From Cryomorphaceae bacterium (GTDB taxonomy: Bacteria > Bacteroidota > Bacteroidia > Flavobacteriales_D > Cryomorphaceae), in NCBI GenBank assembly GCA_003565555.1, contig PXBH01000035.1, positions 1-57,037 of the forward strand: DNA of 57,037 nt, written 5' to 3'. Within the stretch, counting starts at the first letter, position 1. Each line of letters begins with the position of its first letter. Made by a program: the position numbers and the translations under genes. Below, piece by piece: positions 1 through 57,037 of this stretch. The notes beneath the pieces were generated by a model. That model was given only the letters and a program-made list of their open reading frames with translations. It did no database searches and was not told the origin of the DNA.

Positions 1-306
1 ATCAAAGTGTGGACCGCGACCGATGCCCAAGGCTCCTTACTCCGAATTACGGACAGCGGCGCGGGCGTTCCCGATGAGGTCAAACAGGCCTTGGCTTCTC
101 GCCGCAGAATCACCAGTACGCCCGGTACACGCGGTGAGCGTGGAACAGGGGTCGGGCTGCGGCTGGTTCACGATTTTGCCCTGGCCCACGGCGGCAGTTT
201 CAATCTCCTTTCCAATCCTTCGGGAGGTACCATAGCGGAAGTTTTTTTTCCGAGAGAGCAGCCCGTTCCTGCAAAGCCGATTAAAAAGGAAAACTCATTC
301 GTCTGA
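1..306 (+). CDS. Sensor histidine kinase, C-terminal ATPase domain (5' truncated)
   Basis: The reading frame is open from the first base, so the gene begins upstream of the window. What remains is the end of a GHKL ATPase domain: a G1-like GAGVPDEV segment, then GTGVGLRLVHDFALAHGG (G2 box) and a final strand GGTIAEVFFP. These bind ATP in histidine kinases, which phosphorylate a partner response regulator. The TGA stop overlaps the ATG of the next gene by one base, so the two are probably co-transcribed. The sensor part, phosphoacceptor His and partner regulator are not visible. An anti-sigma or MutL-like GHKL protein is less likely given the GxGLxLV pattern. Confidence 0.8.
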   Translation: MKVWTATDAQGSLLRITDSGAGVPDEVKQALASRRRITSTPGTRGERGTGVGLRLVHDFALAHGGSFNLLSNPSGGTIAEVFFPREQPVPAKPIKKENSFV

Positions 307-1379
307 TGAAAGGCGAAGTGCTTTATTCAAATCACGGCCTTACCGTGACGGTCTCGACTTACGCTTTGCTTTTCAAGTATCCCTTTCGTCTCGCACACGG
401 TTCTCGTAAACGGACTTCCGCAGTTTTTCTCACATTGCGGGAAGGAGAAATTACAGCCTACGGTGAGGCTGCCCTCCCGCCTTACTTGGGAACAGAAGCC
501 GATCAGGTGATTGAATTCTTGAGGCGATTGTCTTTTCGGCAAATGGTGAATTTACCGCTCTCAGAAGCTGCGCAGCAGATTGATGCCGTTGCCTCGGGCA
601 TGCACGCGGCCAAAACTTGTGCAGATATGGCCCTTCACGATCTGCATGCCCGACGCGCCGGAGTGTCACTCCGCGATTTTCTCAATTTTCCCGGAAAGGA
701 GCCTGTACACACCACTTATACACTGGGCTTATCAACACCCCGGGAACTTCGGGTAAAGCTCCGTGAGGCAGATCCTTTTCGCATGCTGAAGCTGAAGCTG
801 GGCGGCCCCGATGACACCGAGCGGATCAAACAATTTCGTCAACTGACCGCAAAACCCTTTTGCGCCGATATCAACCAAGGTTGGACAGACCGCACGCAGG
901 CCGCACGAACCGCAGAGGTGCTCGGTGCCGAGGGATGTATCTTTATCGAGCAGCCCTTTGCTCCGGGAAGGGAAGGAGATGTGCAATGGCTTCGCGAGCG
1001 CGTTCCCGTGCCCGTTATTGCCGATGAATCTGTGAGGCGTTACGATGAAATGATGCAGGTTATTTCGGTGTATGACGGGGTGAATATCAAGTTGATGAAG
1101 AGCGCCGGAATTCGCGAAGCTGCTGCGATGACGGCGGAATTGCGCAGAAGGGGAAAAACGGTCGTGCTCGGCGCCATGGCCGAAAGTTCTTGCGGAGCCA
1201 CCGCCGCTGCGCATTTGGCGGGGGAGGCAGATTATGTGGACCTGGATGCCCCCTTGCTTATTACCAATGATCCCTTTTCAGGCATCACTTATCGCAACGG
1301 AGCTGTTGTACTTCCCGAGCAACCGGGAACCGGGGTGCAGCTTTCCGATGATACTCGGTCAGCGCGGACTCCGCACTGA
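306..1379 (+). CDS. Dipeptide epimerase (enolase superfamily, L-Ala-D/L-Glu epimerase type)
   Basis: A 357-residue member of the mandelate racemase/muconate lactonizing subgroup of the enolase superfamily. Visible signatures are the KxK base motif (K162-L-K164), metal ligands D188 (CADINQGW), E215 (FIEQP) and D240 (VIADES), and the opposite-face lysine region NIKLMKSAG (about K262). This pattern and length fit dipeptide epimerases that interconvert L-Ala-D-Glu and L-Ala-L-Glu during recycling of murein peptides in the cytoplasm; exact substrate specificity cannot be read from the sequence. The start ATG overlaps the stop of the preceding kinase. Muconate cycloisomerase or o-succinylbenzoate synthase are alternatives, less likely without a menaquinone or aromatic-degradation context. 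Confidence 0.82.
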   Translation: MKGEVLYSNHGLTVTVSTYALLFKYPFRLAHGSRKRTSAVFLTLREGEITAYGEAALPPYLGTEADQVIEFLRRLSFRQMVNLPLSEAAQQIDAVASGMHAAKTCADMALHDLHARRAGVSLRDFLNFPGKEPVHTTYTLGLSTPRELRVKLREADPFRMLKLKLGGPDDTERIKQFRQLTAKPFCADINQGWTDRTQAARTAEVLGAEGCIFIEQPFAPGREGDVQWLRERVPVPVIADESVRRYDEMMQVISVYDGVNIKLMKSAGIREAAAMTAELRRRGKTVVLGAMAESSCGATAAAHLAGEADYVDLDAPLLITNDPFSGITYRNGAVVLPEQPGTGVQLSDDTRSARTPH

Positions 1380-1387
1380 GAACGCGG

Positions 1388-3847
1388 TCAAAAGGAATTG
1401 GCAATGCTTACGATCAAGGCCAAATTGTCTGCGGTACGCGGCGCGGCATAATGTCCGTGCAGCAGATAGCTCCCGAAACCCAAGGCCGTATAGTTTGCCG
1501 ATGTGCGGTTGAGCTTGAACCTGATGATCTCGTCGATCACCACCCCCGCCTCCAGATAGGGCTTCACCATGCGGCGGTATGGTACGGGGGCCCTTTGTTC
1601 ATTGGAGCTGCGCAAATTGCCGATCCCCGCGCTGTAAGCAATTTTCAGCTTCGGTTTCGAATACTTCCCGTCGATCCCGAAGACGGTGCCGAAATTGTGC
1701 CGAAAACCGGCATAGGCATACTCATCGGTCATAAAGTCGTAGAGGCGCATGGTCTGAAAGTAAGTAGGTGCTTCAAGGCCTACGTCTTCCTCGTTGTTCA
1801 CACCACGCCCGAAATTCAGATAGGGAAAAGCCACGCCGTCGCCCCAAATCTTACCCGCACCGCCGAACAACTGTAGCATACCGGCCCTGCGCAGGCGAAC
1901 GGCATAGGTAAGCTCCGCATCTGCACGAAAATAATCTTGTGACCCCTCCAATACATCGGGAATACCTCCTTCTGCCCGCAACCGTAAGCGCGGATATACG
2001 AATGCGGTGGGCACCAAGACATTTCCGATTTCCATCAAGGATTCTCCCGGCACCCATTGCAGCGCGGCATGCCATGAGGTATTGATGATGGAGTAGGGGG
2101 ATTGTGCCGAATTTTCAAAGACCCGCCCGGGCAAAATCATGCGTTCTTCTCTGGCGAGGCCTCCGTCCAATTTGATGCCCCTTACGGGCCGCACGGAGAG
2201 CACTGCTGAGTACTCCTCTACGGGATTCATGATTTCCGTGAAAAGGTTTCGAATGGCAAATCCTTGCGTAGCAAAGGAGTAATCGCGATCAAACACCTCC
2301 CGTCCCGGCTCATCTACATCGTTGCGGTAGCGCAGCGCAAGGTCAAAAGCATGGCTCCGGGAAAGGTGGAAAACCGCGCCCCCGCCGTACTTCATGCGGT
2401 GATCGCCGAATCCGTAACCGAACCAACCCTCCAGACTTACAAATTTTACCAGATTTCGGTTCGTGGAAATTCCTGCCCCCAACCTCAAATTTTCGTAGCG
2501 GTTTACCCGGAGTATCCTCTCGAGCAGCACATCAAATTTTCCGAATGTTACGCGGCCCGCCGCGAGCGCTCCCGACTGCTCCATGAACCAATTGAGGGCA
2601 TTGACCGCTCCGGAAGGCAGGGTGTCCCACACGGCGTAGGTATTCAGATCGGCAGAATCTGCTTCGGCCCCGCGAATGGCCTGCCAAGTGAGCTCATCCC
2701 GACTGCCCGCGCCGTCGGCAAGACGTACGCGCGCCACGTTAAAGTCTTTCCGCCCCGGAAGGTATGTGAGGTCAATATCCTGAAGAAATGTGCTGCTGTA
2801 TAGGTGCATGGACATATCGGGATCCTCACCGTCGGGATCGGAGATATTCATGGTGTAAAGGGCCTTTGACTCCTTCGGAAACCAAAATCCGTCTATTTTA
2901 CCGTAGTTTTGAATGATCTCGAAATCGAACATTTCAAGGTCGGTGGTATTGGCACCTCTGAAGTGTACGATGGCATAATTCTGCGCGTCTACAGTCACCG
3001 ATCCGGTGAGTAAATTTCCCGTTACACCGGACCGCGGCGTATAGCGAACGACGTAAACCTTTGTTCCTTCCACCAGTGCGCTGTCTGCAAGTTCAAATAC
3101 ATACTTATTTCGGCTGCCCGGACTCACGGGATTCAGGAAATCTTTCTCCATCAGGTTGATATGATCTCCGTATGTAGCGAATGGCTGAAAAGAATTTGAG
3201 ATAACGGACAAGACGGGGTTTCTGATCCCTGACATCTTCGTGGCCTGTACCGTTTCGTTCCATCTCCCGGGGCGTTTGTACACCAGGTCAGTAGAGCTTT
3301 CCATGAAGAAAAATCGGGCGTTTTTGAATCCGGTGCTGTCCAGCTCGGCTTGGATTTCCTCAGTGCGGTCCGTATCCAGTCCCGCCTTATTGTACGTGCG
3401 GAGACGAAATCCGGGAAGCGATTCCGGATCGTTCTGTTTGCGGTTTGCCGCGGCTCGGCGCATGATTTCGTAACCCGGATCATCCTTAGCCTGCACGACC
3501 ACTTCACCGAGCTCGGCGGGTTTTCTTCTCATTTCGATCTTCTCGGATGCGAGAAATTGCTCAAGCGGGAGGAAAACACGCTCGTAGCCCACACAACTCA
3601 ACACAATTTCTGTGCGAGACGGTGTGTTCGACGGAACGGCGAAACGGTAGTAGCCGTCTACATTGGACACTCCTCCGAATCTTGCCTCGCCTTCCGCAGC
3701 GAGGTGTACAAAGGGAATTCCCGCTTTCGTTTCGGCATCTCGCACCTTCCCCGAAACGGTGATTTGCCCGTATCCGGAAGTGCAAATCAAGGCTGTCGCG
3801 ATCACTGTCAGCACAGAAAGTACATGGAACGGAATCTTATTTTTCAC
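1388..3847 (-). CDS. DUF5686 outer-membrane protein with carboxypeptidase-regulatory-like N-terminal domain
   Basis: An 819-residue envelope protein. A signal peptide ending near SGYGQ is followed by ITVSGKVRDAETKAGIPFV..., a carboxypeptidase-regulatory-like (CarboxypepD_reg/DUF4480) beta-sandwich over about residues 28-115. The rest matches the large DUF5686 family found almost only in Bacteroidota, and ends in a hydrophobic beta-strand with terminal Phe (LALIVSIANSF), as expected for an outer-membrane barrel. The function of DUF5686 is unknown. The start is GTG, chosen because GTGA overlaps the stop of the upstream thioesterase gene by 4 bases, which also argues for translational coupling. 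The 3' end converges with the epimerase gene 8 bases away. Confidence 0.85.
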   Translation of the reverse strand: MKNKIPFHVLSVLTVIATALICTSGYGQITVSGKVRDAETKAGIPFVHLAAEGEARFGGVSNVDGYYRFAVPSNTPSRTEIVLSCVGYERVFLPLEQFLASEKIEMRRKPAELGEVVVQAKDDPGYEIMRRAAANRKQNDPESLPGFRLRTYNKAGLDTDRTEEIQAELDSTGFKNARFFFMESSTDLVYKRPGRWNETVQATKMSGIRNPVLSVISNSFQPFATYGDHINLMEKDFLNPVSPGSRNKYVFELADSALVEGTKVYVVRYTPRSGVTGNLLTGSVTVDAQNYAIVHFRGANTTDLEMFDFEIIQNYGKIDGFWFPKESKALYTMNISDPDGEDPDMSMHLYSSTFLQDIDLTYLPGRKDFNVARVRLADGAGSRDELTWQAIRGAEADSADLNTYAVWDTLPSGAVNALNWFMEQSGALAAGRVTFGKFDVLLERILRVNRYENLRLGAGISTNRNLVKFVSLEGWFGYGFGDHRMKYGGGAVFHLSRSHAFDLALRYRNDVDEPGREVFDRDYSFATQGFAIRNLFTEIMNPVEEYSAVLSVRPVRGIKLDGGLAREERMILPGRVFENSAQSPYSIINTSWHAALQWVPGESLMEIGNVLVPTAFVYPRLRLRAEGGIPDVLEGSQDYFRADAELTYAVRLRRAGMLQLFGGAGKIWGDGVAFPYLNFGRGVNNEEDVGLEAPTYFQTMRLYDFMTDEYAYAGFRHNFGTVFGIDGKYSKPKLKIAYSAGIGNLRSSNEQRAPVPYRRMVKPYLEAGVVIDEIIRFKLNRTSANYTALGFGSYLLHGHYAAPRTADNLALIVSIANSF

Positions 3848-4284
3848 CTCAACGGATTTACGGGAAACTTACTTTTCGCAAAATGCCCGGTACCGCAGGC
3901 AATCTCTTTTCCCGCATCATTAAAGAGCACGGCATCGGCAATCAGCAAGGAAGGTGAGCACAGCTTGAGCCGGCCTTCTGCACGTAGTGTTCCCGAGCCT
4001 ACCGGGCGCAGCATATGGATGTGGAAGCCCGTGGTGACAAGGAAGAAATCCGTCACGCGCGAATTAGCCGCGAAATAGGCCGCATCATCGAGCATTTTGA
4101 AATACACGGAGCCGTGCACCGCTCCCATACCGTGGTGATATGCCGGACCCGCCTCGAGCGTGATAGCGGAGGTGCCGTCATCCACCTTCAATACGGCCGA
4201 AGCGTAATATAGGAGATTAATTTTCGCTTTCGCAAAAACACTTTCGAGGTGCCTGTAGTGCTGTTTCAATCTTGCTTCCATCCG
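3844..4284 (-). CDS. PaaI-family hotdog thioesterase
   Basis: A 146-residue hotdog-fold protein. The central helix segment HHGMGAVHGSVYFKMLDDAAYFAAN carries the His-Gly and Asp positions of PaaI/YiiD-like acyl-CoA thioesterases; the acyl substrate is unknown. The frame stays open up to 4335, but a perfect -7 promoter box lies at 4333-4340 on this strand, so the first possible start is the ATG at 4284 (MEARLKQHYRHL). This gives a normal family length and about 44 bases of leader. It overlaps the DUF5686 gene by 4 bases, so the pair forms an operon. Confidence 0.78.
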   Translation of the reverse strand, partial: RMEARLKQHYRHLESVFAKAKINLLYYASAVLKVDDGTSAITLEAGPAYHHGMGAVHGSVYFKMLDDAAYFAANSRVTDFFLVTTGFHIHMLRPVGSGTLRAEGRLKLCSPSLLIADAVLFNDAGKEIACGTGHFAKSKFPVNPLR

Positions 4285-4332
4285 GATGAAGGGTATTGCC
4301 GAGACCGCAATCAGTGGGTAAATTATCAGCGA

Positions 4333-4340
4333 CAAAGCTA
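4333..4340 (-). promoter_or_regulatory. -7 promoter box of the thioesterase/DUF5686 operon
   Basis: The minus strand reads TAGCTTTG, an exact match to the Bacteroidota -7 consensus TAnnTTTG. It rules out any translation start upstream of about 4328 and supports ATG 4284. Confidence 0.6.
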
Positions 4341-4483
4341 ATCGTTTTGCAGTTCGTGCGGCATTGATGACAACGCGGAGTAGGGGGGCGGGGCATTGTG
4401 CTTCCGGCCCGCATTTTGCAATAAGATGTACAAAATAAAGATGTTCGCAAGGATCTAATCTTAGTTTGATCAGTCAAAACATT

Positions 4484-4579
4484 ATGCGCACAATTGCGTT
4501 TTTATTCATGAAGCAGAGGACATTTCTGCTTACAAAAGCTCCTCAGAATACGGGCATGATGATTGAGAACAGATTTTAG
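4484..4579 (+). CDS. Possible 31-residue micro-ORF
   Basis: A short frame starting MRTIAFLFMKQRTF, basic and hydrophobic at the N-terminus, ending in TAG. It lies between a near-consensus -7 box (TTAGTTTG, 4461-4468) and an intrinsic terminator at 4661-4690, so something is probably transcribed here. No relative is recognised. It could equally be a non-coding RNA, and the coding evidence is weak. The rest of the 4341-4884 gap shows nothing else recognisable. Confidence 0.2.
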   Translation: MRTIAFLFMKQRTFLLTKAPQNTGMMIENRF

Positions 4580-4660
4580 CGTAGGCCCTGAGGATCATGG
4601 TTGATTAGGTTTTGGTTTAAGTTCCGTCCGGCGTTCTGTCGGAAAAAGGGTCATACGTTG

Positions 4661-4690
4661 GGGGGTTCCGAAAGGAGCCCCCTTTTTTTT
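4661..4690 (+). terminator. Strong intrinsic terminator with no annotated upstream gene
   Basis: A 9-bp stem (GGGGGTTCC paired with GGAGCCCCC, one G-U pair) closed by a GAAA tetraloop is followed directly by eight T. It points along the plus strand, yet the nearest recognisable upstream gene is on the other strand. It therefore implies a short transcript beginning near 4470-4625. Confidence 0.8.
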
Positions 4691-4884
4691 GAGGTATGGG
4701 CCTGCTTCCCGTGTATGACCGGGTTTATCACATGAATGTATGAATTTTACAGTCGGCAGGACATGCGACTGCGGGTTTTAGACATCTCCGTAGGCTTGCA
4801 TCTCTCTTGCAGGTCCGCGAAAACAAAATTTGCTTCGTAAATAGGTTACGGTGTGCCGCGCGTCCTTGGTCAAAAATTAACGCC

Positions 4885-5304
4885 ATGAATGACCTGGGAA
4901 AAATTACTTACGAAGACAAGCGCCATTTTTTCAACCGATTTACCGTACACCACATCGTCATCAATCCGAAGGTGGAGGGTTACCCTCCGCTCTTTTTGAT
5001 TTGCCGCGACCGTTACGGCCATTCACCCTGTGAGTATGCGGTGGGCACCACTTTTCAGACATTGAACCGACTGCTTATGCGTCACGCCGCGAAGGAGGAC
5101 CGCATAAATGTGGCCGCAGCCTTGGGCGATGCCCTTTCAGACCCCTGCCACCGCGGAATCATTCGCATGCTGGCGGTGGCGGGCAAAGCAATGACCCTGG
5201 AAAAGGTCGCAGCGGAAACCACCGTTTGCCGGTTTTGTCCCGAACCCGAATCGGGCGGTACTCCCTTGTATTTTTTTCGCCTCAGCGAAGTTTCGGCGAC
5301 CTGA
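4885..5304 (+). CDS. Hypothetical protein, 139 residues
   Basis: Unrecognised. The ATG at 4885 (MNDLGKITYEDKRHFF) is preferred over upstream in-frame codons because it gives a compact soluble protein. The sequence is rich in His, Cys and Arg (RDRYGHSPCEY; TTVCRFCPEPESGG), with one CxxC (CRFC) that might bind metal, and a helical middle. It lies 108 bases before another small orphan (5413-5655) that shares the same style (aromatic and basic, no signal peptide); the two may be co-transcribed and end at the terminator at 5693. No function is assigned. Confidence 0.5.
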   Translation: MNDLGKITYEDKRHFFNRFTVHHIVINPKVEGYPPLFLICRDRYGHSPCEYAVGTTFQTLNRLLMRHAAKEDRINVAAALGDALSDPCHRGIIRMLAVAGKAMTLEKVAAETTVCRFCPEPESGGTPLYFFRLSEVSAT

Positions 5305-5412
5305 AACTTGCAGAGGCCTATCGGCAGTGCGCACTTTTTTGGAGAAAAATTCACTGCGTAAATACACTGCGTTCTGCCCCCTGACCTTTGAATCATCAAA
5401 AACGAGAAAGCC

Positions 5413-5655
5413 ATGAAAAATTTAGCAGAAGCACACCGTTACGTCAATTCATTTCCCCGTCCCACCGGCCTGAATACCTATTCTTGGAATGCGGTGAAGC
5501 GACTTGCCCTTCACGCTTGGGACTGCTACCTGAACCGTCGCAGGTTCAACCACAGCATTAACTTTTTGTGCAAAGAATTTTACCTGATGATCCGCACGCC
5601 CGAGGGGAAGTTTATCGTTCCCGAGAACCAATTTTCTTACGATCCTGCGCTGTGA
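5413..5655 (+). CDS. Hypothetical small protein, 80 residues
   Basis: Unrecognised. The 80-residue protein MKNLAEAHRYVNSF... is basic and aromatic, without signal peptide or membrane segment. The start ATG follows an A/G-rich stretch (AACGAGAAAGCC). A good intrinsic terminator lies 38 bases after its stop, supporting expression. It may pair with the orphan gene just upstream. Confidence 0.55.
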   Translation: MKNLAEAHRYVNSFPRPTGLNTYSWNAVKRLALHAWDCYLNRRRFNHSINFLCKEFYLMIRTPEGKFIVPENQFSYDPAL

Positions 5656-5692
5656 ACCGCTCAGCGGCAGTTACGGGCCGCCCGGCGTGATG

Positions 5693-5717
5693 AAAAGGGT
5701 TCCTCGGGACCCTTTTT
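5693..5717 (+). terminator. Intrinsic terminator after the small orphan gene
   Basis: An inverted repeat AAAAGGGTTCC / GGGACCCTTTT with a very short loop runs into a T-tract. It ends the 4885-5655 transcript. Confidence 0.7.
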
Positions 5718-5734
5718 CCTGTGACGGTCTTTCC

Positions 5735-5742
5735 TAAATTTG
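5735..5742 (+). promoter_or_regulatory. -7 promoter box directly before the CoA-binding gene
   Basis: TAAATTTG is an exact match to TAnnTTTG. Only four bases separate it from the ATG at 5747, so transcription should start at or next to the start codon (a leaderless mRNA). Confidence 0.6.
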
Positions 5743-5746
5743 TTCC

Positions 5747-6106
5747 ATGAAGAAAACAGTTGTAGCGGGAGCCGGTCCCGATCCCACCCGGTATTCGCAC
5801 AGGGCTGTGCTTTCCCTGCGCAAGGCGGGCCACGAGACCGTACCCGTAGGACTGCACGAGGGAGAAATAGACGGGTTGACCATCCGAACAGATTTTCCGC
5901 CGGTTGAGAATGTACACACCGTCAGCCTGTACGTCCATCCTCGGCACCAAGGGCGGTGGCGAGATTATATCCTGTCCCTGCATCCGAAACGGGTGATCTT
6001 TAACCCCGGCGCAGAGAATCCTGAGAGCATCCGCGCTTTTGAAGCCGAGGGAATTAACTGTGAACAAAGCTGTACTTTGGTTATGCTGTCTGTGGGTACC
6101 TACTAG
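5747..6106 (+). CDS. CoA-binding protein (YccU-like)
   Basis: A 119-residue single-domain Rossmann protein. It begins KKTVVAGAGPDPTRYSHRAVLSLRKAGHETVPVG and has the family's VSLYVHPRHQ and VIFNPGAENPE segments, matching the small CoA_binding_2 (YccU) family related to the CoA-binding domain of succinyl-CoA synthetase. Its physiological role is unknown; related proteins bind CoA or are linked to thiol protection. It is monocistronic, between a terminator and a tRNA gene, and its promoter sits only four bases before the ATG. Confidence 0.85.
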   Translation: MKKTVVAGAGPDPTRYSHRAVLSLRKAGHETVPVGLHEGEIDGLTIRTDFPPVENVHTVSLYVHPRHQGRWRDYILSLHPKRVIFNPGAENPESIRAFEAEGINCEQSCTLVMLSVGTY

Positions 6107-6145
6107 ACTGCGCTGCATTTTTCTGTGCGCCTTCAAAATTATCTT

Positions 6146-6153
6146 TACCTTTG
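6146..6153 (+). promoter_or_regulatory. -7 promoter box of tRNA-Pro(UGG)
   Basis: TACCTTTG exactly matches TAnnTTTG and lies 19 bases before the mature tRNA 5' end, leaving a short 5' leader for RNase P. Confidence 0.6.
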
Positions 6154-6172
6154 CGCTCCTTTGGGAAACGCT

Positions 6173-6247
6173 CGGGGTGTAGCGTAGCCCGGTTATCGCG
6201 CCTGCTTTGGGAGCAGGAGGTCGCAGGTTCGAATCCTGCCACCCCGA
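6173..6247 (+). tRNA. tRNA-Pro (anticodon UGG)
   Basis: A full cloverleaf: acceptor CGGGGTG paired with CACCCCG plus discriminator A; anticodon stem CCTGC/GCAGG around loop TTTGGGA (anticodon TGG); T-arm GCAGG-TTCGAAT-CCTGC. The CCA end is not encoded. A strong terminator follows. Confidence 0.96.
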
Positions 6248-6260
6248 CACTGAAAATGAC

Positions 6261-6295
6261 AAGGTTGTATCCAAAATAGGGTACAACCTTTTTTT
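6261..6295 (+). terminator. Intrinsic terminator of tRNA-Pro(UGG)
   Basis: A 12-bp stem AAGGTTGTATCC / GGGTACAACCTT (one wobble pair) with loop AAAATA, then a T-tract. It sits 14 bases after the tRNA. Confidence 0.85.
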
Positions 6296-6392
6296 ATGTT
6301 TGCATACTTTTTGCATATATAGAGGTTTGATTTTCTCCTTTTGCGTTCACTTGGCAATGCTATATTTAGCCCCTAAACACAAAACAACTATT

Positions 6393-6890
6393 ATGAAAAC
6401 CCTTTTTACTTGCTTGTCTTTACTCATTGCTTTGGCTTGTCAATCACAAGATATTGTCATATTCAATAGTGGTGATACTTTGGAGTGCAAAATTATTGGC
6501 GTCAACTATGCCGGAATTCATACGAAGTCAAAGCAAGGCAAGGCGGTCTACGAAAAAGATCTTGTTGAATCATACCGCAACAATAACGTATGGGTACAGG
6601 TGGCGGGCCCAACGGCTGAAAAACCACTCACTTCTATTGATATGAAGCTACGGGAGCAAATGAATGTCAGACAAAATTTTGAGAAAAGTTTGAATGGTGC
6701 AGGTTCATGGCTTATTACGGGGGTTGTGGTATCAACTTTGATGGTTGGTGCGGCGCTATTAATCGAAGATCAAAATATCGGTACGCCGCTTCTCGTTGCT
6801 GGTGGATTATTTTTGCCGCTTTCTACAATTATTGCAGGGAGTAAACTGAAAAGTGCATCTCGGATGCACAAGGAATTAGATTTAAAGTAG
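6393..6890 (+). CDS. Hypothetical exported membrane protein, AT-rich
   Basis: A 165-residue protein with an N-terminal signal sequence MKTLFTCLSLLIALACQSQ, a short beta-rich region (DIVIFNSGDTLECKIIGVNYAGI, typical of small Bacteroidota exported proteins), and two hydrophobic segments near residues 108-130 and 133-152. The ATG at 6393 gives the clean signal peptide; the frame extends further upstream but runs into the tRNA. Cysteine 16 is followed by QSQ, so both lipoprotein processing and cleavage after SQ are possible. Its base composition is visibly more AT-rich than its neighbours, and it lies just behind a tRNA gene, suggesting recent acquisition. No function is recognised. Confidence 0.65.
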   Translation: MKTLFTCLSLLIALACQSQDIVIFNSGDTLECKIIGVNYAGIHTKSKQGKAVYEKDLVESYRNNNVWVQVAGPTAEKPLTSIDMKLREQMNVRQNFEKSLNGAGSWLITGVVVSTLMVGAALLIEDQNIGTPLLVAGGLFLPLSTIIAGSKLKSASRMHKELDLK

Positions 6891-7007
6891 TTGGTTGTAA
6901 GGAATATATGCCTTCATTAACCCTGCTGATTTCAACTTAGAGAATTCGACGGCAATTTGTCGTTAAGTAAATTTTCGGCCATTTTCACCTTCGCGTAATT
7001 GCGCAAG

Positions 7008-7064
7008 TATTCCCGTTTCCACTACGCGCGTACAACCTCGAATATTCCCGTTTGCGTCGCGCGT
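7008..7064 (+). repeat. Two imperfect direct repeats in the gap before the porin gene
   Basis: Two units of the form TATTCCCGTTT, 4-6 bases, CGCGCGT lie at 7008-7031 and 7043-7064. They are inside a 430-bp gap (6891-7320) that holds no convincing gene. Role unknown; possibly a regulator-binding region or part of an RNA. Confidence 0.4.
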
Positions 7065-7095
7065 GCGTGCGCGTGATCGCGTCCTCTCAACGGGT

Positions 7096-7132
7096 GTCGG
7101 GAGGTAGCCCCCTACGTAAAGACCGTCCCGAC
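7096..7132 (+). other. Predicted RNA hairpin in the intergenic gap
   Basis: An outer stem GTCGGGA/TCCCGAC encloses an inner stem GTAG-CCCC-CTAC. A second small hairpin AGAGG-CAA-CCTCT followed by TTTTC lies near 7153-7168 and is terminator-like. No known riboswitch family is recognised. Confidence 0.3.
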
Positions 7133-7289
7133 AAAGTTCTGTTTCCCGAGAGGCAACCTCTTTTCACGGCCGTGATTGTTTTGCGTCGTGTTTCTCCGCA
7201 ACTTGATTGGTCTTTTGACGCTGAATTCTTCACGCCATCACCTGCAAGAATTTTACCCCGAGCTTGAGCCTTTTCAGCTTCTATTGCTT

Positions 7290-7297
7290 TACCTTCG
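7290..7297 (+). promoter_or_regulatory. Likely -7 box of the porin-like gene
   Basis: TACCTTCG (one base off TAnnTTTG) lies 23 bases before GTG 7321 and inside the N-terminal extension that the longest frame would give. It therefore favours the GTG start. Confidence 0.4.
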
Positions 7298-7320
7298 CGG
7301 CTCTTTTCATAATATCTTCC

Positions 7321-8649
7321 GTGGTACTACGACTGACAAGACCCTTACTCCTTCTCTTTTTCACAGGACTTTTTTTCAGGACAGAGGCGCAGCCCGATAC
7401 CTTGCTTGCGGATACCGCATTGCTGAAAAAAGTGGAGATAGAACGCCTGAAGTACAAACAACAGCCCGGTCTTGCCCTTGCCGCGTCCAAAATATTTTTT
7501 TCAGATAAGCGGTATTCAATCAGCGGGTTCGGAGAGTTTAACTTTGTGCCCTATCAAGAGGGGGTAAACCGAGATGTAGGTGATCTTGAACTGTATTACT
7601 CAGGGCTGTATCGGTTTGCTACATTCTTCGGATACAGGTTCTCCGATAAATTCATTTGGAATTCTGAATTTCAAATCGAGCTTCTGCACGACCGCGATCA
7701 GGAGGTGCACTACGAGATTGTCATCGAGGCGTTTGTCGATTATATCGCTGCTGATTATCTCAAGGCCCGCCTCGGATTTTATCCGCTCACGATCGGATAT
7801 GTCAACAACAACGATGAACCCGTGCAGTTTTATTCAGTGAACCGCGCAGAGGTGGAGCGCATCATCACGCCTTCTACATGGATAGAGTTCGGGATGATGT
7901 TCTACGGCAACATTAGCCCCTCTTTCAGCTATGCCCTCGGATTTTCCCAAGGATTGAACAGCGCTACCTATTTGGGACCCACATGGATTCGTCAGGGAAG
8001 AGAAATTCGAATAGATGTCCCCGAGCGTATTTCAGTGAATCCTCAGTTGAACTACACGGGAATCAAGAACCTGACCCTCAGTGCCTCGGGATACTTCGGT
8101 GATTCGGGGCAAGGCAATTCCGTGTTGACAGATGCCGGCGAGGAGCGGGTGGATGCCACGATTGCTTTGGGCACGGCTTACGCCAAATACGACTACAAGA
8201 ACTGGCGGTTTATTTCGGTAGGAACCTATGGCTCTTTGAGTGATACGGATAAGATATTTCAGCTCACTGAGCGCGAGCAGGGCATCGGCCAAGTGCTCGG
8301 AAGTGAGGTGTACGGCTACTTGTTTGAACTGGGGCATGACATACTGCCTTACCTGCGCCGCGGCAGCAACCCAAAGCACGATGAGCACCCCTTGTATAAC
8401 AGGGCAGAAATGAAGTTCAGTCTCTTCGGGCGTTACGAGCGATTGAATACCCACAACCGTATCGATGATGCACTTCGATTTGAAGATGTCGCGGTCAGCG
8501 ATCTGGATATTTGGACTTTCGGCGTTAATTTCAATACCCGCGAGAACATCGTGCTCAAGGCAAACTATCAGTACCGCGTAAACCGTTATTCCGGCGACCC
8601 CAATCCTTTTAAGAACATTGTGGAAGCGGGCATCGGTTTTATTTTTTGA
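7321..8649 (+). CDS. Outer-membrane porin-like beta-barrel protein
   Basis: A 442-residue protein with a signal peptide (LLLLFFTGLFFRTEAQ), a short helical linker, then alternating amphipathic strands throughout (SISGFGEFNFVPY; LRFGYRF-type hairpins; WRFISVGTYGSL) ending in the terminal-Phe strand IVEAGIGFIF. This is the layout of phosphate-selective-porin-like (O/P type) barrels. The longest frame opens at TTG 7264, but a likely promoter box at 7290 and the signal-peptide shape favour GTG 7321. The transported substrate cannot be inferred. It converges with the lipoprotein gene 8695-9648. Confidence 0.75.
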   Translation: MVLRLTRPLLLLFFTGLFFRTEAQPDTLLADTALLKKVEIERLKYKQQPGLALAASKIFFSDKRYSISGFGEFNFVPYQEGVNRDVGDLELYYSGLYRFATFFGYRFSDKFIWNSEFQIELLHDRDQEVHYEIVIEAFVDYIAADYLKARLGFYPLTIGYVNNNDEPVQFYSVNRAEVERIITPSTWIEFGMMFYGNISPSFSYALGFSQGLNSATYLGPTWIRQGREIRIDVPERISVNPQLNYTGIKNLTLSASGYFGDSGQGNSVLTDAGEERVDATIALGTAYAKYDYKNWRFISVGTYGSLSDTDKIFQLTEREQGIGQVLGSEVYGYLFELGHDILPYLRRGSNPKHDEHPLYNRAEMKFSLFGRYERLNTHNRIDDALRFEDVAVSDLDIWTFGVNFNTRENIVLKANYQYRVNRYSGDPNPFKNIVEAGIGFIF

Positions 8650-8694
8650 GAATAATCGGAATCTCTCGTCTCTGCCCGTTCGGAGCCGCTACCG

Positions 8695-9648
8695 TCAGGG
8701 CCTGAAATTGACCTGAAGAAACTTTGTACTTCCGTCGTCATTATCGGTGATCGCGGTGACCGCAATGCTGCCGTCATCGAGAAAAATCCCTTCCGCCGCT
8801 TCAATCTTGCCGAGATAAGGTCGGCCGTCTTCTTTAAAAACTCGTGCTACCGCCGGGGGCTGCTCCGGACGGTCCAAGTCGAGGATGCCGATAAAGCTGC
8901 CGCTGATCTCACCGTCTTCCACGGCGTCTTGCGTCACTTCTACCGAGGCGCAAAAAAGCAGGGTGTGCCCGTCGCTCATCACCGATGCTCCCGAGAAGGT
9001 AGCGCTGTCGCCTGCTATGTGCGGCAGGGCATACCTGTGCACCTGAAAGGTGAGGGTGTCCGGATTTCCGGAATTCAAGAAGGCCGAGAAGGCACGCTCG
9101 GGAATGCGGATCGTGCGGTTGTCTGCGCGGTTGAGCATGATTAATTCGCCGCTGCGGTAAGCTGCACCCTCCAGGTTCAGGTACGGGCTGACTTCTGCAC
9201 GCATTTTTCTGAAAAAGGCAGTATCGGCTTCTGAACGCTCAACATTTCGCCGAAGGTCGGCAAGCATGATGATATCCCTGCCGGGAGACCGACTTCCCGA
9301 GCCGAAAACGAGAATGACCGTATCTCCGCGGTATGGGAAAAGCGTCACCGCTTCGAAATCGGGTTTGATCGGCTTGGGAATACGTCCGTTTTTTACGGTT
9401 GCGGAATCCCAAAGCGCCACCTTTCCTTCAGCACGGCCGTCAGCGGAGAGGATCCAAAGGAAGGGGTCGTCGTCTCCCGCTGCGTAAAATCGGCTCCCGA
9501 GCCGGGCCATTCCGGAACCCGATGCGAAGCCCTCCACTTCTTTTTCGAAAAGAACCACCGCCGAAGGACCGTTTTCACCCTCTGAGACGCATCCGAAACA
9601 TAAATGAACGGCGGCGAGGAGAATGCACGGGTTTCTCAACTTTTTCAT
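8695..9648 (-). CDS. Lipoprotein, probable beta-propeller (DUF6929-like)
   Basis: A 317-residue lipoprotein with lipobox LCFG-C20. The mature part has repeated short strands with turns such as SGSGMARLGSRFYAAGDDDPFLWILSADG, FEAVTLFPYRGDTVILVFGSGS, YLNLEGAAYRSGELIMLNR and KIEAAEGIFLDDGSIAVTAITDNDDG, resembling SdiA-regulated/DUF6929 beta-propeller proteins. Function unknown. A near-consensus -7 box (TAATCTTG on this strand, 9657-9664) lies eight bases before the ATG, so any leader is very short. Confidence 0.7.
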   Translation of the reverse strand: MKKLRNPCILLAAVHLCFGCVSEGENGPSAVVLFEKEVEGFASGSGMARLGSRFYAAGDDDPFLWILSADGRAEGKVALWDSATVKNGRIPKPIKPDFEAVTLFPYRGDTVILVFGSGSRSPGRDIIMLADLRRNVERSEADTAFFRKMRAEVSPYLNLEGAAYRSGELIMLNRADNRTIRIPERAFSAFLNSGNPDTLTFQVHRYALPHIAGDSATFSGASVMSDGHTLLFCASVEVTQDAVEDGEISGSFIGILDLDRPEQPPAVARVFKEDGRPYLGKIEAAEGIFLDDGSIAVTAITDNDDGSTKFLQVNFRP

Positions 9649-9981
9649 CTTGCAGACAAGATTAGCATCTGTGCTTCGAAATTCCGTGAAACCAAAGTTA
9701 AGTTTATGATAAGCTCGTGTTCCGTAACTGCATTACTGCGTAGCATGTCTTTTCCCGCAAGGCGGAAAAGATGTATTCTTTTCTTGAAAGTCTTGATGTG
9801 TTCCCCTCGGCATTTTATCGGTTTTCAGGTGGCCCGGGGCAATCTGTGGAAGCGCCGCTTCGTTTGGTCTCGGCAGGTGTGGTTATTTGGGCGAACCCTC
9901 GGGTATTCCTTTTTTCGGTACGGAGGGCGGGTGATCTGATCGGAAGCTTATGGCCGCAACGGTTCGCATCAATATCCTTTC
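9649..9981. other. Intergenic stretch without a recognisable gene
   Basis: About 330 bp between divergent genes. It holds a hairpin (TCTTTTCC-C-GC, loop AAG, GCGGAAAAGA, 9749-9772) and a 72-codon open frame (9771-9989) that shows neither promoter nor family resemblance. The minus-strand promoter for 8695-9648 is at its left edge. Confidence 0.5.
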
Positions 9982-9989
9982 TAATTTAG
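9982..9989 (+). promoter_or_regulatory. Likely -7 box of the CDF exporter gene
   Basis: TAATTTAG, one base from TAnnTTTG, followed by CCCC and then GTG 9994; spacing again implies a leaderless transcript. Confidence 0.4.
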
Positions 9990-9993
9990 CCCC

Positions 9994-10872
9994 GTGGTCA
10001 ACCGCCGTCGTATAGCCGTCAGGACTGCCCTCTCCGGAGCGGTGGGCAACGGGCTGCTCGCCCTCATCAAAGGTGCCGTAGGTATCGCGGGCAACAGTTC
10101 TGCATTGATCGCAGATGCCGTGGAATCTTTCGGGGATATGCTCTCCTCGCTCATCACGGTATTCGGCCTGCGATACGCCACCCTGCCTCCGGATGACAAC
10201 CATCCCTACGGGCACGGAAAGGCCGAGCCGCTCATCACCTTTGTCACCGTGGCCGTGCTCGCCGTATCGGCGGCCGCTATCACTTGGCACAGCATTACCA
10301 ATCTCTTCATACCCAGAGAAGCGCCGGAAGCGTATACCTTGTACATCCTCGGGGGCATTATCGTGATCAAGGAAGGGCTCTTCCGTTATGTGCGCAGGCG
10401 AAATCAAGATGTGAAGAGCACCGCTCTCGAAGCCGATGCGTGGCACCACCGCAGCGATGCCCTGACCTCAGCGGCGGGCTTTGTCGGTATTGCGGCTGCC
10501 GTTTATCTGGGTGAGGGCTTTGAGCACGCCGACGATTGGGCCGCACTTTTTGCCTGCGGCATCATCCTCTACAATGCCTACCGAATTTTTCGTCCGGCAC
10601 TCGGTGAGGTGATGGATGAGCATAAGTACCCCGAACTGGAGGCGGAAGTGAGGCGCCTTTCGGAAAATACAGCGGGCGTGACGGGTACCGAAAAGTGCTA
10701 CGTACGCAAGACGGGCTTCCACTTTCTGGTAGACCTTCACCTCCGCGTGAACGGAGAAATCACCGTAAGGGCAGGGCACGAAATCGCACATGCCGTCAAA
10801 GACCGCGTCCGCCGAAACCTCCCTGAGGTGGCCGATGTCCACATCCACGTAGAGCCGGAACAGGCCCGCTGA
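9994..10872 (+). CDS. Cation diffusion facilitator (CDF) metal exporter
   Basis: A 292-residue inner-membrane transporter. The first helices carry the family motif NSSALIADAVESFGDMLSS and the fifth helix AWHHRSDALTSAAGF, giving the paired HxxxD/DxxxD transport-site residues. NHPYGHGKAEPL is the classic loop after helix 2. The C-terminal 80 residues form the cytoplasmic metal-binding domain (DLHLRVNGEITVRAGHEIAHAVKD, ending VADVHIHVEP). These proteins export Zn2+, Fe2+ or other divalent cations by proton exchange; the metal cannot be decided here. The start codon is GTG and the gene is monocistronic. Confidence 0.92.
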   Translation: MVNRRRIAVRTALSGAVGNGLLALIKGAVGIAGNSSALIADAVESFGDMLSSLITVFGLRYATLPPDDNHPYGHGKAEPLITFVTVAVLAVSAAAITWHSITNLFIPREAPEAYTLYILGGIIVIKEGLFRYVRRRNQDVKSTALEADAWHHRSDALTSAAGFVGIAAAVYLGEGFEHADDWAALFACGIILYNAYRIFRPALGEVMDEHKYPELEAEVRRLSENTAGVTGTEKCYVRKTGFHFLVDLHLRVNGEITVRAGHEIAHAVKDRVRRNLPEVADVHIHVEPEQAR

Positions 10873-10951
10873 TTTCCGACCCACACCATTTTTTCCGCTT
10901 TCCGCGGCGACTCGAAGTAGGTCTCCTTCTGTGCCGTATTTTATGGTGATC

Positions 10952-10985
10952 TGAATAATATTTAATTTAAATTGAATAATATTTA
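10952..10985 (+). promoter_or_regulatory. Candidate operator: direct repeats upstream of DUF2089 operon
   Basis: TGAATAATATTTA occurs at 10952-10964 and again at 10973-10985, exactly 21 bp (two helical turns) apart, just upstream of a perfect -7 box at 11005. A dimeric or cooperatively binding regulator, perhaps the DUF2089 protein itself, could act here. Confidence 0.45.
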
Positions 10986-11004
10986 GTTTTTAATTGAAAA
11001 ATCA

Positions 11005-11012
11005 TATTTTTG
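11005..11012 (+). promoter_or_regulatory. -7 promoter box of DUF2089 operon
   Basis: TATTTTTG matches TAnnTTTG exactly, 17 bases before ATG 11030. It excludes the longer frame opening at 10994 as the start. Confidence 0.6.
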
Positions 11013-11029
11013 CTCAAAATAATTTCCTC

Positions 11030-11320
11030 ATGAAGCAACTTCCCGTACACTGTCCGAGCTGCAGCACACCGCTTCAGGTGCAGCGACTTACCTGTCCGGC
11101 CTGTGAGACCATCGTCGAGGGCAGGTTTGACTTAGATGTATTCAGTTACCTCCGGCCCGATGAGCAGGCTTTCGTGCTCACTTTCGTGAAAAACAGCGGG
11201 AGCCTCAAGCAGATGGCCGCCGAAATGAAGCTGAGTTACCCCTCGGTGCGCAACGTGCTTGATGCTGTAATCAGCAGAATGGCTGAGATCGAAGTTGCAT
11301 TATCATCTGACAAATCTTAA
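11030..11320 (+). CDS. DUF2089 family zinc-ribbon/HTH protein
   Basis: A 96-residue protein. Residues 5-30 form a zinc ribbon (HCPSCSTPLQVQRLTCPAC, two CxxC pairs). The rest is a helix-turn-helix similar to sigma-factor region 4 (FVLTFVKNSGSLKQMAAEMKLSYPSVRNVLDAV), as in DUF2089 proteins thought to be transcription regulators. It is the first gene of a tight three-gene operon (4 and 10 bases to the following genes). The direct repeats in its promoter make autoregulation plausible. Confidence 0.82.
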   Translation: MKQLPVHCPSCSTPLQVQRLTCPACETIVEGRFDLDVFSYLRPDEQAFVLTFVKNSGSLKQMAAEMKLSYPSVRNVLDAVISRMAEIEVALSSDKS

Positions 11321-11324
11321 ACCC

Positions 11325-11909
11325 ATGAAGAAACTGCTCTTAACTCCTTTTGAGCGCTACGCCGGTGCAGAAGCACTTACGGCAGGCGTGGTGTTTGCCT
11401 TGCTCGCCGTGCTCGGCGCGGTGCAGTTCAACACCCGTTTCGACGGGGTGCTCGATGCCCATTTTGCCTCGGACAAGGTTTCTCTCACCGTCGCGCTGAC
11501 TGATCAGGTGATCAATATTGTCTCCGCTTTCGTGGTGTTTTACATCCTGGCGTACGCTTTGGGCGCAAGAGGTATACGGGCGGTAGATATGCTGGGTACG
11601 CTCATGGCTGCCCGGGCGCCTTATGTACTTATGCCGCTCTTCAACATCAATGACCACATGAGCAGGCACAATGAGGCCATCGTCGACGGAATAGCGGCCG
11701 ATCCCCTCAATCCCGACCTCTCACCGCTGCTGCCCCTCATCCCCGCCATCATTCTTTCCCTCGTGCTCGTAGTGTGGCTGATTGCGCTGATGTTCAATGC
11801 CTGGAAGGTGTGCACAAACTTCAGCAAGGGAAGGCTCATCGGCGGGTTTACAGGCGCACTCATTGTAGCGGAGCTCCTTTCGGCCTTGTTCTTATCACTC
11901 ATCCGTTAA
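11325..11909 (+). CDS. Yip1-like integral membrane protein
   Basis: A 194-residue polytopic membrane protein with about five hydrophobic segments (near residues 19-38, 60-80, 89-106, 134-157 and 170-193). The overall shape (MKKLLLTPFERYAGAEALTAG..., MLGTLMAARAPYVL) resembles Yip1-domain proteins found beside DUF2089 genes and hydrolases. The ATG at 11325 lies four bases after the upstream stop. Role unknown; it may be the membrane partner of a DUF2089-linked envelope or stress function. Confidence 0.6.
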   Translation: MKKLLLTPFERYAGAEALTAGVVFALLAVLGAVQFNTRFDGVLDAHFASDKVSLTVALTDQVINIVSAFVVFYILAYALGARGIRAVDMLGTLMAARAPYVLMPLFNINDHMSRHNEAIVDGIAADPLNPDLSPLLPLIPAIILSLVLVVWLIALMFNAWKVCTNFSKGRLIGGFTGALIVAELLSALFLSLIR

Positions 11910-11919
11910 TTCTTTTGAA

Positions 11920-13323
11920 ATGAACACTTTATTGAAATTCCTGATTGCCGCAACTGTGCTTATGGCCCTGAGCTTTACGCTGCCTGCGCAAAACATCGCC
12001 GGTGCGTGGGCGGGAAAGCTCGACGTGCACGGAACCAAAATCAACTTTGCAATTCACTTCACCGAAGAATCCGAAGGTTGGAGCGCGGCATTTGACAGCC
12101 CGGATCAGGGCGTGTTCGGCCATCCGTTCGGTTCGGCGGAAGTGGAGGGTGATAGGTTCATCTGCCGCGCTCCCGATGCCGGTATCGTCGTGGAAGGACG
12201 CTGTACGGGCGATGAAATCAAAGGGGAATTCATGCAGGGAGGCCTTCGAATTCCGCTGAATCTCCGAAGGTCGGATACCGCGTCCGCCGGTTTGCAACGT
12301 CCGCAAAATCCGCAGCCTCCCTTCCCTTACAGCACGGAGGAGGTGGAGATTCCGGGGCCTGTTTCGGGGGTAACCCTCGCCGGAACTTTGACGGTTCCCA
12401 ATGCCGAGGCGCGGGGATCGGGAGGGAAGGGGCCGTTTCCCGCCGCAATTCTTGTTTCGGGATCGGGCCCGCAAGACCGCGATTGCACGGTCATGGGGCA
12501 CAAGCCTTTCCTTGTTTTGGCAGATTGCCTCACGAGGGCGGGCATTGCCGTGCTTCGGTATGACGACCGCGGTACCGCAGGGTCTGCCGGCGATTTCTCC
12601 GCTGCCGTTACTTCAGATTTTGCCGATGATGCGGAGGCCGTGTGGGCCTTCTTGCGGGAACATTCCGCCACCGACCCGGACCGCACTGGAGTGATCGGGC
12701 TCAGTGAGGGCGGCATCGTGGGGCCCATGCTTTCGGCGCGCCGGCCCGAGGTGGCATTTACTGTCATGCTCGCCGGCCCGGCTGTGAGGGGCAGTGCTCT
12801 GCTGCCCGAACAAAACGAGGCCATCGGGAGGGCATCCGGATTGGCTGAGGAGCAACTGCGCGCAGCCCGCCGCCTCAACGAGCTGATCTACGACTACGCG
12901 GAAAATGCCGAAAATGCGGAGGCCGTGCGGGCGGGTGCCGCTGCCTTTGCCGATGAGCATGCCGCGCTTTATGCAGACGGCAGCGCGGATCAGCTCAAGG
13001 CACTCATCTTGGAGGCGGCTACGCCTTGGGTTCACGCCTTTTTGCGCCATGACCCTCAGCCCGACCTTGCCTCAGTCAACGGCCCGGTGCTGGCGCTCTA
13101 CGGCGGAAAAGACCTGCAGATACTTTCCGGTCAGAATGCCCCCGCGGCTGAGGCCGCTTTGGCGAAAAGCGGACAAAAATTTACCGTGAAGGTCTTCCCC
13201 GATTGCAACCACCTTTTTCAAACAGCCGAAACGGGTGCACCCGCTGAATACAGCCGAATAGAGGAAACCATGTCGCCCGAAGTGATGGCAGAGATCAGAG
13301 ACTTTATCTTTTCTCTGCGCTGA
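11920..13323 (+). CDS. Exported alpha/beta hydrolase (serine aminopeptidase-like)
   Basis: A 467-residue protein with a signal peptide ending LPAQ. An N-terminal beta domain (about residues 25-118, NIAGAWAGKLDVHGTKINFAIHF...) is typical of exported Bacteroidota hydrolases. The alpha/beta-hydrolase domain carries oxyanion segment VSGSGPQDRD (180-188), nucleophile S262 in GLSEGG, acid D398 in GGKDLQ and H431 in DCNHLFQ. Peptidase or esterase activity in the periplasm is likely; the substrate is unknown. It starts 10 bases after the Yip1-like gene, so it is the third gene of the DUF2089 operon. Confidence 0.85.
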   Translation: MNTLLKFLIAATVLMALSFTLPAQNIAGAWAGKLDVHGTKINFAIHFTEESEGWSAAFDSPDQGVFGHPFGSAEVEGDRFICRAPDAGIVVEGRCTGDEIKGEFMQGGLRIPLNLRRSDTASAGLQRPQNPQPPFPYSTEEVEIPGPVSGVTLAGTLTVPNAEARGSGGKGPFPAAILVSGSGPQDRDCTVMGHKPFLVLADCLTRAGIAVLRYDDRGTAGSAGDFSAAVTSDFADDAEAVWAFLREHSATDPDRTGVIGLSEGGIVGPMLSARRPEVAFTVMLAGPAVRGSALLPEQNEAIGRASGLAEEQLRAARRLNELIYDYAENAENAEAVRAGAAAFADEHAALYADGSADQLKALILEAATPWVHAFLRHDPQPDLASVNGPVLALYGGKDLQILSGQNAPAAEAALAKSGQKFTVKVFPDCNHLFQTAETGAPAEYSRIEETMSPEVMAEIRDFIFSLR

Positions 13324-14091
13324 TTATCGCGCTGTATAGCCTCCGTCCATCACCAGTTCCTGCCCGGTCATAAAGGCGGCTTCCTCCGAGCACATCCATG
13401 CCACTGCTGAGGCAATCTCTTCCGTACGGCCCATTCGACCTACAGGCTGCATATTTTTCATCGCTTCAAATCCCTCTGATGTACCGCCCGAGAAACGGTC
13501 GATCATCGAGGTGTACACAACGCCCGGACAAATGCAATTCACCCGGATGTTCTGCGCTGCATAATCCAATGCCGCAGATTTTGACAAACCGATCAATCCG
13601 TGCTTGCTCGCGCTGTAGGCCGGAATGCCTTCGAATCCCACTTTGCCGGCAGTGGAAGAGCAGTTCACAATCACCCCGCCGCCGTTGCGCAGCATCGCGG
13701 CGAGCTCATACTTCATACAGTAAAATACGCCGTTCAGGTTGATGTCGATCACACGTTTCCAATTTTCAAAACTGCAATCGGCGGTCGGGGCCTGTTCGCC
13801 TTCTATCCCCGCATTGTTGAATGCAAAGTCCAGCCGCTTAAATTGACTGACGGTGAAATCGATCAGCCGCTTTACTGCTTCGGGATCGGAAACATCACAG
13901 GAGAAAAAAGCCCCCCGTGCGCCCGTGGCCTCGATTTCCGATACCACGAGGCGGCCCTCTGATTCGGCTACGTCAGATACCACCACATCCGCCCCTCTCC
14001 GGGCAAATTCGATCGCTGTAGTTTTGCCGATGCCTTTTGCACCGCCGGTGACCAGCGCAATTTTTCCGTTCAAAAATTTTTCCTTTCCCAT
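13324..14091 (-). CDS. Short-chain dehydrogenase/reductase (SDR)
   Basis: A 255-residue classical SDR: cofactor motif TGGAKGIG (15-22), NNAG (92-95), catalytic S145/S146 region, Y159-xxx-K163 (YSASK) and CPG motif. D40 after the second strand favours NAD(H). It resembles glucose 1-dehydrogenase or 2,5-dichloro-2,5-cyclohexadiene-diol dehydrogenase-like SDRs, so the substrate is uncertain. The gene abuts the upstream hydrolase gene tail to tail with no spacer. Its promoter contains an inverted repeat that could be an operator. Confidence 0.9.
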   Translation of the reverse strand: MGKEKFLNGKIALVTGGAKGIGKTTAIEFARRGADVVVSDVAESEGRLVVSEIEATGARGAFFSCDVSDPEAVKRLIDFTVSQFKRLDFAFNNAGIEGEQAPTADCSFENWKRVIDINLNGVFYCMKYELAAMLRNGGGVIVNCSSTAGKVGFEGIPAYSASKHGLIGLSKSAALDYAAQNIRVNCICPGVVYTSMIDRFSGGTSEGFEAMKNMQPVGRMGRTEEIASAVAWMCSEEAAFMTGQELVMDGGYTAR

Positions 14092-14105
14092 GGCTTGTGT
14101 GTTTT

Positions 14106-14135
14106 TTAGGTTTGAGTTTAGGTTGCCTAAATCTA
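14106..14135 (-). promoter_or_regulatory. Promoter and candidate operator of the SDR gene
   Basis: The dyad TTTAGG-TTG-CCTAAA (14117-14131) overlaps a near-consensus -7 box (TAGATTTA on the minus strand, 14128-14135). An extra direct half-site TTTAGG sits at 14106-14111. This is the arrangement of a repressor site, but the regulator is not known. Confidence 0.35.
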
Positions 14136-14176
14136 TGCAGGCGGTTCAAAAGGGAGACTGATCTTTGTCAAGATTA

Positions 14177-14224
14177 AAACTGATATTGATCAGTTTCAAG
14201 TTTTTTAACGGACCTTTCGGGGTC
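14177..14224 (-). terminator. Hairpins after the blh gene
   Basis: Two adjacent stem-loops, CGGACC/GGTCCG (14208-14224) and AAACTGAT/ATCAGTTT (14177-14196), lie between blh and the SDR gene. The second ends in TTTTAATC on the minus strand, a weak T-tract. Probable terminator of the crtY-blh operon. Confidence 0.4.
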
Positions 14225-14288
14225 CGTACTCCGGCAGCGGGCCGGCCGGTGTAGCCCTGCGTTCTGAGAAATCCCTTTCGGGAAAAGT

Positions 14289-15170
14289 TCAGTCCATGAC
14301 CGCTTTCCGATCTGCGGCGCGGTACAGCCTGTGCATCACCACGACATGCGGCAGGGTGATGAGGGAGAGTAGGATAAATGCTTCTCCGATCACTACCCCC
14401 CGGAAGTACAGGAAGGCGGCAAAGCCCGACACCGCGGCAATTCCGAAGGGGAGGAGCGCCTTGAAAAAATCGCTGCTTGTACCCCCCGAAGATGCTTTGT
14501 AGCTGTGCAATTGGTGCTGCAAAGACTGGAGGGCATGCCAAAGGCAAAATACCGTAATGAAGCCGAAAAGCAGCGGGGTGGCCAAATACCAAAGCGTGAC
14601 CAAAGCAAATTGGAGCAGGTACCGCGCCCGTTCGCTTCGCTCATAGCGAAACAAAGCGGCGATGTAGGCGCCTCCGATGATTGCTGCCGCCGCCCACTTC
14701 ACCGCTGTGGGCAATACGATGCCCGAGTCGTCATCGAGGCGCAGCATATCGGCAAAAATCGAAGTGGCTTCCTGAAAATGCAAAAGCACCGGAAATACGG
14801 TGATCCAAAGCCCCCAAAGAAGCGAGGGGATATGGCGCACGGTGTTGTTTTCAAAATTGCTTTGCCCGAAATGGTGGAAGCTTACAGCAAAAAACACCAC
14901 GAGCGCAGCCGCCGGCGAGAGCAGCCAAAGGCCCAAATACAGGCCCATTACACCCAAGTACGCGGCAGTGAATACCGCCAGACCGGAGGAGGTGGTGTTT
15001 TTGCGGTAGAGGTAATCATTGGCGCCGTGGGGAATACCTATGGTGCACAGCATGATGCCCGCCGCCACGGCCTGCGCACTTTCTCCGGGTGTGAGAAAAA
15101 GGAAGAGTGCGATCATTAGAACCTGAACTAGAATCTGAAAGGAAAACAGGGGAGAACGCACATACTTCAT
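14289..15170 (-). CDS. blh: Brp/Blh-family beta-carotene 15,15'-dioxygenase
   Basis: A 293-residue membrane enzyme that cleaves beta-carotene into two retinal molecules. Conserved histidines are visible: IPHGANDYL (H48), FHHFGQSNF (H99, H100), WHALQSLQHQL (H212, H219) and LPHVVVMH (H274, H280); these belong to the iron-binding His set of the family. Several hydrophobic helices cover the chain. It overlaps crtY by 4 bases (ATGA), so lycopene cyclase and the dioxygenase are translationally coupled. Retinal would normally serve a rhodopsin, which is not found in this window. Confidence 0.92.
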   Translation of the reverse strand: MKYVRSPLFSFQILVQVLMIALFLFLTPGESAQAVAAGIMLCTIGIPHGANDYLYRKNTTSSGLAVFTAAYLGVMGLYLGLWLLSPAAALVVFFAVSFHHFGQSNFENNTVRHIPSLLWGLWITVFPVLLHFQEATSIFADMLRLDDDSGIVLPTAVKWAAAAIIGGAYIAALFRYERSERARYLLQFALVTLWYLATPLLFGFITVFCLWHALQSLQHQLHSYKASSGGTSSDFFKALLPFGIAAVSGFAAFLYFRGVVIGEAFILLSLITLPHVVVMHRLYRAADRKAVMD

Positions 15171-16414
15171 CGGCGAAAGAGGTCTTTGGTGAGGGCCTCG
15201 AGAAAAAGCGGTATTTGAAGCCTTGAAAATATGGATATTTCTTCCGCCAAGGAGGTTTCTTCATCGAGAAACTTCAGAATTTTCACCGTTTTCTGCGTTT
15301 TGAACAAACGCTCAAATATCTCTTTTCCCCGGTGGGGTTTTTCAACCAGGATACGCAGCAAGAGACGGTCGTAAAGCCTGAACCGGCGCTTGCGGTGCAT
15401 GGTAGGCAGATCAGTGCCCGCTGCCAGTGCGGCAGCCAATCGGCGCGCATAGGCTTCGGTGCGCTTGAAGGCATACCCCGTGGTGGGTTTCAATGCTCCT
15501 GCCGGTGTCCCGATGTAAACAATGCGCGTGTCAGCGGGAAGCCGTTTTCGCAGCATGTCAAAACGGGCACTCATGGGAATCGAGGCTGTTTCTTCTTCGA
15601 TGATCTGATATCCCGTATCGAGGTTCTGCATAAAGTCGCGGATTACGGGCAGGGCATCGTCGGATGCAAGGCATTCAGAACCGAAAGCGGTAAGCTCCAC
15701 CAATGCCTCCCGCTCGCTGAAGGGCAATACGTAAAGGAACCGGGTGCTGTCGCCCTGAGGTACATCGAAGCGCATCAATGTGGCCGCGGCGGTATCAAAA
15801 ACGGGGACTTCCGTTTTGATTCTCCTGCCTGAGAAGGATTGTATCAGACCGGGGCTTTCGGGCCGAGGGCCCCCGAGGAAGTCTCTCAGTTCGGGCAAGC
15901 CTGTGCGGTCTTTCGGGGGCGCCGAAAGGAATACCCGGCTTGCGGTGTATTCCCTTTCAGAGGTTTTTACGTGCACGGTGCCTTCGATTTCCCGAACAGA
16001 TTGTACATCCTCCGCGGCACGGGTAATGCGCGAATTTCCGGCGAGCTTGTTTTCCGCGTAAGCGTAAAATTCCGAACTGCGCACGTGAAAGTAACGGTAA
16101 GGGGCAATGTGTACCGTTCGTTCGGGAGCGTCCGGGCGCTTGAACGCCTCCCAAATCTCCTCCTGCTTGTGCCCGGGAAAGATCGGCGCTTTCGCCCAAT
16201 AGCACCAGGTGCGGTCATCACCTTTGGCCGGATCGCGCTCGGAGAGGTGGAGGGTTTTTTCCGCCGTGATGCCCGCGTCTTGCATCGCCATGGCCAGCCA
16301 CAATCCCGACGCTCCCGCCCCTACAATGGCATAGTCGTAGTGCTGAAGTGCCTTTTCGGTCGGCGCGATGGTGCTTTCTTTGCTCACGATTGGTGTAATG
16401 CGGACATACCGCAC
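15167..16414 (-). CDS. crtY: Lycopene beta-cyclase
   Basis: A 415-residue FAD/NAD(P)-binding cyclase that turns lycopene into beta-carotene. The N-terminus carries the dinucleotide motif YDYAIVGAGASGLWLA (about 26-41) and the CrtY signature SERDPAKGDDRTWCYW; YIGTPAGALKPTTGYAF near residue 300 is also typical. The first available start is GTG 16414; an in-frame GTG at 16387 would also give a good N-terminus. It is coupled to blh, making a compact beta-carotene to retinal module. The earlier genes (crtE, crtB, crtI) are not in the window. Confidence 0.92.
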   Translation of the reverse strand: MRYVRITPIVSKESTIAPTEKALQHYDYAIVGAGASGLWLAMAMQDAGITAEKTLHLSERDPAKGDDRTWCYWAKAPIFPGHKQEEIWEAFKRPDAPERTVHIAPYRYFHVRSSEFYAYAENKLAGNSRITRAAEDVQSVREIEGTVHVKTSEREYTASRVFLSAPPKDRTGLPELRDFLGGPRPESPGLIQSFSGRRIKTEVPVFDTAAATLMRFDVPQGDSTRFLYVLPFSEREALVELTAFGSECLASDDALPVIRDFMQNLDTGYQIIEEETASIPMSARFDMLRKRLPADTRIVYIGTPAGALKPTTGYAFKRTEAYARRLAAALAAGTDLPTMHRKRRFRLYDRLLLRILVEKPHRGKEIFERLFKTQKTVKILKFLDEETSLAEEISIFSRLQIPLFLEALTKDLFRR

Positions 16415-16650
16415 TGCATAAAAGCAATCGGAACGCCGCTATTGTTCGACTGCGGACGCTAAAAACACAACTCTCATGCATGCGCCCGACGCATTTCCGC
16501 GCGCTCGGCCCGCTCAAATCGGAATATGTGATGGGCTGCCCGTCGTGCACCTTTTGAGTAAGCCGCTGAGGGATCTGCGATTCCGGGCCTTTCACTTCTT
16601 TTTCCGCAGATAAGGAAACATCAGCGAATAATTGAGTGGACATTTGTATA

Positions 16651-17445
16651 TCAATCAGCTCTTTGCGGGTTTTTGAAATTCATCCGTACCACCACGCCCG
16701 CTTTCAGACCGATCATGTGAAGTGCAGAGGCGTATTGCAGGAAGGGATGGTATTCCGTATCGATCCATTCTGCGTTCTCCGGCGCTTCACCGATTTCGGG
16801 AATATCTCCGGGAAGGTACGGGGTGCGGCCGAACCGCATGTGAGGCGCAAACGTAAAATCCGCCTCAGCAAAAAAATGGAAGGTGCCGGGATCCAAACCT
16901 TTAAAAATTCGGTGCAAGTCTGTGCGAAACCCCGCCCCGGCGGCTGCGGTGAAGTGCAGTCCGTGGCTGTGCCCCGATTCGTACATGATCAATTCGTCAT
17001 CCACATGCCCGCCGAAAGGGTCCCGAACAGTAATTCTCGTATGCTGCAATGTGAGCCCTGAACGAATAGAAATATAGGGCGTGACGACCCGCTCGGTATA
17101 GAGGTCGTAACGCGCGAAAAAGTGGAAAAATACCATGTTTTGGTTCACGCGAAGGGGGGCACGGATGCTGCCTTCACCTGTGGGATAATCGATTTCATTC
17201 TTAAATTCCGTTTGCCAAAACGGAGAAACACCGATGCCTAAAGTGAGCGGGCGCCCTTTCATTCTAAAGCCTGCATCCATGTGCAGCGAGTGGATATTCC
17301 CGCGAAAATCTCCGAAGTCACCGCCGGGGACTCCCAATGAATAGGCCGGCAAGGTGAGGTCAAGTTCCTGCCCTGACGCAGTAAAGATTGCTGCCGAAAA
17401 GACGAAAGCGGACAATAGAAACCGATGAAGGCGGGCTGATAGCAT
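16651..17445 (-). CDS. Hypothetical outer-membrane beta-barrel protein
   Basis: A 264-residue exported protein: signal peptide MLSARLHRFLLSAFVFSAAIFTASGQ, then alternating amphipathic strands (SLHMDAGFRMKGRPLTLGIGVSPFW; HFFARYDLY; ISIRSGLTLQHTRI; HFFAEADFTFAPHMRFG), as in small outer-membrane barrels. No family is recognised. A perfect -7 box ends five bases before the ATG, so the message is probably leaderless. Confidence 0.65.
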   Translation of the reverse strand: MLSARLHRFLLSAFVFSAAIFTASGQELDLTLPAYSLGVPGGDFGDFRGNIHSLHMDAGFRMKGRPLTLGIGVSPFWQTEFKNEIDYPTGEGSIRAPLRVNQNMVFFHFFARYDLYTERVVTPYISIRSGLTLQHTRITVRDPFGGHVDDELIMYESGHSHGLHFTAAAGAGFRTDLHRIFKGLDPGTFHFFAEADFTFAPHMRFGRTPYLPGDIPEIGEAPENAEWIDTEYHPFLQYASALHMIGLKAGVVVRMNFKNPQRAD

Positions 17446-17450
17446 ACCTC

Positions 17451-17458
17451 CAAAATTA
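17451..17458 (-). promoter_or_regulatory. -7 promoter box of the small barrel gene
   Basis: Minus strand TAATTTTG, exact TAnnTTTG, followed by GAGGT and the ATG at 17445. Confidence 0.6.
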
Positions 17459-17543
17459 CACGGATTTTAGGATATCGGAGGGACGGGCGGGCTGCGGGGC
17501 CGGTGAATTGCAGGCATACGGATGCCGGTCGCTTCACGGTGCT

Positions 17544-17551
17544 TACCTTTG
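17544..17551 (+). promoter_or_regulatory. -7 promoter box of the glycan pair
   Basis: TACCTTTG, exact TAnnTTTG, 18 bases before ATG 17570; it rules out the in-frame ATG at 17522. Confidence 0.6.
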
Positions 17552-17569
17552 CGGCAAACGAATTTGCAG

Positions 17570-18790
17570 ATGATACCATTTTCGCCGCCGCGCATAGACG
17601 ATAAGATTGTGGATGAAGTGAGCGCGGCCCTCCGCTCGGGTTGGATTACCACCGGCCCGCGTACTAAGCGTTTCGAGCGGGAAATTGCGGCCTATACCCA
17701 CGCTAAAAAGTCGGTGTGCTTCGGTTCGGCTACAGCGGGCCTCGAGCTTGCCCTGCGCTGGCTCGGGATAGGCCCGGGAGATGAAGTCATCATTCCCGCT
17801 TACACTTATTGTGCTACGGCAAATGTGGTATTGCATTGCGGTGCCCGCCCCGTTATGGTCGACTGCGCACCCGGCAGTTTCAATATGGATCCGGCTCAGG
17901 TGGCTGCTGCGATGAGCGCGCGCACCAAGGCCGTCATTCCCGTTGATATTGCCGGCTACCCCTGTGATTATGACGCCTTGCGCGCAATTGTAGAATCTCC
18001 CGAAGCTGCAAGGGCTTTTCGGCCTTCCGGAAAAATTCAGGAGGCCTTGGGGCGTCCTGCTCTTTTTGCCGATTCCGCCCACGGATTCGGTGCGCGTTAC
18101 AAGGGCAAAATGCTCGGCTCGGTGGCAGACGGAACGGGTTTTTCTTTTCACGCGGTAAAAAACCTCACGACCGCAGAGGGAGGCGCCTTGTGCTTAAATC
18201 TTCCGGATCACTTCGACCATGAAGCGGCGTACGCCTGGCTCACCACGATGAGCCTGCACGGACAAAACAAGGACGCCCTCGCCAAGACGAAAAAAGGCGG
18301 TTGGCGCTATGACGTGATTGCCCCCGGTTACAAATGCAATATGACGGATATTCAAGCGGCCATCGGTCTTGTGGAGCTGGAGCGCTATGAAAAAGAGACC
18401 CTTCCGCGGAGAAAAGCCGTCTGCATGCGCTACAACCAAGCATTCTCCGGCCGAGAGGACTATCTTCTGCCGGCATTTTCAGAAGGAGAAACTGAGGGCT
18501 CTTATCACCTCTATCAGCTCAGAATTGACGGCATTACGGAAGATGAGCGCGATGCGGTAATTGCGGCAATAGCCGAGCGCGACATCGCCGTAAACGTGCA
18601 CTTCATTCCGCTCCCGATGCTTACCGCTTACAAAGCCGTAGGTGCGCGTATTTCAGATTACCCCGTCGCATATAGCATGTATGCCAATGAGATAAGCTTG
18701 CCGGTTTACTACGACCTCACCGATGCCCAAATCGACGAAGTGGTCCGAGCCGTAAGCGCTGCAGTAAAAAAGGTCACGGGCCGTGGCTAA
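17570..18790 (+). CDS. DegT/DnrJ/EryC1/StrS nucleotide-sugar aminotransferase
   Basis: A 406-residue PLP enzyme. Motifs: SGWITTGPRTKRFE (24-37), GSATAGLELAL (52-62), DEVIIPAYTYCATAN (71-85), ADSAHGFGARYKGK with D168, and the PLP Schiff-base lysine K197 in FHAVKNLTTAEGG. Such enzymes put an amino group on UDP- or GDP-keto-sugars at C3 or C4. Its stop overlaps the start of a short phosphoglycosyl transferase, the arrangement seen for PglE/PglC-type bacillosamine or perosamine pathways, so the amino sugar is probably the first sugar of a surface glycan. The dehydratase that makes its substrate is not in the window. Confidence 0.88.
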   Translation: MIPFSPPRIDDKIVDEVSAALRSGWITTGPRTKRFEREIAAYTHAKKSVCFGSATAGLELALRWLGIGPGDEVIIPAYTYCATANVVLHCGARPVMVDCAPGSFNMDPAQVAAAMSARTKAVIPVDIAGYPCDYDALRAIVESPEAARAFRPSGKIQEALGRPALFADSAHGFGARYKGKMLGSVADGTGFSFHAVKNLTTAEGGALCLNLPDHFDHEAAYAWLTTMSLHGQNKDALAKTKKGGWRYDVIAPGYKCNMTDIQAAIGLVELERYEKETLPRRKAVCMRYNQAFSGREDYLLPAFSEGETEGSYHLYQLRIDGITEDERDAVIAAIAERDIAVNVHFIPLPMLTAYKAVGARISDYPVAYSMYANEISLPVYYDLTDAQIDEVVRAVSAAVKKVTGRG

Positions 18791-19373
18791 ATATATTTTC
18801 GACAGATGCGCCTCCCTGCTGGCATTGGCAGTTTTGCTGCCCTTCCTTCTGCTCCTCGCCGTATGGGTGGCACTCGACTCCCCCGGCGGCGCTTTCTTCA
18901 TTCAGAAGCGTGTGGGTCTGCACGGCAGGACTTTCGGTATGTGGAAATTTCGCACCATGCGGCCCCTTTCGGAAAAATCGGGGAAGCTTACCGTGGGTGA
19001 ACGCGATCCGCGCATTACGCGCGCCGGCTTTTTTCTGCGCAAGTACAAATTGGATGAACTCCCGCAGCTCTTCAACGTGCTCATCGGCGACATGAGCATT
19101 GTGGGTCCGCGACCTGAGGTGCCGGAATATGTGGCCCTTTACAACCCCGAGCAGCTCCCGGTACTGGGTGTAAGACCCGGAATCACCGACTATGCCTCGA
19201 TTCGCTACTTTAACGAAAGTGAGCTTCTCGCCCGGAGCGATGATCCCCAACGCACCTATATCGAGGAGGTGATGCCGGCAAAACTCGCTCTGAACCTGGA
19301 CTATATCCGCACACGAAGCTTTCTCGGAGACTTGAAGGTGATCGCAAAGACCTTGCGACGGATGATGGGTTGA
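18783..19373 (+). CDS. Polyprenyl-phosphate sugar-1-phosphate transferase (bacterial sugar transferase, PglC-like)
   Basis: A 196-residue monotopic phosphoglycosyl transferase: one hydrophobic re-entrant helix at the N-terminus (about 9-31), then FIQKRVGLHGRTFGMWKFRTM, the catalytic-face sequence DPRITRAGFFLRKYKLDELPQLFNVLIGDMSIVGPRPE, and RPGITDYASIRYFNE. It moves a sugar phosphate from a UDP-sugar to undecaprenyl phosphate, the first membrane step of glycan assembly. Short length without the extra N-terminal helices places it in the PglC rather than WbaP class. It starts with GTG, overlapping the aminotransferase gene by 8 bases. Confidence 0.9.
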   Translation: MAKYIFDRCASLLALAVLLPFLLLLAVWVALDSPGGAFFIQKRVGLHGRTFGMWKFRTMRPLSEKSGKLTVGERDPRITRAGFFLRKYKLDELPQLFNVLIGDMSIVGPRPEVPEYVALYNPEQLPVLGVRPGITDYASIRYFNESELLARSDDPQRTYIEEVMPAKLALNLDYIRTRSFLGDLKVIAKTLRRMMG

Positions 19374-19430
19374 AGCAAGCAGCGGGGTTGCAACCGCCCG
19401 GAGCGCCGGCCCGATTCCTAAAATCTTTCG

Positions 19431-19483
19431 AAAAAAAGACCCGCGACAAAGGCCGTCTTGCGGGAAACGGATTTGCGCGGGTC
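19431..19483 (-). terminator. Intrinsic terminator of the CBS-domain gene
   Basis: Arms GACCCGCG and CGCGGGTC enclose a partly paired loop; on the minus strand the hairpin is followed by seven T. It lies in the convergent gap between the sugar transferase and CBS genes. Confidence 0.65.
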
Positions 19484-19516
19484 AGGTTGAACGGTTGATC
19501 TTTACTCCGGCAGCAG

Positions 19517-19936
19517 TCAGTACTGCTCGAGCAGGTAGCCGATGATATCGGTACTTGTCACGATGCCGGCGAGTTTTCCTTCCTGCGTTACGGGAAGAGA
19601 GTGAAATTTCTCTTTCACAAGCATCTCAGCTACATCACGGATCGGGGTATCGGCGTCGACGGTTTTCGGTTTGTGGGTCATCACCTGATCGATGCTCAGC
19701 ATATCGAATACCGCTGCATCGCTGTTTTCACCTCCGTCAAAAAGGCTGCCGAAGCTCAGACGCATGATGTCATTCTTACTGATGATGCCGGTGAGATTTT
19801 CACCTTCCATCACGGGGATGTGTCGGATTTTGCCTTTTTCGAATTTGGCCTTCACATCCTTAAGGTTGTGCTTATGTCGGTCAACGGTGACAAGTTCCGT
19901 GCTCATAATTTTTGATACGGGTTCTCTCTTTTTCAT
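19517..19936 (-). CDS. Two-CBS-domain protein
   Basis: A 139-residue protein made of two CBS domains: IMSTELVTVDRHKHNLKDVKAKFEKGKIRHIPVMEGENLTGIISKNDI, then QVMTHKPKTVDADTPIRDVAEMLVKEKFHSLPVTQEGKLAGIVTSTDII. Tandem CBS pairs sense adenine nucleotides or related ligands; the target is unknown. ATG 19936 is preferred to the TTG at 19960. A CRP/FNR-like palindrome sits upstream at the position expected for activation, suggesting control by energy or oxygen state. Confidence 0.88.
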   Translation of the reverse strand: MKKREPVSKIMSTELVTVDRHKHNLKDVKAKFEKGKIRHIPVMEGENLTGIISKNDIMRLSFGSLFDGGENSDAAVFDMLSIDQVMTHKPKTVDADTPIRDVAEMLVKEKFHSLPVTQEGKLAGIVTSTDIIGYLLEQY

Positions 19937-19977
19937 GGTTTTACGGTTCAAAAGGTTCAATTGCGGAAGCCGCAGAG

Positions 19978-20021
19978 CAAAGTTGAAACTTTCCTACCGC
20001 ACGGAGGGTGACAATTGTCAG
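19978..20021 (-). promoter_or_regulatory. Promoter with CRP/FNR-type palindrome upstream of the CBS gene
   Basis: A perfect 12-bp palindrome TGACAATTGTCA (20010-20021; TGAC-N4-GTCA) lies upstream of a -7-like box CAACTTTG (minus strand, 19978-19985). Taking transcription to start four bases after the box, the palindrome centre falls at about -41.5, the classical class II site for CRP/FNR-family activators. Confidence 0.45.
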
Positions 20022-20077
20022 TTTCAAAAATGACATTTATCATACAGTCTGTTGCGCAAGGCCACCGATGATCGGTG

Positions 20078-21061
20078 TCAGATTTTGGATATCAGGTTGA
20101 TCAGCAAACGCAAGTCTTCTTTCATCAAGGTGACCATGGCTTCAAACTGATCGAGCATTCCCGCGCGCTCCACGAGTTGTTCTGCGGTGTACCGTCCGCC
20201 TTCATTAAAGAAGAGGTCTTCGAGTTTCTGTTTTGCGCGTTCGTTTTTTGCCTCGGATACCGGCCCGAATTCAGCGTATTCCGCACGCATTCTTTCGATG
20301 TAGGTGCGTCGGTCTGCCCCCTTTTGCTGCAAGAAGTAGCCCACCACGGGCGGGATGAGGTCACAGTGCGGATCGAGCTCCCACACACACTTTAAGTGGT
20401 TGTAGGGGTGCCGGTATTCCGTCTTTTTTTTGTTCAACAAAAGCGCGGTACCGAGAGCTGCCTCCGTGATTCCGACCGAAATGCCGATGATTTCCACCGT
20501 ATTTTGATCGGCGTTCTCCCCCTGATCGAGCAAGATCGCTCCGGTGGCAATGGCCCCGGCCGCCCCTACCACAATGGCACCCACGGTGAGCTCCTTATCT
20601 CGTCGCGATTCTTTGCGCTTCATGAATGTCGCCACCTGTTCGGAGCGCTCTTCCTCACAGTCGATTTGCGCAGAAAGGGCGGAGATTTCCAGAGAGGCCA
20701 CCTGAATGCGGTCGCCGATGGATTGCTTAAGCTCCAGGATGTCGAGCCGCATCTCGCTGCGCTTGTCTTCTTCATAGGCCTCCTTGAGTGATTTCAGCCT
20801 GATGATGTCTTCGGCCGTTCGCGAGGCCACCGCGGCATGGGCGGCCCTTTCGGGCAAAAATTCGAGAAGGGCCTCCCAAGTTTCGGGAGCGGGGGATACT
20901 ATTTTGTCCTCCTCTTCATAAGGTTTTTCGGCATCGAAAAAGCAATCGCTGCGCGAGAGTTGCGCCCTCAAAAAGCTGTCTTTGGAAGATGAGCAGCCCT
21001 GAATGAAAATTGAAAAACAGAAAACCGCGGACAAGACCGCAGCGTTACGTACTGAACGCAA
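20078..21061 (-). CDS. Hypothetical lipoprotein with coiled-coil and glycine-rich membrane segment
   Basis: A 327-residue protein. A -7 box at 21086-21093 overlaps the first in-frame TTG (21088), so that codon cannot start translation; TTG 21061 gives MRSVRNAAVLSAVFCFSIFIQGC, an ideal lipoprotein signal with the lipid-bearing Cys at 23. The chain is mostly helical and charged (SLKEAYEEDKRSEMRLDILELKQSIGDRI), with a Gly/Ala-rich hydrophobic hairpin VGAIVVGAAGAIATGAILL ... GISVGITEAALGTALLL in the middle. No family is recognised. Confidence 0.65.
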   Translation of the reverse strand: MRSVRNAAVLSAVFCFSIFIQGCSSSKDSFLRAQLSRSDCFFDAEKPYEEEDKIVSPAPETWEALLEFLPERAAHAAVASRTAEDIIRLKSLKEAYEEDKRSEMRLDILELKQSIGDRIQVASLEISALSAQIDCEEERSEQVATFMKRKESRRDKELTVGAIVVGAAGAIATGAILLDQGENADQNTVEIIGISVGITEAALGTALLLNKKKTEYRHPYNHLKCVWELDPHCDLIPPVVGYFLQQKGADRRTYIERMRAEYAEFGPVSEAKNERAKQKLEDLFFNEGGRYTAEQLVERAGMLDQFEAMVTLMKEDLRLLINLISKI

Positions 21062-21085
21062 ATGACGATGTAAGGCTTTTTCAGG

Positions 21086-21093
21086 CAAAGCTA
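21086..21093 (-). promoter_or_regulatory. -7 promoter box of the lipoprotein gene
   Basis: Minus strand TAGCTTTG, exact TAnnTTTG. It decides the start codon of the lipoprotein gene (TTG 21061). Confidence 0.6.
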
Positions 21094-21356
21094 TAGCGCT
21101 GAATTTTTTCCGAAATAATCAACAGGTGGAATCAGCTTGGCATTCAAGCCCGAGGCGGTTTCGGCAGGCATCATTCCACCGTTAATTCAGCCAAATATAC
21201 AAAACGCCCGAATCGATGCTGCCCTCGGCATTCCTTCCCGACATGAAGATCATTCTCCGATGCATCTCAAAATTCAATCCGCCGGAATGCATGCAGGCTT
21301 TTTTCCGCCGGTTGATTCGCTCCTACGCGATGAATGATATGCGCGGTTTTTCTCGG

Positions 21357-22832
21357 TCAGAAGATGTGTCCAAACCCGAGGAAGGTTTGTGAACCTTCCC
21401 TGCTCGCAGCAAAATCAAGACGTATGATGGTACTCTGATTCCAAGCCAGACGTGCGCCTATCCCGGGAGCACCCACCCACTTCTTGAAGTTCATGTCGCT
21501 CGGATGATCCCATACGCTGCCCGCATCGTAAAAGAGGTTGGCCCCAAGGTTCATTCGCTGATTCAGAATCCTGAAACTCCAAAAGCGAGTGCGGAGTTCA
21601 TAGTTCATAAGCAGCACTGTAGGAGCCAGAAAGCGGGCCTCCCTGAAGCCGCGTACCGAGCGGTCGCCTCCGAGTACAAGGATTCCCCCGGCTTCGGCCT
21701 GACTGCTGAGATCCCACATCTCGATGAAGTTGATATCATTTCCAAAAATGTAACCAAATGAGGTCATACCAGCGAAGGTTACCCTGTTCTTCCCGCCACT
21801 CCATCGCTTCAGGGTTTTGATGTATTGGCCCTGTATCATGAACTTGTGAAAGTCGAATTCAGAGCCCAGCCAGGGCACGGAATACTCATGCGAATACTGC
21901 AGGAAAATACCTTCGGAGGGGTCGGGCTCAAAATCGCGGGTATCGTAAATGAGGGCGCCGGCCAGCATGCTGGTAAATTTCCAGCGATCGCTGGCATCTT
22001 GAAACCCGGATAGGTTGAATCGATCCCAAGTGCCGTCATTCCGCTCAATGTCTACGAGGGTTTGGTTGTTGATGGCTTCTACTTCTTCACCCTCCCGATC
22101 GAAGGCCACCTCAACGGGCCGTCCGTTGTACGAACTGAAATTGGTAAAGAGCATCTCATAGCCGAACATAAGCCTCAATTTTCCGCCGAAAAAGGTGCGC
22201 TCTCCCAAGAGGTTGTACAGTTGCTCACGCTGTATCATCTCATTGAAATGGGTGTTAGACCGATAGATGCCGGCCTCGTCCTGCGTGGCAATTTGAAGGT
22301 TGTCCTCGTAATCACTTACCCTGCTGAAAGTGCGCATTCTGCCCGTAATCTGATCTGTAAAGCGCAGCGGCTGAAGGGAGTTTCGCCCGATACCCCAGTA
22401 CTGGGCATTGGGGTCTTCCCAGAGTACGGCATCAGCCCTCAACCTCCACTTGGAGTTGAATATGTAGGGCGCATCATACTGCAGCGCATAGCGAATGCGT
22501 CCGTTTTCGAAAATGAAAAACTCCGTGGACACGCGGTGCCTGTAGGGCGTGTACTCAAAGAAAGGATCGTCTTTGTCTTTGTTGATAAAGAGGAAGGCAT
22601 TTCCTCCGGCTCCGAAACCGCGTATGGGATCAAATTCTACGCGGGGCAGTCCCGTCATAAAGGTTCCCTCGCGCTTTTCTTCGATTTCCCAATCGGGCAT
22701 GCGCTTGCGCGGGTCGATATCGAAGGGAAGTGTTTTGGTGGGTATTGTGTCTTGGGCCTGCGCCAAGGGGTTCAGCAAAACCACCGAAGCAATGGCAAGC
22801 ACAGAGAGAAGGAAATTGATTCGCTTCATCAT
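21357..22832 (-). CDS. BamA/TamA-family (D15-like) outer-membrane barrel
   Basis: A 491-residue outer-membrane protein without POTRA domains. Signal peptide ends LAQAQ. The barrel resembles the surface-antigen D15/Omp85 type, with VLGGDRSVRGFREARFL (the conserved G-D-x-S-x-R-G-F/Y loop motif, lid-lock) near residues 390-405, and ends in the strand SQTFLGFGHIF with terminal Phe. Members lacking POTRA domains are common in Bacteroidota and of unknown function, possibly lipid or protein export to the surface. It lies just downstream of, and in the same direction as, a two-component system; its promoter carries tandem repeats typical of an OmpR-family regulator. Confidence 0.82.
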   Translation of the reverse strand: MMKRINFLLSVLAIASVVLLNPLAQAQDTIPTKTLPFDIDPRKRMPDWEIEEKREGTFMTGLPRVEFDPIRGFGAGGNAFLFINKDKDDPFFEYTPYRHRVSTEFFIFENGRIRYALQYDAPYIFNSKWRLRADAVLWEDPNAQYWGIGRNSLQPLRFTDQITGRMRTFSRVSDYEDNLQIATQDEAGIYRSNTHFNEMIQREQLYNLLGERTFFGGKLRLMFGYEMLFTNFSSYNGRPVEVAFDREGEEVEAINNQTLVDIERNDGTWDRFNLSGFQDASDRWKFTSMLAGALIYDTRDFEPDPSEGIFLQYSHEYSVPWLGSEFDFHKFMIQGQYIKTLKRWSGGKNRVTFAGMTSFGYIFGNDINFIEMWDLSSQAEAGGILVLGGDRSVRGFREARFLAPTVLLMNYELRTRFWSFRILNQRMNLGANLFYDAGSVWDHPSDMNFKKWVGAPGIGARLAWNQSTIIRLDFAASREGSQTFLGFGHIF

Positions 22833-22947
22833 GGTTGAATTTTCATTGGGCGTTCTGATGTTCGCCTTTGATGTGTTTTGAAATGGGGATATTGGAAGAC
22901 GAAGTGTTTAAACCACAACATAATCCATGCATCTACCAAAAACGAGA

Positions 22948-22955
22948 CAAACCTA
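22948..22955 (-). promoter_or_regulatory. -7 promoter box of the D15-like gene
   Basis: Minus strand TAGGTTTG, exact TAnnTTTG, about 115 bases before the ATG at 22832. Confidence 0.6.
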
Positions 22956-22976
22956 CGGCTCAGAACTGCTGGCTCA

Positions 22977-23019
22977 CCTTAGAAAGCCTATAGAATACCA
23001 TTAGAAAACCATTAGAAAT
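22977..23019 (-). promoter_or_regulatory. Four tandem 11-bp repeats, candidate response-regulator binding array
   Basis: On the plus strand the units read CCTTAGAAAG, CCTATAGAATA, CCATTAGAAAA and CCATTAGAAAT, spaced 10, 11 and 11 bp. On the transcribed strand this is a repeated TTTCTAATGG. The array begins about 21 bp upstream of the -7 box, so it covers the -33 region. OmpR/PhoB-family regulators bind such 11-bp direct repeats, and an OmpR-type regulator is encoded next door (24490-25179). Confidence 0.6.
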
Positions 23020-23125
23020 AAGGGGGCTTCAGGGGATAATGTGATCGCCTTTTACCTGACAATGCAGTGACGGCCCTTGGCGGCGGCATGGTGCGCTTAT
23101 TCGCTTTTGTGGAGGAAAGCTCGGG

Positions 23126-24493
23126 TCAGGGTTTGTCCTGCAAGTCAATGCGCATGGTGGTACCCCCCTTTTCGGATGATACACGGATGTGCCCCTCGTG
23201 CAGGTCGATGATCCGTTTGGTAAGCGACAAGCCAATGCCGCTTCCCCTTGCCTTGTCACGGTTTTCGCCGCGGAAAAAAGCCTCAAAAAGCTGTGCGAGG
23301 TCTTCCTCAGGAATGCCAGGCCCTCGGTCGCTGAAAGCCATTTCGATGCGGTTTTTCTGAGCCTCGATGCGCACTTCACAGGTTTTATCGGGCGAGAATT
23401 TGCAGGCATTGTCCATCACATTTGCAAAGGCTACGCGTAGCAAGTAGGCATTGGCCTTGAGCTGCAAGTTGGCGTCGGGGTCGTGTGCTTCGCTAAAGCC
23501 CAAGTCGATGTGATAGTCTGGATTGGCCTGCTTGAGGGCTCCCACAGCTTCCATCATTAGCTCGTCGATGCGCAAAGTTTCAAATGTGATCTGACTGGGG
23601 TCGTAGCTGGCTTTCGCCAAATCGAGGAGACCACCCGAGATCCGCGAAAGCCTTCGTGCATCGCCCAGAGCCAGTTGTATGGCCGATTTCAATTCCTCCG
23701 TATTGCGCTCGCTATGGAGCGCCAGCTCAAGCTCGGCGATAATGGCCGCCAGTGGGGTGCGCAGCTCGTGGGCCACGTTGTGCACAAAATGTTTTTGCGC
23801 ATCAAAGCTTTGCTCCAAGCGGTTGAGCATGCCATTGAAGGTGTCGGCCAGTTCGGAGAGCTCGTCGCGGTATGGGCCCGTGTCCAGCCTCAAGTCCATG
23901 TTGGTGGCGCTGATGCGCAGGGCTTTTTCGTTCATCCGCCGCACCGGCTCCAAGGCCCTTTTACTGAAAAAGTAACCTCCCAGGCCCAGCACGAGCAATG
24001 CTACCAAGCCCGTGATGCCCATGTTGTAGCGCAAGTTGGCCAGCTTGGTAAAGCCATAGTCGTCAAAGGCCGCCGCCGTGATGGCATAGTCGCGGCCATC
24101 GTGCGCTACGCGCAGCCCTACCACCTGCCAGTCACCTTCGTAAAAGGCTACCTCTCCCTTTTGGAGGATTTCGGCAATCAATTCAGGATTCTCCTTCACG
24201 TAGTCAATGTCTACCGCGTCGTGGTAGAGCAGCTCGAATGGAGGCGCGTAAATGGCTGCTTCTACTTCGTAAATCAGTTCCCGGTTGCTGCGGTAGATAT
24301 TTTGCAAAAGCTGCTCCGGTACCTTGGCATCGAAGTAGAGGTTGGCTTTGGTGATGGCCTCGCTGCGCAGTAGGCGGTAAAACTCGCGCTCCCTGCTCTG
24401 GCTGGCTCCGTAGTACACCACCAGCGCAAAGGCCAGCAAGATGCCTGCGGTGATGAGCCCAAAAAGCAGGGTGAGTCGGCTGCGGAGTTTCAC
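23126..24493 (-). CDS. Sensor histidine kinase with HAMP domain
   Basis: A 455-residue membrane kinase. Membrane helices lie at about 8-28 and 157-176, flanking a periplasmic sensor of about 125 residues. HAMP covers about 177-230. The HisKA domain has phosphoacceptor H242 (HNVAHELRTPLAA). The ATPase domain has N358/N362 (NVMDNACKF), G1 DRGPGIPEED (389-398) and G2 GSGIGLSLTKRI (417-428). All catalytic parts are intact. Its ATG overlaps the regulator's stop by 4 bases (ATGA), so the two form one operon. The signal is unknown; the neighbouring target gene suggests an envelope cue. Confidence 0.93.
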   Translation of the reverse strand: MKLRSRLTLLFGLITAGILLAFALVVYYGASQSREREFYRLLRSEAITKANLYFDAKVPEQLLQNIYRSNRELIYEVEAAIYAPPFELLYHDAVDIDYVKENPELIAEILQKGEVAFYEGDWQVVGLRVAHDGRDYAITAAAFDDYGFTKLANLRYNMGITGLVALLVLGLGGYFFSKRALEPVRRMNEKALRISATNMDLRLDTGPYRDELSELADTFNGMLNRLEQSFDAQKHFVHNVAHELRTPLAAIIAELELALHSERNTEELKSAIQLALGDARRLSRISGGLLDLAKASYDPSQITFETLRIDELMMEAVGALKQANPDYHIDLGFSEAHDPDANLQLKANAYLLRVAFANVMDNACKFSPDKTCEVRIEAQKNRIEMAFSDRGPGIPEEDLAQLFEAFFRGENRDKARGSGIGLSLTKRIIDLHEGHIRVSSEKGGTTMRIDLQDKP

Positions 24494-25179
24494 GGCGTAC
24501 TTTTTTCTTCGCGGAGCATGAAACCCACTCCGGTTTTGGTGTGAATGAGTTTTTGGCCAAAGCCCTTGTCGACTTTCTTACGCAGGTAATTGATGTATAC
24601 ATCGATGAAGTTGGTGCCTGTGTCAAAGTCCATCTCCCACACTTCCCTCGAGATTTCCTCACGGCTCAATACGCGCTCCGGATGTTTGATGAGAAATTCG
24701 AGCAGCTTGAATTCTTTTGGCGTAAGCGATACCGCCTGCCCGTCCCGCGATACCTCCATGGTTTTGGTATTGAGCTCCAGATCGGCAAAGCGAAAAAGCT
24801 CCTTCTGAGGCGCCACCTCTTGCCTGCGCTTGAGTACCGCACGGATACGTGCCATGAGCTCGCGCATTTCAAATGGTTTTACCAGGTAGTCGTCGGCGCC
24901 GGCGTCGAGGCCCTCCACCTTATCGTCGGTAGTGCCAAGGGCGGTGAGCATGATGATTGGGAGCCTGGGCTTGCTGTTTCGTAGGCTTTTGCAAAGGGCC
25001 ACCCCGTCTTGGCCCGGCAGTACAATGTCGGTAATTACCAGGCCGTATGGATGCTGATCGGCGAGTTTTTGGCCCATCAGTCCGTCGTAGGCATTGCTCA
25101 CGGTATAGCCTTCTTCTTCCAGCCCGCGCTTGAGGAGCTCGGCTACCCTGGGGTCGTCTTCCACTACGAGGATGCGCAT
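24490..25179 (-). CDS. OmpR-family response regulator
   Basis: A 229-residue regulator: receiver domain with D8, D9, phosphoacceptor D51 (VITDIVLPG), T79 and K101, and a C-terminal winged helix (FADLELNTKTMEVSRDGQAVSLTPKEFKLLEFLIKHPERVLSREEI...INYLRKKVDKGFGQKLIHTKTGVGFML). The frame is open to 25251, but a perfect -7 box at 25230-25237 and the canonical start MRILVVEDDP identify ATG 25179. It is coupled to the histidine kinase. The array of 11-bp repeats before the D15-like gene is a likely target. Confidence 0.95.
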   Translation of the reverse strand: MRILVVEDDPRVAELLKRGLEEEGYTVSNAYDGLMGQKLADQHPYGLVITDIVLPGQDGVALCKSLRNSKPRLPIIMLTALGTTDDKVEGLDAGADDYLVKPFEMRELMARIRAVLKRRQEVAPQKELFRFADLELNTKTMEVSRDGQAVSLTPKEFKLLEFLIKHPERVLSREEISREVWEMDFDTGTNFIDVYINYLRKKVDKGFGQKLIHTKTGVGFMLREEKSTP

Positions 25180-25229
25180 GGCGGGCTTTTTGATTTTGGC
25201 GGCAGCTTCTGCGAGATGCCTGCTGTCGG

Positions 25230-25237
25230 CAAAGGTA
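25230..25237 (-). promoter_or_regulatory. -7 promoter box of the two-component operon
   Basis: Minus strand TACCTTTG, exact TAnnTTTG. No copies of the 11-bp repeat are seen upstream, so autoregulation through that motif is not evident. Confidence 0.6.
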
Positions 25238-25402
25238 GCACGATAGAGCATAGTCCCTGCCTCGTTCGTGTCGGTGATTCAATCGGCCGTGAATCGGTGT
25301 TGTCTGCGCGGGGGGTATTTCCCTTTGCGGAAAATCTGTTCCTCCTCTGCGGTGTGCTGTTCTCAGCAGGCTTATCTTTAACGATTTAAATCAAAGCCTG
25401 CT

Positions 25403-26062
25403 ATGGATGCTTCCCCGTCGCGTACCTTTCAGAAATTCGGCGATAAGCAGGATGCTTTGATGCTCAAGGAAGCCTTGGAAGCGGCCGGGATGAAAGTCGG
25501 TCTTGAGGATGTTTCGCCCTCCGTGGATGTCACCTTTGCGGGAAATACGCACGAACATCAATACCTGCTCAAGCTCCGTCCGGATGATTTTGAGCGCGCC
25601 GACGCCGTATTGGAGGAGCAGGCTCAGATCTCTGCCGATAGTCTTTCCGCAGACCATTACTTCCGCGACTTCAGCGACGAAGAGCTTTTCGAACTTTTGG
25701 AAAAGTACGATGAGTGGAGCAAGGAAGATCAGATACTTGCGGTGCGACTTCTTCGTGAGCGAGGCCGTGCGCTCAGCGATGAGGACGTGGCCGAAATCAA
25801 GGCGGAACGCTTGGCATCCTTGCGCAGACCCGAGGTCGGCAAGCCCTGTGCCGTCACCATCGGTTTCGCGGCAGCTCTTGCCGGGGGCATTATCGGCCTT
25901 TTGATGGGTTGGACTTTTTGGAAATCGACAAAAACAGACCCTACAGGCCGGCGCTATCCCCTCTATGACGACCCTACGCGGCGCCGAGGTCGGCTGATTT
26001 TTTGGATTTCAGCGGTTACCTCAGCGATATTTGTCGGGCTGTTTTTCCGAAACTTGGGATAG
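25403..26062 (+). CDS. Hypothetical membrane protein with N-terminal DUF2007-like domain
   Basis: A 219-residue protein. Residues 1-80 (FQKFGDKQDALMLKEALEAAGMKVGLED...LLKLRPDDFERADAVLEE) look like the small putative signal-transducing DUF2007 fold. A charged helical linker (DFSDEELFELLEKYDEWSKEDQILAVRLLRERGRALSDEDVAEIKAERL) is followed by two membrane helices near residues 153-172 and 198-216. Function unknown. A near-consensus -7 box (TATCTTTA, 25373-25380) precedes it; it is divergent from the two-component operon. Confidence 0.65.
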   Translation: MDASPSRTFQKFGDKQDALMLKEALEAAGMKVGLEDVSPSVDVTFAGNTHEHQYLLKLRPDDFERADAVLEEQAQISADSLSADHYFRDFSDEELFELLEKYDEWSKEDQILAVRLLRERGRALSDEDVAEIKAERLASLRRPEVGKPCAVTIGFAAALAGGIIGLLMGWTFWKSTKTDPTGRRYPLYDDPTRRRGRLIFWISAVTSAIFVGLFFRNLG

Positions 26063-26071
26063 CACAGTTAT

Positions 26072-26102
26072 CCGTCCCGAGGAGCGGCGGTTCTCGGGAC
26101 GA
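26072..26102. other. Hairpin in a gene-free convergent gap (26063-26399)
   Basis: The arms TCCGTCCCGAGGA and TTCTCGGGACGAA form a stable stem just after the 25403-26062 gene. No clear T-tract follows on either strand, so it may be a weak terminator or an mRNA-end stabiliser. Nothing else recognisable is in the remaining gap. Confidence 0.4.
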
Positions 26103-26399
26103 ATCATTGTAAAAAATGCCAACCTTACTTCGGGCCCCGGAGCCGGAAAAGCAGAAACCGAAAAAACCGAAAAAACCCGGATGAATGGGTGAGGCAGGTG
26201 CCCGTGATCTCTCCCTTCTCGGTTTGGTTGTGCGGAACAGCGCATCAGTTAAAACTCTACACAGCCGTGCGTTTGTCACGAGACAAAAGGGAGCAAAGGG
26301 CAGAATGTAGCGGCCTTTTCCCAAACAGGAAACGGAGCGATTTCAGAAATGGGCCTTCCAAGCTCCCTTTGTTGACAGTATTGCGCAAGCAAGATACGC

Positions 26400-28079
26400 T
26401 CAAGGTCGGCTCAAAAATGCCCGCATAAAAGCCCGCGGATTCGGATCGGTACTGCCCGCTATCATCGTTCGGGTATGCACACCCTTGATGCTTTTCGGCG
26501 GCTGTGAGCGGCCGGCTACGGGATGTGTTTGGTTCTCATAGCCCACCACCCAATCGTGTTTTCTGCCCAGAAAGAATCGGATGGACCAATCGAGGATGAC
26601 CCGCGGGCCCCGGAGCCCCGGCGCAATGTCGGGATGCCAATCCGCCCGGATGTTCAGGTAGGCCGCCGCACCTTGGGCGGCGGCCGGATTTAATACCGCT
26701 TCGAGGAGTTCATCCCCCGGCGTTATTTGCCGCAAGCCCGGCTGCCCGGTGAACCACTCGGCCGAGTGTTGGGCCAGGATGGCCAACACCGGAAGCTTTA
26801 CCGGACTAAGCCTGCGCATCGCGCTCAAAAAGCCCAAACCCTTTCGCGCCTTTTCCAAATAGCCCACCCCGAAGGCCCCGCTCACGGTGAGTACCTTGCT
26901 CACCGTGAAGTTCGGAATACGGCCCTTCATGGCCAGAATGTAAGCGACTACCCCGCCGCGGCTGCTGCCCGTAACCGCGACCGGATGCACGAACTTCAGC
27001 CCTCCCAGCAGCTTCTTCAGCATCTCGGCATTTGTGAAACCGTCATCGAACACGGTGCGGTGGTCGAAGGCGATGATTTGCTCAAAAATCCCGTCCCGCA
27101 TTAATTCCGAGAGAAAGGTATCCGGCTCCTGACCGCTGTGGGCAAATAATCCCCCGTAGCTCCCGTGGGTGTCGGTGAAGGTCCCGTGAACGAGGAGGAG
27201 GGTCTTTTGCTTGGGGTCGATGTCCCGTGCTTTGATTTCGTGAAAATAATTGCCCCGGACATAAAACTTCAGCAAGCGGTAGCGTTCCGGAACGGCCTCT
27301 TCCCGGCCCTTGCCGCGCAATTGTGACGACAGGTTTCTGATGGCCCGCCTTATGAGGCCGGTTGAGGATTCGGTACCCTTCCCGCGCCTGAAGGTGAGCA
27401 CCTTGATGACGAATCGGGCGCTTTCTTTCCGATCGCTCAGTTTGTGGGTCTTGCCCTTCCCCGCGCCTTTTCTCAGGGCTTCAACCTCCCGAGGGGGCAG
27501 CACCGGAAAAAAGTAATCGAGACGGTCGCGGTCGGTGCTGTACGCCGCATCGGTGGGAGCGGGCTGAATGAATTCGATTCCTTCATCGGTCGATATCCCC
27601 GCTTTCGAGCCGTAGTCGTAGTACACCAGGGCTCCTTCCGACTTGTTGAGGAAGACCGTAAGCCGGAGTTCCGGGAGTTTGTTGATGTCAAAAGTGTCCG
27701 GTTCCCACTTGAAATCCGCTTCGGTCAGATCAATGTAGCGTTCCAACACATGCTCCTTCTTAATTCCTGCGGGTAGGCTGTCGCGGATTTCCTTCACCAT
27801 TTCGAGGGTAACGCTGTCGGAGCTGTAATTGCCGCGTTTCGAGAACCGTATTTTCCCCTCTGTGTTGAGGGGCTTATTCTCGTGTTTCCGCCCCAGCGTG
27901 GCCCAGAGTTCGGGCACTTTTTGGTAGCGCTCGCGCCTCAGTTTGCGTTCCATGCGCCTCCGCTGCCACGGCCGCATTTTGCTGATCTCGGGCCCCAGCG
28001 TTACAAAGCGCGGATCCAAGAGCGCCCCGGGCTGCTCGAGGTCGATGATTCCGGTGTGGTGAAGGGTGGGGGAGGGCAT
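26400..28079 (-). CDS. Alpha/beta-fold hydrolase, large
   Basis: A 559-residue cytoplasmic-looking protein without a signal peptide. The N-terminal half (about 1-280) is unrecognised, highly basic near residues 30-60 and beta-rich. The C-terminal half is an alpha/beta hydrolase: oxyanion segment LLVHGTFTDTHGSYGG (about 294-309) and nucleophile Ser in VTGSSRGGVVAY (about 370). The catalytic His may be in YENQTHPVAG, but this is not certain. Probable esterase/lipase of unknown substrate. It begins 26 bases after the pyrophosphatase stop and may be co-transcribed with it. Confidence 0.7.
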   Translation of the reverse strand: MPSPTLHHTGIIDLEQPGALLDPRFVTLGPEISKMRPWQRRRMERKLRRERYQKVPELWATLGRKHENKPLNTEGKIRFSKRGNYSSDSVTLEMVKEIRDSLPAGIKKEHVLERYIDLTEADFKWEPDTFDINKLPELRLTVFLNKSEGALVYYDYGSKAGISTDEGIEFIQPAPTDAAYSTDRDRLDYFFPVLPPREVEALRKGAGKGKTHKLSDRKESARFVIKVLTFRRGKGTESSTGLIRRAIRNLSSQLRGKGREEAVPERYRLLKFYVRGNYFHEIKARDIDPKQKTLLLVHGTFTDTHGSYGGLFAHSGQEPDTFLSELMRDGIFEQIIAFDHRTVFDDGFTNAEMLKKLLGGLKFVHPVAVTGSSRGGVVAYILAMKGRIPNFTVSKVLTVSGAFGVGYLEKARKGLGFLSAMRRLSPVKLPVLAILAQHSAEWFTGQPGLRQITPGDELLEAVLNPAAAQGAAAYLNIRADWHPDIAPGLRGPRVILDWSIRFFLGRKHDWVVGYENQTHPVAGRSQPPKSIKGVHTRTMIAGSTDPNPRAFMRAFLSRP

Positions 28080-28105
28080 GGGTTATTTCTTAAGGGAAGC
28101 CCACC

Positions 28106-28651
28106 TTACCGCTTAAAATGGACCTTGTACCGCTCCACGGCCTCGTCGATGATCTTCAGGGCGGTTTCCTTGCCTTGAAATTCGTTGACCTTGACGGTCT
28201 TGTTTTCCAGCTTCTTGTAATCTTCAAAGAAATTGCGGAGCTCGGAGATCAGGTGGTCGGGCAGGTCGTCGATGTCGTTGAGGTGGCCCAGGCTCGGGTC
28301 TCCCGACGATACGGCGATGATTTTTTCGTCGTTCTCGCCCTTGTCGATCATTTCCATCATGCCGATCACGCGCGCCGGAACGAGGCAGAGCGGCACCACG
28401 TCGATTTTGGAAAATACCAGAATGTCGAGCGGGTCGTTGTCCTCCCCGTAGGTCTGCGGAATGAAGCCGTAATTGGCGGGGTAGTACATCGCTGAGTAGA
28501 GCACGCGGTCCAGCATGAGCAATCCGCTGTCTTTGTGCAATTCGTACTTCGCTCTGCTTCCGGCGGGAATTTCGATCACGGCGTTGAATTCTTCTTTGCC
28601 CTCTCTCTGAGGAGCTACCTCGTGCCAGGCGTGTTTTTGTCGGTATTCCAA
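28106..28651 (-). CDS. ppa: Inorganic pyrophosphatase
   Basis: A 181-residue family I soluble pyrophosphatase that hydrolyses PPi to two phosphates and pulls biosynthetic reactions forward. The signature is intact: E-I-P-x-G-x-x-x-K-Y-E (27-37), YYPANYGFIPQT (56-67) and the metal motif EDNDPLDILV (D71, D73, D76). A possible -7 box (TAGCTTCG, 28722-28729) lies about 70 bases upstream on this strand. Confidence 0.95.
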   Translation of the reverse strand: MEYRQKHAWHEVAPQREGKEEFNAVIEIPAGSRAKYELHKDSGLLMLDRVLYSAMYYPANYGFIPQTYGEDNDPLDILVFSKIDVVPLCLVPARVIGMMEMIDKGENDEKIIAVSSGDPSLGHLNDIDDLPDHLISELRNFFEDYKKLENKTVKVNEFQGKETALKIIDEAVERYKVHFKR

Positions 28652-28813
28652 GGGGTGCTGTCTTTGCGGGGATTTCCACCGCTTCCCATGTCGGGCGGGC
28701 GGAATCCCCGTGTGGTTTTTGCGAAGCTACGATTTTCGGGCGGGAATCCGTCTTGCGGAACTTGGGGCCTTTTCGCCGGTAGCGCTATTCGGGAGCGGAG
28801 AGGAAAAAATCAG

Positions 28814-28886
28814 TCGGGGTGGCCGGACTCGAACCGGCGGCCTCTACGTCCCGAACGTAGCACGCTACCAACTGCGCCACACCCCG
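28814..28886 (-). tRNA. tRNA-Pro (anticodon CGG)
   Basis: Reading the minus strand: acceptor CGGGGTG paired with CACCCCG, discriminator A; anticodon stem CTACG/CGTAG around TTCGGGA (anticodon CGG); T-arm GCCGG-TTCGAGT-CCGGC. A run of six T follows downstream on this strand (near 28805-28810) and probably ends transcription. Confidence 0.95.
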
Positions 28887-29089
28887 AATGAGGGCGCAAA
28901 GATAAGACCTTGCCGAAGAATTGCACAAACTTTTCTCCGCGATTCCCGCCCGTCGTTTTCGCGCGGAGCAGGGGGAGGGGCGGTACTCCGGTTTCCCGGA
29001 AAAAGCGACCTTTGCCGGGGGAATTCTCGGACCCGGCGGGGCGGTTTCTTCGCTCCGCGGTGCCGATTTTCGGCGAAAGCCGGCCCCCG

Positions 29090-29578
29090 ATGACACATGA
29101 CCCTATGAAAGAGCACATCGAGTACATGAGAATGGCGGTGGAAATGGCCCGCCGCGGCATGAATTCTGACGAGGGAGGCCCCTTCGGCGCCGTGGTGGTC
29201 AAGGACGGCAAGGTGGTGGGCCGCGGCAATAACCGCGTGACGTCATCCTGCGATCCCACCGCGCATGCCGAGGTAACCGCCATTCGCGATGCCTGCGCCA
29301 ACCTCAATACCTATCAGCTCACGGGCTGCACCATCTATACTTCCTGCGAACCCTGCCCCATGTGCCTCGGCGCTATCTACTGGGCCCGCCCCGACAAGGT
29401 GTACTACGGCAATACCAAGCGCGACGCGGCCGAGATCAACTTCGACGACGATTTCATATACCGCGAGCTCGAACTCCCGATGGAAAAACGCAAAATCCCC
29501 TTCATTCCCCTCGGCCGAGAGGAGGCCATTGCCACCTTCCGCGAGTGGGCGGCCAAGGAAGACAAGAAATTGTACTGA
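29090..29578 (+). CDS. Nucleoside/guanine deaminase (cytidine deaminase-like fold)
   Basis: A 162-residue zinc deaminase. Counting from the second Met (29105), the zinc ligands and catalytic acid are H54-A-E56 (TAHAEVTAI) and C84-P-M-C87 (EPCPMC). The tail IPLGREEAIATFREWAAKEDKKLY matches bacterial guanine deaminases (GuaD type, about 156 residues), which convert guanine to xanthine in purine salvage. Either ATG 29090 or 29105 is possible. The frame is open much further upstream, but that part has no protein-like content. Confidence 0.87.
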   Translation: MTHDPMKEHIEYMRMAVEMARRGMNSDEGGPFGAVVVKDGKVVGRGNNRVTSSCDPTAHAEVTAIRDACANLNTYQLTGCTIYTSCEPCPMCLGAIYWARPDKVYYGNTKRDAAEINFDDDFIYRELELPMEKRKIPFIPLGREEAIATFREWAAKEDKKLY

Positions 29579-29611
29579 CCCTGTCCGTTTCTCAATTGAA
29601 GCACCTTACGT

Positions 29612-29736
29612 AGAGTCTGTCCATAAAGTCCATTCTCGGCGTTGCACTTGGATTGAAAACAGTTATTGACTTAAGTCAACTCTTTGTTTTTCAATCCTTC
29701 GTGCGCCTTGATAATGAACTTTATGAATCAGACTCT
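29612..29736. repeat. Palindromic intergenic element A (imperfect inverted repeat)
   Basis: A 125-bp element with ends AGAGTCTG and CAGACTCT. The inverted arms stay alignable for about 50 bp each (shared blocks CATAAAGT, CATT, GGATTGAAAA) and converge on a perfect central palindrome TTGACTTAAGTCAA (29666-29679). It would fold into one long hairpin. No ORF inside. Preceded by TACGTAG. Confidence 0.7.
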
Positions 29737-29760
29737 CGACCAAAAGGACAGATTCTACGT

Positions 29761-29925
29761 AGGGTCTGCTGAAAAGAGCAGACGGTGCGCAGCTGAATAG
29801 CATCGGAAGCTTCGCAAAACTGCACGGTTTTCTGCTCTAAGCACTCAAAAGCCATGCAGTTTTACTCCGACAGCAGGTTGTAAATGATTTTCAATCTAAA
29901 ATTTCGTCGCTTTTCAGCAGACCCT
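29761..29925. repeat. Palindromic intergenic element B with 16-bp perfect terminal inverted repeats
   Basis: A 165-bp element bounded by AGGGTCTGCTGAAAAG and its exact complement (29910-29925). A nested hairpin lies at 29816-29863 (AAAACTGCACGGTTTT against AAAAGCCATGCAGTTTT). The left end is again preceded by TACGTAG and resembles element A's end (AGRGTCTG), so A and B look like related MITE-like units in tandem. The right end abuts the def promoter. Confidence 0.7.
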
Positions 29926-29928
29926 ATG

Positions 29929-29936
29929 TACCTTTG
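29929..29936 (+). promoter_or_regulatory. -7 promoter box of def
   Basis: TACCTTTG, exact TAnnTTTG, starts three bases after element B and ends six bases before ATG 29943; the mRNA should have almost no leader. Confidence 0.6.
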
Positions 29937-29942
29937 CAGGCC

Positions 29943-30527
29943 ATGATATTACCCATTACGGCATACGGCGACCCCGTGCTCAAGAAGTGCGCGGAAGAAG
30001 TGAGTCGGGACAATCCCGATCTCCAAGCCCTCATTGACAATATGTTCGAAACCATGTACGCCGCCAAGGGCGTGGGGCTGGCCGCTCCTCAGGTGGGCCT
30101 GGGCATGCGCCTTTTCATTGTGGATGCCTCGCCTTTCGGCGAAGATGAGGAAGACCCCGAGGCCCTGAAGGTGAAAGACTTCAAGGAAGTGTTCATCAAT
30201 GCGGAGATGGTCGAAGAGACGGGGTCTCCTTGGGTCTTCCGGGAGGGATGCCTCAGCATACCCACGATCCGTGAGGACGTGACCCGTAAAGACCGCATCC
30301 GCATCCGCTACTTCGATCGGGATTGGAATGAGAAGGAGGCCGAATTTGACGGGTATGCCGCCAGAATTATCCAACACGAGTACGACCACATCGAAGGAAT
30401 TCTCTTCACAGATAAGCTCAAGCCTCTGAAAAAAAGGTTTTTGAAAAAAAAGCTGAGCGATATTTCTAAAGGGATCGTGGATGTTGACTACAAAATGAAA
30501 TTCCCGGTGCCCAAAGTGCGCCGCTAA
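29943..30527 (+). CDS. def: Peptide deformylase
   Basis: A 194-residue metalloenzyme that removes the formyl group from new proteins at the ribosome. Motifs: GVGLAAPQVG (43-52), EGCLSIP with metal ligand C103, and QHEYDHIEG with H145, E146 and H149. Residues 62-80 and the long basic tail are usual for Bacteroidota homologues. ATG 29943 (MILPITAYGDPVL) is the family start; the promoter box lies only six bases before it. The lipoprotein gene 11 bases downstream is probably co-transcribed. Confidence 0.96.
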   Translation: MILPITAYGDPVLKKCAEEVSRDNPDLQALIDNMFETMYAAKGVGLAAPQVGLGMRLFIVDASPFGEDEEDPEALKVKDFKEVFINAEMVEETGSPWVFREGCLSIPTIREDVTRKDRIRIRYFDRDWNEKEAEFDGYAARIIQHEYDHIEGILFTDKLKPLKKRFLKKKLSDISKGIVDVDYKMKFPVPKVRR

Positions 30528-30538
30528 AAATTACTTTC

Positions 30539-31114
30539 ATGATGCGCATTTTTATGTTCGCCTTGTTCTTCGGAGGTATGGCCCTTGCCGCCGGCTGCGG
30601 CAGCGGAAATCAAAGCGACCGAGAAGAAGGATTGATCTCCGATACCGAAAAGCACCGCAGGATGAAGGCAGAGATCGACAGCCTGGAGCAAATCATCTAC
30701 GACGACGATTTCGCATTTGATCCCGAGATGGTGAGCGATCTTAAGCAGCGTTACGAAAAATTTGCGCAGCGCTTTGGCGGTGATGAAGAGAAAAGTGCTG
30801 AATACCTCTACAAGGCAGGAGCCCTTTCGCGGGCGCTGGGTATGCCTACCGAAGGGGTCAAAATCTACCGACGCCTGCTCACCAAGTTCAGCGGATATGC
30901 GCGTGCACCCGAAGTGCAGTTTCTTATCGCATTTACCTATGATGAGGACCTCAATGAGAAGGAGCTTGCCGAGGAAGCCTACAACGAAGTGATCAATAAA
31001 TTTCCGGGCGATCACTGGGCCCTGCAGGCCGAGCGCAGACTGGAAACGCTGTACATGACCGATGAGGAGATGGTCCGCTTCTTTATGGAGCGCAACCGGG
31101 TCGAAGATCAGTAA
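30539..31114 (+). CDS. Lipoprotein with TPR-like helical repeats
   Basis: A 191-residue lipoprotein with lipobox ALAAGC20. The mature protein is helical and acidic, with repeats of TPR character (YEKFAQRFGGDEEKSAEYLYKAGALSRALGMPTEGVKIYRRLLTKFSGYARAPEVQFLIAFTYDE...EEAYNEVINKFPGDHWALQAERRLETL), resembling YbgF/BamD-like outer-membrane-associated TPR proteins. Precise role unknown. It follows def by 11 bases and overlaps the convergent 31108-31647 gene by 7 bases. Confidence 0.75.
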   Translation: MMRIFMFALFFGGMALAAGCGSGNQSDREEGLISDTEKHRRMKAEIDSLEQIIYDDDFAFDPEMVSDLKQRYEKFAQRFGGDEEKSAEYLYKAGALSRALGMPTEGVKIYRRLLTKFSGYARAPEVQFLIAFTYDEDLNEKELAEEAYNEVINKFPGDHWALQAERRLETLYMTDEEMVRFFMERNRVEDQ

Positions 31115-31647
31115 CCGGAAGGAACCGAGGCGCGGTACACCTGTATTTCCTTATCAAAATCATTGGGGTCGGTGCGCAGTGCCGTGGTAATGATCAGGTT
31201 TTTGCCGCCTACACCTTTGCCGATTTTTTGCAGGCCTGCCGTATCCTTGATCGGTTCAAAAGCGCCTATATAACGCACTTCATCCCCGTCCGCAGCGTAG
31301 AGCCTGAATTGCATACCCTCTGCGATAAAACGGGCATGGGTCACTTCAGCATACCAGGCATTATCGGCTTTTCGCCAAAAAAGCCAGCAGGAGGAGCTGT
31401 CTGATTCCGACACGGCTTTGATGCGCCGCAGGTCGGGACTTACCAAAAAGGCATTGGTAGTGCGCTGACCGTCCAGTTCCTGCCTGAGCCGATATACCTC
31501 TCCCTCAAGCACATCATTTTTTGCCGAAAGGCCTGCCGCACGCGCTGCCAATCCGCGGTTTTCACTGCGCACATAAACGTATCCTACCACGGCGATCAAC
31601 AGCACGGGCAGCGCGAAGTAAGCCATCCACCGCGGGGTAATCTTCAA
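31108..31647 (-). CDS. Membrane-anchored hypothetical protein (RskA-like C-terminal region)
   Basis: A 179-residue protein with one N-terminal membrane helix (about 9-26), a short coiled coil (LAARAAGLSAKNDVLEGEVYRLRQELDGQR, about 33-62), and a beta-rich periplasmic domain. The domain (AFLVSPDLRRIKAV... SCWLFWRKADNAWYAEV... EPIKDTAGLQKIGKGV) resembles the extracytoplasmic part of RskA-type anti-sigma factors, but the zinc-binding cytoplasmic anti-sigma domain is missing and no sigma factor lies nearby. TTG 31647 keeps the positive residues before the helix; ATG 31626 is an alternative. Confidence 0.6.
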   Translation of the reverse strand: MKITPRWMAYFALPVLLIAVVGYVYVRSENRGLAARAAGLSAKNDVLEGEVYRLRQELDGQRTTNAFLVSPDLRRIKAVSESDSSSCWLFWRKADNAWYAEVTHARFIAEGMQFRLYAADGDEVRYIGAFEPIKDTAGLQKIGKGVGGKNLIITTALRTDPNDFDKEIQVYRASVPSGY

Positions 31648-31686
31648 GGTGTGTTGAGTTTGGTGAGCACGGACGGGTGAGCGGTA

Positions 31687-32106
31687 TCAGTCATCGTTAC
31701 ATGCGTCTGTTTCTTCCACTTCAAGGGCATCGAGCTCAAAGGTGAAATCCGGTGAGGAAAGTTGCTCTTCCGTAAACTTTTCGGGAATGAAATAAGTCCC
31801 CGTAATCCGCCCTACTTTTGATTTGAGCCCTTCGATGCAGTCCGGAGGCATGATGCCCTCTTCCCGAAGGCGCCCCTCGTAATAAAACATCAGGTTGAAG
31901 CTGTAGTTCTTGGGGGTGCGGTCATTGTTTTGAATGCCGATGAGCAGGGCCTTCTTCCGGTTTCCGTCAGCATCACGTGCTTTACCCCATTTGCTTGAAA
32001 TCACGAGACCATCCTTCCGAATGATCTCTGTATAGCCGCGCTGCGCAAATGTCGCGGCGGAAAAGGTCAAAAGCGCAAACGGGCGAAAAAGTGTGCGAAA
32101 GTTCAT
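31687..32106 (-). CDS. Hypothetical exported protein
   Basis: A 139-residue protein from ATG 32106: signal peptide MNFRTLFRPFALLTFSAATFAQ, then a small beta-rich domain (GYTEIIRKDGLVISSKWGKARDADGNRKKALLIGIQNNDRTPKNYSFNLMFYYEGRLREEG). It contains the common pattern of proteins describing vascular-like non-polar additive modifications, but no family is recognised. An upstream extension of the frame lacks protein character. Confidence 0.6.
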   Translation of the reverse strand: MNFRTLFRPFALLTFSAATFAQRGYTEIIRKDGLVISSKWGKARDADGNRKKALLIGIQNNDRTPKNYSFNLMFYYEGRLREEGIMPPDCIEGLKSKVGRITGTYFIPEKFTEEQLSSPDFTFELDALEVEETDACNDD

Positions 32107-32273
32107 GTAAGAAGGGTTTCTGCGAAGTTCGCAATTCCCCGGAATTTCTGAATACCGAATGCTTGTTAAAAAATACAACCCTTCAAGGCACTTGTGCGTC
32201 ATGATAATGGTTTATTTTACAGATCGAATCAAGGGCCAAAAATCGAAATACGGCCCTGCAACAGAGAAGCGTG

Positions 32274-32654
32274 ATGTACCGATTATTGACTCTTTTTGCC
32301 CTGATGTTTTCAGCAGCGGTTTTCGCACAACCCAAATCCGACGCGGAAGCCGATTCCCTTCCTGCGCTTAACGTGTTTATTCCGAATGCTTTCTCTCCGA
32401 ATGCAGACGGGTTCAACGACTTTTGGCGGCCCGTGATTGACGGACGTAATATCGAAACCTATGATCTCGTGATTTTGAACAGAAACGGATCTGAGGTATT
32501 CCGCACGGAAGACCCCCGCGAAGGTTGGAACGGATCCGTAAGGGGCGGCGGCTTCGCTACCTCCCCCTCCGTTTTCATGTACTACATCAATATGCGTACC
32601 GAAGGCGACCCCGAAAATTACGTGTATAAGGGCCACATCACCGTAGTGAGGTAA
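32274..32654 (+). CDS. Minimal secreted protein: signal peptide plus T9SS type B C-terminal domain
   Basis: A 126-residue protein. A signal peptide (MYRLLTLFALMFSAAVFAQ) is followed almost at once by LNVFIPNAFSPNADGFNDFWRPV...YDLVILNRNGSEVFRTEDPREGWNGSVRGG...MYYINM...YVYKGHITVVR. This is the gliding-motility/CHU_C-type domain that normally forms only the last 90 or so residues of very large T9SS type B cargo. No cargo domain is present. It could be a degenerate remnant or a genuine small surface protein; the intact frame argues against decay. Confidence 0.8.
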   Translation: MYRLLTLFALMFSAAVFAQPKSDAEADSLPALNVFIPNAFSPNADGFNDFWRPVIDGRNIETYDLVILNRNGSEVFRTEDPREGWNGSVRGGGFATSPSVFMYYINMRTEGDPENYVYKGHITVVR

Positions 32655-32706
32655 ACGCGGCAGCACATGCTGCTATTTCCGTCCGAAAATGCGGTGGACC
32701 AATGGC

Positions 32707-33768
32707 TCAAGCCTCTCGGTCGTAGTACAGCTTGTAGAATTTCCTTCCGTCCCCGTCTCGGCCCTGTTCGATCATACTGCGGTCCCCGTGAATGTAAACG
32801 TGGAAATTTTTGTCCAACTTAAGCACGCTTCGGTACACCTTCCCGTATTTTTTCACGGCGTGCGCCGAAATATCAATGACCTCCGAATCCTGTATTTCTC
32901 CCTGATTTTCGCCGGCTCCTTTGCCTGTAAATTTGCGGTAAGCGTCGATAAGTTCGGGCTCATGAAAAACGGTCTCCTCAAATTCCCTCCGATCAAATTG
33001 CTCTTTCTCCCGAAAGTAGGCCGCCGACTTATTGAGCAGGTCAATCTGTCCGGCGCGGTTTACGCCGTGCTCCGCCGCGGCAGTCTCGGCCACGAATAGT
33101 TTTGTCTCGTTCATCAGCGCTCTGGTCTGATAGAAACTGTCTACGCAGGGCGTTATGCGCAAGAAGCTGTCTGTCCAGTATTGTGCCTGACGGTCGCGGT
33201 TCGTGCGGTCCGTAACCAGCACGCGGTATCCGTCATTTCCTTCAGCATTGAATACGATACACCCTTTGTCCAATTTGTCCGGCGATATACCCGCCTCGGC
33301 ATCCACGTGCAGCCCGTCCTTCCGCTCCGTGGTTTTCAGGAATTTCTGTTTTCCTTCGGCTTTGAAGATACCCACGGCCTTTGCGGGTACTTCATTGATT
33401 ACCGCATTGGAAAGGTAGGCCACAAAGAAATCTCCGGACTTGATGTTCGGATGGTCTGAGAGATCACGCAGATGCTTGACCATGTGTACTGAATTGATCA
33501 GCAGCCGCTCGGGGTCATTAAAAATATCGCGGCAATACTGAAAAACGGGATTCATTTCAAAATCATCGTTGGTGAAGGTGAATTTGAAAAATTCCGGGGT
33601 GGTAAAAGGTTTGAGAAAGTACCGGTGCAGAAGCTCTCCCGCATTTCCGGTATGCACAGGGATTTCCCTTTCGGAAATAATGACGGAACCGTCGTCGTGC
33701 TTGCTGCCTACACGATGTGCTACAGCTTTCTCAAGGGCGGTGAGGGATAGGTTCATCGTTGCTTGCAT
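32707..33768 (-). CDS. Nucleoid-associated protein, NdpA/YejK family
   Basis: A 353-residue cytoplasmic protein matching the NdpA (37-kDa nucleoid-associated) family in layout: N-terminal ALEKAVAHRVGSKHDDGSVIISE, the middle LRDLSDHPNIKSGDFFVAYLSN, and a KKYGKVYRSVLKLDKNFHVYIHGD C-terminal segment. These proteins bind the nucleoid; some relatives occur near defence or repair systems, but none is seen here. It is monocistronic. Confidence 0.82.
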   Translation of the reverse strand: MQATMNLSLTALEKAVAHRVGSKHDDGSVIISEREIPVHTGNAGELLHRYFLKPFTTPEFFKFTFTNDDFEMNPVFQYCRDIFNDPERLLINSVHMVKHLRDLSDHPNIKSGDFFVAYLSNAVINEVPAKAVGIFKAEGKQKFLKTTERKDGLHVDAEAGISPDKLDKGCIVFNAEGNDGYRVLVTDRTNRDRQAQYWTDSFLRITPCVDSFYQTRALMNETKLFVAETAAAEHGVNRAGQIDLLNKSAAYFREKEQFDRREFEETVFHEPELIDAYRKFTGKGAGENQGEIQDSEVIDISAHAVKKYGKVYRSVLKLDKNFHVYIHGDRSMIEQGRDGDGRKFYKLYYDREA

Positions 33769-33889
33769 TGTCGTTCGGATTTAGATCATTCCGTTGCCGC
33801 GAAGTTAGGGAAAGGCGCGTCCCGGTCACACCTTTGCCATTTTCGAAATTGTGCAGAGCAGTGCGCTCACACCGCGCTAACCTTCGCCC

Positions 33890-34507
33890 TCAGCGAATTG
33901 CCGGAAGGGACCAGTTGAACTTTACCGCCAAGGTACGTGCTGTGATGATGGACAGTACTACCACGGCCATGGAAATCTGCTGTGCCACCCCGGCCGAGAG
34001 CAGTGCCACGTACAGAAATCCTCCCGCTACGCAGTTAAAGGCGTAGATCGTTCCGCCGAAGATCAGCGGGATGCTCCCGCAGAGCAAGTCCCGAATCACA
34101 CCCCCGAATACCGCCGAGACCGTTCCCATGATGACCGCCGTAAGCGGATTGAGGCCCATCTCGAAGGCGCGCTCCATGCCCAGTACCGTGAACAGGCCCA
34201 AGCCGATGGTGTCAAAAAGAAAAAGCGCCCGCTTCAGCTTCAGAATGCTGTTCAGAAAGAAAAAACTCATGACCACCGCAGCTGCTATAGTGATCACGAT
34301 ATTGGTATCGGTGAGCCAAGTGACCGGTTCTACGCCGATCATCATGTCGCGCACGGTACCTCCGCCTACAGCCGTGACAAAGGCGATGATAATGACGCCC
34401 ATCAGGTCGAAACGCTTGTCGTAAGCCGTGGACACGCCACTGATGGCAAAAGTGAAAGTTCCTGCAATTTCCAAAACATAAACGGTGTCGATCAGGGGAA
34501 ATTCCAT
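33890..34507 (-). CDS. Trimeric intracellular cation (TRIC) channel family protein
   Basis: A 205-residue membrane protein with six to seven hydrophobic helices. Duplicated signatures VTAVGGGTVRDMMIG and MGTVSAVFGGVIRDLLCG (GGGxxRD / GGxxRD) mark the UPF0126/TRIC family; prokaryotic TRIC proteins form K+-permeable channels. ATG 34507 is fixed by a perfect -7 box 15 bases upstream (34522-34529); the longer open frame to 34630 begins before the promoter. Confidence 0.88.
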   Translation of the reverse strand: MEFPLIDTVYVLEIAGTFTFAISGVSTAYDKRFDLMGVIIIAFVTAVGGGTVRDMMIGVEPVTWLTDTNIVITIAAAVVMSFFFLNSILKLKRALFLFDTIGLGLFTVLGMERAFEMGLNPLTAVIMGTVSAVFGGVIRDLLCGSIPLIFGGTIYAFNCVAGGFLYVALLSAGVAQQISMAVVVLSIITARTLAVKFNWSLPAIR

Positions 34508-34521
34508 CTCCGATTTTTTCG

Positions 34522-34529
34522 CAAAGGTA
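34522..34529 (-). promoter_or_regulatory. -7 promoter box of the TRIC-family gene
   Basis: Minus strand TACCTTTG, exact TAnnTTTG. It decides the start of the TRIC gene. Confidence 0.6.
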
Positions 34530-34646
34530 AGCAGCAACGGACCGATTAAGCGCTTCGCAGAGGACGCTCCGGCATCTGTCCGGCATTTTAGCGCTGTTTT
34601 AGCTATCTTTACAACTTTAACCTTTTTCAATTAACCGAGAGAACGC

Positions 34647-37181
34647 ATGATGCGAAGATTAAATTTGCTTACAATTTTGACGGTAGCGGCTGTGTCCGTG
34701 AGTCTGTCTTTGTCGGCCCAAACCCTTACGGAAGAGGAGTTTTTGCCGAAGTACCCTACCGCTTCTGAGCGAAATTTTATGGAGATGAAGGCCGCTCAAT
34801 TGGCCGAAGCGCTCAAAAATCGAGGGCCGCTTTCGGCAGCTGAGCGCAATGCGGGAAGCTGCGAAGACAATTGCGGCGGACAGGCGCCGGCAGGCTGCTG
34901 GTGCGATGATTTGTGCTCCTTTTACGGAGATTGTTGTGATGACTTCGAAGACTTCTGTCTTGTCGTGCCTGATGAAGTCCCCGAAGGACTGGTGGTGCCG
35001 GGGGAGTTTGAAGAATCTCAAGCGGTCATTTTGCGCTGGCCTTATTCCTCTGTAGGAGCTGCCAGAACCAGGCTCTATGCCGAATTGATCGATGCCGTTC
35101 AGCAAGAAGTGCCGGCCTGGATATTTATCAACAATGCAAGCGACTCCGTGGGCGTGAAGAATGCCCTGAACAATTACGGAGTGACGCTGCAAAACTACTC
35201 GTTTATGGTCAAGCAGACCAATTCTATATGGGCGCGCGACTACGGGCCCTGGGGCTTCTACTACGGAGAAAACGACGAGCTTGCTTTCATAGATATGCAG
35301 TATTATCCCTCACGGCCGCTTGACAATGCAGTACCTGCTTGGTTGGCTGATCAGATGGGAATTGAGGTGTACACCTCTGATATGTACGACGAAGGCGGAA
35401 ACCTGATGGTTGACGGGTTCGGTCGTGCTTTTCACAGTACGGGAACTTTCCAGCGCAATGCGAGCGGAAACGGCTGGTCGGAGGAGTTTACCAGAGAAAC
35501 GCACCAAGCCCTGTTCAATACCGTCAGTGCAGTGGAGGCCGACCGGCTTCAATGCGACGGAGGTACGGGCCACATCGACATGTATGCCAAGCTTATTGAC
35601 GAGCAGACCCTCATCGTGACGGAATACCCGGATGTGGTGACGGCATCAGACCGGGTGCGCATCGAGAACAACGTGGCCCTTTTCGAAGCCGAAGAGACAG
35701 AATTCGGAGGCAATTTCGTCGTGGAACGCCTGCCCATGCCTTTGCGAAATGACGGTTCTTACAGTACCTCTTGCAGTCAAATCAATGCCGATGCCCGCGG
35801 ATTTGTGAACGGTCTTTTGGTGAACAAAACTTTTATCGTACCGATTTACTCCAATGAAAGCAGCCCCCAAACCAACCGAGATTGGGATGAGGCAGCGCTG
35901 GATATGGTACGCGAACTTATGCCGGGCTATAATGTGGTAGGTATTGACGCGCGATCGCTTACACCTTCCGGCGGAGCCATTCACTGTGTCACAATGCAAA
36001 TCCCCACGGACAACCCCATGCGCTTCAAGCATGACCGCATCACCGGGCTGCAGCCCGCATTGCCCGCCTATACTTTTGATGCTGAAATCACCAACAAAAG
36101 CGGCATTGCTGAAGCGGCCCTGTACTGGCGTCTCAAAGGCGAAAGCGACTGGAGTCAGGTTGCTATGTCGGGAAGCGGAAGCAACTTCACCGCCGATCTT
36201 GAGAACCCCGGTTTTACGGTAAGTGATACGGTGGAATACTACATTGCTGCCGAATCCAACAACGGAAAAACCTCTGCCAAACCTTACGTTGCCCCCGACG
36301 GATATTTCACTTTCTACTTTGAAGAAGATTACGATACCGATGAAGAATGCGAGATACCCGATGGGCTCTTCACCACCAATATTACTGCCACAGGAGTGAC
36401 TTTGAACTGGACTCCCGTGCCCGGCGCCGACGGATACACCATTCGCGGATCACGCGTAGGAAGCAGCTCGATACAAACGGTCAATATCAGCAACGGAAAT
36501 GCTTCCTCCAGAACAGTCAATGTTTTGGATCCGGGATTGGATTATTACTGGCAAATTCGAACCAACTGTGAGGAAGGAGCGCACTCGGATTGGTCCGAAT
36601 CCGACTTTTTCACCAGTGCATGTACCGCACCTGTCGGATTGACCGCCGGCAACATAAGCGCTTCCTCTGCACTACTTTCTTGGGATGAAGTGCCCCAATC
36701 CTTCGGCTATCAATTGCGCGGAAAGCGCGTAACGGGAAGCGGATTTATTACCATCAATATCGCTCCCGGAAATACTTCTCAAAATACCGGAAACCAACTG
36801 GACCCGCTCACCCAATACGAGTGGAATGTGCGGGCTTACTGCGATGCCGCGCAGAACTCAACCTCGCCTTGGTCTGAGACGTCTTTCTTTACCACACCCG
36901 GATCGGGGATGACAGGTACTCCGGAAGGAGAGCTCGACCTTACGGTATTTCCGAACCCGAACGAAGGCGGAATTCTCTATCTCAAGGCCGACGGGCCTGA
37001 TACTGATTTTGCAGTCATCGTTCGCGATGTGACGGGCAGAGAGATTTTCAAAAGGCAATTTCCTGCGCACAATGCAGGAGGTGTTATCGAAGCAGATCTC
37101 GGGCGTACGTCCTCCGGCGTTTACCTGGTTCAACTCATCAGCGGCGACCGTCAAATTACCCGAAAATTAATTGTGAAATAG
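34647..37181 (+). CDS. Secreted peptidylarginine deiminase/agmatine deiminase-type enzyme with somatomedin-B domain and T9SS tail
   Basis: An 844-residue multidomain secreted protein. Order: signal peptide ending LSLSAQ (1-25); helical stretch; somatomedin-B-like knot at about 72-104 with eight cysteines in the classic spacing (CEDNC, GCWCDDLC, GDCCDDFEDFC); a Porphyromonas-type peptidylarginine deiminase (PAD/agmatine deiminase) catalytic domain at about 112-452 with D198 (WARDYGPW), H309 and D311 (GTGHIDMYAKL) and nucleophile C447 (GGAIHCVTMQIP); an Ig-like domain (about 460-558); two fibronectin III domains (about 566-655 and 657-750); and a T9SS type A sorting domain (about 764-844, VFPNPNEGG). 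It should convert arginine or agmatine groups to citrulline-type products at the cell surface or outside. Confidence 0.87.
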   Translation: MMRRLNLLTILTVAAVSVSLSLSAQTLTEEEFLPKYPTASERNFMEMKAAQLAEALKNRGPLSAAERNAGSCEDNCGGQAPAGCWCDDLCSFYGDCCDDFEDFCLVVPDEVPEGLVVPGEFEESQAVILRWPYSSVGAARTRLYAELIDAVQQEVPAWIFINNASDSVGVKNALNNYGVTLQNYSFMVKQTNSIWARDYGPWGFYYGENDELAFIDMQYYPSRPLDNAVPAWLADQMGIEVYTSDMYDEGGNLMVDGFGRAFHSTGTFQRNASGNGWSEEFTRETHQALFNTVSAVEADRLQCDGGTGHIDMYAKLIDEQTLIVTEYPDVVTASDRVRIENNVALFEAEETEFGGNFVVERLPMPLRNDGSYSTSCSQINADARGFVNGLLVNKTFIVPIYSNESSPQTNRDWDEAALDMVRELMPGYNVVGIDARSLTPSGGAIHCVTMQIPTDNPMRFKHDRITGLQPALPAYTFDAEITNKSGIAEAALYWRLKGESDWSQVAMSGSGSNFTADLENPGFTVSDTVEYYIAAESNNGKTSAKPYVAPDGYFTFYFEEDYDTDEECEIPDGLFTTNITATGVTLNWTPVPGADGYTIRGSRVGSSSIQTVNISNGNASSRTVNVLDPGLDYYWQIRTNCEEGAHSDWSESDFFTSACTAPVGLTAGNISASSALLSWDEVPQSFGYQLRGKRVTGSGFITINIAPGNTSQNTGNQLDPLTQYEWNVRAYCDAAQNSTSPWSETSFFTTPGSGMTGTPEGELDLTVFPNPNEGGILYLKADGPDTDFAVIVRDVTGREIFKRQFPAHNAGGVIEADLGRTSSGVYLVQLISGDRQITRKLIVK

Positions 37182-37203
37182 AAATCATAGCGCTAGTTCA
37201 CGC

Positions 37204-37238
37204 AAAATCCCCGAAGCAGCCCTGCTTCGGGGATTTTT
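37204..37238 (+). terminator. Bidirectional intrinsic terminator
   Basis: Stem AAATCCCCGAAGCAG / CTGCTTCGGGGATTT with T-tracts on both strands. It serves the deiminase gene and probably the converging FG-GAP gene. Confidence 0.85.
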
Positions 37239-37356
37239 GTTCGGTTACCCGGAAAGGCGGGGAGGGCCCCTGAAAACCGAGATTCCCGTATAGATGCGCT
37301 TCAGCCCGTATCACCTTCATGCAGATGCAAACAGGTGCTGTCTGCGGATTCCGGGC

Positions 37357-39759
37357 TCAGCGTTTGATGAGCTTTCTGACTCCGTAAGAACGGTCGCTGA
37401 ATACTGCGCGAATCAAATAGACACCCGCGGGTAAATCCGAAACGTCAAAGCTTCCCGAGTCAAACGGCAATTGCAGTTTCACCGCTTTTCCGCTGACATT
37501 CGTCATTTCGACGGCGGAAATTTCAAGGTCTGATCGCAGGTTGATCCTTCCCGCAGCAGGATTGGGAAAGATCTCAAAATCTCTTTCGGACCGATTTTCG
37601 GTACCCATGAGACCTTCGATCGTCACTTCGAAAAGTGCCTCGCAAAGATTGGCGTCTCTGAGCAAAATCAGGTAAGTCCCGCTGCTGAGGTCAGTCATAT
37701 TATTTTCGGCGGGCGCTCCGTTTTTGAAAATTTCATAAGGCGGCGTGCCGCCGAAAGGCGAAATGAAAATAAAGCCGTCTCCGCCTTCAATTTCGTTTTG
37801 TGAAAAAACGGCCGCGTCCAAGGCCGCAGGTGCAGTTAGCGTAATGCTCTCCGTCGTGCTGCAGCCGTTGACATCAGTAAAAATAAAGGGGTAAGTGCCG
37901 GCCGCCAGACTGTCGGGAACATTGTCTGCGGAGTCTGACATCCAAATAAGCGTGTCGGCGGGTACACCGGTCAAATTGGTGATTTCAACCGCGCCGTCGG
38001 CACTGTCATGGCAAGAAGGGGCCGACAGCTCTATGCTCAGTACCGGTGTAGGTGCCACCGTCAATTCGAAGGTATCCGTCGCAGCGATGCCGTATGCATT
38101 GGTCAGTGTTACTGCGTAGCTGCCGGCGTCAAAGGCGGTGACGCTTGATGTCGTATCACCCGTGCTCCACAAAAAGGCGCCGCCCCCCGAAGCTGTCAAA
38201 ACAATTGAATCTCCCGCGCAAATCACATTTGTCTCCGCCTCGATAGCTGTTGAGAAGGTTTCCCCTTCCGTAAAGTGGTGGATCGTGTCGAGTGCCAAAC
38301 CGTAGTAGGTGTCGGTATGTCCGCTCGCGTAAGTAACACTTACAGAATCGGCCGGGGCATCATTTTCGCCCATGCCGAAGGTAAGTGTTCGGGAGTCCTG
38401 ACCCTTAAAGTTTTCTCCGCAAAGGGTGTATTTCACATAAGTCTGACCTCCCCGATATAATCTTACCCAGGTACCTACGGCGAATCGATTGGATACGGTT
38501 CCCTCGAGGGTGAATTTGATGTAGTGGTTGTTGCCCCCCGTGTTGTGCATGAGCAGGGGCTGCTGCCCTGCATTGTGCACCACAATGTCTTCATAGCCGT
38601 CATGGTCAAAATCTGCCTTAGCACAGGTGTAGCTGCTGCGGGCCGGTGCTTCCAGCAGTTGGGGCACAAAGGAAAATGTGCTGTCCCCGTTGTTTCTGAA
38701 AAGGCGGTTGGGGAGGGGATCACTGGTTGTAAAAAAGAGGTCTTGAAGGGTATTGTTGTCCATGTCGACCCATACGGCTCCCCAAGTAATCATGGGGCCT
38801 GTGATGCCGGCTTCTTGGGCCACTTCGGTGAAAGTCTCGTCCCCGTTGTTCAGTAAGAGCAGGGGCGGCATATTAATGTCGCTTCCTCCGTTGCTCATGA
38901 AAATGTCGAGGTATCCGTCATTGTCGAAATCGCCCACGGTGGCCGACATGGGATCATTAAAAGGAAAGCCCACTTGAGCACTTTCTGTGATGTCGGTAAA
39001 TGTCCCGTCTCCGTTGTTTTTGTAAAGTGAGTTGCCCGGCATTCTGTCGTTGATCACGAAGAGATCCGGCAGGCCGTTGTTGTTAAGGTCTGCCCAAACT
39101 CCCATGAATGAGGGCTTCAGCCCGTCACCGACACCCGCCTCCGTCGTGACGTCCGTGAAGGTGCCGTCTCCGTTGTTGTGCAGGAGCACATTGAAACTGC
39201 CTCCTGAAGTTTGCGGCGCGTAGTAGCGACACATGTAAATGTCGAGGTATCCGTCGAGGTCGTAATCCCCGAAGGTCACGCCGTAATTTTCCGCCGGGGT
39301 GAGCGGTAATCCGGCTTCTACCGTGACATCTTCAAAGGTGAAGCCGCCGAGATTTCTGAAAAGTCGGTTCACTCCCCCGCGTACGGACATCAGCAGGTCG
39401 AGTTCCCCGTCGTTGTCATAGTCGCCCCACAGCACTTGTAGGGTTCCGGGCGGACAAAAGACGGGGGAAGGAATCTTCGTGAAGCTTCCCTGCTCATTGA
39501 TAAACACGCGCAGAGAATCATTGGGGTTTACAATAGCCACATCGTCCCACCCGTCACCGTTGAGGTCAGTGAATGTGACTCCGTTGCCGAAACCTGATGC
39601 GGAATTGCCGGCTGACAAGCCGGATTCGGGACCGATATCAACAAATTGCTGCCCGCTCGCTCCGAAAGCCGAAAGAAGAAGCAAGAATATAAGAAAAGGG
39701 CTGAATACCCTTGCGGCTGAAAATCGGGGCAAACAGAAAAAAGTTGATGCAGCGCGCAT
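37357..39759 (-). CDS. CRTAC1-like FG-GAP/ASPIC secreted protein with SprB-like repeats and T9SS tail (paralog 1)
   Basis: An 800-residue secreted protein. Signal peptide (FLIFLLLLSAFGASGQ), then about seven FG-GAP/VCBS repeats with calcium-binding loops of the DxDxDGxxD type (DLNGDGWDD, DYDNDGELD, DYDLDGYLD, NNGDGTFTD, DFDNDGYLD, DMDNNTLQD, DFDHDGYED). An ASPIC/UnbV domain follows (NNHYIKFTLEGTVSNRFAVGTWVRLY... HFTEGE), then Ig/SprB-like modules (GGAFLWSTGDTTSS; GGDGFIFISPFGGTPPYEIFKNG) and a T9SS type A tail (EIFPNPAAGR). This resembles bacterial homologues of cartilage acidic protein 1. ATG 39759 starts the signal peptide. It is a close paralog of the next gene. Confidence 0.85.
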   Translation of the reverse strand: MRAASTFFCLPRFSAARVFSPFLIFLLLLSAFGASGQQFVDIGPESGLSAGNSASGFGNGVTFTDLNGDGWDDVAIVNPNDSLRVFINEQGSFTKIPSPVFCPPGTLQVLWGDYDNDGELDLLMSVRGGVNRLFRNLGGFTFEDVTVEAGLPLTPAENYGVTFGDYDLDGYLDIYMCRYYAPQTSGGSFNVLLHNNGDGTFTDVTTEAGVGDGLKPSFMGVWADLNNNGLPDLFVINDRMPGNSLYKNNGDGTFTDITESAQVGFPFNDPMSATVGDFDNDGYLDIFMSNGGSDINMPPLLLLNNGDETFTEVAQEAGITGPMITWGAVWVDMDNNTLQDLFFTTSDPLPNRLFRNNGDSTFSFVPQLLEAPARSSYTCAKADFDHDGYEDIVVHNAGQQPLLMHNTGGNNHYIKFTLEGTVSNRFAVGTWVRLYRGGQTYVKYTLCGENFKGQDSRTLTFGMGENDAPADSVSVTYASGHTDTYYGLALDTIHHFTEGETFSTAIEAETNVICAGDSIVLTASGGGAFLWSTGDTTSSVTAFDAGSYAVTLTNAYGIAATDTFELTVAPTPVLSIELSAPSCHDSADGAVEITNLTGVPADTLIWMSDSADNVPDSLAAGTYPFIFTDVNGCSTTESITLTAPAALDAAVFSQNEIEGGDGFIFISPFGGTPPYEIFKNGAPAENNMTDLSSGTYLILLRDANLCEALFEVTIEGLMGTENRSERDFEIFPNPAAGRINLRSDLEISAVEMTNVSGKAVKLQLPFDSGSFDVSDLPAGVYLIRAVFSDRSYGVRKLIKR

Positions 39760-39947
39760 TTTGGCAAGCAAGATCTTAGTGTCGTGAGCGGTAGGAGAAA
39801 TACGAACTAAAGACGGGGTTTTTGGCAAAAGTTGGCTTTTTTACGGCAAACAAATCTCGAAAATGAAATTCTCGGCATAACAAAAGGTGAAGGGCTGCTA
39901 AACGTCCGGTTGCCTCGTCGGATGCGGCAATCTGTTTTTAAAGGGGA

Positions 39948-42422
39948 TTATTTTCCCGTGCGCAAAATTTTGGACCTTAACCTTGAACCGTCGGTGAAGA
40001 GAATATCTGCAATGTAGAGGCCGGGGGGTGCTACTGACAAATCCAAACTGTGGTCCGTAAGCACATGCACAGGCAGTTGCCGACCGGCAGGATCTGAGAG
40101 CCCAATGTGTCTGATTGTTTTTGTGCCCTTCAGTCGGGTAATTCCGGTGGTGGGATTGGGGTAGAAATACGGGGTTTCGTTTTGAAATCCTTCCGCGGAC
40201 AGCAGGCTGTTGATGACGGCGGTTTCCTCTTTTGTACACCCGTTGGTATCTTCTGCGGTAATGGTATAGACCCCTCCGCTCAGGTTGATGGTGAGCGGTT
40301 CGGTTTCGGCACCGTTCAGCATGAATGAATACGGCGGGGTGCCTCCGAATGCGGTAATCAGTATACTGCCGTCATTGCCGTTGATCTCGTCGGTCGTAAA
40401 AAAGAATAGTATTAATTCCGATGGTTGGTTCAGGGCGAAGGTTCCCGAGGCTTGGCAGCCGTTGATGTCGGTGACTTCATAGGGGTAAGTTCCGGCGGGT
40501 ATCGCGGTCGCTGCGCTGTCGATATGCTCTCCGTCCCAGAGGAAAGTTGCGATCTCCGGTCCTGACTGATTTTCGGGGATTACCATGCCTGTGGCTTCGC
40601 CGAAGCAGGCGGGCATCACAGCAGTAAATGAAATGTCGGGGGCAGGGTATGTGTTCACGGTGACGGAATCGGTCACCGAAATACCGTATGCATTGGTCAC
40701 AGTTACTTCGTATTCTCCTGCATCATATACCGTGATTTCCGGCAGGGTATCGCCTGTGCTCCAGAGGTAGCTGTGGTGTTCTCCCGCATGAAGCACCACT
40801 GAATCTCCCGCGCAGAAGGAAAGCGGCCCCCCCGCTGTGATTTCCGCAGCATACGTTTCTCCCTCCGTAAGGTAATGCGTTGTTCCCAAAGAGGGTTCGG
40901 GATAGACATCTCGATGTCCGCTCGGATATTCAACGGTCAGGGAATCGGGTGCGGTGCCGTAAGTCCCGAACCCGAAGATTACTGTTTTCGAATCTTGGCT
41001 GATGAAATTTTCACCGCAGGTGGTGTAGTGGTGATAGGTTTCCGAACCGCGGTAAACGCGAATCCAAGCTCCCGCCGCCTCTCGATTCGACACTGTACCG
41101 GTAAGGTTGACCTTCAGAAAATGGTTTGCCCCTCCGGTATTTTCATAAAAACCCGGCTGGGCGGGTATCACATTGTGAAAAGCAATATCAGCATAGCCAT
41201 CGTCGTTGTAATCACCTTTAGCACAAGAATATGCGGGTTTGTAAGGTGGGGATTGAGCATCGTTTATCTGTTGAAAAGTTTCTCCGCCCTGATTGAAATA
41301 GAAGTAGTTCTGGACATTGCCTGCCGCAGTGTAGAAAAGGTCGCGCCACCCGTCGTTGTCAAAGTCGGCCCAGAGTCCGCCCCAGGTAATTGTGGTGCCG
41401 GAAATGCCCATCGGCTGCGCATTTTCTGTAAAAGTCAGGTCGCCGTTATTGGTCAAGAGCAAGGGCGGCATGCCTACGTTCTCTCCGTTATTTGACATAA
41501 AAATGTCAATCAGCCCGTTGTTGTTGTAATCGGCAGGCGATGCACTCATGGGGTCGTTGAAAGGGAAACCCGTTCCCGAAGTCCATGTAATGTCTGTAAA
41601 GGTCCCGTCTCCGTTATTCAGGTACATGGAGTTTGCAGGATCGCGGTCGTTGATCACGAAGAGGTCGGGCCATAAATCGTTATTGATGTCGATCCATATA
41701 CCCATAAACGAGGCCTTATTGCCGTCTGCGACACCTGCAATTTCTGTTGTTTCGGTGAAAGTTCCGTCTCCGTTATTTTTAAAGAGGGCGTTTTCTTTGA
41801 CTTGAAATGAAGGGTCGGGGCTGTACCTGCAGAGGTAGAGATCAAGGTGTCCGTCTCGGTCGTAATCTCCGAAGGAAGCGCCGTAACAGTAGTCACTTGT
41901 AAGCGGAAGTCCCGCCTCGGCAGTGAAATCTTCAAATTCGAAATTTCCGTTGTTCCGGTACAGTCTGCTCACGCCTCCGAATAGGGTAATGAAGAGGTCG
42001 TCGTCTCCGTCGTTGTCGTAGTCTACCCAAATGGCGTGAAGCGCCCCGGGCGGGCAAACCACGGTTTCGGGACCCGGTACGAAGCCGTTTCCCGTGCTTA
42101 AGTATGTGTGCAGCATTGCATTGCCCCTTACGAATGTGAGGTCATCCAGCCCGTCACCGTTAATGTCTCTGAAGCTCAATCCATCGCCGTAATAGTGGCC
42201 TTGCCCTGAAATTTCAAACCCGAGATCACTGCCGATTTCGTTAAATCCTTGAGCGCAAACCGGAGAAGTGAGGCAGAAGACCAGGAGGAGCCCCATGAAG
42301 ACGCTCAAGACCTTTTTTCGTTCGGCGGTAAAACGGAAGGGGCGCGATCTCCGCTGATTGCGGCATTCGGCGGGGTGGTCCTTCTGTAATAGTTGAGCGG
42401 GGGAATATATGGAATGAAGCAC
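39948..42422 (-). CDS. CRTAC1-like FG-GAP/ASPIC secreted protein with SprB-like repeats and T9SS tail (paralog 2)
   Basis: An 824-residue protein of the same architecture as paralog 1: a signal peptide (MGLLLVFCLTSPVCAQ), FG-GAP repeats (DINGDGLDD, DYDNDGDDD, DYDRDGHLD, NNGDGTFTE, DYNNNGLID, DFDNDGWRD, DYNDDGYAD), ASPIC/UnbV (NHFLKVNLTGTVSNREAAGAWIRVYRGSET), SprB-like modules (SYLWSTGDTLPEI; GGTPPYSFMLNG) and a T9SS tail (YFYPNPTTG). The first start is GTG 42422, giving a long basic leader before the signal peptide; in-frame TTG or ATG codons near residues 39-43 would give a more usual signal peptide, so the start is uncertain. It shares direction with paralog 1, 188 bases downstream. Confidence 0.83.
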   Translation of the reverse strand: MLHSIYSPAQLLQKDHPAECRNQRRSRPFRFTAERKKVLSVFMGLLLVFCLTSPVCAQGFNEIGSDLGFEISGQGHYYGDGLSFRDINGDGLDDLTFVRGNAMLHTYLSTGNGFVPGPETVVCPPGALHAIWVDYDNDGDDDLFITLFGGVSRLYRNNGNFEFEDFTAEAGLPLTSDYCYGASFGDYDRDGHLDLYLCRYSPDPSFQVKENALFKNNGDGTFTETTEIAGVADGNKASFMGIWIDINNDLWPDLFVINDRDPANSMYLNNGDGTFTDITWTSGTGFPFNDPMSASPADYNNNGLIDIFMSNNGENVGMPPLLLTNNGDLTFTENAQPMGISGTTITWGGLWADFDNDGWRDLFYTAAGNVQNYFYFNQGGETFQQINDAQSPPYKPAYSCAKGDYNDDGYADIAFHNVIPAQPGFYENTGGANHFLKVNLTGTVSNREAAGAWIRVYRGSETYHHYTTCGENFISQDSKTVIFGFGTYGTAPDSLTVEYPSGHRDVYPEPSLGTTHYLTEGETYAAEITAGGPLSFCAGDSVVLHAGEHHSYLWSTGDTLPEITVYDAGEYEVTVTNAYGISVTDSVTVNTYPAPDISFTAVMPACFGEATGMVIPENQSGPEIATFLWDGEHIDSAATAIPAGTYPYEVTDINGCQASGTFALNQPSELILFFFTTDEINGNDGSILITAFGGTPPYSFMLNGAETEPLTINLSGGVYTITAEDTNGCTKEETAVINSLLSAEGFQNETPYFYPNPTTGITRLKGTKTIRHIGLSDPAGRQLPVHVLTDHSLDLSVAPPGLYIADILFTDGSRLRSKILRTGK

Positions 42423-42548
42423 GCGGCGGATTTCAGATAGGTTAGTCCGCGTCCGGGAAGAACGCTGTATGTCAGACGTTGATTGTTAGAAAGGTTGCCG
42501 ATTTTTTGCGACGGATGCGCAGAAAATCCTGATGGCAGCACCAATGCG

Positions 42549-42779
42549 TCAATCCCGATCTCTGCGTCGCCTGTTGCGGTTTCTCCGCCGCATCAGGAAG
42601 AGCCATGCTACAAGAATAAAGATGAGGGCAATGACCATATAAAGATAACCCGGTTCATCCAAAATGTGAACACTGTCATCCGTTGTACCCTGATCAATAT
42701 GTGTGGGCGTTTGACCGCTGAGCAGCCCCGCAGCTCCCGTTAGTATGAATGTTGTGACCAAAACGAGGAATTCTTTCAT
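42549..42779 (-). CDS. Small exported single-pass membrane protein
   Basis: A 76-residue protein: signal peptide MKEFLVLVTTFILTGAAGLLSGQ, about 20 extracytoplasmic residues, one membrane helix (YLYMVIALIFILVAWLFLM, about 47-65) and a very basic tail RRRNRNRRRRDRD facing the cytoplasm. Unrecognised. A -7-like box (TATCTTCG, minus strand, 42785-42792) ends five bases before the ATG, which supports expression. Confidence 0.55.
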   Translation of the reverse strand: MKEFLVLVTTFILTGAAGLLSGQTPTHIDQGTTDDSVHILDEPGYLYMVIALIFILVAWLFLMRRRNRNRRRRDRD

Positions 42780-42877
42780 ATTCCCGAAGATATAAATTTC
42801 TCATCCGTTCGTCTGCCGAACTTCTGAATTTTACCTGAGTAACCTGTTGCAAAACCGATCGGAAATCCGGGAATGCC

Positions 42878-44902
42878 TCATGGCACCTTCACGAATTTTT
42901 TTTCGACAACGGTTTCCCTGTCTGTGATTCTGATCAAATAGAAACCCGCTTCGAGGGCGGACACATCAAGGCGGTCGGCATAAGGCCTCTGAAAGACCAT
43001 TCTGCCCTGCATATCAAAGACTGCAGCGACAGCCGCGGCTTTGGGTCGTGTCACGAACTCAAAATTCAGCACATCTTTTGTGGGATTTGGGTACAGGAGG
43101 AAGCCCTCTTTGATGAGGTCATCGGTGTGCACGATTTCTTCTTCTTCTTCCGCATCACCTTCCGTAAGGATGTGGAAGGTGTTAATTTCAAGGTTGGTGT
43201 GTACGTCGACATTTCCCGTCGGCCATTTGATAATGAGGCTGTCGAGTACGGTTTCTTCACCAAGCCCGAAATGTACGTTCAGGGTATGCATAAATCTGAA
43301 GCCCACGCCGCTCTGTACGTCCCTGATCTGTGTGCCGGAAGGGGTGTGCACCTCCACGCGCGCACCTATTCCGTTGAGGTTGCTTTCGACGCCTACGGTA
43401 TTGATTTTTATCCAATTGTTGTCGTTTCCGGTGTTGAAGTGGATATTGCCCTGGTTGCCGATGTCGAGAAAACCGTCGTTGTTCATATCACCCACGGGCC
43501 CGTTGGTGACGCCGTCAAAAGTGAAGAGTTCGAAAGTGCCGTCACCTTTGTTCATCATAAATCGGCCGCTGCCGCCCAGCACATCGATCAGCCCGTCATT
43601 GTCAAAATCGTAGGCCACCCACTCAATACCCGTAGCAGAAAGGTTGTCAAATCCGCTGCCCTCCGTCTCATCGGTGAAAGTGCCGTCTCCGTTGTTCATC
43701 ATCAGCTTATGGCCACCCTGCGCAAAGGAGCTTGCACCGACCAAGACGTCCATATATCCGTCATTGTTGAAGTCACCCCAAGCGGACGACCATGTTTGTA
43801 CATTGTCATAAAGTCCGGCCTCCTCGCTTACTTCCGTGAAGGTGCCGTCCCCGTTATTTTTGAAGAGTTGATTGTAATTTGCCAAACTCGCTCCGCCGCG
43901 GCACTTCGCAATAAAGAGGTCAGAAAGCCCGTCATTGTCATAATCTACCCAGATGGATCCGTAGTTCCCGCCGTCCGGTACATCACTAAGGCCGCCCTGA
44001 AAGAAGTCCAGATCCACCCCGTTATTGATGTAGTACACATTTGGCTGCACGTCGTGGCATACAAAGGCATCCAGGCGACCGTCATTATTCAGGTCAATGA
44101 AGTTAGAGCGCTGGGAGAAAACGTAGTCGGGCGTATGCCATTCGGTAAAGTCGCCACCGTCTTCGCCGCGGTACATGAAGCTCACTCCGGAGCCTCCGCC
44201 GTAGAGGAGGTCATTGTATCCGTCGGCATTGAGGTCTCCTGCCGCAATACTCCACACGTAGGGGAAAGTGGCAGGCTCGGAAGCTACGGCGACCGTCTCG
44301 AATGCCCCGCTCTCAGACTGAAGTGACATAAAAACAGCTGTAGGAGAGACATCCAAAGCGTCGTCCAAATGGTCGCCGTTCATATCGACGATACCCAAGG
44401 TGCGCGACCAGGAGGGGAGTGCCACGGTATTAAAGTTGAATGGAGCCTCGGGCGTAACGGGAATTTCGGAAGTACTCAGAAGAGCGATAAAGCCGCTGTC
44501 GTCCCATCGGTCATCAAATGCGATGTAATAACTTGTGCCTTCTGTCCCCGTCCAGCTCACCTCGGCCAGGAAACCTGTACCGGAGTCATCATCACCCGCC
44601 GTGCAGACCAAATCTCCGCACTCTCCGGTGTAGATATGCACCCGCGTATCGATTCCCGTATTTTCGGGCAGTGAGGTGGTAAGGGTGATTTCAGCATCAC
44701 TTTCGGGAGTGAAAAGATACCACATGCCTCCGCTTGCTCCGGCGCCGTTTTGGGCGCAAATCGGAAGCGGAATTTCTTCGCCGAGGATGCCTTCTACGGT
44801 AATCATTCCCGTTGAAACTTCTACTGCTTCGGCGCAGGTATTTTGCCCGAAAGAGGCCAAGAGAGATGCAAAAAAGAACAGGGCGGTAAAGGTGGATTTC
44901 AT
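42878..44902 (-). CDS. CRTAC1-like FG-GAP/ASPIC secreted protein with T9SS tail (third member)
   Basis: A 674-residue secreted protein. A signal peptide MKSTFTALFFFASLLASFGQ is followed by a pre-peptidase-like beta domain (about 21-148, ending ISTSEI region), FG-GAP/VCBS repeats (DMNGDHLDD, DLNADGYND, DLNNDGRLD, DYDNDGLSD, DFNNDGYMD, DFDNDGLID, DMNNDGFLD), an ASPIC/UnbV domain (NNWIKINTVGVESNLNGIGARVEVHTPSGTQIRDV...WPTGNVDVH) and a T9SS type A tail (YPNPTKDVLNF). It lacks the SprB-like modules of the two paralogs. It starts 24 bases after the diheme cytochrome stop, so the two share a transcript. Confidence 0.85.
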   Translation of the reverse strand: MKSTFTALFFFASLLASFGQNTCAEAVEVSTGMITVEGILGEEIPLPICAQNGAGASGGMWYLFTPESDAEITLTTSLPENTGIDTRVHIYTGECGDLVCTAGDDDSGTGFLAEVSWTGTEGTSYYIAFDDRWDDSGFIALLSTSEIPVTPEAPFNFNTVALPSWSRTLGIVDMNGDHLDDALDVSPTAVFMSLQSESGAFETVAVASEPATFPYVWSIAAGDLNADGYNDLLYGGGSGVSFMYRGEDGGDFTEWHTPDYVFSQRSNFIDLNNDGRLDAFVCHDVQPNVYYINNGVDLDFFQGGLSDVPDGGNYGSIWVDYDNDGLSDLFIAKCRGGASLANYNQLFKNNGDGTFTEVSEEAGLYDNVQTWSSAWGDFNNDGYMDVLVGASSFAQGGHKLMMNNGDGTFTDETEGSGFDNLSATGIEWVAYDFDNDGLIDVLGGSGRFMMNKGDGTFELFTFDGVTNGPVGDMNNDGFLDIGNQGNIHFNTGNDNNWIKINTVGVESNLNGIGARVEVHTPSGTQIRDVQSGVGFRFMHTLNVHFGLGEETVLDSLIIKWPTGNVDVHTNLEINTFHILTEGDAEEEEEIVHTDDLIKEGFLLYPNPTKDVLNFEFVTRPKAAAVAAVFDMQGRMVFQRPYADRLDVSALEAGFYLIRITDRETVVEKKFVKVP

Positions 44903-44926
44903 GATGGATTGGTTTTGGTGTCGGTT

Positions 44927-46024
44927 TTACTCACAGGTTTCTTCGAGTGTGTTTATGTAAGCTTCCAGCAATGCGAGGCCTTCCTCGTGCACCACGGTTC
45001 TTCCGAGCAGGGGCATTCTGAGGCTTTCTTCCGTGGTGGCCATGCGGTGGTGCATCACCGAGCGGTTTACATTCCCCGGTGCGATGATGCGGATAAGAGC
45101 GGCATTGATCCATTCGTCGGGTTCTACGCATACACCGAGGTTCTCGAGTGATGTGGTTTCGTTCCAAGCGAGCCGAATGGGTCGGTAATCACAATGGCTC
45201 CCTTCCAGATGGCAGCTCGAGCAGTTGACATCGAGGTAAGAGCGCACCCTTTCGGAAATAAGGGCGTCGGGATCGTCCCAACCCGCCAGTCGGTTTATTT
45301 CGGAAGGAATATTTCCGTGCAGGTATCCCGTTTCCTGCCATTTGAGAAGCTGATTTTTTACACCGTCCTTGTAGGCATAAGCCTTATCGAGGTTTTGAGG
45401 TTTGGGACCGAGCGGCATGGCTGTGGTTCCTGTTTTGTGGCATGTAAAGCATTCGCCTTCCGCGGGAATACGGTAGTTCGTACCCATCTCTTCCGCACCG
45501 TTCTGTAGCCAGCTGATGTCCATATAGCTTCCGCTCAAATCCAAATGGGCCTCAGTTTGGTCCTCGTTCCAAACATATTCGGCAAAATGCCATTCCCCGT
45601 CAATTTTGTACATCAGCCGGGTTTCTATGATACGCGGTTCACCTGAAGGTAGGGCCTGAGGGTAGTAAAAGTTTTTGATCAGCACGGTGCCGTCGTCGAA
45701 GTTCAGAGCGAGGTGATCTTCGTTGTATGAAGCTGCACTCCCCGGAGCCATCCAAACGAAACGCTTTTTTTCGGCGTAATCCGAAAAAAGCGGAGTGATT
45801 AAGTCGTAAGGCAATACATCTTCTGCAGGTTCCAGTGCCTTCAGCTCTCCGGTGAAAAAGCCGTACTCGGAAAGCGATGCGTACGGCACTTCGTCCGGTA
45901 AAAAATGAACGGGGCTCTCCGCACCTTCCTCAGGCCCCGGCAAGGTCGGCGCTTCGTCATCAGACTTGCACATGGCAAGTGTGAAAACAGCAGCAAGCAA
46001 GAAGATGCGCGAAAGTGACTTCAT
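44927..46024 (-). CDS. SO2930-family diheme c-type cytochrome
   Basis: A 365-residue exported protein with lipobox LAMC (signal MKSLSRIFLLAAVFTLAMC), so probably a lipoprotein. Two heme c motifs are present: CFTCH (about residue 202) and CSSCH (about 280). Segments YGFFTGELKALEPAEDVLPYDLITPLFSDYAEKKRFVWMAPG and MPLLGRTVVHEEGLALLEAYI match the SO2930/TIGR03806 family of unknown function. ATG 46024 gives the clean signal. It is the first gene of an operon with the FG-GAP/ASPIC gene; the usual beta-helix partner of this family is absent here. Confidence 0.85.
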   Translation of the reverse strand: MKSLSRIFLLAAVFTLAMCKSDDEAPTLPGPEEGAESPVHFLPDEVPYASLSEYGFFTGELKALEPAEDVLPYDLITPLFSDYAEKKRFVWMAPGSAASYNEDHLALNFDDGTVLIKNFYYPQALPSGEPRIIETRLMYKIDGEWHFAEYVWNEDQTEAHLDLSGSYMDISWLQNGAEEMGTNYRIPAEGECFTCHKTGTTAMPLGPKPQNLDKAYAYKDGVKNQLLKWQETGYLHGNIPSEINRLAGWDDPDALISERVRSYLDVNCSSCHLEGSHCDYRPIRLAWNETTSLENLGVCVEPDEWINAALIRIIAPGNVNRSVMHHRMATTEESLRMPLLGRTVVHEEGLALLEAYINTLEETCE

Positions 46025-46117
46025 GGGCCGGTACCCTGTTGAGTGAAACTTGACGCAAGATAACAATAATCAGTTGCCTCGAGAAGCGTAAGGATTGTCT
46101 GCGAAAGTCGGCAAGTC

Positions 46118-47416
46118 TCAGTTTTTCGCCACAACCGCGCGGGCCGCATCGTAATCGTTGTCAATTTTTACGGCCTTTTTTTCCTTTTCGGCAAATGCGC
46201 GCAACCGCTCCGGCATTTCGGGCAGCTTTCCTACAGCCGCCTCCGTGACTTCCGAGAATTTTGCGGGGTGGGCCGTTTCAAGGACTACCCCGACTGAAGA
46301 TGAATCCTTGCCGAGATAGGCTTTCAATACTTCGTAGCCCACAGCTCCGTGGGGATCCAAGAGATATCCCGTGCGGCGGTACACTTCATCCATGGCCGCC
46401 TTGGTAGATGCATCACTGACGCCCGCGGCCCCGAGGAACGGTACGAAATCTTCGGGATTGTTTCCGAACATATTCCGCATCCTTTCAAAATTGCTCGGAG
46501 CACCCACATCCATGGCATTGCTCACGGTGGCCACTGAGGGCCGCGGTCGATAGGTGCCCGTGCGCATAAATTCGGGAACTACGTCATTGGCATTGGTTGC
46601 CGCCAGAAACTTGCTGACGGGCAATCCGAGTTTTTTCGCCATCAGGCCCGCAGTGAGGTTTCCGAAATTTCCGCTGGGTACACAGACGGTCAGGGGTTTG
46701 CCGAGGCTTTTGAGTTGAGCGTACAGCTGAAAGTAGTAGAACGATTGAGGGATGAGCCGCGCAATATTGATGCTGTTGGCCGAGGTGATGCGCTGCTTTG
46801 CAGTCAGCTCGCTGTCGTTGAGCATACGTTTTGCCAGTGCCTGACAGTCGTCGAAAGCGCCCTTCACTTCAATGGCGGTAATGTTTCCGCCCCAGGTGGT
46901 AAGCTGCTTTTCCTGAATGGGGCTTACGCGGCCCTCGGGGTAGAGAATGAAAACTTCAATGCCCGGCACACCGAAAAATCCCGCAGCTACAGCACCTCCC
47001 GTATCTCCCGAAGTGGCTACCACTACTTTAATTTTTTGGTTTTCCGTTTCCGCAAAATGGCCCAGCAGCCTTGCCGTGAATCTTGCGCCTACGTCTTTAA
47101 AAGCCAGTGTGGGCCCGTGAAAGAGCTCCAGACTGTAGATTCCGGGTTCGATTTCCTTTGCGGGCACCGGAAAATTGACCGCTTCATCGGTGATCTTTCT
47201 CAGGGTGGCCTCCGGTACATTGTTTCCGCACAGGGCCCGGGCTGCGCGAAAATTGATTTCGCCGAAAGGTAAGCGCTCAATCTCTGCGTAAAAAGCTGCG
47301 GGAAGGGGTTCGAATTTTTCCGGAAGGTAAAGGCCTCCGTCCGGGGCCAAACCGCGAAATACCGCTTCGCGTAAAGTGGCGGTGTGGTTTGGGTTTCGGG
47401 TGGAATAGTAGCGCAT
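46118..47416 (-). CDS. thrC: Threonine synthase
   Basis: A 432-residue PLP enzyme that turns O-phosphohomoserine into threonine. The start MRYYSTRNPNHTATLREAVFRGLAPDGGLYLPE, the PLP lysine in GPTLAFKDVGARF, the phosphate-binding ATSGDTGGAVA and PSGNFGNLTAG are all typical. It is the last gene of the thrA-thrB-thrC operon, 36 bases after thrB. Confidence 0.95.
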   Translation of the reverse strand: MRYYSTRNPNHTATLREAVFRGLAPDGGLYLPEKFEPLPAAFYAEIERLPFGEINFRAARALCGNNVPEATLRKITDEAVNFPVPAKEIEPGIYSLELFHGPTLAFKDVGARFTARLLGHFAETENQKIKVVVATSGDTGGAVAAGFFGVPGIEVFILYPEGRVSPIQEKQLTTWGGNITAIEVKGAFDDCQALAKRMLNDSELTAKQRITSANSINIARLIPQSFYYFQLYAQLKSLGKPLTVCVPSGNFGNLTAGLMAKKLGLPVSKFLAATNANDVVPEFMRTGTYRPRPSVATVSNAMDVGAPSNFERMRNMFGNNPEDFVPFLGAAGVSDASTKAAMDEVYRRTGYLLDPHGAVGYEVLKAYLGKDSSSVGVVLETAHPAKFSEVTEAAVGKLPEMPERLRAFAEKEKKAVKIDNDYDAARAVVAKN

Positions 47417-47452
47417 GGGCAGTTTTCTGATGTAAAAATAGCAACTTACGGT

Positions 47453-48424
47453 TTATCCTTCGCTGAGTACTTCTGCGCCGTTCATATTGATACCGCTGAC
47501 GAAAGCATCGGAGTCGATTCCTGCCTTTCTGAGAAATTCAGTGAGTTGAGCGGTAATCGCTTCGGCAGTTTCTACAGATTCGCAGAGGGCAAACACGGAG
47601 GGCCCGGACCCCGAAATGCCGAAGCCTAAGGCTCCGCATTTTTGTGAGATCCGCTTCATATCGTAAAATCCCGGGATGAGCATGGACCGCACCGGCTCAA
47701 AAATTACATCCGTCATACTGCGTCCGATCAGTGCGGTATCGCCTGTGCAAAAGCCGGCCGTCAGGCCTGCAACATTTCCCCACTGGGTTACGGCTTCGGG
47801 CAGGGGAATCCTGGGTTTGAGTATTTTTCGCGACTCTCTGGTAGGTACGTCAATGTGGGGGTGCACCACAGCCACCTGCAGGTGATCAGGGCAGGGCAGT
47901 TTTTTCACATCGAGCGGCGTGTGGCTTCGCACCAAAACGACCCCGCCCAGCAGCGCGGGAGCCACATTGTCTGCATGGGCATTCCCGCAAGCGATCCTTT
48001 CGCCTTCTGTGGCCAAGGGCAGCAATTCCTTCCGGGAAAATTGATTGCCCGTGAGGTGGTTGATGGCGATCAGGGCTGCCACCGCGCTTGCAGAGCTTGA
48101 GCCCATGCCGCTGTTGAGGGGCATCTGCTTTCGGAGGTGCACCTGCGCGCCGATCTCCGTTTGGCCTGTTTGCTCCAGAAATCGCTTTATTACGGCCGAG
48201 GCTACATTGGCTTCCGTGTCGCGGGGGAGCATCCCTCTGTCACCGTCTACCGTGAGGCTTACCTCGCCGGTGTCATTGAGGGCAACGCTTACTTCGTCGA
48301 AAGGTCGGTGCAAGGCGAGTCCGAGCACATCGTAGCCGCAAACGATGTTGGCTACGGTACCCGGAGCACGCACGGTCACTTGGCGCGGTACTGATTTTCC
48401 GGAAGGAGAGGAGGGTGAAGTCAT
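47453..48424 (-). CDS. thrB: Homoserine kinase
   Basis: A 323-residue GHMP kinase that phosphorylates homoserine. Motifs: VRAPGTVANIVCGYDVLGLAL at the N-terminus, ATP-binding MPLNSGMGSSSASAVAAL (about 103-122) and the C-terminal GFGISGSGPSVFAL. It overlaps thrA by 4 bases (ATGA), so translation is coupled. Confidence 0.95.
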   Translation of the reverse strand: MTSPSSPSGKSVPRQVTVRAPGTVANIVCGYDVLGLALHRPFDEVSVALNDTGEVSLTVDGDRGMLPRDTEANVASAVIKRFLEQTGQTEIGAQVHLRKQMPLNSGMGSSSASAVAALIAINHLTGNQFSRKELLPLATEGERIACGNAHADNVAPALLGGVVLVRSHTPLDVKKLPCPDHLQVAVVHPHIDVPTRESRKILKPRIPLPEAVTQWGNVAGLTAGFCTGDTALIGRSMTDVIFEPVRSMLIPGFYDMKRISQKCGALGFGISGSGPSVFALCESVETAEAITAQLTEFLRKAGIDSDAFVSGINMNGAEVLSEG

Positions 48425-50871
48425 GCGCCGGCTACTTTAATGATATCCGCATATACCCCGGCCGCGGTAACCTGAGGTCCCGCCCCGGGTCCTTTCACCA
48501 CAAGCGGCCCCTGATTGTACCTTTCAGTGCTGAAAGCGATGATGTTGTCGCTGCCCTCGAGGCCGTAAAACGGATGAGACGCATTGACCGATTCCGGCGC
48601 AATGCGAATTTTTTTACCCTCGAGCACGCCGATGTAGCGCAATTTTTCTCCGGCGGCTTCCGCTTTGGTTTTCATGGTTTCAAAATGGCTGTTCGCCTTT
48701 TCCAGTTCAGTGTAGAACCCTTCAATATCAGGTGCTTTCAGGCAGGACTCGGGCAGGATGGGAACGATCTCTACATCGGAGGGCTCTGTTTCCAGGCCCA
48801 TTTCTCTTGAGAGAATGAGCATCTTTCTGGCAAAATCCATCCCGTTTAGGTCGTCGCGCGGATCGGGCTCCGTGTATCCTTTGGCTTGGGCTTCTCGGAC
48901 CACCTCCGCAAAGGTCGCTTCCCCTTCAAAGTTGTTGAAAATAAATGAGATTGTCCCCGACAAGATGGCCTGAATACGCACCACTTTGTCACCGCTCATC
49001 GTAAGGTCGTTCAGGGTTTGGATGATGGGCAGGGCCGCGCCCACGGTGGTCTCGTAGTTATATGATGTCAAGTGCTTTAGTGCAGTGGCGCGGAAGGCAT
49101 TGTATTGGCTCAGGGAAGAAGAGTTTCCGATTTTATTGCAGGTCACTACAGAGAGTCCGTATTCAAATGCCGCGGTGTATTTTGCCGCGATGATAGCGCT
49201 GCTTGTATTGTCTACAAATACGGAGTTCTGAAGGTTGTCTTCCGCCGCGCGGGCCAGAAAGCGATCGATATCTGCGGGCTCGCCCCCCTTCAGCTGCGCC
49301 TCCGTATCTGAAAGGCCGATTCCGTCTCCCTTGTCGAAGACCATTTTGCGGCTGTTGGTAATGCCGCGCACTTTTATCTGTAAGTGATGCCGCTCGGCGA
49401 GTGCAAGGCTGCTGTCGTGCAGCTGCCGTATCAATTCGCTCCCGATGGTTCCCGTGCCGGCGAGGTAGGCATTGACCGTTCTGAGTGAGGAGAGAAAAAG
49501 GGAGTCGTGCACTGCGTTGAGGGCTTTTGAAAGGGCTTTTTTCTCAATGACAACCGAGATGTTGCGCTCTGACGAGCCCTGCGCGATGGCCACTACGTTT
49601 ACCCCGTTTTTACCGAGGGTATGAAAAAGCTTTCCGCTGAGGCCTGAGGTGCGGCGCATATTTTCGCCTACCACAGCCATAATGCTCAGCCCGCTGATGA
49701 TCTCCGGCGGGTCGATGCGGCCGCGCATGCGCTCCGCTTCGAAGGCTTCTTCGATAGCGGCCACTGCCGCTTCGCTTTGTCCCGGGGCCACCCCGAGGCT
49801 GATGCTGTGCTCGGAGCTCGCTTGGGTAATGAGCATTACGTTTACACCGGCGCCCGCCAGTGCCGAGAAGAGGCGACTGCTCACACCGCGTATGCCGATC
49901 ATCCCGGAGCCTTGTACATTGATCAGGCAAACGTCATCAATACTCGCAATCCCCTTGATCAGGCCCGCTTCATCGCTTTCATCGCGGTGCTTTACTATGG
50001 TACCCGGGCTTTCCGGATTGAAGGTATTCTTTACGGTGATGGGGATACCCGAAGCTACGGCGGGAAGCATCGTGGGCGGGTAAATGACTTTTGCACCGAA
50101 ATAACAAAGCTCCATGGCTTCCTCATAGGTGATGGATTGCAGGGGGTAGGCCTTTTTCACCCTCCGCGGATCGGCTGTCATAAAGCCGTCCACATCGGTC
50201 CAGATCTGAATGTCGTCTGCTTCGAGTGCAGCGCCGAGGAGTGCTGCAGTATAGTCTGATCCGCCGCGCCCCAAGGTGGTGGTTTGCTCGAGCGAATTGG
50301 CCGCGATGAACCCTGTTACGATAGGTACGGCATCACCCGTGCCTTTGTACCACGCCTGAATCAGCGGGTCAGTCGTTTCACGGTCTACCGTTGCGTTTCC
50401 GAAGGTGCTGTCCGTGCGGATGAATTTTCGCGCATCGCCGAATACGGCGGGACAGCCTGTTCGGTTGGTAATCTCCGCGATCATTTCATTGCTGAGAAGT
50501 TCGCCGAAAGCGGTTATTTTATCCAGCGTAGCCCACGACAGTTCTGAAAGGGCTTTGACGCCGTAGAGGATTTCTTCAAGGGCATTCATGCGTACCTTGA
50601 CGGCTATCAGGGCCTTGTTCTGCTCCGCCGGAGGGAGCAGTGTACGGATCACCTCGCGGTGCCGCTCTTCGATTTCGCGCAGACTATCAATAAATTCCTC
50701 ACCTTTTCGGGCTTTTTCACCCGCAGCGAGGAGGGCATCGGTGACCCCGCCCATTGCGGAGCATACCACCGCCGTGGGGCCTCCTTCTCGGGCATGCGTG
50801 ATAATTTTTACAACTCGGGCAATGGATTCTGCCGTTCCTACGGAGGTTCCTCCGAATTTCAATACTTTCAA
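48421..50871 (-). CDS. thrA: Bifunctional aspartate kinase/homoserine dehydrogenase
   Basis: An 816-residue fusion enzyme catalysing the first and third steps of the threonine/methionine branch. The aspartokinase domain (1 to about 300) starts KVLKFGGTSVG and has TTLGRGGSDYTAAL; ACT-type regulatory domains (about 310-450) follow, then homoserine dehydrogenase (about 460-816) with GTGTIGSELI and the catalytic region YTEPDPRDDLNGMDFARKMLILSRE. Length equals E. coli ThrA. The start is TTG at 50871, two bases after the stop of a short upstream ORF (50874-50930). Confidence 0.95.
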   Translation of the reverse strand: MKVLKFGGTSVGTAESIARVVKIITHAREGGPTAVVCSAMGGVTDALLAAGEKARKGEEFIDSLREIEERHREVIRTLLPPAEQNKALIAVKVRMNALEEILYGVKALSELSWATLDKITAFGELLSNEMIAEITNRTGCPAVFGDARKFIRTDSTFGNATVDRETTDPLIQAWYKGTGDAVPIVTGFIAANSLEQTTTLGRGGSDYTAALLGAALEADDIQIWTDVDGFMTADPRRVKKAYPLQSITYEEAMELCYFGAKVIYPPTMLPAVASGIPITVKNTFNPESPGTIVKHRDESDEAGLIKGIASIDDVCLINVQGSGMIGIRGVSSRLFSALAGAGVNVMLITQASSEHSISLGVAPGQSEAAVAAIEEAFEAERMRGRIDPPEIISGLSIMAVVGENMRRTSGLSGKLFHTLGKNGVNVVAIAQGSSERNISVVIEKKALSKALNAVHDSLFLSSLRTVNAYLAGTGTIGSELIRQLHDSSLALAERHHLQIKVRGITNSRKMVFDKGDGIGLSDTEAQLKGGEPADIDRFLARAAEDNLQNSVFVDNTSSAIIAAKYTAAFEYGLSVVTCNKIGNSSSLSQYNAFRATALKHLTSYNYETTVGAALPIIQTLNDLTMSGDKVVRIQAILSGTISFIFNNFEGEATFAEVVREAQAKGYTEPDPRDDLNGMDFARKMLILSREMGLETEPSDVEIVPILPESCLKAPDIEGFYTELEKANSHFETMKTKAEAAGEKLRYIGVLEGKKIRIAPESVNASHPFYGLEGSDNIIAFSTERYNQGPLVVKGPGAGPQVTAAGVYADIIKVAGA

Positions 50872-50873
50872 AA

Positions 50874-50930
50874 TCAGAATATTATAATTTGTTTTGGAGT
50901 AAGCCGCGGTTCTTTGTTTCGTGCTTGCAT
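50874..50930 (-). CDS. Candidate thr-operon leader peptide, 18 residues
   Basis: The frame MQARNKEPRLTPKQIIIF ends in TGA two bases before the TTG start of thrA. It contains three consecutive Ile codons and one Thr codon. It lies in the 5' leader defined by a -7-like box at 51047-51054. No attenuator hairpin fits in the two-base spacer, so if real it would act through translational coupling. Two AATTGTGAC repeats (50952-50960 and 51021-51029) are the only other visible structure in the 50872-51235 gap. Confidence 0.3.
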   Translation of the reverse strand: MQARNKEPRLTPKQIIIF

Positions 50931-51046
50931 CGGGATACGGTCTTCGGCGAAAATTGTGACGTGTTCCGGAGTAAAAATTGAGTTCTCTGCGATCGGGCAG
51001 CAGCGGCCTCAGGTTTTCGCAATTGTGACAGCTTGATTATCGGGCG

Positions 51047-51054
51047 CGAAGGTA
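51047..51054 (-). promoter_or_regulatory. Likely -7 box of the thr operon
   Basis: Minus strand TACCTTCG, one base from TAnnTTTG, giving a leader of about 170 bases before thrA. Confidence 0.4.
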
Positions 51055-51235
51055 GTAAAAACAGTCTTCGGGCGTAAGGTAATTTTGTCTTTGATGCCCG
51101 AATCTCGCTGCGCATAGTGATGTAAATGCGATCAAACCGCAGGGGCCTTTCGTTCGTGCTTCTCCGGCCGGGCCTTCTTTGTTCTTGTGTTCGCATCTCC
51201 GCTTTCGCGGAAAACAGGATCTGCCCGAGGCAACT

Positions 51236-52135
51236 TTAACCCGCCTCAGTTTGGCTGTGCTTCCAGCGCCTGTGGCTCCACAACCAGGGCGCCGGATCAC
51301 GGCGTACGGCCCGCTCCAAAGCCCTTACGTGGAGCTCGGTTACGGCATACTTTGGCAGTTCGCGCGGGTGCGCTGCAAGCAATTCAAAGTGCAGCTCGTA
51401 GCGTCCGCGACCCGTTTTCCGAATGTCGAAAAATACTACGGCCATATCGAGCTTGACGGCAATCTGCTCGGCGCCGAGGAATACCGGTGTATCTTGGTGA
51501 AGAAAGGTGGTGCGGTACTTGATTTTGCTCCGCTGAGGACTTTGATCTGCCAGGAAATAGGTCATGGTCACTTCTCCTTTTTGCGCTTCGGATACCAAGG
51601 TTTTGAAAGCAGCGGAGGTGGTCATCATGTGTACACCGAATTTTGACCGCAATCCGTTGATGAGCTCGTTGAAGTAAGGATTTTTCAGCGGTTTGTGGAT
51701 GGCCCATACTTTGTGCTTTACGGATTGCGGCAGCACGGAGAGGAATTCCCAGTTGCCGTAATGACCCAGCACGCCGGCCACACTTTTTCCTCGGGCGTAC
51801 AGCCCTTCAATCACTTCGGGATTTACCACCCGGTAGCGCTTCTGCACTTGTGCTGCACTGCGGTGCAGGGGATACATCCACTCAAAAAAGCTGTCGCAGA
51901 GATGGCGGTAGAATGCGCGTTCGATCTTTCTGCGCGCGGCAGTGTTCTTTTCCGGAAAGGAACGCGCCAAGTTGCCGCGGACCACCCTTTTGCGGTATCC
52001 CGCGATCCGATACACCATAAGGTAAAGCAGATCGGAAAATACAAACTGCACGCGCAAGGGCAGCCACGCCAGGCACCACAGAAAGCTGTAGGCTACGGTA
52101 TAGGTGATGCGGTACACGGCGGCGAATTTAGACAT
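51236..52135 (-). CDS. LpxL/HtrB-type lysophospholipid acyltransferase
   Basis: A 299-residue membrane-associated acyltransferase from ATG 52135 (MSKFAAVYRITYTVAYSFLW). An N-terminal hydrophobic helix is followed by the HxxxxD/E catalytic motif in VLGHYGNWEF (about 122-131), then MTYFLADQSPQRS and the C-terminal WLWSHRRWKH, all typical of lipid A late acyltransferases. It would add a secondary acyl chain to lipid A or acylate another envelope lipid, such as an aminolipid. The frame extends 99 codons upstream but overlaps the divergent gene's promoter. Confidence 0.85.
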   Translation of the reverse strand: MSKFAAVYRITYTVAYSFLWCLAWLPLRVQFVFSDLLYLMVYRIAGYRKRVVRGNLARSFPEKNTAARRKIERAFYRHLCDSFFEWMYPLHRSAAQVQKRYRVVNPEVIEGLYARGKSVAGVLGHYGNWEFLSVLPQSVKHKVWAIHKPLKNPYFNELINGLRSKFGVHMMTTSAAFKTLVSEAQKGEVTMTYFLADQSPQRSKIKYRTTFLHQDTPVFLGAEQIAVKLDMAVVFFDIRKTGRGRYELHFELLAAHPRELPKYAVTELHVRALERAVRRDPAPWLWSHRRWKHSQTEAG

Positions 52136-52201
52136 TTTTGATCCGAGCCGTGCAGGTGCTATGTGGCCTGACATCCGTAAATTCGCGCCAAAGAGACCGA
52201 T

Positions 52202-53221
52202 ATGCCCGCCAATAAATACGCTTTGCTTCGCTACAGAATAATTGACCGCTGCATCGGGAATCCCTACAAGCCCTATCCGAATAAAGAGGACTTGAGGCGT
52301 GCCTGTGAAGAGGAACTCTATGGCAGTGAAGGCGATTACATTTCTGCGAGTACCATCGAAAAGGACCTCTATGCCATGCGCAATGAGCTCAATCTCGGAT
52401 ATGAGGCGCCCATTGCCTATTCCAAGGTGCATAAGGGCTACTACTACACGGAGCCCGGGTACAGCATTGACAAGTTTCCTCTGAGTTCGGAGGAGGTCGA
52501 TGCCATTCGTTTGGCTGCAAATACATTGAGCCAGTTTCGCGGCATCGATCTTTTCAAAACGAGCGAGAGTGCGATCGACAAGATTTTGGACCGGGTCACC
52601 CTCTCTCCGGAGGGAGAGGAAAAAGCGGTGGAGGAGTACGTACAGTTTGAAACTGCGCCTTCATTCAAGGGCGGCGAGCATTTGAAGGGCTTATTTGCCG
52701 CCATTGCCGGCAGGAAGACGGTGCACTTTGACTATGCAAAATTTACGGGAGGCAGAAGGCGGCCCTACACCCTGCACCCATACCTGCTTAAGGAATACCG
52801 GAACCGCTGGTATGTGATCGGGTACAATCCCGACAAAGAAGCTGTCGTGGTTTTCGGTCTGGACAGGATCGAGGGGGAGGTTTGGACGGCTGAGGAAACG
52901 TTTATGCCGCTTTCGGGATTTAATCCCGATCTCTACTTTCGCTATAGTTTGGGAATTACGGTGGTAGACGAGGCACCCGTGAAGATTCGTTTGCGTTTCA
53001 GTCCCCTTTCGGGAAAATATGTGGCCACACGGCCCTGGCACGCCACCCAAGAGGTGGTTCGCGATGATGAGACCGCCCTCGAGACGGAGATGGAGCTCTG
53101 CATTACCCGTGAGCTTGTAATGCAGATACTGAGTTTCGGAAGTGATGTGGAGGTGCTCTCTCCGAATAGCTTACGTGAGCAGGTGCGTCGCGAGCTGATC
53201 AATGCCTCGAGGTATTATTGA
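52202..53221 (+). CDS. WYL-domain transcriptional regulator
   Basis: A 339-residue regulator. N-terminal winged-helix (about 1-85, NKYALLRYRIIDRCI...ISASTIEKDLYAMRNEL), then a WYL domain (about 160-240, KTVHFDYAKFTGGRRRPYTLHPYLLKEYRNRWYVIGYN) and a WCX C-terminal extension (VKIRLRFSPLSGKYVATRPWH...). WYL proteins sense ligands, possibly nucleic acids or nucleotides, and often control defence or DNA-damage genes; no such genes adjoin it. It is divergent from the acyltransferase gene, with a weak -7 box (TAAATTCG, 52178-52185). Confidence 0.9.
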   Translation: MPANKYALLRYRIIDRCIGNPYKPYPNKEDLRRACEEELYGSEGDYISASTIEKDLYAMRNELNLGYEAPIAYSKVHKGYYYTEPGYSIDKFPLSSEEVDAIRLAANTLSQFRGIDLFKTSESAIDKILDRVTLSPEGEEKAVEEYVQFETAPSFKGGEHLKGLFAAIAGRKTVHFDYAKFTGGRRRPYTLHPYLLKEYRNRWYVIGYNPDKEAVVVFGLDRIEGEVWTAEETFMPLSGFNPDLYFRYSLGITVVDEAPVKIRLRFSPLSGKYVATRPWHATQEVVRDDETALETEMELCITRELVMQILSFGSDVEVLSPNSLREQVRRELINASRYY

Positions 53222-53235
53222 GGCTTACGGATACC

Positions 53236-53262
53236 AAAAGGGGACGACTGCCGGCCGTCCCC
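53236..53262 (-). terminator. Hairpin between convergent WYL and yceI-like genes
   Basis: Stem GGGGACG/CGTCCCC; the minus strand continues with TTTT. A weak terminator for the YceI gene that may also end the WYL transcript. Confidence 0.5.
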
Positions 53263-53286
53263 CTTAAGGCTTTGCTGCCGCCCGGT

Positions 53287-53832
53287 TTACGCTCCTTTGG
53301 TAAACTGCACTTCAGCCGTGATTTTGACTTCGTCGCTCACCAATACACCGCCGCTCTCCAAGGCCGCATTCCAAGTCAGGCCCCAGTCCTTCCTGTTGAT
53401 TTTTCCCGACAGGGAAAATCCCGCTTTTGCGTTGCCCCAAGGATCTTTGGCAATGCCGCCGTATTCGGCTTCCAGGGTGAGTTCCCGGGTCACGCCTTTG
53501 ATGGTCAAATCACCGCGCAGGATGAAGGTGTCTTCATCTTTCTTCTCGGCCGACTTGCCCTGAAAAATCAGCTTATCGAATCCATCCGTGTCAAAGAAGT
53601 CGGCACTTTTAAGGTGTTTGTCGCGGTCTTCGTTGTTGGTGAAAATGCTGTCCGCTTCAATTTCCACCCGTACGGATGTTACATCAAAGTCGTCGCCTGA
53701 ACCGCTGTAGCTTGCGGTAAATTTGCGAAATTCTCCTTTTACATTGGTGATCATGAGGTGCTTCACTTTGAAAAGTAGTTCGCTGTGGGTGGGGTCTGAA
53801 ATCCACTTGGTTTGTACTGCAGAAGTTTCCAT
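53287..53832 (-). CDS. YceI-family lipid-binding protein
   Basis: A 181-residue lipocalin-like protein: WISDPTHSELLFKVKHLMITNVKGEF at the N-terminus, DVTSVRVEIEADSIFTNNEDRDKHLKSADFFD, GDLTIKGVTRELTLEAEYGG and KINRKDWGLTWN are the family hallmarks. YceI proteins bind isoprenoid-type lipids. No signal peptide is visible, so it is probably cytoplasmic. A palindrome overlapping its -7 box suggests repression by a MarR/TetR-type factor encoded elsewhere. Confidence 0.93.
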   Translation of the reverse strand: METSAVQTKWISDPTHSELLFKVKHLMITNVKGEFRKFTASYSGSGDDFDVTSVRVEIEADSIFTNNEDRDKHLKSADFFDTDGFDKLIFQGKSAEKKDEDTFILRGDLTIKGVTRELTLEAEYGGIAKDPWGNAKAGFSLSGKINRKDWGLTWNAALESGGVLVSDEVKITAEVQFTKGA

Positions 53833-53863
53833 GGCTTTAATTTAGGTTCTTGTCATTTGTTAA

Positions 53864-53881
53864 TGTATGTACAAACATACA
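53864..53881 (-). promoter_or_regulatory. Promoter plus palindromic operator of the yceI-like gene
   Basis: The palindrome TGTATGTACAAACATACA (7-bp arms, 4-base centre) contains the exact -7 box TATGTTTG (minus strand, 53872-53879). A protein bound there would block RNA polymerase. Confidence 0.55.
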
Positions 53882-54013
53882 ATGTTGTAATTTGTTTCGA
53901 AATTTCGTTCGGTTTTTTGTGCGCCGAGGCTACGCAGATTTTGCGGGGGCCCGCACCTCCCTTATCTCAGTATATCACGAAACACTCGGAACCTTGTATA
54001 TTGCGCCCCGGAA

Positions 54014-55219
54014 ATGGAACTGAACATCATTATTACCATATGCTTTTTGATCTTATTGGCTTATGTCTTTGACATTACATCGGCCAAAACCAAGGTTCCC
54101 TCTGTGATTTTACTGTTGGTACTCGGGTGGGTGGTCAAAGAGCTCTCTTACTTCATCGGACTTGATCTTCCGAATCTTGAACCCGCTCTGCCGATTTTGG
54201 GTACGATCGGGCTGATTCTCATCGTACTGGAGGGCACACTCGAGCTTCCCTTTGACCGGAGCAAATTCAAGATTCTCCGGACCTCGGTCATTATGGCCCT
54301 GATTCCGTTGGTTCTCCTGAGCGCCGGCCTTACGTTGTACATGCACATGTATCTCGGCATTCCGTGGCGCACCTCTCTGATCAACGCCGTACCTCTGTTT
54401 ATCATCAGTAGTGCCATTGCGATCCCGGGGTCTCAAAACCTCCTTCCGCACCGACGCGAGTTTGTAACCTATGAGAGCAGTCTTTCAGACATCCTCGGCG
54501 TGATTATCTTCAATTTCTTTGTCATCAATGAGGTGGTAAGCTTCGGGAGTATCGGTAAGTTTTTGCTGGAGATCGGATTGATGGTGCTGATCAGCTTTGC
54601 AGCTACCTTGGCCCTGGCTTTTTTGCTCAGCAAAATTCGCCACAAAATTAAATTCCTGCCCATCATCCTCCTCATTCTGATGATCTATGCCATCTCCAAG
54701 ATTTATCATTTGCCCGCGCTGATTTTTATCATGGTCTTCGGACTTTTCCTCGGAAACTTGCACCGCCTGAACCGCATGTCATTCGTGGAGGGTCTGAAGC
54801 CCAAAGTGCTCGATCGCGAAGTGGAAAAGTTTCGCGAAATCAACGGAGAGGCCACTTTTTTGGTGCGTTCCTTGTTTTTCCTGCTCTTCGGATTCCTCAT
54901 TGATGTGCAGGCACTATTGCGCCCCGATCTCTTGAAGTGGTCGCTTATCATTTGTGCAGCCGCATTTTCATTTCGTTTTGTGCAGCTCAAAATTATGCGG
55001 ATGGAGGTAATCCCCTTGCTGTTCATCGCCCCTCGAGGTTTGATTACCATACTCCTCTATCTTTCCATCCCCGCAGCCTATCACATAGCTTGGATCAATA
55101 AGGCATTGATTGTTCAGGTCATCATCATATCTGCCCTTTTCATGAGCATAGGCCTCTTGTTCAGTAAGGACGATCCCGTGTCCGAGACGGAGGAACCCTC
55201 AGCATCCCGTACCCCTTAG
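54014..55219 (+). CDS. Cation:proton antiporter (CPA family)
   Basis: A 401-residue inner-membrane protein with about 11-12 hydrophobic helices spanning residues 3-390 (FLILLAYVFDI; VILLLVLGWVV; LILIVLEGTLELPFDR; IFIMVFGLFLGNL; LFFLLFGFLIDV). The G-x-I/L-L-I-V-x-x-G and FLxxGxxID patterns fit NhaP/KefB-like Na+(K+)/H+ exchangers. No TrkA-type regulatory domain follows. It would help control cytoplasmic pH and ions. Monocistronic. Confidence 0.88.
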   Translation: MELNIIITICFLILLAYVFDITSAKTKVPSVILLLVLGWVVKELSYFIGLDLPNLEPALPILGTIGLILIVLEGTLELPFDRSKFKILRTSVIMALIPLVLLSAGLTLYMHMYLGIPWRTSLINAVPLFIISSAIAIPGSQNLLPHRREFVTYESSLSDILGVIIFNFFVINEVVSFGSIGKFLLEIGLMVLISFAATLALAFLLSKIRHKIKFLPIILLILMIYAISKIYHLPALIFIMVFGLFLGNLHRLNRMSFVEGLKPKVLDREVEKFREINGEATFLVRSLFFLLFGFLIDVQALLRPDLLKWSLIICAAAFSFRFVQLKIMRMEVIPLLFIAPRGLITILLYLSIPAAYHIAWINKALIVQVIIISALFMSIGLLFSKDDPVSETEEPSASRTP

Positions 55220-55401
55220 CCGCCGTCCGTGCTTGCTGCCCTTGCTCGGCCACAAACTGTGGATTTTACTTCACGCCGCAAGTTACGCCACAAGCAGGGG
55301 GTACAATTTAAAATTTTTGTATTCACCGGCTTAAGAGCGAAAACTATCCGTAAAATTTTTCGGCACCCTTTCTGCCCGATTTATCATCAAAGACAAAAAA
55401 A

Positions 55402-55878
55402 ATGAATACATCACAAGCAGAGATTTGGGAGACTATCAAAACGATCAAAACGGGCATGCTCAACACTTGGGACGGCCGAAGAATGAAAGCCAGACCCATG
55501 GAGACCGTTCAGGAAGACTATACGGGAACCATTTATTTTCTTGCTCCCGCAGATGCAGATCCCGTCAAAGAATTGAGAAACCACCCCGAGGTAGGGGTGA
55601 CCTACATGCATACTGAGGCGGGATTGTACCTATCCCTTTCGGGAAAGGCAGAGATATCAAACGACACGGAATTGAAAAAATCTCTGTGGAACGATGATGT
55701 ATCCACGTGGTTTCCGGAAGGAGCAGAGAGCAATGATGTTGCGGTAATCTGCATTCATGTAGAGAGCGGAGAGCGTTGGCGTTCTTCCGACGGATTTTCG
55801 AAACTCTATAAGAGGATTCTGGCCAATCTTGAGTCCGACAATCCCGACCTGTCTTTTCACACCAAATATTCATCTTGA
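55402..55878 (+). CDS. General stress protein 26-like pyridoxamine 5'-phosphate oxidase-fold protein
   Basis: A 158-residue split-barrel FMN-binding protein. It has IKTGMLNTWDG...ARPMETVQEDYTGTIYFLAPADADPVKELRNHPEVGVTYMHTEAGLYLSLSGKAEI...WF PEG typical of the Bacillus stress protein 26/PNPOx-like family, which binds flavin and is induced by stress. Its enzymatic role is unknown. The next small gene starts 12 bases later and may share its transcript. Confidence 0.88.
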   Translation: MNTSQAEIWETIKTIKTGMLNTWDGRRMKARPMETVQEDYTGTIYFLAPADADPVKELRNHPEVGVTYMHTEAGLYLSLSGKAEISNDTELKKSLWNDDVSTWFPEGAESNDVAVICIHVESGERWRSSDGFSKLYKRILANLESDNPDLSFHTKYSS

Positions 55879-55890
55879 AATACAGCTCCG

Positions 55891-56118
55891 ATGCCCGAAC
55901 AAATCAAAAATACCGAACAGTATGAAGCTTTGCGCGATAAGGGCATGACCAAAGAGAAAGCTGCCCGAATCGCCAATACCGAAAATCCCGACCATGATCC
56001 GCGGCCTTACGAAGAGCGCAGCAGAGCAGATCTTTACGAAAAGGCCAAGGAGATCGGCATTGAGGGAAGGAGTAAAATGACCAAGGAGGATTTGATCGAA
56101 GCCCTTCGCAACCAATGA
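55891..56118 (+). CDS. Small Rho-N/SAP-like domain protein
   Basis: A 75-residue acidic and basic mixed protein: KNTEQYEALRDKGMTKEKAARIANTEN...RSRADLYEKAKEIGIEGRSKMTKEDLIEALRNQ. The C-terminal half is a Rho termination factor N-terminal (SAP-like) helix-extended-loop-helix that can bind nucleic acid. Similar tiny proteins occur next to stress genes in many bacteria. Its stop overlaps a possible further micro-ORF (ATGA). Confidence 0.8.
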   Translation: MPEQIKNTEQYEALRDKGMTKEKAARIANTENPDHDPRPYEERSRADLYEKAKEIGIEGRSKMTKEDLIEALRNQ

Positions 56119-56216
56119 AATGTTCCCTGTTTTGTTCGGCTCTTTGCGCTGTGCTTTTCAGTCTGCCGCCATTTTCTACCCTGCTCGCAAATCCCCCGGA
56201 TTTTTGTCTGCCATGA
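56115..56216 (+). CDS. Possible 33-residue signal-peptide-like micro-ORF
   Basis: The ATG overlaps the upstream stop (ATGA). The peptide is MKCSLFCSALCAVLFSLPPF followed by STLLANPPDFCLP, i.e. a hydrophobic signal-like stretch and a short tail. No relative is known and it may be chance; the remaining 56217-56492 gap shows nothing recognisable. Confidence 0.22.
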   Translation: MKCSLFCSALCAVLFSLPPFSTLLANPPDFCLP

Positions 56217-56492
56217 ACTTCTTTACGACGGTTATTGCTCTGAGCGCTGAAAGTTCGCGTTTTCGCTAAAGCCGGGGTGAGTGGCTTCCGTGGTCAAAAT
56301 TCTTCGGGTCTTATCGTCTCTGCCCGGGCAATTTTCTGCTCCGTGGCGTCAGAGAATACATTGACCTCATAAAAACTCGATACAGGCGCTGACAATGCGG
56401 CGAGTTGATTGTTGCCGCATTTACGCAGACACGGTACTTGTCGGGACGGGGACATTTCCTAACCGATGTTTTTGACGAACTTTGGATCTTCC

Positions 56493-57037
56493 ATGGCAGC
56501 ACACACCGTCATCATCGGCAACGGTATCGCCGGAGTTACCTCAGCAAGGCATTTGCGTAAAAATGATGCTTCCGCAAAAATCACCCTCATCAGCGGTGAA
56601 ACCCCGCATTTTTTTTCCCGCACGGCCCTGATGTATGTGTACATGGGCCACATGGCCTTCGAAAATATCAAGCCCTACCAAGACTTTTTCTGGAAGAAAA
56701 ACCGCATTGAGCTCCTGCAAAAATGGGTAACCCGCATCGATTTTGATGCCAAAGAGCTTCGATTCGAAACCGGTGAAAAGCTGAACTACGACCGACTCGT
56801 ACTGGCCACGGGCAGTAAGCCTGCCTTCTACGGGTGGCCGGGACAAGATCTGGAAGGCGTGCAGGGATTGGTGAGTTATCAGGATTTGCAAAAACTCGAG
56901 GCCTCCACTCCCGCGCCGGGTCAAAAAGACCACCCCTGCAAACACGCCGTCATTGTGGGGGGCGGGCTGATCGGCATTGAGCTGGCCGAGATGCTGCTCA
57001 CGCGAAATGTGGCTGTGACCATGCTTGTTCGCGAAAA
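56493..57037 (+). CDS. NAD(P)/FAD-dependent oxidoreductase (3' truncated by window end)
   Basis: The frame runs to the last base; 181 codons are visible. Motifs: FAD-binding HTVIIGNGIAGVTSARHLR (about 4-22), a second strand ITLISGE, LVLATGSKPAFYGWPG (the ATG motif, about 108-123) and the NAD-binding VIVGGGLIGIELAEML (about 155-170). This is the nitrite-reductase/rubredoxin-reductase-like pyridine nucleotide-disulfide class. HFFSRTALMYVYMGHM is distinctive but the partner is unknown. ATG 56493 (MAAHTVIIG) is preferred; ATG 56466 adds nine residues. Confidence 0.85.
   Translation, partial: MAAHTVIIGNGIAGVTSARHLRKNDASAKITLISGETPHFFSRTALMYVYMGHMAFENIKPYQDFFWKKNRIELLQKWVTRIDFDAKELRFETGEKLNYDRLVLATGSKPAFYGWPGQDLEGVQGLVSYQDLQKLEASTPAPGQKDHPCKHAVIVGGGLIGIELAEMLLTRNVAVTMLVRE

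Follow-up and report, generated by a model that had tools for sequence, protein, structure and literature searches.

The window analyzed in this study (57,037 nucleotides of contig PXBH01000035.1 from a Cryomorphaceae bacterium, genome G000) contains three neighboring genes on the minus strand: an OmpR/PhoB-type response regulator with REC and Trans_reg_C domains (24490..25179), the proposed operator-binding protein; a sensor histidine kinase with HAMP, HisKA, and HATPase_c domains and the periplasmic signature YHDAVDIDYVKE (23126..24493); and the putative target gene, encoding an outer-membrane barrel of 491 aa (21357..22832). Coordinates and strands of all three were correct in the initial annotation. 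The intergenic DNA that separates the end of the kinase gene (23126) from the start of the barrel gene (22832) contains, on its minus strand, an array of four tandem 11-bp units, 5'-TTTCTAATGGT TTTCTAATGGT ATTCTATAGGC TTTCTAAGGTG-3' (22974..23018), followed by a 23-nt linker from the last TCTAA core (22956..22978) and the Bacteroidota -7 promoter box TAGGTTTG (22948..22955), an exact TAnnTTTG, as had been claimed. Across array and box this strand reads ...CCCCTTATTTCTAATGGTTTTCTAATGGTATTCTATAGGCTTTCTAAGGTGAGCCAGCAGTTCTGAGCCGTAGGTTTG..., with the cores TCTAA, TCTAA, TCTAT, and TCTAA in order (on the plus strand, TAGAAA at 22980, TAGAAT at 22991, TAGAAA at 23002, and TAGAAA at 23013). The four units proposed earlier are therefore real, but their steps are exactly 11, 11, and 11 bp rather than 10, 11, and 11. 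Neither TTG nor TTTG occurs at the expected -33 position, again as first noted, so this promoter has the TAnnTTTG box of Bacteroidota primary-sigma promoters and lacks their -33 TTG/TTTG element. Direct repeats of 11 bp are established binding sites of OmpR/PhoB regulators, which can stand in for the upstream promoter element, and the array has the form of a PhoB-type operator, with tandem 11-bp units at a constant distance from the core promoter. A probable -7 box for the regulator-kinase operon, TACCTTTG (25230..25237, minus strand), is not preceded by a TCTAA array. A longer regulator reading frame (24490-25251) was discarded, since this box and the starts of the orthologues favor 25179.

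The regulator belongs to the OmpR/PhoB family (PF00072 at 1.8e-31 and PF00486 at 5.9e-26, both over cut-off) and is nearest to CzcR/CztR/SilR/CopR, yet scores below TIGR01387 (238.0 vs 279.2 bits); the PhoB models are missed as well (TIGR02154, 203.1 vs 296.2 bits; NF053854, 183.8 vs 270 bits). The kinase is likewise nearest to CzcS/CztS/SilS/CopS, yet falls short of TIGR01386 (227.1 vs 292.55 bits). Because both proteins are under the curated cut-offs, neither was filed in the heavy-metal families. The barrel combines a DUF5982 domain (PF19412) with an Omp85 superfamily domain (PF01103, 71.9 bits against a cut-off of 24) and matches NF047779 (467.9 vs 200 bits), so that its earlier description as D15-like was fair. 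It scores below the BamA and TamA models (36.5 vs 297.15 and 19 vs 625 bits), and a profile search found no POTRA domain in the protein. A structure prediction made from four sequences reached a mean pLDDT of just 29.5.

Tandem Repeats Finder recovered the array at 22979-23018 (period 11, 3.6 copies, score 52), ranking it second by score in the window. The window's strongest tandem array is a 21-bp repeat at 10952-11002, which adjoins a TATTTTTG box at 11005. A combined score for four TCTAA units in 11-bp register that end 23 nt ahead of a TAnnTTTG box reached 19 of 20 at this site, whereas none of 100 dinucleotide shuffles of the entire window scored above 12. The four TCTAA units alone scored 19, against 16 or less in 40 shuffles, and 11-bp self-identity calculated without reference to any unit was 24/33, against 22 or less in 100 shuffles. 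TAnnTTTG by itself is commonplace (37 occurrences in the window, with 23 expected), so the rarity lies in the combination of array, spacing, and box. Short tandem arrays can arise through slippage, and this frequency of TAnnTTTG would also suit a chance arrangement or a neutral microsatellite. Such an origin is nonetheless extremely improbable given the shuffle tests and the absence of control matches in 395 genomes, and it is refuted by conservation, as the phase and spacing of the units are kept across many families while the flanks diverge.

Fifteen sites could be aligned, with mean information contents of 1.24 bits per position in the repeat block, 1.72 in the -7 box, 0.29 in the flanks, and 0.26 in the linker (positions -18 to -1). 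The TCTAA cores hardly varied among these sites, the position and sequence type of the -7 box were invariant, and the linker was constant in length, free in sequence, and devoid of a conserved -33 TTG. The 23-nt spacing served to find some of the sites; seven sites found without using it also have 23 nt, five through barrel homology (G008, G780, G779, G493, and G699), one through a repeat-only pattern (G651), and one through regulator homology (G563). A related site in G469 is spaced 24 nt, and one in G762 has a weaker -7 box. A constant length combined with free sequence is what would be expected if a protein bridges operator and polymerase. The sign of regulation is not readable from sequence, and a protein bound at the last unit, which overlaps the -33 region, could keep polymerase out; the regulator, or its unphosphorylated form, might thus repress or block the barrel promoter from the array. 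We regard repression as quite unlikely, since the invariant spacing and the lack of a conserved -33 element suit activation through polymerase contact, whereas repressor sites usually tolerate altered spacing.

The same arrangement precedes the barrel gene in related genomes. Barrel orthologues at 64-70% identity were identified in G008 (L052), G493 (L107), G699 (L108), G651 (L100), G779 (JAIUMH010000058, L064), and G780 (PXBV01000205, L065), and two more in the same identity range were reached through the DNA pattern (G355, L105/L067; G377, L106). In G002, which has a copy at 98%, the contig stops within the gene. An array with the identical 23-nt spacing was present at 7/7 of the other orthologues whose own promoter was readable (G008, G780, G779, G493, G699, G355, and G377), and the sequence flanking the array was not conserved among them. 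A lack of conservation upstream of orthologous barrels had been named at the outset as refuting the proposal; the array was instead conserved wherever a 64-70% orthologue had a readable promoter of its own. The number of units varies: at the G779 site the box is preceded by three in-register cores, not four, with two more cores farther upstream, and the G355 site shows three clear ones. The barrel gene of G651 comes third in an mgtC-mgtE-barrel operon, where a four-unit array with 23-nt spacing lies ahead of mgtC. The f55 barrels (about 45-52% identity in blast alignments) had no array upstream, and a regulator orthologue was not found in the two f55 genomes tested (G542 and G598, E<=1e-50). 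G509 has the mgtC-mgtE-barrel operon and no regulator orthologue was found there; its promoter is unreadable because the contig begins within mgtC. Barrels at 35-37% identity were taken as paralogues and are mostly placed after another kinase. Among these paralogous DUF5982/Omp85 barrels, those at ~35% identity in L092, L093, L094, L096, L097, and L099 follow a different histidine kinase, and several have a conserved TTTCTTCTAAATCGC..GTTTTGCAGG element right ahead of the start.

The order regulator-kinase-array-barrel is kept in the window and in G008, G780, G493, G699, and G377, which supports the three-gene module of the initial annotation in five relatives. The module is not fixed, however, as the array is also found at mgtC/mgtE and CzcB-CzcA operons. 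In G779 and G651 the orthologous regulator-kinase pair is unlinked to the barrel and lies elsewhere in the genome; in G779 a P-type cation ATPase gene is directly upstream of the regulator.

A search blind to protein content, using the pattern TCTAN7TCTAN7TCTAN24TANNTTTG in 395 class-level genomes, returned 8 sites in 8 genomes, compared to 0 for the reversed control. Six of these genomes (G000, G493, G699, G591, G647, and G683) have an orthologue of the regulator no more than about 2 kb from the site; leaving the window aside, this holds for 5/7 of the sites. In G651 the regulator orthologue is elsewhere in the genome, and in G503 searches for regulator (E<=1e-66) and kinase (E<=1e-30) orthologues found none, despite the array. 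Counted at the genome level with regulators at E<=1e-80, the regulator occurs in 6/8 array-positive genomes and in 10/387 others (Fisher p = 4e-8, or 8e-7 once the window's genome is left out); since seven candidates per genome were scored, some regulators may be missed in these counts. Near other regulator orthologues the array was degenerate or spaced 24 nt (G748, G762, and G469) or was not recognizable (G475 and G765). Two further patterns were set aside. A two-unit pattern gave 7 matches in 399 order-level genomes against 3 for reversed controls, with at least one match (L066) probably due to chance, and it misses the window because the third core there is TCTAT; a TCTAA triplet search allowing 2 mismatches was swamped by noise in A+T-rich genomes.

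In the regulator, the recognition-helix segment FDTGTNFIDVYINYLRKK is near-invariant among array-bearing genomes, all of which contain the pattern TGTN-F/Y-I/V-DVY-x-x-YLR; most paralogues have TNV.. or TNT.. at this place. On the tree, the regulators of array-bearing genomes cluster well beyond shuffled labels, though its backbone is poorly resolved and it did not show them as a single supported clade. The periplasmic region of the kinase reads LxYHDAV(D/E)IDxVKET in most orthologues and this motif is missing from paralogous kinases; its acidic/His patch is a possible, and plausible, divalent-cation site.

Behind paralogous regulator-kinase pairs there are also 11-bp arrays, with units either related or different, and a target gene comes next, so the placement of an array behind the kinase is a habit of the wider clade. 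In a second regulator-kinase clade (L077, L073, L074, L075, and L076), long TCTAAT/TTTTAAT 11-bp arrays, with at least six units each in L077 and L073, come before a gene for a soluble-looking protein of ~170 aa. In the window's genome, locus L062 (G000:C17:1-9000) has a paralogous pair (kinase 1776-3047), behind which come TTAAGG-type 11-bp repeats and a gene of 446 aa; other members of this gene's family (..AGLPMAASKIYF..) occur after related kinases in L061 and L078 and close to the module in L106 and L108. A five-unit TTCTAA(G/A)C-type 11-bp array at L206:4420-4470 (G699:C23) has no recognizable target, and a -7 box was not seen 23 nt from it. The array in the window might instead bind a different OmpR-family regulator encoded in its genome rather than the adjacent one: the similar TCTAAT/TTTTAAT arrays behind wider-clade paralogues indicate a code common to the clade, and G503 has an array with no orthologous pair found. 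This possibility has a low probability, because the array lies beside a regulator of the adjacent type in six class-level genomes with gene order conserved, because the f55 genomes lack the array and, in the two tested, also the regulator, and because the C17 paralogue of the window's own genome has a different, TTAAGG-type array.

In other relatives the array precedes genes for cation transport. It lies before mgtC-mgtE in G309, where two units also stand ahead of the regulator gene itself, and in G563, where a gene for a CzcB-like adaptor comes next; before mgtE-CzcB-CzcA in G591; before CzcB-CzcA in G647; and, as a perfect four-unit operator (L195:6714-6776), before a CzcB-CzcA operon with an OEP gene in G503. 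In G683 it precedes a 442-aa gene of no family, divergent from the regulator-kinase pair. The families are MgtC (PF02308) and MgtE (PF01769/TIGR00400, the latter passed by the G591 protein), with the G563 MgtC, MgtE, and adaptor named by likeness to tested G762 proteins; the CzcA members behind the array score 879-936 bits against the TIGR00914 (CusA/CzcA) cut-off of 701. In the window's genome no MgtC was found and the one MgtE has no array, which leaves the relatives as the basis of the cation link in that genome.

These gene identities, together with the array, its spacing and conservation, and its co-occurrence with the regulator, lead us to infer binding by the regulator, activation rather than repression, and metal as the signal. 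Positions 22948-23018 are, in all likelihood, a regulated promoter at which the adjacent regulator binds the array and, as first proposed, directly activates the barrel gene, in what would be a divalent metal-cation response. The kinase (23126-24493) would phosphorylate the adjacent regulator (24490-25179), two dimers of which would bind head-to-tail along one face of the DNA and occupy the four 11-bp TCTAAtrg units. The unit nearest the box would overlie the place of the missing -33 element, and the constant distance to the TAnnTTTG box would let the regulator touch RNA polymerase and recruit it, activating the DUF5982-Omp85 barrel gene. The regulon would then be a divalent metal-cation response, with mgtC-mgtE, mgtE-CzcB-CzcA, and CzcB-CzcA in relatives under the same operator.

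There is an alternative view of the signal, in which the regulator binds the array but responds to general envelope stress or to damage in lipid or outer-membrane assembly, the transport genes being lineage-specific additions. The direct target in the window is an Omp85-superfamily outer-membrane barrel, in G748 the gene after the kinase encodes an OprB-type porin, paralogous pairs sit before unrelated genes, and G000 has no mgtC, all of which would be compatible with such a signal. It nevertheless appears rather unlikely: six other array operons (G651, G309, G563, G591, G647, and G503) carry MgtC/MgtE or CzcB-CzcA, and the regulator and kinase are closest to heavy-metal families. Divalent cations are thus the likelier signal, given that the array also precedes the mgtC/mgtE and CzcB-CzcA operons.

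Several known systems share parts of this proposed response. Direct-repeat operators of OmpR/PhoB-family regulators, such as the pho box of PhoB, sit where the upstream promoter element would otherwise be, and the window resembles them in its winged-helix regulator, its 11-bp head-to-tail repeats, and the position of its operator. It differs from the PhoB-pho box in its half-site (TCTAAtrg), its four units, its TAnnTTTG promoter at a constant 23 nt, and a regulator under the PhoB cut-offs. CzcRS/CopRS/SilRS are the best-scoring families for regulator and kinase, and the array in relatives precedes CzcB-CzcA-type RND efflux operons; however, both proteins are below those cut-offs, and the sites are tandem direct repeats instead of the palindromic copper box recognized by CusR/CopR. 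In the PhoP-PhoQ magnesium response, MgtC is controlled by an OmpR-family regulator and MgtA/MgtB are targets. The system described here is similar in placing MgtC under an OmpR-family regulator and in the acidic patch proposed for the kinase sensor, but the best models for its regulator are heavy-metal rather than PhoP, its targets include MgtE and CzcA rather than MgtA/MgtB, and its signal is putative. In Riemerella anatipestifer (Flavobacteriales), the binding motif of the OmpR-type PhoPR has been mapped genome-wide and one target is an outer-membrane beta-barrel; the motif core, TTTAACA, differs from the TCTAA arrays (PMC9603813). The non-subscription literature searched contained no description of the TCTAA operator, of a DUF5982 barrel in a comparable setting, or of a regulon of this type, and none was found under two-component control of MgtC/MgtE or heavy-metal regulators in Flavobacteria. 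The type of mechanism is therefore known, and the operator, the regulon, and the barrel link appear to be new.

More tentatively, the locus could belong to an undescribed, Bacteroidota-wide divalent-cation regulon marked by the four-unit TCTAA operator and the sensor motif YHDAVDIDxVKET, in which the barrel may serve as an outer-membrane route or guard for Mg2+ or transition metals alongside MgtC/MgtE and CzcCBA. Response-regulator binding sites have rarely been described in Bacteroidota, and the TCTAA array can be read by eye at an invariant distance from the -7 box. The findings also suggest a general rule for this regulator clade, with the operator directly behind the kinase gene, which would make targets predictable from sequence. 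Through the array, mgtC-mgtE and CzcB-CzcA operons of several families gain a putative regulator, and an uncharacterized Omp85-family barrel gains its first functional lead, a possible role in divalent-cation balance.
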